Positions 1 through 21,257 of a DNA stretch of 21,257 nucleotides are shown one piece after another (position 1 is the stretch's first letter; each line of letters starts with the position of its first letter). The position numbers were made by a program, and so were the translations under genes. This DNA is from a virus, in IMG/VR virus record IMGVR_UViG_3300027513_000051, positions 1 through 21,257 of that record; one strand, given 5' to 3'. Below the pieces are notes generated by a model, which searched no databases, was not told the DNA's origin, and saw nothing but the letters and a program-made list of their open reading frames with translations.

Positions 1-384
1 AGACTTAAAAGAAAAATTCAGCAGCATATACCTGATGCAGAGAAGAAATCTGCTGGTCGTAATAGAGTAGAGATTAATCTCATAGAGCTTAAGAAGCTCA
101 TGCAGTATAAACCTACTATCTCTATGACAGCTTCTCACTTTGAGATCTCTAAGAAATCAGTAGAGAGAATTATTGATCGTGAGTTCAATATGACCTTTGC
201 AGAGTTTAGAGATTATCATATGGCTGGAAGGAAGTTCTCTCTTATTCAGAGGGCTTTACAGAGAGCTGAGAAGTCAGATTATATGCTGATCTATTGTCTA
301 AATAACTTATGTGGCTGGTCTCATAATCCTGATAAGGATGATGAAGATGATAGAGTAGATGATATTATCTTTCAAGATAAGTAA
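1..384 (+). CDS. Terminase small subunit, 5' end cut off by the window edge
   Basis: The reading frame is open from base 1 to the TAA at 382-384, giving at least 127 residues. A methionine at base 100 could be taken as the start, but it lies inside the first helix of the DNA-binding domain (ELKKLMQYKPTISMTASHF, then the likely recognition helix EISKKSVERII), so the real start is probably upstream of the window. The domain is followed by REFNMTFAEFRDY and a helical stretch SLIQRALQRAEKSDYMLIYC, then an acidic tail (DKDDEDDRVDD). This arrangement matches phage small terminases that recognise viral DNA and load it onto the large subunit. The neighbour is an unmistakable large terminase starting inside this stop codon (TAATG), which strongly supports the call. 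The alternative is another small HTH protein of the packaging module. Confidence 0.75.
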   Translation, partial: RLKRKIQQHIPDAEKKSAGRNRVEINLIELKKLMQYKPTISMTASHFEISKKSVERIIDREFNMTFAEFRDYHMAGRKFSLIQRALQRAEKSDYMLIYCLNNLCGWSHNPDKDDEDDRVDDIIFQDK

Positions 385-1646
385 TGAACTTAGTTATATC
401 TTATATAAAAAATAAACCTCAAAGAGATTTTCACGAGGATATTGTCACTCGTCATTTGCATTTGTCTGCTGGTTATGGAACTGGAAAGACTTATGGATTA
501 GTCATGAAGCTCTTTCAACTTTCTTTATTAAATAAAGATATTCCAGGTGGATTAATGTGCCCTTCATATACAGATTTTATGAAGGATATTAATCCGATGA
601 TTGAAGAAGTTTGTTACATCAATAAGATTAAATATAAATATAATCAAATGCATCACTGGTATAGGTTCCCCTGGAGTAGAGGGAAGGTCTATGTAGTGTC
701 TGGAGAGAAAAAAACTAGAGGTCCTAACTGGGGATTCGGAGTTATTAATGAAGTAACTCTTATTCCATATCCAAGATATAGAGACTTTGTTTCTCGTGTG
801 AGGGTGAGAAAGGCAACTTGTCCACAGATAGCATCTTGTGGAACACCAGAGGGTGTTATTAGTGAATACTATGATTTTTTTGTAGAGAAACCTGGTGACA
901 AAACTAAGGTAATTTATGGATCTACTTATGACAATTTAGATAATCTAGATTCAGAATATATAGATTCTCTTAAAGGGGCATTTGACCAGAAGTCTCTTGA
1001 ATCTTATATTCATGGACAGTTTGTTAATCTTAATGGAAAGCAGTTTTACTATGCTTATAATCCTAAAATTAATGAGAATAAATCTTTAGAGTATGATGAT
1101 AATAAACCTGTTCACTGCTTTATGGACTTTAACGTTAGTCCTTTCGTGGCCACCATCTGGCAACAACAATTTTTAAATAATAAAACTAGACTAGTTGGAG
1201 TAGATGAAATTGTTATTCCTGATGGTGCAGATACTAAGCAGATGGCAGATGCATTAAAGGCCCGTGGATATTATCCAGAGAATACAATCATCTATCCAGA
1301 TCCAGCAGGCAAGGCCCGTTCAACAAAGGGAACTCCTGATATAGAGATCCTTGAGCGTGAAGGGTTTTATAATATTAAGGTTAAAAAGAAAGCTCCATTG
1401 ATCAGGACTAGACAGCTAAACGTTTGTAATTTATTAGAGAAAGGGATGATAGTAATTAACCCATTGAAGATGCCCACAATGAGGAAAGATCTTTTACTCG
1501 TTGAGCAAGATGTGGTTACATTAGAGAAGGTAAAGAAGAATCAAGAATTGACACATGCCTCTGATGGTCTAGACTATGGCTGTGATATTATTTATCCATT
1601 TAGTGGAGTTAAACCTAACAGTAGTGGTATCTACAAAGTTAGATAA
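384..1646 (+). CDS. terL: Terminase large subunit (packaging ATPase and nuclease)
   Basis: This is the motor that pumps DNA into the prohead and cuts the concatemer. The N-terminal ATPase has a P-loop GYGTGKT at residues 30-36, a Walker B strand FGVINE at 118-123 with the presumed catalytic Glu123, and the coupling motif SCGTPEG at 151-157. The C-terminal RNase H-like nuclease shows its acidic residues in CFMDFNVSP (Asp248), IIYPDPAGK (Asp306) and THASDGLDYG (Asp394/Asp397). The 420 residues are normal for a compact TerL and all expected motifs are intact. The residue before the catalytic glutamate is Asn rather than the usual Asp. The start overlaps the stop of the small subunit (TAATG), which suggests translational coupling. 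The portal follows after 15 bases. Confidence 0.96.
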   Translation: MNLVISYIKNKPQRDFHEDIVTRHLHLSAGYGTGKTYGLVMKLFQLSLLNKDIPGGLMCPSYTDFMKDINPMIEEVCYINKIKYKYNQMHHWYRFPWSRGKVYVVSGEKKTRGPNWGFGVINEVTLIPYPRYRDFVSRVRVRKATCPQIASCGTPEGVISEYYDFFVEKPGDKTKVIYGSTYDNLDNLDSEYIDSLKGAFDQKSLESYIHGQFVNLNGKQFYYAYNPKINENKSLEYDDNKPVHCFMDFNVSPFVATIWQQQFLNNKTRLVGVDEIVIPDGADTKQMADALKARGYYPENTIIYPDPAGKARSTKGTPDIEILEREGFYNIKVKKKAPLIRTRQLNVCNLLEKGMIVINPLKMPTMRKDLLLVEQDVVTLEKVKKNQELTHASDGLDYGCDIIYPFSGVKPNSSGIYKVR

Positions 1647-1661
1647 TAGCGGGGATCATTC

Positions 1662-3275
1662 ATGAAAATTTATACTGAAGATGAAATATTAAAACCTGAA
1701 GTTCGTAAACAAATTATTGACGAGATCTGTCAACCTGAAAATAAAAATAGAAAGCAAGCAGCGTTTAAAAAGTATCAAGTCTATAAAGACAAGACAGCTC
1801 TTTATGTAATTGAGAATCTTCTAAAGTGGCTTGATCAAGATACTGTAGAAGAAATGGCTTATTCAGTTTCTAACGTTTCAGTATGTAGGAAGATTATTGA
1901 TAAGCTAGCACGTGTTTATGCGATGGGTGCTGATCGTAAAGCTATGAATAAAGATGGTAAAGTAGATGAAGAACTAACTAAAAAAGTAGAACTATTAGCA
2001 AAGTATCTAAGTCTTAACTCTAATATGAAAAAACTTAATCGACTTCTTAAATTAGAGAAGAACATGAGCATGTATATTAAGCCCACTAAAGTTATAGTTA
2101 AGGGTGTAGAAAAATATACTATTAAGGACCAGCCTACTGCTCCATTTCTTTATGACGTTGTAGAGAATGCTAATGATAATGAGAAACCACTTTGTTATAT
2201 TTTCTCACACTTTAAACCAGAATTATCTTTAGGTCTTAATGCCCCACTCACTAATGAAATGCTTAAAGCTCACACGCTTACTGCATCTAATCCATTGGGT
2301 GATAATAAAGATCAAATGATCGCAGATAGTCCTTCTGATAAGGATGCTGATAATAAACAGTTTATATGGTGGTCAGAGAATTATCATTTCACCACCGATG
2401 ATCTTGGTGCGGTTATTTCTACTAATACCAATATGGAAAATCCTATTCATGAATTAACCATTCTTAACTTTGCTTTAGATCAGGATGGACAATTCTGGGC
2501 ACAAGGTGGCGATGACTTAGTAGATGGATCTGTTTTAGTTAATTCAATGATCACTCATACTATGCATGTTGGAGTTACTCAAGGCTATGGCCAGTTCTAT
2601 ATGACTGGAGCTAACCTACCAGCAGGGCAGAAGATCGGACCTAATAAGGGAATTAAGATTGAGCATAAGGATAAAGATGAGCCAACACCTACTCTTGGTT
2701 TCTTATCTGCCAATCCCCCACTCTCAGAACTTAGACAGCTTATTGAAATGTATGTAGCTCTAATGCTAACTACTAATAATCTTTCAACTTCAGGTGTAGC
2801 GTCTAACCTTGGCACTGGTAATAACCCAGTTAATGGTATCGCTATGATTCTAGATAAAGCTGAATCCATGGAAGATGTTCAAGACCAGGAGCAGATCTTT
2901 AAAGATAGAGAACCTGAGATGTGGAGGGTTATAGCTAAGTGGCTTAACCTTTACTCTAAGACTGGTGAGTTAGTAGATGAACTAAAAGATTTAGTTATTC
3001 CTGAGGATATTAAAGTTGAAGTATCTTTCCCTGATGCAAGACCTATTATGACAGAGAAAGAGAAACTAGATAACCTTAAGATTCGTAAGGATCTGGGAAT
3101 AAATACCGAAATAGAACTTATTAAGATGGATAACCCTGACCTAACTGATGAACAAGCAGAAGAAAAATTAGCTAAGATTCTAGAGGCTAGAATGAAAAAA
3201 GTAGCTAACGCTGCTAAAGATGCGGTTAATAAAAATCTTAATCAGGTAGAAGATGGCCAAGACGAACCTGTTTAA
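1662..3275 (+). CDS. Portal protein
   Basis: At 537 residues it has the usual size of a phage portal, the dodecameric ring at the capsid vertex through which DNA enters and leaves and to which the terminase docks. The N-terminal region has the typical YVIENLLKWL and SVCRKIIDKLARVYAMGA stretches that precede the portal wing. The C-terminal third (EMYVALMLTTNNLS, a Gly/Asn-rich turn, then a long helix ILDKAESMEDVQDQEQIF) fits the crown/stem region. The end pattern IELIKMDNPDLTDEQAEEKL is common in portals of the HK97/SPP1 type. A GGGGAT Shine-Dalgarno-like sequence at 1651-1656 precedes the ATG. The last 23 bases overlap the next gene. The family call rests on motif pattern, length and position directly after terL. 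Confidence 0.88.
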   Translation: MKIYTEDEILKPEVRKQIIDEICQPENKNRKQAAFKKYQVYKDKTALYVIENLLKWLDQDTVEEMAYSVSNVSVCRKIIDKLARVYAMGADRKAMNKDGKVDEELTKKVELLAKYLSLNSNMKKLNRLLKLEKNMSMYIKPTKVIVKGVEKYTIKDQPTAPFLYDVVENANDNEKPLCYIFSHFKPELSLGLNAPLTNEMLKAHTLTASNPLGDNKDQMIADSPSDKDADNKQFIWWSENYHFTTDDLGAVISTNTNMENPIHELTILNFALDQDGQFWAQGGDDLVDGSVLVNSMITHTMHVGVTQGYGQFYMTGANLPAGQKIGPNKGIKIEHKDKDEPTPTLGFLSANPPLSELRQLIEMYVALMLTTNNLSTSGVASNLGTGNNPVNGIAMILDKAESMEDVQDQEQIFKDREPEMWRVIAKWLNLYSKTGELVDELKDLVIPEDIKVEVSFPDARPIMTEKEKLDNLKIRKDLGINTEIELIKMDNPDLTDEQAEEKLAKILEARMKKVANAAKDAVNKNLNQVEDGQDEPV

Positions 3276-3921
3276 AGTTATAGATAGCGTTGTCACTGAT
3301 AAAGATATTTATAGTGAGCTTGAGCTAGATCTATCAGATGTTCCTCGTGAAGATAGAGTAGATGTTAAAGATCAGGTGGGGCAATTCATTATAGAGCAGA
3401 TTCTTAAATCAGTAGGTAGCGTTGAATCTCCTATAGAAGGTGGAAAGTTTAAAAAAACTTTATCTCCAGACTATAGAGCTAAGAAAAAAGCAGAAGGTTA
3501 TTCTCCTATTCCTAATCTTGAAGTCTCAGGTAATATGCTTTCCTCATTAGATTTTAAAAATAGTTCTAGTGGAATTAAGATAGGGATCTTTGGTGACTCA
3601 GAGAATGCAGGTAAAGCTGATGGTCATAATAACTTTAGTGGTGAATCAAATCTTCCGGAGAGAGTGTTTCTAGCTAAGAGTGGATCTACTTTTAAAAAAG
3701 ATATTACAGATCAAATAAATAATATTATTCTAGATGCAGTAGTAGCTTCCACAACTCCTAAGAAGTCTGACTTTAAAGATGTAGAAACTAAAAAAGATTT
3801 ATATGAAGTATTAAAAGATATCATGGGCGATCTATCTAACACAGAGATAAGAGCAGCAGTTACCAGGTCTGAGGATCTAATGGATCTACTAGGTGATCTA
3901 GATTTATTGGATTTATTATAA
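3253..3921 (+). CDS. Neck/virion-morphogenesis-like protein, first of a tandem pair
   Basis: The 222-residue product has the outline of the phage virion-morphogenesis / HK97-gp10-like neck family. It has an N-terminal helix QFIIEQILKSVGS, then a GGKFKKTLSPDYRAKK segment, LEVSGNMLSSLDF, a strand GIKIGIFGD and the end signature LPERVFLAK near residue 137. The same order of elements is found in the next gene, so the two look like diverged copies. The C-terminus (about 160-222) is an added acidic/leucine-rich tail (DLMDLLGDLDLLDLL) that the second copy lacks. It starts within the portal gene and ends in a TAATG overlap with its sibling. Such proteins usually lie after the capsid gene; here the pair sits between portal and scaffold. 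A role at the head-tail junction or inside the prohead is inference. Confidence 0.5.
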   Translation: MAKTNLFKVIDSVVTDKDIYSELELDLSDVPREDRVDVKDQVGQFIIEQILKSVGSVESPIEGGKFKKTLSPDYRAKKKAEGYSPIPNLEVSGNMLSSLDFKNSSSGIKIGIFGDSENAGKADGHNNFSGESNLPERVFLAKSGSTFKKDITDQINNIILDAVVASTTPKKSDFKDVETKKDLYEVLKDIMGDLSNTEIRAAVTRSEDLMDLLGDLDLLDLL

Positions 3922-4514
3922 TGGCTAAGAAAATAAAAGTAGTTGTTGAGCTTCCAACTATTAAAAGAATACAAAAAGAAATTGATAGTGTTAAAAATAA
4001 AAGAAGTATCGGTCTTTATTTAGTAGATCAATTAAAATCTTTTATCACTAAAGGTATTAGTCCAGTCAAAGGTGAGGGTAAGTTTGAGCCATATTCTGGA
4101 ACTAAGCAAGCCATCGCTAATAAAAAAGCAAAAAAAATTGTAGCTAAATCTAGTCGAGCCTCTAGTAAGGCTAAGGTGTCATCTAACACTTCAGCTAATA
4201 GAAAATATCCATTTAATGTAATGAAGAAATATCCTAATAAGAAGGCTAGTCCAGTGAATTTAACATTGACAGGAGATATGTTAAAGGCCTTAAAACACGA
4301 GGCTAATTCAAAAGGTGTGAGTGTGGGGATCTTTGATCAAGAAATGAAAGAGCGTGGACTAAAGCATCAATATGGGGATCCAAAAAAGTTCCTTCCTAAG
4401 AGACGTTTTATTCCTATCTACAAGGAAGGCGATGAGATCCTTGTTTCTATTAAGCGTGGACTTATCGATTTATATACAGATATACTTGACGGTATTTTAA
4501 AAAAAGGGAAATAA
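3921..4514 (+). CDS. Neck/virion-morphogenesis-like protein, second of a tandem pair
   Basis: This 197-residue, strongly basic protein shares its core layout with the preceding gene: YLVDQLKSFITKGISPVKG and GKFEPYSGTKQ near the N-terminus, LTLTGDMLKALKHE, GVSVGIFDQ and LPKRRFIPI near residue 155. Between these lies an extra Lys/Ser-rich insert at about 62-100 (KKAKKIVAKSSRASSKAK) that could touch DNA. The C-terminal helix GLIDLYTDILDGILKKGK is typical for the family. The start codon overlaps the previous stop (TAATG), so the two are likely made in coupled amounts. After it comes the longest spacer in the window. The likely role is a head-tail junction or tail completion protein. The family assignment is by pattern only, and a portal-associated internal protein is the main alternative. 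Confidence 0.5.
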   Translation: MAKKIKVVVELPTIKRIQKEIDSVKNKRSIGLYLVDQLKSFITKGISPVKGEGKFEPYSGTKQAIANKKAKKIVAKSSRASSKAKVSSNTSANRKYPFNVMKKYPNKKASPVNLTLTGDMLKALKHEANSKGVSVGIFDQEMKERGLKHQYGDPKKFLPKRRFIPIYKEGDEILVSIKRGLIDLYTDILDGILKKGK

Positions 4515-4580
4515 TCTAAGTGTCTGGTCCTGATTGGGGATTAAGCAAGTTAAATTACAATATAACAATTTACCCGTTTT

Positions 4581-4593
4581 GTCTGTGACAGAC
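4581..4593 (+). promoter_or_regulatory. Short hairpin GTCTG-TGA-CAGAC
   Basis: A perfect 5-base stem with a 3-base loop lies in the spacer ahead of the scaffold and capsid genes. No T-run follows, so it is not an intrinsic terminator. It could be an RNA processing or stability element, or a protein-binding inverted repeat; this is inference. Confidence 0.35.
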
Positions 4594-4599
4594 GGCTCA

Positions 4600-4620
4600 T
4601 GAGTCGGTGACTCAGAGGAG
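4600..4620 (+). promoter_or_regulatory. Hairpin abutting the scaffold Shine-Dalgarno site
   Basis: TGAGTC-GGT-GACTCA forms a perfect 6-base stem (4600-4614), and AGAGGAG (4614-4620) follows at once. The stem is placed to influence ribosome access to the scaffold gene. It also explains why the in-frame GTG at 4607, which lies inside the loop and stem, is a poor start. Confidence 0.4.
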
Positions 4621-4627
4621 AATATTT

Positions 4628-5311
4628 ATGAGTGATGATGTGAAAGTTGACGAGAATGGAAATCCTATTGTTGATCCAGCTGAAGGCAGTGCCCCAGTTG
4701 ATAATCCAAAGGATGAATTTGTTTCTAAGAAAGAGTTAGATGCTGTCATAAAAGAAAGCATCGCTCGTAAACAAATGTTAGCTAAAGTAGAAGCTGAGAA
4801 GCTCGCTGCTTTAAAACAGTTGGAAGATATTAAAGTGAAACAAATGAAACAAACCGACAACTGGAAAGAACTTGCTGAAACTAAAGAGAAGCGAGTAATT
4901 GAACTTGAGGGTGAGAATAAAATGATTCGTGAAAGTGTTGTAAATTCTATTAAAACATCAGCTCTGCAAAGTGCTGCTGCTAAATTAGGTTTACATCCTT
5001 CAGCGGTTAAGTATTTAAATGATTCTTCTGTATTAGATGAGGTTGAAATTGAAACCACATCTACTGGCAGATGGAATGTTTTAAATGCAGAACTTGTCGC
5101 TCAAAATTTCAAAGCTACAAACCCTCTCTTATTTCAAGACCCAAGAGCACCTTCAGTAAACACTACCACCCCTGGGGTTATTCCTAATGGTGGAAGTAAA
5201 GTTACTCCAGAGATGCTTAATGAATTAAGTAAGAAATTTGCAAAAACTAAGAGTAAAGAAGATGAGCTGGCTTATAAATCAGCTATCAGAATCTTCCAAG
5301 CTCAACGATGA
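4628..5311 (+). CDS. Capsid scaffolding protein
   Basis: The 227-residue product has the build of a phage scaffold: an acidic, proline-containing N-terminus (DENGNPIVDPAEGSAP) and a long charged coiled coil at about 30-105, rich in Lys/Glu/Leu. A Ser/Thr/Pro-rich linker follows near 178-195, and the C-terminal basic helix (LNELSKKFAKTKSKEDEL) is the usual capsid-binding end. Its place directly before the major capsid gene is diagnostic. Scaffolds fill the prohead during assembly and then leave. No separate head protease is recognisable in the window. The ATG at 4628 was chosen over the upstream GTG at 4607 because AGAGGAG at 4614-4620 is correctly spaced for it. Cysteine is absent. Confidence 0.85.
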   Translation: MSDDVKVDENGNPIVDPAEGSAPVDNPKDEFVSKKELDAVIKESIARKQMLAKVEAEKLAALKQLEDIKVKQMKQTDNWKELAETKEKRVIELEGENKMIRESVVNSIKTSALQSAAAKLGLHPSAVKYLNDSSVLDEVEIETTSTGRWNVLNAELVAQNFKATNPLLFQDPRAPSVNTTTPGVIPNGGSKVTPEMLNELSKKFAKTKSKEDELAYKSAIRIFQAQR

Positions 5312-5340
5312 CAAACTAAATCCTATAGGGGGTATTTAAA

Positions 5341-6180
5341 ATGGCAGATAATATGCACAGAACCAGTTCTGAGGTATCAGTATTAGTTCCTCAGCAATGG
5401 TCTCAAAAATGGTACGAAGTTCTACTTGCTGAACTTCCATTCAATTCTTTGGTGAGCAGAGATTACGAAGGTGAAATCAAACAACTTGGTGACACAGTAA
5501 GAATTTCTACAATCCCAGAATTTGATGAAGCTATCGAATTAGCAGAAGATGCTAAAGCGGATGCTAGCGCTGTAACAGCAACTCAACAATCTTTAGTTAT
5601 CAATAAGAGAATTGTTAAAGACTTTATCGTAACAAGTAAAGCTCAAATGCAATCAATTCCTTTTGTAGATAAATTAAGAGATATGGCTATTTATGCAATT
5701 CAAAAGAAAATGCAAGCCATCATCATTTCTTTAACCGTTCCTTCAGCATCAGCTCCTGATCATCAGATCAGCTATGACTCTGGAACAACTTTAGCACTTG
5801 CTGATATTTTAGAAGCTAAAGAATTAAAAGATGCTCAGAACGTTCCTTTGTCGAACAGACACAGCGTTCTAGGTTCAGCTCAGTTAAACGATGTTTATAA
5901 CATCACTGGCTTTATATCTTCTGATTTCTTAGTTTCTGGTGCGCCTCTTTCAAGTGGTGAGCTTCCTCCTTTGGTAGGTTATATGCCTCACTTCACTACA
6001 GTAGTTGGTAATACCTCTTACTGGTTCCATAGCTCATACTTCACAATGGCTACACAACAAGAATTAGCTATTGGAGAATATGATCTAGGTGTAGACGGTG
6101 TTCGTGGTAAGCGTGTTAACGTAGACGTTCTTGCTGGTTTCTTACAACTAGACAACAAGCGCGTTGTAACCATTTCTTAA
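5341..6180 (+). CDS. Major capsid protein, HK97 fold
   Basis: This is the shell subunit. The 279-residue protein has the compact HK97-type pattern: an N-terminal arm MHRTSSEVSVLVPQQWSQKW, an E-loop-like strand pair LGDTVRISTIP with the following acidic EAIELAEDAKAD, and a spine helix IPFVDKLRDMAIYAIQKKMQ. The A-domain has NRHSVLGSAQLNDVYNI and GYMPHFTTVVGN, and the end strand is KRVNVDVLAGFLQLDNKRVV. There is no cleavable prodomain, in line with a separate scaffold gene upstream. A strong AGGGGG Shine-Dalgarno site at 5326-5331 suits high expression. Cysteine is absent. The exact subfamily (P22-like or gp5-like) cannot be set by eye. Confidence 0.87.
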   Translation: MADNMHRTSSEVSVLVPQQWSQKWYEVLLAELPFNSLVSRDYEGEIKQLGDTVRISTIPEFDEAIELAEDAKADASAVTATQQSLVINKRIVKDFIVTSKAQMQSIPFVDKLRDMAIYAIQKKMQAIIISLTVPSASAPDHQISYDSGTTLALADILEAKELKDAQNVPLSNRHSVLGSAQLNDVYNITGFISSDFLVSGAPLSSGELPPLVGYMPHFTTVVGNTSYWFHSSYFTMATQQELAIGEYDLGVDGVRGKRVNVDVLAGFLQLDNKRVVTIS

Positions 6181-6199
6181 TTGAAAAGGGGAATATAAA

Positions 6200-6580
6200 A
6201 TGGGAATTAAAAATAAATTGAATTATCAAGAATATGTTTATGACTTCGCCGTGCAAGGTGGAGCTGTAAGCACAATTAGTTTGTCTGGTAACAAACTTCC
6301 CTTAGGGGCAGTAGTTACTAGCGCACAAGCAGTAGTAGAGACTGCATTCACCTCTGGTGGATCAGCTACTCTATCTATTGGTGATAGCGCTTCTGCTACT
6401 AAATATTCTGCTGCTGTTGCAGTAGCTTCTTTAGTAGATAAGTTTCTTATCACTGCTGCTGGTGTACCCAATCAGATCGGCGCTGCGAATGAGCAACAAA
6501 TTGTTGTAGATATCGCTGTTGCTGCAATGACTGCTGGTAAACTACGCGTAGGTTTTAGCTACTACATGGCTGATGAGTAA
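6200..6580 (+). CDS. Probable capsid decoration/stabilisation protein
   Basis: A 126-residue, Ala/Gly/Val-rich beta protein sits right after the capsid gene, the usual place of decoration proteins. It begins with YVYDFAVQGGAVSTISLSG and continues with KLPLGAVVTSAQAVVETAF, a small-residue loop TSGGSATLSIGDSAS and a closing strand MTAGKLRVGFSYYMADE. This matches a jelly-roll pattern common in small proteins beside phage capsid genes, in which a Gly-Gly-Ala turn follows the first strand. The Shine-Dalgarno site is AAGGGG at 6185-6190. The family is recognised by pattern; binding to the outer capsid surface is inferred from position, and a head fibre base is the alternative. Confidence 0.5.
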   Translation: MGIKNKLNYQEYVYDFAVQGGAVSTISLSGNKLPLGAVVTSAQAVVETAFTSGGSATLSIGDSASATKYSAAVAVASLVDKFLITAAGVPNQIGAANEQQIVVDIAVAAMTAGKLRVGFSYYMADE

Positions 6581-6583
6581 TAG

Positions 6584-6781
6584 ATGAAACCCAATACTAC
6601 ACGGCTGCGTTATGTAATTGGAAAATCGCATGATGATATTCAAGGTTTCCTTGATAATCTGGGTGTGAGAGTTCAAATATATGGCGCTCCCGTGTGGGAT
6701 GGGACTTCATGGACTTTATGGTTTGTTCCAGCAGATATTGATGGAATAGATATTAACTCTGTAGATTTAAGGAACTTATGA
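6584..6781 (+). CDS. Small hypothetical protein in the head module
   Basis: I do not recognise this 65-residue protein. It is predicted to be compact and soluble: a helix SHDDIQGFLDNLG, then strands VRVQIYGAPVWDGTSW and TLWFVPADIDGIDI. It starts 3 bases after the decoration gene stop and has only a weak Shine-Dalgarno signal, so translation may be coupled to the upstream gene. Its TGA overlaps the next start (ATGA). Codon use resembles the neighbours, which supports a real gene. Confidence 0.6.
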   Translation: MKPNTTRLRYVIGKSHDDIQGFLDNLGVRVQIYGAPVWDGTSWTLWFVPADIDGIDINSVDLRNL

Positions 6782-6945
6782 CAGAACTACAACTATACTC
6801 TGATAAGCTTTTAATGAGTCAAATTGAAGCTCAGAAGAAAAAACTATCAAAGGACAAAGATCTAGAAAGAATGCAATACCTAGCACTTCTATTGAAAGAA
6901 CAAGAAAGACGCGCTAATCTACCTCCAAAGGTAAAGAAGTCGTAA
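6778..6945 (+). CDS. Small coiled-coil protein, 55 residues
   Basis: An ATG overlapping the preceding stop (ATGA at 6778-6781) opens a 55-codon frame ending with TAA at 6943-6945. The product is almost entirely charged helix (MSQIEAQKKKLSKDKDLERM, then LALLLKEQERRANLP) with a basic tail PPKVKKS. I do not recognise a family. The overlap, the amphipathic heptad-like spacing of Leu/Ile/Met and phage-like codon use argue for a real gene rather than a chance frame. It may be a small assembly partner of a structural protein. Confidence 0.55.
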   Translation: MTELQLYSDKLLMSQIEAQKKKLSKDKDLERMQYLALLLKEQERRANLPPKVKKS

Positions 6946-6988
6946 TTTCTTAACGCCCATTATTTAATGTGTCTCTAAAGGAGATCTT

Positions 6989-7411
6989 GTGGCTGTAGAT
7001 GATCACGGATTAGAAGCTTTAAAAAAAGCTGCTGAAGAAGTAACTCCAGGAAATAAATCTAATTATTATATTAAGGTGGGGAATACCGTAGGTGGCACTG
7101 CCATATCTAACGCTAATCCATTACCAGTTAAACAACAAACTTATGCCACCGCTACAAATACTCGCCCCACTGTCACTACTACTACATCTGTTATTCTAGC
7201 TTCTAATACTAGTCGTAAGAGTGCAGTCATATTTAATCAAAGTGGTGCAGTTGTATATTTAAAATACACGGATGCCGCTGTTGTTGGCCAAGGCATAAGA
7301 CTTCCTAATGATGAGAAACATATAATTGATTCTACTAATTTATTCACTGGAGCTATCCAGGCTATAAGAAATGCTGGATCTGGGGCTGTAGATGTTATGG
7401 AAGGTACATAA
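6989..7411 (+). CDS. Small beta-rich virion protein
   Basis: The GTG start at 6989 is set by the good Shine-Dalgarno site AAAGGAG at 6977-6983. The 140-residue product has a polar, partly helical N-terminus (about 1-55) and a beta domain at 60-140. Its pattern is SVILASNTSRKSAVIFNQSG, then VYLKYTDAAVV, then a G-I-R-L-P strand and FTGAIQAIRNAGSGAVDVME. This 'RKsavIfNqSg ... lyvkyg ... ytGaI.ai...GsG.v.V.e' pattern recurs in small structural proteins of many tailed phages, but their exact place in the virion is not fixed. It ends in a TAATG overlap with the lectin-like gene, so the two may act together, for example as base and tip of a head-associated spike (inference). Confidence 0.5.
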   Translation: MAVDDHGLEALKKAAEEVTPGNKSNYYIKVGNTVGGTAISNANPLPVKQQTYATATNTRPTVTTTTSVILASNTSRKSAVIFNQSGAVVYLKYTDAAVVGQGIRLPNDEKHIIDSTNLFTGAIQAIRNAGSGAVDVMEGT

Positions 7412-8355
7412 TGGCAGTAGCTGATTATATCTATAGATTATTACAGGCTGAGAAAGATGTTACTGATAAGGATGTAAAGATTGATGAGCTATCTTCAACT
7501 TTCGCTTTTATTGGTTTTGCTATAGCTGGTTCTGCTACTAGTGCTGCTGCATGGAAAGTAGCAAGGATATATCGCCAAGGTGATGCCTATACTATCGAAT
7601 ATGCTTCTGGTGGGGGTTATAATCAAATTTGGAATAATAGACAGTCTTTATTCCCAGGCGTATCAATGGCTAATGTTTACTCAGTAAATTTTGATGGAGT
7701 AAACGATATTGTAACTTTTGGAGATAACTTTGATTTTGAACATAACTTGGCTTTCTCAATTTCATTATGGGTTAAACCTAATAACGTTGCTGCTCAAAGA
7801 TGTATGATATCTAAAGTATCAAATGATGCTAACGTTCATGGTTATAGCCTTCAACACTCTGCCACTGGAGCATTATATTTACAGTTAAGAGCCACTGGAG
7901 CATTACTTTCCCCACATATTTTTACTTCAACTTTAACAGCGGGGATTTGGCAGCATGTGGTTTTAACTTATTCAGGATCTTCAAATATAAGTGGAGCTAG
8001 AGCTTATATAAATGCAGTTGTAGGAGATACCCCAGCAAGTGGTGCTCTTTCAGGATCTTGGGGAAACACTAATTTCTTTATCGCTGGTGCGCGTGGACTT
8101 TCTGGGTTTCCTTTTGTTGGTAACATAGATGAAATAAGTATCTGGAATAAAGCTTTATCAGCAGCAGAAGTAAGTGAGCTTTATAATTCTGGTCAACCAG
8201 ATGATTTAAATGGTCACTCTGCCTTCGCTAATCTTTTGTCTTGGTGGCGCATGGGTGATAATGACACTTATCCAACAATTTTAGATAATAAAGGTTCTGT
8301 TAATGGAACTATGACAAATCAAACTAGCGGTGATATTGAAACGGATGTACCATAA
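7411..8355 (+). CDS. Virion protein with LamG/concanavalin-A-like lectin domain
   Basis: The 314-residue product has two parts. The N-terminal part (1-85) contains WKVARIYRQGDAYTIEYAS and NQIWNNRQSLF, a short beta module often seen in phage structural proteins. From about residue 89 there is a LamG-type jelly roll: VNFDGVNDIVTFG, then FSISLWVKP, GIWQHVVLTYSG, ARAYINAVVGD, and VGNIDEISIWNKALSAAEVS followed by ELYNSG, the classical end of this fold. Such domains bind carbohydrate or surface polymers. It is placed among head genes, not with the tail fibres, so it may be displayed on the capsid or neck. Its start overlaps the previous stop (TAATG) and it ends in another TAATG overlap. The domain call is firm; location and ligand are inference. 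Confidence 0.75.
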   Translation: MAVADYIYRLLQAEKDVTDKDVKIDELSSTFAFIGFAIAGSATSAAAWKVARIYRQGDAYTIEYASGGGYNQIWNNRQSLFPGVSMANVYSVNFDGVNDIVTFGDNFDFEHNLAFSISLWVKPNNVAAQRCMISKVSNDANVHGYSLQHSATGALYLQLRATGALLSPHIFTSTLTAGIWQHVVLTYSGSSNISGARAYINAVVGDTPASGALSGSWGNTNFFIAGARGLSGFPFVGNIDEISIWNKALSAAEVSELYNSGQPDDLNGHSAFANLLSWWRMGDNDTYPTILDNKGSVNGTMTNQTSGDIETDVP

Positions 8356-8591
8356 TGCCAAAGTTTAGAAATGCTCAAGTATTTGTTATAATGGATGATG
8401 AGGAAATTACAACGAACATCATTAATTTAAGCACTTCAATATCTAAGGATACAATGCCGACTAAAGTTTCAGGTGGAATTACTAAAAGAATTGTTGAAAC
8501 TATTGAGCCAGTAAATTCTTCATTTAACTCTTATCCTTGGTATAGTTGTGACGATATCTTAGGAGCATGGGAGGCTATAGTTGAAGATTGA
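8355..8591 (+). CDS. Small hypothetical protein
   Basis: I do not recognise this 78-residue protein. It starts with basic MPKFRNAQVFVIMDDEEITT, contains a Ser/Thr-rich middle (NLSTSISKDTMPTKVSGG) and ends acidic (CDDILGAWEAIVED). No membrane segment is seen. Its start overlaps the stop of the lectin gene (TAATG), and its end overlaps the proposed TTG start of the next small gene. The dense coupling supports a real gene of the head accessory stretch. Confidence 0.55.
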   Translation: MPKFRNAQVFVIMDDEEITTNIINLSTSISKDTMPTKVSGGITKRIVETIEPVNSSFNSYPWYSCDDILGAWEAIVED

Positions 8592-8757
8592 TATTTATAG
8601 ACGTGAAATGGATGAAGATCTAATACTTCTTATGAAGCAGTATAATACTCCAGAGGAGAAGCGAGATCTTTTAGCTATCCAACAAATTAGATTATTAAAA
8701 AAAATAGAAGCTGCCATACTCAGTGGGCAACCAGCGATAGTAAAGGACGGGGTATAA
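8581..8757 (+). CDS. Small helical protein, 58 residues, probable TTG start
   Basis: A TTG at 8581, six bases after the Shine-Dalgarno site GGGAGG (8569-8574), opens a 58-codon frame ending with TAA at 8755-8757. An internal ATG at 8608 would give 49 residues but lacks a good ribosome site. The product is charged and helical (DEDLILLMKQYNTPEEKRDL, then IRLLKKIEAAILSGQP). It resembles the 55-residue protein at 6778 in size and character but has no clear sequence match to it. The family is unknown. The frame overlaps the preceding gene by 11 bases and stops one base before the adaptor gene, which fits the packed layout. Confidence 0.5.
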   Translation: MKIDIYRREMDEDLILLMKQYNTPEEKRDLLAIQQIRLLKKIEAAILSGQPAIVKDGV

Positions 8758-8758
8758 A

Positions 8759-10138
8759 ATGCCAATATTCTCACAGTTAGAAAATGAAGATGAAGTTCAA
8801 TTAAAAGATAGAACTCGTTTAGATGGATCAAAAAGCTATAACACCGCTAACCAGCCAGCTTTCTCTAAAATGTATCTTAAACCATGTGAGAATGAGCCTG
8901 TATTTAGCATTTATAATGCTAGCCCCACACTTAGATTCTTAGACTGGGAATATAGAAACTGGGAAATAGATATTGATTCAAGTAATAATAAACTTAATTT
9001 CTCTGAGAGTGGTGTAGAACTAACTGCCACATTAACCTCTGGAACTTATTCTTTATCTGGATTAGCTACTCAAATTCAAACTCAGCTAGATGCTGCTGGA
9101 GCATTAACCTATACTGTTTCAGTAAGTGCAGATGATAAAATTACAATTCTAGCTACTGGAGCTTTTGGATTATTAATTAAAACAGGTGCTAATCGTTATG
9201 TTTCTATTCTTAATCAATTATTTTTTGGAGAAGCTGATCTCTTAGGTAAAGATAGATACACAAGTGATAGAATTGAATACTTAACTCGTAAAGCTACTAT
9301 CTATGTTGGAGAAAATAAGCAGCAAGTTGACTCTGTAACATGCGTTGCAGATGTAGCTGGATCTTTAAATTCTAAATACTTTCTGTTATATTCAGGTGGG
9401 GATGCTACTAAATATTACGTTTGGTATGACGTTGCCTCGGGGGGAACAGATCCATTAATCTCAGGAGCTACGGGGATAGAAGTTGATATATCAGCAGGTG
9501 ATTCTGCTAGTGCTGTTGCTACTGCTACTGCTGCAGCAATCGATGCTCTAGGTGCTTTTATATCTTCTGCTTTATCAGCGGTCGTTACTATCACTCACGC
9601 ATCTAGTGACTGGAATACCCCACCTACTAATGGAAACCTTAGTGGTTTTACTTTCTCAACTACTACTCAAGGTGAGAAGCAAGATTCAGAATCAAATTAC
9701 ATAAAAGTTTATTCAGTGTTAGGTGATAACTTATTTTGCTCTGATGCAGAATTAATGCAATATGAGCCAGATATTAGAAAATGGGTAGCTCCAGGTAGAA
9801 ATTCTTTTTTAAACATTCATAGACAAGCTCAGAAGTATATTCTTGAGAAGCTAGATCAGCATGGATGGAAGAACCTACTAGGTAGAAAATTTAAAAAGAA
9901 AGATATTTTAGATATTGCAGAATTTAAAGCATGGGCCAGATCCAAAGCACTTTCTCTCATTTATGGTGGCATTAAGAACGCCGCTGGTGACGTTTGGTCA
10001 GAAAAAAAGAATCAATATGAGGGTGAAGAAAGACAAGCTAGGAATAAAGCTATGACTAGAATTGATATAGATGAATCTGGAGATCTATACCTAACCGAAG
10101 GTATTGATACTTCAACTATTTTCATGGCTAGAAGGTAA
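8759..10138 (+). CDS. Head-tail adaptor with two inserted beta domains
   Basis: The 459-residue product looks like a normal adaptor (gp6-like head-tail connector) enlarged by two modules. The ends form the adaptor: residues 1-65 and about 315-459. The latter has YSVLGDNLFCSDAELMQYEP, helices IHRQAQKYILEKLDQHGW and EFKAWARSKALSLIYGGIKN, and the ending DIDESGDLYLTEG, all typical of connectors that bind under the portal. Residues about 67-175 are domain A, shared with the distal tail protein at 14064. Residues about 191-306 are domain B, shared with the tail tube at 10596. The position between capsid and tail-terminator genes supports the adaptor role. The Shine-Dalgarno region is AAGGACGGGG (8743-8752). 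The adaptor assignment is inferred from pattern and order; the domain sharing is seen directly. Confidence 0.6.
   Translation: MPIFSQLENEDEVQLKDRTRLDGSKSYNTANQPAFSKMYLKPCENEPVFSIYNASPTLRFLDWEYRNWEIDIDSSNNKLNFSESGVELTATLTSGTYSLSGLATQIQTQLDAAGALTYTVSVSADDKITILATGAFGLLIKTGANRYVSILNQLFFGEADLLGKDRYTSDRIEYLTRKATIYVGENKQQVDSVTCVADVAGSLNSKYFLLYSGGDATKYYVWYDVASGGTDPLISGATGIEVDISAGDSASAVATATAAAIDALGAFISSALSAVVTITHASSDWNTPPTNGNLSGFTFSTTTQGEKQDSESNYIKVYSVLGDNLFCSDAELMQYEPDIRKWVAPGRNSFLNIHRQAQKYILEKLDQHGWKNLLGRKFKKKDILDIAEFKAWARSKALSLIYGGIKNAAGDVWSEKKNQYEGEERQARNKAMTRIDIDESGDLYLTEGIDTSTIFMARR
8957..9283 (+). repeat. Domain A, copy 1 (inside the adaptor gene)
   Basis: It encodes adaptor residues 67-175. 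The conserved core is NNKLNFSESGVELTATLTSG, then TYSLSGLATQIQTQLDAAGA, then TYTVSVS, ending with a GKDRYTSD turn. It aligns in order with copy 2 at 14100. The similarity is at protein level; the DNA has diverged. Confidence 0.75.
9329..9676 (+). repeat. Domain B, copy 1 (inside the adaptor gene)
   Basis: It encodes adaptor residues 191-306. The conserved elements are CVADVAGSLNSKYFLLYSGG, then KYYVWYDVASGGTDP, GATGIEVDISAG, a run of small residues ATATAAAIDAL, and SGFTFSTTTQG. It aligns in order with copy 2 at 10665. Confidence 0.8.
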
Positions 10139-10140
10139 AA

Positions 10141-10578
10141 GTGGAGCTTAAAGAAATACGAACCACAATTAGAGATAAAATGATCGAGATTGGCTATGTA
10201 GAATGGCTTGATCAGTCATTAGATATTGACGTTCCCGATACTATTATCGAGAATAGTTTTAGGGTTTCTGTTACTGGTGGATCTACCGAGCCAATTAACC
10301 AACACGTTAAAAAGCTTTCTAATGACGTTGTGGTAAATATTTGGAAAAAAGGTTTTAGATCAGAAATAGAATCTCAAGATGCTGCTTTAGAAGCAGTAGA
10401 AAATATATTATGTGAAATGTTGGCTGTGAATTTTAGAACACTTCCATCATTTAGAAGAATAGATTTCGATAGCTATACTATCGAACCTCTAGTCGATGAA
10501 GATAATAGTAGTATAGCAAAAATTGAAATGAACTTTGTAGTTGAAATAATTTTAGCCGTCACTGATGACGTTGAATAA
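10141..10578 (+). CDS. Tail terminator (tail completion) protein
   Basis: The 145-residue protein sits between the adaptor and the tail tube, the standard place of the gpU-like terminator that caps the tail tube and joins it to the head. The pattern fits: an N-terminal helix ELKEIRTTIRDKMIEIGYVE, strand NSFRVSVTGGS and strand NDVVVNIWKKGFRS. A helix AALEAVENILCEMLAVNF and a final pair of strands ending IAKIEMNFVVEIIL follow. It starts with GTG at 10141, two bases after the adaptor stop, with AGAAGG (10130-10135) as the ribosome site. The call is by length, secondary-structure pattern and position. Confidence 0.6.
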   Translation: MELKEIRTTIRDKMIEIGYVEWLDQSLDIDVPDTIIENSFRVSVTGGSTEPINQHVKKLSNDVVVNIWKKGFRSEIESQDAALEAVENILCEMLAVNFRTLPSFRRIDFDSYTIEPLVDEDNSSIAKIEMNFVVEIILAVTDDVE

Positions 10579-10595
10579 TTAAGGGAGGATTTACC

Positions 10596-11513
10596 ATGGG
10601 ATGTTCTAATCGCGCTGGCAATATAACTATTGAGCCAGTAAAAGTAATATTCGGAAAGTATGAGTGTTCAACAGTCGTCGCTACTGCTGACGTTGCTAGC
10701 TCTCATAATAACGATTATTTTTTCTTATACTCTGCACTTGATGCAGTTAAATACCACGTTTGGATGAACGTAGGTGGTGCGGGTGTTGACCCTGCTCCTG
10801 TAGGATCTACTGGTATTCCAGTAGCATTCGCAGTAAACGCATCTGCTAGCACTGTAGCTTCTGCAATTGCAGCCGCTATTGATGCAGTTTCAGGTGGACC
10901 ATTTGAATCAGAAGCTGATGGAGCAAGTATTTGTATTTGTAACATGCAGCCTGGAAATTCCACAGACGTAGCATCTGGAGTAGGCCTTGCTGGTTTTACT
11001 TACACTGTTAACGTTCAAGGTACATATGATGACCTTGGTTTGTGTGATGGTGATATTGAAGTTTCTCTAGATGAGCAGCTTTTAGATATTACTTCTCATC
11101 AAACTGGAACGGATATCTTGACTTCTATTCGTCAAGGTAAGTCTGCCGAGATTAGCATAACTCTACAAGAAACTCATGTAGCTAACTTAAAGCTTATCTT
11201 AAAACAAGCTGGAGAAGTTTATACTCCTTCTGGTGGTTCTAATGAAGTTGTTGGGTGGGGTACTTCTACCAACTCAATTAACATCATTGATAAAGCTGGA
11301 AAGTTAATTCTACATCCTTATGGACTATCTGCATCAGATAGATCAAGAGATATGGCGTTCTGGCTTGCTCATTTGAAACCAGAATCACTAACTTTCTCAG
11401 GAGAAAATCCAGAAGTTGTTAGTTGCACATTTAAATGTTATACAGATGAAAGCCGTGACACTAGAGCCAATCTATTTGTTAAGGGCGATCATTTACAAAA
11501 CTTTAAAGCGTAA
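10596..11513 (+). CDS. Major tail tube protein with inserted domain B
   Basis: Six-fold rings of this protein build the tail tube. The tube domain is in residues about 143-305: GDIEVSLDEQLLDITSHQTG, then LTSIRQGKSAEISITLQE, a KLILHPYGLSASDRSRDM stretch, and a closing strand EVVSCTFKCYTDES. These match the usual beta-barrel of siphovirus tail tubes. The N-terminal 20 residues (ITIEPVKVIFGKYEC) would be the first strand. It is split from the rest by domain B at about 24-142, which is also present in the adaptor. The extra domain would project from the tube surface in every subunit. The Shine-Dalgarno site is AGGGAGG at 10580-10586. A tail chaperone and tape measure follow, confirming the module. 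Confidence 0.75.
   Translation: MGCSNRAGNITIEPVKVIFGKYECSTVVATADVASSHNNDYFFLYSALDAVKYHVWMNVGGAGVDPAPVGSTGIPVAFAVNASASTVASAIAAAIDAVSGGPFESEADGASICICNMQPGNSTDVASGVGLAGFTYTVNVQGTYDDLGLCDGDIEVSLDEQLLDITSHQTGTDILTSIRQGKSAEISITLQETHVANLKLILKQAGEVYTPSGGSNEVVGWGTSTNSINIIDKAGKLILHPYGLSASDRSRDMAFWLAHLKPESLTFSGENPEVVSCTFKCYTDESRDTRANLFVKGDHLQNFKA
10665..11021 (+). repeat. Domain B, copy 2 (inside the tail tube gene)
   Basis: It encodes tail tube residues 24-142. The conserved elements are TVVATADVASSHNNDYFFLY, then KYHVWMNVGGAGVDP, GSTGIPVAFAV, small residues ASAIAAAIDAV, and AGFTYTVNVQG. Order and spacing agree with copy 1 at 9329. Confidence 0.8.
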
Positions 11514-11525
11514 CTTTAATTTTAT

Positions 11526-11543
11526 AGTCACTGACTGGGTGAC
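11526..11543 (+). promoter_or_regulatory. Inverted repeats ahead of the tail chaperone gene
   Basis: AGTCA-C-TGACT (11526-11536) is a perfect palindrome around one base. It overlaps an alternative stem GTCAC (11527-11531) / GTGAC (11539-11543). The Shine-Dalgarno run GGGGG (11544-11548) begins at once after it. The layout resembles the hairpin before the scaffold gene, with the same TGAC/GTCA words. Function unknown. Confidence 0.3.
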
Positions 11544-11552
11544 GGGGGTTTT

Positions 11553-11807
11553 ATGGCAATAGAAATTAAATCAAAGGAACTTGAGCTAATTGTTCATGGG
11601 CAAACTGTGAAGGCAAAACGACCTTCTCTTGCTCAACAACAGGCTTACACAGAGGCAATGCATGCAGATGGTGAAGGCAAAAACCTTTACACTCTTATGA
11701 TTAATTGGCTTGAAGGGGTAGGGTTCCCCACCGGGTTAGCTAAAGAAGTTTCACTAGATGAGTTCCAACAAATCGGTGAAGCTTTGTCTGACTCAAAAAA
11801 AAACTAA
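11553..11807 (+). CDS. Tail assembly chaperone, short form (gpG-like)
   Basis: The 84-residue product is the unshifted form of the tail assembly chaperone, which coats the tape measure while the tail tube grows. It has a small beta start (IKSKELELIVHGQTVKAKRP) and a helical rest (SLAQQQAYTEAM, then LMINWLEGVGFP, then SLDEFQQIGEALSD). It ends SKKN at TAA 11805-11807, directly behind a run of nine A. The place between tail tube and tape measure, the size and the slippery ending are those of the classic G protein. The strong GGGGG ribosome site lies at 11544-11548. Confidence 0.75.
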   Translation: MAIEIKSKELELIVHGQTVKAKRPSLAQQQAYTEAMHADGEGKNLYTLMINWLEGVGFPTGLAKEVSLDEFQQIGEALSDSKKN

Positions 11808-12106
11808 GCGAATTTGATTTAAAAATTGCCAAACTAGTTAGGTTTTACGGGATAGATCCGGAAAGGATTCTGGATCTTCCCGCTAACCTAGTAGATAAAC
11901 TCTGGAGATCTATAGATGTTATAGAAGCTAGGGAGTTACTAAATCAAATGAAGCTAGCAGATTGGCCAAATATGAAAGATTCATCTAGAAAGCCTCTACA
12001 TAAGAAGCTTTATAGTGCTGCATATCCTCATATGATGGAACAAAAGCCAATGACCCTAGATAACCTAGCTAATATTTTAGGTGGTGGGGAAATTATAGAT
12101 GGCTGA
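11553..12106 (+). CDS. Tail assembly chaperone, -1 frameshift fusion (gpGT-like)
   Basis: Predicted product join(11553..11804,11804..12106), 184 residues. Slippage by -1 on A AAA AAC (11798-11804) skips the TAA and continues in an open frame: LSEFDLKIAKLVRFYGIDPE, then RILDLPANLVDKLWRSIDVI, then helical EARELLNQMKLADWPNM, ending ILGGGEIIDG at TGA 12104-12106. That frame has no start codon near its 5' end and would otherwise leave almost 300 unexplained bases, yet it is fully open with phage-like codons. It overlaps the tape measure start by 8 bases, as the T part does in lambda-like phages. In that family the fused C-terminal part helps recruit tail tube subunits. The frameshift is inferred from sequence and not measured. 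Confidence 0.82.
11798..11804 (+). promoter_or_regulatory. Slippery heptamer A AAA AAC for -1 frameshifting
   Basis: The heptamer is in the correct phase (zero-frame codons AAA and AAC) and ends directly before the zero-frame stop TAA. After slipping, both tRNAs re-pair on AAA AAA. A second possible heptamer, A AAA AAA, lies at 11795-11801 within the same run of nine A (11795-11803). Confidence 0.82.
11839..11890 (+). promoter_or_regulatory. Extended imperfect hairpin downstream of the slip site
   Basis: Three nested complementary blocks can pair: TAGGTT (11839-11844) with AACCTA (11885-11890), GGG (11849-11851) with CCC (11879-11881), and AGATCC (11854-11859) with GGATCT (11872-11877). It begins about 34 bases after the slip site, farther than the usual 5-9 bases, so a role in frameshifting is uncertain. 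Confidence 0.3.
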
Positions 12107-14063
12107 TGATAAAATTATAGTAAATGTAGAACCTAAAGTAGATGAGAAAGCTTCTAAGAAAGCTAAAGCAGATCTTGAATCTAGCTTTGATGATCTTGGT
12201 AATAAATTAGATAATTCTGTTAAAAAAGATCTTGAATCAGTTCGTAATGAAGTAAAAGGTTTTGCTAAAGATTTTGCATTAGTAGGTGTTGCTGCTGCTG
12301 GTGTGGCATTAGCTGTTAAAAAAGCTTTTGATTTAAGTGTTGAAGGCGAAAGCATTAAGGCAATAAATAAAGAGTTTGAAGTTTTATCTAAACAAGCAAA
12401 GCTTTCTAGTGAAAATCTTAAAGAATCACTTCTTAGTGCAAGCGGTGGATTAATAGATGATACATCCCTTATACAAGCTGCCAATAGGGCAATCATTGAA
12501 CTTGGAAATAATGCCAAAGTAATTCCTGAAACATTAGAGATCGCTCGTAAAGCCACTGCGGTTTTTGGTGGGGAAGTTGTTCAAAATTTTGAAGCTATAA
12601 ACCAAGCTATAGCCACTGGAAACGTAAGACGCTTAAGAGAAATTGGTATTATCATTGACCAGGATAAAGCTCTTAAAGATTTTGCTAAAACTCAAGGAGT
12701 TTCAGTAGATGCTTTAACAGAAGCTGGTAAAAAACAAGCTATATTAAATGCAGTCCTAGAACAAGGTGCTAAAGCATTTAATGGCGTAGATGTTGATACT
12801 AGAAAATTATCTAATTCAGTTAGCCAACTTAAAACAGCATTTAATGATTTAAATGATTTTATTGCTACAAGTTTTAATAATACATTTAGTCAATCCATAG
12901 CAGGAGCTATTACAGCTGCTAGTAATTCAATTAAAGATTTTACTTTAAGTTTAAAAAAGATGAGTGGAGAGAAACTTTCTATAGATGAAGTTTCTTTTAG
13001 ATTAGAAAATCTTAAAACTCAACTCGCTGCTTTTGAAGCAGGTCCTAAAATTCCAGGTGTAGTTAGTATAGAAGTTCAACTTTTAAGGAAACAAGTATCG
13101 CAAACGGAAGATGAGCTTGAAAAATTAGTTCAAGCAAAAATTAAAGCAGATTCTAGAATGAAATCTCCTATAGATTCAGCTACTTCAAGTGCCACCGCCG
13201 CTCAAAACCCTTTATTTTTTAATCAAGAAAAAGTAAATGCAGATAGAGAGAAAATGCTAACAGCTATTGCTCAGAATAATGCTCAAGTATTAGCTATTCA
13301 GCAGCAAGGACAGAGTGATGAGGGATTTGCTCTTGCTAAAGCATCTGGTGAAAAATTATTAATACTACAACAATATGAAGATCAGAAAGCACAACTTCTT
13401 TTACAGAAAAAACAAGCTCAGGGCGCAAATGAACAGTTATTTGCCGATCAATTAGTCTCTATAGAGAGTGTAAAAAACGCTAGGATTTTACAATTAGAAC
13501 AAAGAGCATCAGAATCAGTTATGGCTATTAGAAAAATAGTCCAATCAAATATCGTCAATGGTTTGACAGCAGCATTTTCACAACTAGGGGCATCTCTAGT
13601 TAAGGGATCAAATGGTTTTGAAGCTATGGGCAAGGCTGTAGTTGCAGCTTTAGGAGCTATGGCAATTCAAATTGGATCTTTAATGGTAGCAACCGGACTA
13701 AGTTTTAAGGCTTTAGCCCCAGTATTACCTATTTTTGGTATATCTGGAGCGGCTGCAGTTATTGCAGGTCTTGGATTAATAGCTTTAGGTGGGGCACTTA
13801 GTGCGAGTGCTGGTGGAGAAGCTGGTTCTCCATCTGGATCTGGTGGCGGGGCAGGGTTTGGAGGGTCTGGAGGTTTTGCAGGCACTGGTGGAGAAGTAGG
13901 TGCTTTAGCTCCAGATCTGGTTCAAAGGGAGAAGGGCACTGTAGTAAACGTAAATATCCAGGGAAATATTTTAGATAGACGACAAACTGGATTAGAAATA
14001 GCTAATATTATTCAAGAGCAGTTTGATACTAATGGTAACTTAATCGCACAAGGTAACTTTTAA
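12099..14063 (+). CDS. Tail tape measure protein
   Basis: This is the ruler around which the tail tube is built; it later enters the host envelope during DNA delivery. The 654-residue protein is mostly helix with coiled-coil stretches (about 15-55 and 400-470). A small hydrophobic patch is at about 56-72 (FALVGVAAAGVALAV). A long hydrophobic part lies at about 505-565 (AMAIQIGSLMVATGLSF, then AAAVIAGLGLIALGGALSAS) and a Gly/Ser-rich stretch near 570-600. No lysozyme or peptidase domain is visible. It starts 8 bases inside the chaperone fusion frame. By the usual rule of about 0.15 nm per residue, the tail would be close to 100 nm, which fits a siphovirus. Cysteine is absent. Confidence 0.87.
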   Translation: MADDKIIVNVEPKVDEKASKKAKADLESSFDDLGNKLDNSVKKDLESVRNEVKGFAKDFALVGVAAAGVALAVKKAFDLSVEGESIKAINKEFEVLSKQAKLSSENLKESLLSASGGLIDDTSLIQAANRAIIELGNNAKVIPETLEIARKATAVFGGEVVQNFEAINQAIATGNVRRLREIGIIIDQDKALKDFAKTQGVSVDALTEAGKKQAILNAVLEQGAKAFNGVDVDTRKLSNSVSQLKTAFNDLNDFIATSFNNTFSQSIAGAITAASNSIKDFTLSLKKMSGEKLSIDEVSFRLENLKTQLAAFEAGPKIPGVVSIEVQLLRKQVSQTEDELEKLVQAKIKADSRMKSPIDSATSSATAAQNPLFFNQEKVNADREKMLTAIAQNNAQVLAIQQQGQSDEGFALAKASGEKLLILQQYEDQKAQLLLQKKQAQGANEQLFADQLVSIESVKNARILQLEQRASESVMAIRKIVQSNIVNGLTAAFSQLGASLVKGSNGFEAMGKAVVAALGAMAIQIGSLMVATGLSFKALAPVLPIFGISGAAAVIAGLGLIALGGALSASAGGEAGSPSGSGGGAGFGGSGGFAGTGGEVGALAPDLVQREKGTVVNVNIQGNILDRRQTGLEIANIIQEQFDTNGNLIAQGNF

Positions 14064-14849
14064 ATGAGCTTGTTATTACCTACATTCTCTAAGTTTTATT
14101 ACAACATCGTAGTTGATGAAAATAATTTTAATTTAGATTTTGATGAAGGTGGAGGGGAACTCACCGCTGAATTAAACCCAGGGGAATATACATTAGAAGG
14201 TATAGCTGATGAAGTTGAACGGGCACTTAATGACGCTGGAGCTTTTACTTATACAGTTACGGCTAATAGAACCACCAGGTTTTTAACTATTTCAGCAGGT
14301 TCTGCATTTACTTTAAGAGTAGCTTCAGGCTCTCATCTAGGAACCTCTGGTTATACTTTAATTGGATTCACCGGGGCTAATAGAACTGGAACTACTACTT
14401 ATACTAGTAATAATGCAGTTGGATCTGTGTATGAGCCTCAATTTAAATTACAAAGTTATATTTCAAGTGATGACTGGCAACAAGCAGCAGATGCTTCTAT
14501 TAATAAAACGGCTAGTGGCAGGGTAGAGGTAGTAAAGTTTGGAACAGAAAAATTCTTTCAATTCAATATTAGCTTTATAACTAACATTAGACAGCCCTGT
14601 AATGGTCCTGTTTTAAATAAAACAACAGGTCTTGAGAATGCTAGAGACTTTATGCAATATGCTACAACACGTTCCCCACTAGAATTTATGCCTAATAAAG
14701 AATCACCTGGAACGTTTTATAAAATATTACTTGAATCTACTCCTGACTATTCCAATGGAACAGGTTATAAGTTAAGAGAATTATATGATAAAAATGCCGC
14801 TGGTTATTTTGAAACTGGCTTACTTAAATGGCGTTTAATAGAAGATTAA
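14064..14849 (+). CDS. Distal tail protein-like, with domain A at its N-terminus
   Basis: The 261-residue protein starts directly after the tape measure stop, the classical place of the distal tail protein (Dit) that ends the tube and holds the baseplate. Residues about 13-116 are domain A, shared with the adaptor. The remainder (about 122-261) shows YEPQFKLQSYIS, GRVEVVKFGTEKFFQFNISF, a long ARDFMQYATTRSPLEFMPN stretch and GYFETGLLKWRLIED, a pattern seen in Dit-like or minor tail proteins whose last strand ends in a Trp-Arg motif. The ribosome site is AAGGTAA at 14050-14056, inside the tape measure gene. The Dit role is inferred from position and size; another minor tail protein is possible. 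Confidence 0.6.
   Translation: MSLLLPTFSKFYYNIVVDENNFNLDFDEGGGELTAELNPGEYTLEGIADEVERALNDAGAFTYTVTANRTTRFLTISAGSAFTLRVASGSHLGTSGYTLIGFTGANRTGTTTYTSNNAVGSVYEPQFKLQSYISSDDWQQAADASINKTASGRVEVVKFGTEKFFQFNISFITNIRQPCNGPVLNKTTGLENARDFMQYATTRSPLEFMPNKESPGTFYKILLESTPDYSNGTGYKLRELYDKNAAGYFETGLLKWRLIED
14100..14411 (+). repeat. Domain A, copy 2 (inside the distal tail protein gene)
   Basis: It encodes residues 13-116. The conserved core is NNFNLDFDEGGGELTAELNP, then EYTLEGIADEVERALNDAGA, then FTYTVTAN, ending GTTTYTSN. It aligns with copy 1 at 8957, with a slightly longer strand region before the final turn. Confidence 0.75.
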
Positions 14850-14863
14850 TTTAGGGGGAACTA

Positions 14864-16555
14864 GTGTCAGTTACTAATGGACAAGTCGCGAATCAAACTA
14901 CATTTAATAATGCTTTCGTATCTAAAACTGAAACAGATCCTTCTGTAAATAAAATTATCGGTGTTGTGGGGATGGAAAATACCACAGATCCAGATTCTGG
15001 TAATGCGATCACTAACGTTCAACAATATCAAAATGAAATAGCAGACGCAGCTGGAGTAGTTGGAACTGATGATGCTACTAGGAAAGTTTATTCTTCTAAT
15101 AACGTTGTAGCTAATGGTGATAATCGCAAAGTAGCTGTTGGGAAATTAGATGCTAAATTTCATAATACCACCGGGCACGCGCATACAGGTGGAGCAGGAG
15201 ATGGCCCACAAATTAGCGCAGCCGATCTAGCAGATTTTAATAATTTTCTTTCTCAATGGCAGACTTTTACTATTAGTCCTGCTGTAGGACTAGATGATGA
15301 TGTTTCTGCTCAGTTAACTGGTAAAGTTTCAGGTGGTAACACTACTACTGCTGGAGTTATTACTACTGGCTCATATAACAAGTGTGAAATTAGATTATTA
15401 TCCACAGATACATTTATAGAAGATGCTGATGGCCAAAGAGTTTATGGAAGATTAACAGAAGCTGCTGGAGTATGGACTTTAACTTATTACACTAATGAAG
15501 CAGGAGTAGAAACTGCTCACACTTTAGCTTCACAAAATATCAGAGTTTACTTTAGAGAAGTATTTACCATGGATACTCGCCCCACCATTCAAGATGATGG
15601 TGGTTTAATCGGCTCACTAGATATGACAGCCGATATTGTTGACGCTAGCCCCACTCAGCGCGGAGTTGTTTCCACAGGATCTCAAAGTTTTGGCGGTCTT
15701 AAAACAAATACAGATGGATTAATTATAGAAGATCATTTTGCTACTCCTAGATCAGATGTAGCTGGTGCTAATCCAATAAATGCTTTGACTTATAACCCTT
15801 TAATTAAAATTACTGGTGCTACTGCTACTTTTATTAACGGTATTACATCTGGAACAGATGGTAAAAGAGTAGTAATTCATAATGGAACTTCTCAAATACT
15901 AACTTTTAATCATCAATCTGGATCAGCAAGTGCTGCTGATAGATTAAAACTTCCTGGATCTATTGCTTTACAAGTAGCTATTGATTCATCTGTTGAATTT
16001 ATTTATGACACTAACCAATCTAGATGGGTTGTAAAATCTGCTGCAGGATCAGGATCTGGTGGGGGATCTGGTGGATCTTTAGAATGGGTAGAAGCTTTAA
16101 GTGCCCCTACTATTGAAGTAGAATATGAGGCTAAAGCTGCACATTTCACCGCTGATGGAGATCAAAACTTATACACTACGATTAAAGTTCCCACATCTTA
16201 TGGAACAGGATCTCCAGTTAAATTAAAACTTTTATTTTACAGTCCTGATAATAGTGGAAATGTGTTCATGCGTTCACAATCTACTTTAATTAGAACTGGA
16301 ACTGATGCTTTCAACTCTACCACAAACCAGAGAACCTCTACAAATACTGAAGCTACCCTCGGAGCTGGAACAGTTGATGAGCCTCAATATGTTGAACTTG
16401 ACCTAACTAGTTCAATCGGAGAGATAAATGCAGTTGCAATTTCTCCAGGAGACCAAATAAAAGTAAGATTATATAGGGATACAGCTAATGAAAGCACCCC
16501 TGCAACAAGTGCAGCACGAGCACAAATTTACCAATCGGAGAGTACATTCACATGA
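14864..16555 (+). CDS. Tail fibre protein
   Basis: A GTG start at 14864 is preceded by AGGGGGA (14853-14859). The 563-residue product begins with SVTNGQVANQTTFNNAFVSK, a pattern I associate with tail-attached ends of phage fibres. It continues with a repeated, beta-rich shaft and contains TGHAHTGGAGDGPQIS at about 103-118. In this fibre-type motif the HxH pair can bind metal in trimers in related fibres. A flexible Gly/Ser linker lies near residue 394-405 (GSGSGGGSGGS). The last 155 residues form a separate beta-sandwich (VKLKLLFYSPDNSG, PQYVELDLTSS, GDQIKVRLYRD) that may be the binding tip. Only one cysteine is present, unlike the next gene. Its TGA overlaps the next ATG. The fibre role is likely and the ligand unknown. 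Confidence 0.65.
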   Translation: MSVTNGQVANQTTFNNAFVSKTETDPSVNKIIGVVGMENTTDPDSGNAITNVQQYQNEIADAAGVVGTDDATRKVYSSNNVVANGDNRKVAVGKLDAKFHNTTGHAHTGGAGDGPQISAADLADFNNFLSQWQTFTISPAVGLDDDVSAQLTGKVSGGNTTTAGVITTGSYNKCEIRLLSTDTFIEDADGQRVYGRLTEAAGVWTLTYYTNEAGVETAHTLASQNIRVYFREVFTMDTRPTIQDDGGLIGSLDMTADIVDASPTQRGVVSTGSQSFGGLKTNTDGLIIEDHFATPRSDVAGANPINALTYNPLIKITGATATFINGITSGTDGKRVVIHNGTSQILTFNHQSGSASAADRLKLPGSIALQVAIDSSVEFIYDTNQSRWVVKSAAGSGSGGGSGGSLEWVEALSAPTIEVEYEAKAAHFTADGDQNLYTTIKVPTSYGTGSPVKLKLLFYSPDNSGNVFMRSQSTLIRTGTDAFNSTTNQRTSTNTEATLGAGTVDEPQYVELDLTSSIGEINAVAISPGDQIKVRLYRDTANESTPATSAARAQIYQSESTFT

Positions 16556-18429
16556 TTATAAAATTAATTTACGGACTTTTTTTAACATCCATTCTAACGT
16601 TTGCAGCTTTAACCGAAGTTGACAGACAAGAGTTTGTTCGCCAAAACATCTTAGACAAATATAATCCTGGGTTTGAAAATGGTAAAGCTAAGTGGACAAA
16701 TAGTGATGGAACATTCGCTTTAGATTCATCTTCTAATATTGGAACAGGACTTCAATCAGGAAGCTTTGATGCTTCTGCTACTACTCAAACTTTAACTTCT
16801 AGCACAGTTTCAATTCCAAAAGCACTTTATGGGCAAAGTTGTTTAGCAAGAATTAAATATAAAGGTGGGGATGCAAACCTTGCTTTTAAAGTAATGGATG
16901 GCTCTAGTAATGTTTTAGCTTCTGAAACTTTATCAGCTAGCACTATTTTTAGACCAGTGGGCTTAAGTTTTGTTTGCCCCACAACAGGATCTTTAAAGCT
17001 ACAAATCTCTTCTACTGCGAACGCCGCAATTATTTATTTAGATGATGCTTACATTGGTGAAAATTTTCAAGTTGCAACCACTCAAGCAATCAGTGAATGG
17101 AAAAATGATTTAACTTTTACAACTTCTGGCTTTGGAACAATTTCTGTTTCAGATTTTCGTTACCAACAAGTTGGTGACAGAATGTTCGTTAAAGGAAGAT
17201 TCACAATTGGAACGGTTGCAGCGGCTGAGGGTTATATTGAATTGCCCACAGGTTTAACTATTAATACAAGCAAAATGAGTTCAAGTGTTCAGGGGACAAA
17301 AGTTGGTGGAATTACTAGAATTACCTCTGGCGCATCTTATGCTTCTCTTGACCACATTTTATTTTACGATGGTTCAACAAACAATCGCGTTTATTACAGT
17401 TTGGCTCCTGATGGCAGCAATGCTTTGGATAAAGATTTAGTCAATGCACAATTTGGTTCAGGTGAAGACGTACAATTTGATTTTGAGGTTCCAATAACTG
17501 AATGGGCCGGCTCAACAAACGCTTTAAGCTTTGATAAAGCTGGTCAATCATGGTCTGGTTATCACGATGCTGATTGCGGGTGGACATTTGGTTCAGCATC
17601 TTTTACGGATGCCGTTTCAGTTGACGCTAGTTGTACTTTTGCAGAAAGAACAAATAGAAATTTTGGAACCGTAACAAGTTACAACGATGGAACACCAGGA
17701 AACAATTACCCTGGGATAACTTTTACTCCAGTTAAAATTGGCTCTTATTATGTTTGCGCAAAACCAGTTGCTTATAACGGAACCGCTAACCAGCAAGGTG
17801 ACTTACAACTTTATGACGGCACCACAGAAATTTCTACGGCTGCCACTCGCCAAGCGGGTTCAACGGTTATGTTTACCACCATCCCAGTTTGTGGAATCTA
17901 CAAAGCCACTTCTGTTGCTGCTAAAAATATATATTTAAGAGGTTCAGTTTATACAACTGGAACTTTAAACATTAATAATAACACTTCAACCGCTGGAAGC
18001 AGAACTGTTGAATGGAGTATTTTCGCTCTAGATCAAGAAATTCCTGCCACAATTTTAAAGGGTGTTGTTGGAACACAATCAACCGTTAGTGAGAGAATTG
18101 AAAGGCTTAGTTTTGGTGAAAGTGGTGGATCAATGGCATCCCCTACGGCTTGCACATCGGCTTCTTGTACTGTTTATTCTCAATCTGGTTCTTGGGTTTC
18201 ATCTATTGCTAGAAATTCTACTGGCGATTATTCTGTAACAATTGCTACTGGAATTTTTGCCAGTGCTCCAACTTGTGTCGCATCAACTTTTGTAGCAGGG
18301 ACAGTTGCTAACTGTGAGTCTTTTGGTTCGGCCACCGCCACCGCAATACCAGTTTTATGCAGACTAAGCAACGGCGTAACTGATTCTGCTGTAAATTTAA
18401 TTTGCATGGGTCCTAAAGGGAGTTTATAA
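16552..18429 (+). CDS. Adhesin/fibre-like protein with an N-terminal signal peptide
   Basis: This 625-residue protein overlaps the fibre gene by ATGA. Residues 1-20 (MIIKLIYGLFLTSILTFAAL) look like a Sec signal peptide with a lysine, a hydrophobic core and possible cleavage near residue 18-20, which is strange for a virion protein made and assembled in the cytoplasm. A carbohydrate-binding-module-like jelly roll follows at about 36-172 (YNPGFENGKAKW, then IIYLDDAYIGENF). Another beta domain lies at 178-320 (WKNDLTFTTSGFGTISV), and further domains run to the end. Twelve cysteines fall into six local pairs (97/142, 342/361, 402/447, 534/539, 575/588, 603/618), as expected for disulfides in an exported protein. 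GATC is much rarer here than in both neighbours. It may have been acquired from a bacterial surface-protein gene. Role as host-binding adhesin is inference. Confidence 0.6.
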   Translation: MIIKLIYGLFLTSILTFAALTEVDRQEFVRQNILDKYNPGFENGKAKWTNSDGTFALDSSSNIGTGLQSGSFDASATTQTLTSSTVSIPKALYGQSCLARIKYKGGDANLAFKVMDGSSNVLASETLSASTIFRPVGLSFVCPTTGSLKLQISSTANAAIIYLDDAYIGENFQVATTQAISEWKNDLTFTTSGFGTISVSDFRYQQVGDRMFVKGRFTIGTVAAAEGYIELPTGLTINTSKMSSSVQGTKVGGITRITSGASYASLDHILFYDGSTNNRVYYSLAPDGSNALDKDLVNAQFGSGEDVQFDFEVPITEWAGSTNALSFDKAGQSWSGYHDADCGWTFGSASFTDAVSVDASCTFAERTNRNFGTVTSYNDGTPGNNYPGITFTPVKIGSYYVCAKPVAYNGTANQQGDLQLYDGTTEISTAATRQAGSTVMFTTIPVCGIYKATSVAAKNIYLRGSVYTTGTLNINNNTSTAGSRTVEWSIFALDQEIPATILKGVVGTQSTVSERIERLSFGESGGSMASPTACTSASCTVYSQSGSWVSSIARNSTGDYSVTIATGIFASAPTCVASTFVAGTVANCESFGSATATAIPVLCRLSNGVTDSAVNLICMGPKGSL

Positions 18430-18433
18430 CCTT

Positions 18434-20674
18434 ATGGCATTTACCATAACTAAGAATGCCAGAATTAAAGCGGAGAGAAATAATATCTCTCCTAACCTGG
18501 TATTCAAAATAGATGGGTTAGATACTCTTTATGGATTACAAATCATTAAAAAATATATTCGCATCGGTGATCCTGGGCTTTTTATCGGCAGTGATTGGGT
18601 TATTGGTGGCCTTCGCTCAGCTAGTGATCAAGTAACTAATATTACCTTTGAAGGAACTACTACTCAGATTAATCAAAAACTAGATCCTGATAAAGCATCA
18701 GGCGCGACTATTTCCACCATGGATATAGCCTTAATAGATATTGATGGAAGTGTTTCAGATCTAGTGTCACCCGGTGTAGAGTTACCAGATATCTTAGGTC
18801 GTAAGGCTAAAGTATTTTTAGGTTTTGCAGATACAGCTTGGCCAGAAGATTATATAACTATTTTTCGTGGAATTATAGATCAAGTGGATGTGGGCACTGC
18901 TAAGATGACTTTTAAGTTATCGCATCCTGATCAAAAAAAACGTCAAGATATTTTTGTTAAAGGGGATACTGAATTAAATGGAGCTATTGATAATGTTGTC
19001 ACTACTATTACGGTTGACTCTACCGCAGACTTTTTTTCTAGAGTGCTTGGCCCTGACGGAGTTTCTTATGATTCTAATATTAAATATGGGGTCAGAATAG
19101 ATGATGAAATTATTTTCTTTACAGGAAAGACTGGCACTACTTTTACTGGTTGCACTCGTGGGGCTTTGGGCACTACTGCCGCTAGTCACTCTGATAATGC
19201 TGCTGTTTCTTCTTTTTACAATCTAACTGGAAACTCTATTGATCTAGCACTTAAACTCTACTTCTCAGGGAGACAAGGTCCATGGGTAGAGGATATTGAA
19301 GTAAAACATATTAACCAACTCGGGGATCTAAGTTTTATTCAAAATGCTTTATTCTTCGATGGAGTAGATATTCAAAATGAATACGGCATATCGATTAATG
19401 ATTACGTTACTATTACTGGTGCTACTAATGGCGCTAATGATGTTACTAGAACTGTTGATCTAATTGAAAAAACAGATGAAGGATCTTACTTAATTTTAAG
19501 TGGGGCTAATCTAATCTCAGAGAATGATTCTCCAGCAGAGGTTTCTTTTAGATCTCAGTATGACACTCTAGCTGATGGATTAAGATTTGATGGTGATGAG
19601 GTAGACGTAGTAGAGCATGAGAGAATTAAGAGAATATTCTTATCCTCTCATGAACAAGATTTTCGTTTAAAAGATACTATTCAGGGTAAAGACTTTATTG
19701 AAGAGCAGATATTATTTCCTGCAGCAGCTTACTCTCTACCTAGAAAATCTCAATCAAGTCTTGGCTATCACATAGGTCCTATTCCAGGAGTAGATCCTAA
19801 AATCTTTACCTCAGCTAATGCTAAGAATGCTTCACAAGTTAAGATCTCCAGATCCATTAATAAGAATTTTTATAACACTATTGTCTATAGATATGACGAA
19901 AGTTTATTAGAGGATGCTAAGTTCACTGGTGGATATATAACCACTGATGCTACCTCTAAAACAGAGATCCCAGTAGGAACCCGCGCTTTAGTTATTACAG
20001 CTAAAGGGATGCGTTCAACTTTAAGCGCACTAAATCTAGCCACTACTGCGGCCGCTCGTAGATTAAAGAGATATAAACGCGGAGCAGAATACATTTCACA
20101 ATTTGAAGTCCTTTATGGGGATTCTTATAACATTGAGATTGGTGATATAATCATAATTGATACCTCTGATTTAAAGATGCTAGACACAAAGCTGGCCACC
20201 AGGTCAGGGGATCCAAAATTATACGAGATTATTAATAAAACTTTTGATATAAAAACAGGTGGGGTAAAATTAGAACTTGTCGACACCAACTATTCTACCA
20301 ATACACGATACTGTCTAATTTCCCCATCTAGCCGAATTGAAACAGGTGGAACCACAACTAAATTTAAATTAAAAGTAGATACTAATAACCCTTATGGAAT
20401 AGATGAGGGTAAAAAATGGTCTAGATATATTGGTGCTACTATAAGAGTTAGATCAGATGACTTTACTACTAGAAACGATACGTCTACAATTTTAAGCGTT
20501 AGTGGTAATACCATTACACTAGATTCGGCTTTATCATTTACCCCACAGGACAATGATACTATGACGTTTAGTGTTTATGATGATTCTAATGATACTTTAA
20601 AACTCATCTACGGATGGATGAGAAATTTAGATTTCTTCGCAGACGGCAAGAAACGTTATGAAATGATCGGTTAA
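18434..20674 (+). CDS. Baseplate hub/tail tip protein
   Basis: The 746-residue protein is probably the central tail hub (Tal-like) to which the distal tail protein and fibres attach. The N-terminal 175 residues form a mixed alpha/beta part (LVFKIDGLDTLYGLQI, SGATISTMDIALIDIDG, EDYITIFRGIIDQVDV) like the start of hub proteins, with the phrase FRGIIDQVDV typical of the first hub domain. A small inserted beta module at about 178-262 shows TTITVDSTADF, VRIDDEIIFFTG and TFTGCTRGALGTTAASHSDN, a widespread phage tail motif. The next part (about 265-620) returns to hub-like sequence, and a further small beta domain lies near 630-720. No peptidoglycan hydrolase is evident. A GGGAG site lies at 18418-18422. 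The assignment is by pattern and position at the end of the tail module. Confidence 0.6.
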   Translation: MAFTITKNARIKAERNNISPNLVFKIDGLDTLYGLQIIKKYIRIGDPGLFIGSDWVIGGLRSASDQVTNITFEGTTTQINQKLDPDKASGATISTMDIALIDIDGSVSDLVSPGVELPDILGRKAKVFLGFADTAWPEDYITIFRGIIDQVDVGTAKMTFKLSHPDQKKRQDIFVKGDTELNGAIDNVVTTITVDSTADFFSRVLGPDGVSYDSNIKYGVRIDDEIIFFTGKTGTTFTGCTRGALGTTAASHSDNAAVSSFYNLTGNSIDLALKLYFSGRQGPWVEDIEVKHINQLGDLSFIQNALFFDGVDIQNEYGISINDYVTITGATNGANDVTRTVDLIEKTDEGSYLILSGANLISENDSPAEVSFRSQYDTLADGLRFDGDEVDVVEHERIKRIFLSSHEQDFRLKDTIQGKDFIEEQILFPAAAYSLPRKSQSSLGYHIGPIPGVDPKIFTSANAKNASQVKISRSINKNFYNTIVYRYDESLLEDAKFTGGYITTDATSKTEIPVGTRALVITAKGMRSTLSALNLATTAAARRLKRYKRGAEYISQFEVLYGDSYNIEIGDIIIIDTSDLKMLDTKLATRSGDPKLYEIINKTFDIKTGGVKLELVDTNYSTNTRYCLISPSSRIETGGTTTKFKLKVDTNNPYGIDEGKKWSRYIGATIRVRSDDFTTRNDTSTILSVSGNTITLDSALSFTPQDNDTMTFSVYDDSNDTLKLIYGWMRNLDFFADGKKRYEMIG

Positions 20675-20686
20675 GGAGAATATAAA

Positions 20687-21150
20687 ATGGCAGATATAGT
20701 TAGTAATGCAGCGAAAATGAATGATCTTGAAATCAGTGCAGATGCACCGATCACAGAAGACTTATTTGAAAAAATAGGCGCGAACATTAACTATCTTTTA
20801 GATCTTGCTGCTCTAGGGGTAACTACTTATCTGGTTAACGGATCTTACACTGTAGCTGAAGGTCAAAATAGAATCTTAGTTAAAATGTGTGGCGGTGGCG
20901 GCGGGGGCGGTGCTGGCGGAGCTAACGGCCCAGCTGGAGGCGGTGCTGGTGGGGCAGGTGGATCAGTTTTAGAAACTATGCTCAACGTAACTCCATTAGA
21001 TGTTCACGCTGTAACAATAGGAATTGGTGGGGTAGGTGCAGGAGCTAACGGTGGCACTGGCACTGGCGGAACTGGTTCAGCTGGAACAGATACTACTTTC
21101 GGAATAATCGCGACTGCTAAGGGCGGAGCTCCAGGAACTGGTGGCCAAGG
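20687..21150 (+). CDS. Glycine-rich tail tip adhesin, 3' end lost at a chimeric join
   Basis: The genuine part runs to about residue 150. Residues 1-45 form a helical attachment segment ([20 protein letters not shown]). Then comes [20 protein letters not shown] leading into GGGGGGGAGG and further Gly-rich loops, a conserved [15 protein letters not shown] strand and [13 protein letters not shown]. This is the well-known glycine-rich tip domain of phage fibres, where Gly-rich loops pack as polyglycine sheets and the loops between them bind the host receptor. The frame stays open to 21253, but everything after about 21150 is GC-rich DNA from another genome, so those last 30-odd residues (Arg/Pro-rich) are artificial. 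The Shine-Dalgarno site is AAGGAG at 20673-20678. The real C-terminus is not in this window. Confidence 0.7.
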
Positions 21151-21257
21151 CCGGCGCCCTCGGCGGCGCCCTCGATCAGGCCGGGGATGTCGGCCACCAC
21201 GAAGCTCGCTTCGCCGACGCGCACCATGCCCAGGGAAGGCGCGAGGGTGGTGAACGG
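21132..21257 (-). CDS. obg: Fragment of bacterial GTPase Obg (foreign, chimeric end)
   Basis: Read on the minus strand from 21257, the sequence encodes [20 protein letters not shown] and then [18 protein letters not shown], continuing HQFL down to about 21132. This is the switch region of the Obg/CgtA G-domain: the G2 threonine in PFTT and the G3 motif DIPG, both intact. Obg is an essential, ribosome-associated bacterial GTPase and has no place in a phage tail module. The stretch is strongly GC-rich with G/C at nearly all third codon positions, quite unlike the AT-rich phage. The frame breaks off upstream of 21132, where the phage sequence takes over. Residues HQFL after GLG recall proteobacterial Obg proteins, but the species cannot be named. 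Confidence 0.85.

Follow-up and report, generated by a model that had tools for sequence, protein, structure and literature searches.

The window, which is the whole stretch of DNA analysed here (21,257 bases), is a viral-contig fragment on which a terminase gene, head genes and a tail module are all read in the same direction. The capsid protein is encoded at 5341-6180 and the tape measure at 12099-14063. Behind the tape measure gene, on the + strand, lie genes for a distal-tail-type protein (14064..14849; 42% identity to a gene on the Bdellovibrionota contig L060), a fibre (14864..16555), an adhesin of 625 aa (16552..18429) and a tail-tip protein (18434..20674; 34% identity to L060 over 540 aa, with a PHROG tail fibre match). 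The fibre has no signal peptide. Its stop codon, TGA at 16553-16555, shares bases with the adhesin ATG at 16552-16554, so that the two genes overlap by ATGA inside the tail module, as an earlier preliminary description of this DNA had noted. The C-terminal domain of the fibre, here called type A (16163..16552, + strand; alignment A3; 39 type A pairs; AF2 pLDDT 90), is the proposed dock for the adhesin; a Foldseek search of the PDB with this domain found nothing at E <= 0.001. Among the head genes, the product of 7411-8355 contains a LamG/ConA-like lectin domain (Pfam Laminin_G_3, E 1e-22) and is perhaps a capsid decoration. A similar stretch is inserted in the products of 8759-10138 (..YFLLYSGGDATKYYVWYDV..) and 10596-11513 (..YFFLYSALDAVKYHVWMNV..), which looks as if a domain had been copied between the two genes. 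The last ORF of the window (20687-21253) has a Gly_rich_2 start, followed at the contig end by an Arg/Pro-rich stretch that is probably frameshifted or of low quality.

The adhesin opens with an n-h-c Sec signal peptide and a signal peptidase I site, residues 1-18 (MIIKLIYGLFLTSILTFA^A; 16552..16605, + strand). The N-terminus, MIIKLIYGLFLTSILTFA^ALTEVDR, has one lysine, an uncharged hydrophobic core and a predicted T-F-A cleavage site. Signal peptide calls throughout this work, including this one, were made with a purpose-written rule-based caller, not SignalP. An internal start that would give a form lacking the signal peptide was looked for by eye, and no ATG, GTG or TTG was present just after the signal peptide in the window. 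The adhesin has 12 cysteines, at residues 97, 142, 342, 361, 402, 447, 534, 539, 575, 588, 603 and 618, which form six consecutive pairs and amount to 1.92 per 100 aa. The remaining called genes of the window hold 32 cysteines in 6040 aa, and against this background the binomial probability of at least 12 in 625 aa is 1.7e-4. The adjoining fibre has one cysteine, and the capsid protein and the tape measure have none. The signal peptide, the six neighbouring pairs and the contrast in cysteine content had all been pointed out in the preliminary description, and each holds up. Both the signal peptide and the cysteine richness recur across the family described below and are not one-sequence accidents. 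Export of the window adhesin by the infected cell, which had been suggested as one option, is almost certain.

The mature N-terminus, ALTEVDRQEFVRQNILDKY (16606..16662), is of type A and is the proposed fibre-docking segment; like the domains that follow, it is encoded on the + strand. Residues 30-173 (16639..17070) form a CBM4/16/22/61-like beta-sandwich (AF2 block pLDDT mostly 67-93; Foldseek 8XMZ, E 7e-6, TMt 0.75). The variable middle module, residues 174-329 (17071..17538), is common to L005, L020, L021 and L031 by alignment and hhalign, and is modelled with low confidence; by the same two methods, its slot holds a Bd2734-like module in other relatives. Residues 330-495 (17539..18036), with four cysteines, make up a TNF/C1q-like module (hhalign 99% to the module matching 8OKW; Foldseek 8OKW, TMt 0.75, E 2.4e-6). 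The best single-domain structural match for this segment is thus 8OKW, the Bd2734 tip of Bdellovibrio; each Foldseek match was assigned to its domain by length and profile, an assignment of our own. Two of the four cysteines, C342 and C361, align with cysteines of the Bd2734 tip via the related module in other family members. The C-terminal domain, residues 510-625 (18079..18426), contains six cysteines and, by alignment, ends in the family motif C(M/I/V)GPK. The AlphaFold model of the whole protein has a mean pLDDT of 73, with three confident parts. Searched by itself, the window protein had no relative in Pfam, PHROGs or INPHARED and, with phmmer, no match in the PDB; the PDB match came from the family profile alone (8OKW, E 4.4e-16), through the module homologous to window residues 330-495 (hhalign 99%). 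That the protein is a multidomain protein of the adhesin type is supported.

The first relatives were three proteins at about 33% identity in viral contigs, and their alignment led to 27 loci and to one on a contig of a Bdellovibrionales MAG. In the relatives found from the adhesin side, a signal peptide can be recognised at the start of each reading frame, the domains behind it vary, and Ala or Gly stands at the presumed cleavage site in all of those aligned. Because these scans relied on adhesin patterns, the search was repeated from the fibre gene. The compiled set, drawn from uncultured viruses, a Bdellovibrionales MAG and phage phi1422, comprises 53 fibre/adhesin pairs, all non-redundant. 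The adhesin has a signal peptide in 51 of the 53, the phi1422 pair gp67/gp68 included (49 by the fixed rule, L076 and L106 by eye), and lacks one in L071 and L075 alone; the same loose rule scores 24 of 202 upstream genes, many via internal start codons. The gap from fibre to adhesin is -26 to +24 in 52 of the pairs. The exception is L017, where a GIY-YIG-like homing endonuclease gene (L017:5199-6008) lies between the two. Adhesins contain 1.71 cysteines per 100 aa vs 0.26 for the fibres (53 pairs, Wilcoxon 6e-10). Several adhesins with signal peptides (L085, L092, L096, L099 and L104) have few cysteines or none, which rules out disulfides as the sole reason for export. About 50 divergent phages belong to the family as a whole, with tails of several types and with identities mostly of 22-39%. 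In a deposited podovirus (L113:5101-7854; MW202898.1, UOF83102.1) an internal Met yields a signal peptide; the annotated start is probably too early, which would give this podovirus the same kind of adhesin. In the part of the literature covered, no report of tailed-phage fibres bearing signal peptides was found.

The fibres that lack a signal peptide are, by context, virion proteins. The fibre N-termini of L003, L008, L011 and L025 match PHROG tail or tail-fibre families (best E 2e-40) and have no signal peptide, the fibres of L012 and L026 lie behind Baseplate_J, and that of L031 lies behind a lambda gpJ-like protein. Since these contexts differ, the fibre/adhesin unit is used across different tail types. 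By rule, 14 of the 53 fibres themselves have a signal peptide (L099 doubtful), always together with one on the adhesin and never on the fibre alone. Fibres with a signal peptide contain 0.54 cysteines per 100 aa vs 0.17 for those without (p = 0.0009), a difference to be expected if the signal peptide does direct proteins into an oxidising compartment. At L020:4140-7695 and L027:1534-4792, a fibre-type gene without a signal peptide is followed by three to four consecutive ones that all have it. The export boundary thus appears to move along the fibre chain, and where the fibre also has a signal peptide the virion anchor would be less clear. L071 has five genes in common with the window and agrees with it in fibre type and in the overlap, and its adhesin begins at a mature-type N-terminus. 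An adhesin without a signal peptide in the same slot implies that the role can be filled from the cytoplasm, without export.

Used alone as a query, the type A fibre domain (alignment A3) found 42 loci. Wherever sequence continues past the fibre, an adhesin gene of this family comes next, either overlapping the fibre gene or no more than 24 bases behind it, with L078 as the sole exception; L102 ends at the fibre and contributes no downstream gene to this count. A second fibre C-terminal domain, type B, was found at seven loci, all followed by an adhesin with a PPTT-type start after the signal peptide. In two of the type B adhesins, L116 and L118, the N-terminus is kept and the distal parts are quite different; L124 and L127, which were reached through their adhesins, add two more loci with a type B fibre upstream. 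When types were assigned by eye from the sequences, fibre type and adhesin type (the segment right after the signal peptide) were never mixed, 39:0 vs 0:9 (Fisher 6e-10), and the same fibre C-terminal type occurs on fibres with quite different N-termini. At the level of types, then, the N-terminus of the adhesin and the fibre C-terminus go together, as they do in gp38 and its fibre; the matched segments adjoin, and linkage could contribute to the match or, as co-inheritance, could alone keep the types together.

The adhesin family is linked to phages of predatory Bdellovibrio-type bacteria. The strongest host evidence is phi1422, a phage that was isolated with Bdellovibrio bacteriovorus as its host and has been described as lytic (PMC3391216). 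Its tail fibre gp67 is followed, after one base, by gp68 (YP_007007147.1, 'hypothetical protein'), which has 614 aa, a signal peptide and 8 cysteines and whose gene sits between the fibre and holin-like genes. The gp68 protein matches the family profile over its N-terminal half (E 1.4e-15) and is 35% identical to the L061 adhesin over 282 aa; it resembles the window adhesin in its slot behind the fibre, its signal peptide and its cysteines, and differs in its other distal domains and in belonging to a myovirus. A second, small protein with a signal peptide, gp75 (L128:44298-44810), is encoded in the phi1422 region past the fibres. Of 369 genomes from Bdellovibrionota, the phylum to which the Bdellovibrionales MAG belongs, 23 contain an adhesin match. 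On contigs from two of these (L058 and L061) the gene for an adhesin with a signal peptide immediately follows a fibre gene and is surrounded by phage structural genes, and a 10-kb contig from a third genome (L060) has four structural genes in common with the window, at up to 42% identity. The type A fibre domain has no match in the 369 genomes, so the host of the type A phages rests on the structural genes shared with L060 and on the other members of the family. The long matches inspected in these genomes adjoin phage genes. Two host chromosomal proteins of 188 aa (L059:9220-9786 and L062:8951-9517), in non-phage surroundings, have a signal peptide and the C-terminal domain of the phage adhesins. 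In four phages of the phiPLPE group that are related to phi1422 and have other hosts (Aeromonas, Vibrio, Pectobacterium and Iodobacter), 22 genes for tail and baseplate proteins were examined, and none has a signal peptide.

The arrangement is like that of gp38 on gp37 in T2, S16 and PP01, where a separate adhesin gene lies directly behind the fibre gene and the adhesin has a matched N-terminus and a variable distal part. Unlike gp38, the adhesins of the window family are rich in cysteine and have CBM/TNF-like domains instead of a poly-glycine sandwich. To our knowledge, gp38 has no signal peptide, and the signal peptide is what is new relative to the gp37-gp38 arrangement. Neither sequence homology to gp38 nor a poly-glycine type II sandwich was found in the window adhesin, which falls in no Pfam or PHROG family and has CBM- and TNF-like model folds; for this reason we say that it works like, not that it is, a gp38. 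The gp38 of phage SD286 was set aside as a relative of T2 gp38, having only the gene number in common. In T2-type phages, where the N-terminus of gp38 must match gp37, a mismatched gp38 does not function unless its N-terminal 113 residues are swapped (PMC12892980). Bd2734 belongs to the mosaic adhesive trimer (MAT) surface fibres that Bdellovibrio uses on prey (PMC10769870). The window adhesin is like Bdellovibrio bacteriovorus Bd2734 (PDB 8OKW) in having a signal peptide, a homologous TNF-like module with aligned cysteines and an adhesin role, but the module is internal in the window adhesin and a terminal tip in Bd2734. MATs are host genes with a conserved beta-rich N-terminal domain of ~130 aa after the signal peptide. 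A BLAST comparison of the N-terminal 400 aa of one host MAT-like protein with 25 phage adhesins found no match; because this part has no phage counterpart, the phage adhesins are not MATs, but they have the same kind of tip. Lambda Lom is a protein with a signal peptide encoded in the tail-fibre region (PMC12309495). It is an outer-membrane beta-barrel, unpaired with a fibre C-terminus and without adhesive beta-sandwich modules; for the window adhesin, AF2 and Foldseek give beta-sandwich domains and no such barrel. PblA and PblB of Streptococcus mitis phage SM1 are tail proteins with an adhesin function outside the cell; they have no signal peptide and are released by lysis. The window adhesin is like them in being a phage tail-region protein with a proposed adhesin activity and unlike them in having a signal peptide.

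Assembly of tailed-phage virions is generally regarded as an entirely cytoplasmic process, and we know of no tailed phage with a Sec-exported protein shown attached to the virion. From the signal peptide, the cysteine content, the synteny, the domain homologies and the matched types, we propose, at a probability of about one half, that the adhesin is the distal receptor-binding protein of the fibre, like gp38, but acquires its fold and its disulfides in the periplasm and is added to the virion fibre when the cell lyses. Late in infection, the two overlapping genes, for fibre and adhesin, would be expressed together. The fibre would stay in the cytoplasm and become part of the tail, while the adhesin would be exported by Sec, lose its signal peptide, and fold and form disulfides in the periplasm. 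Lysis would mix the compartments, the adhesin would dock on the virion fibre, and its CBM-like and TNF/C1q-like domains would attach to glycans on the surface of the next cell to be infected. Export of the adhesin is strongly supported; cleavage, disulfides, docking, presence in the virion and the receptor we infer. Export, periplasmic folding and docking at lysis make up the simplest model that fits all the observations. Against it, linkage could hold the types together, the fibre has a signal peptide in about 13 pairs, and some adhesins are poor in cysteine. The preliminary description had offered a choice between an exported factor at the host surface and a captured fibre; the export stands, but that choice omits the option favoured here, a protein that is exported and then becomes the fibre tip.

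The main rival to the gp38-like reading is that the adhesin is secreted or displayed at the surface and never joins the particle, which is possible. It might coat or mask the receptors of the infected cell, to control superinfection and to reduce the loss of progeny on debris, or it might alter what a lysogenic predator sticks to, like lambda Lom or a phage-borne fibre of the host type. Such a role is in keeping with the signal peptide, with the module in common with the surface fibre Bd2734 and with the host signal peptide proteins that carry the same C-terminal domain; Lom provides a precedent for a signal peptide protein in a tail-fibre region (PMC12309495), matches lie beside phage genes on long contigs of bacterial assemblies, and some fibres carry signal peptides too. 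It leaves the matched types unexplained, the segment after the signal peptide matching the type of a fibre that is usually without one. Further, the host-type fibre that was read has a different N-terminal part, which is absent in the phage adhesins, phi1422 is lytic with its gp68 gene placed as described above, and the adhesins of L071 and L075 keep the same slot without a signal peptide. A second alternative, which we consider unlikely, is that the hydrophobic segment at the N-terminus does not work in export but anchors to the tail a protein that stays in the cytoplasm as an ordinary fibre. Phage fibres are normally cytoplasmic and the cleavage is a prediction, but a positive start, a hydrophobic core and an A-x-A type site are found repeatedly in proteins that have diverged widely and differ in the domains that come next, the cysteine content is high, and the relatives without a signal peptide, L071 and L075, begin about where the mature protein would. 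A tail anchor at the N-terminus was also what the preliminary description had set against export; the signal peptide segment is probably not that anchor, and it is the segment following it that looks like the docking part. Finally, that a host surface-fibre gene was captured recently and turned into a fibre in the window phage only, as had been suggested, is very improbable: homology to the Bd2734 tip and to the two host signal peptide proteins upholds a link to bacterial surface proteins, but the arrangement recurs in the divergent phages of the family, about 50 in number, and in lytic phi1422, and the long matches inspected in the 369 genomes adjoin phage genes, host genes matching over single domains only.

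The gp38-like reading can be widened, tentatively, to the tailed phages of Bdellovibrio-type hosts, which may finish the virion outside the cytoplasm; Sec-exported distal fibre proteins would mature in the periplasm and be fitted at lysis, with the start point of export differing between phages. Because phi1422 and its host are cultured and the same gene pair is present, the adhesin idea is testable at once. If it is true, part of the tailed-phage particle passes through the periplasm and its tips are stabilised by disulfides, and phage and predator adhesins are connected through shared domains. A likely function is thereby offered for the 'hypothetical' gp68 of phi1422, and there would be a means to recognise the receptor-binding proteins of the phages of predatory bacteria, few of which have been isolated and sequenced.
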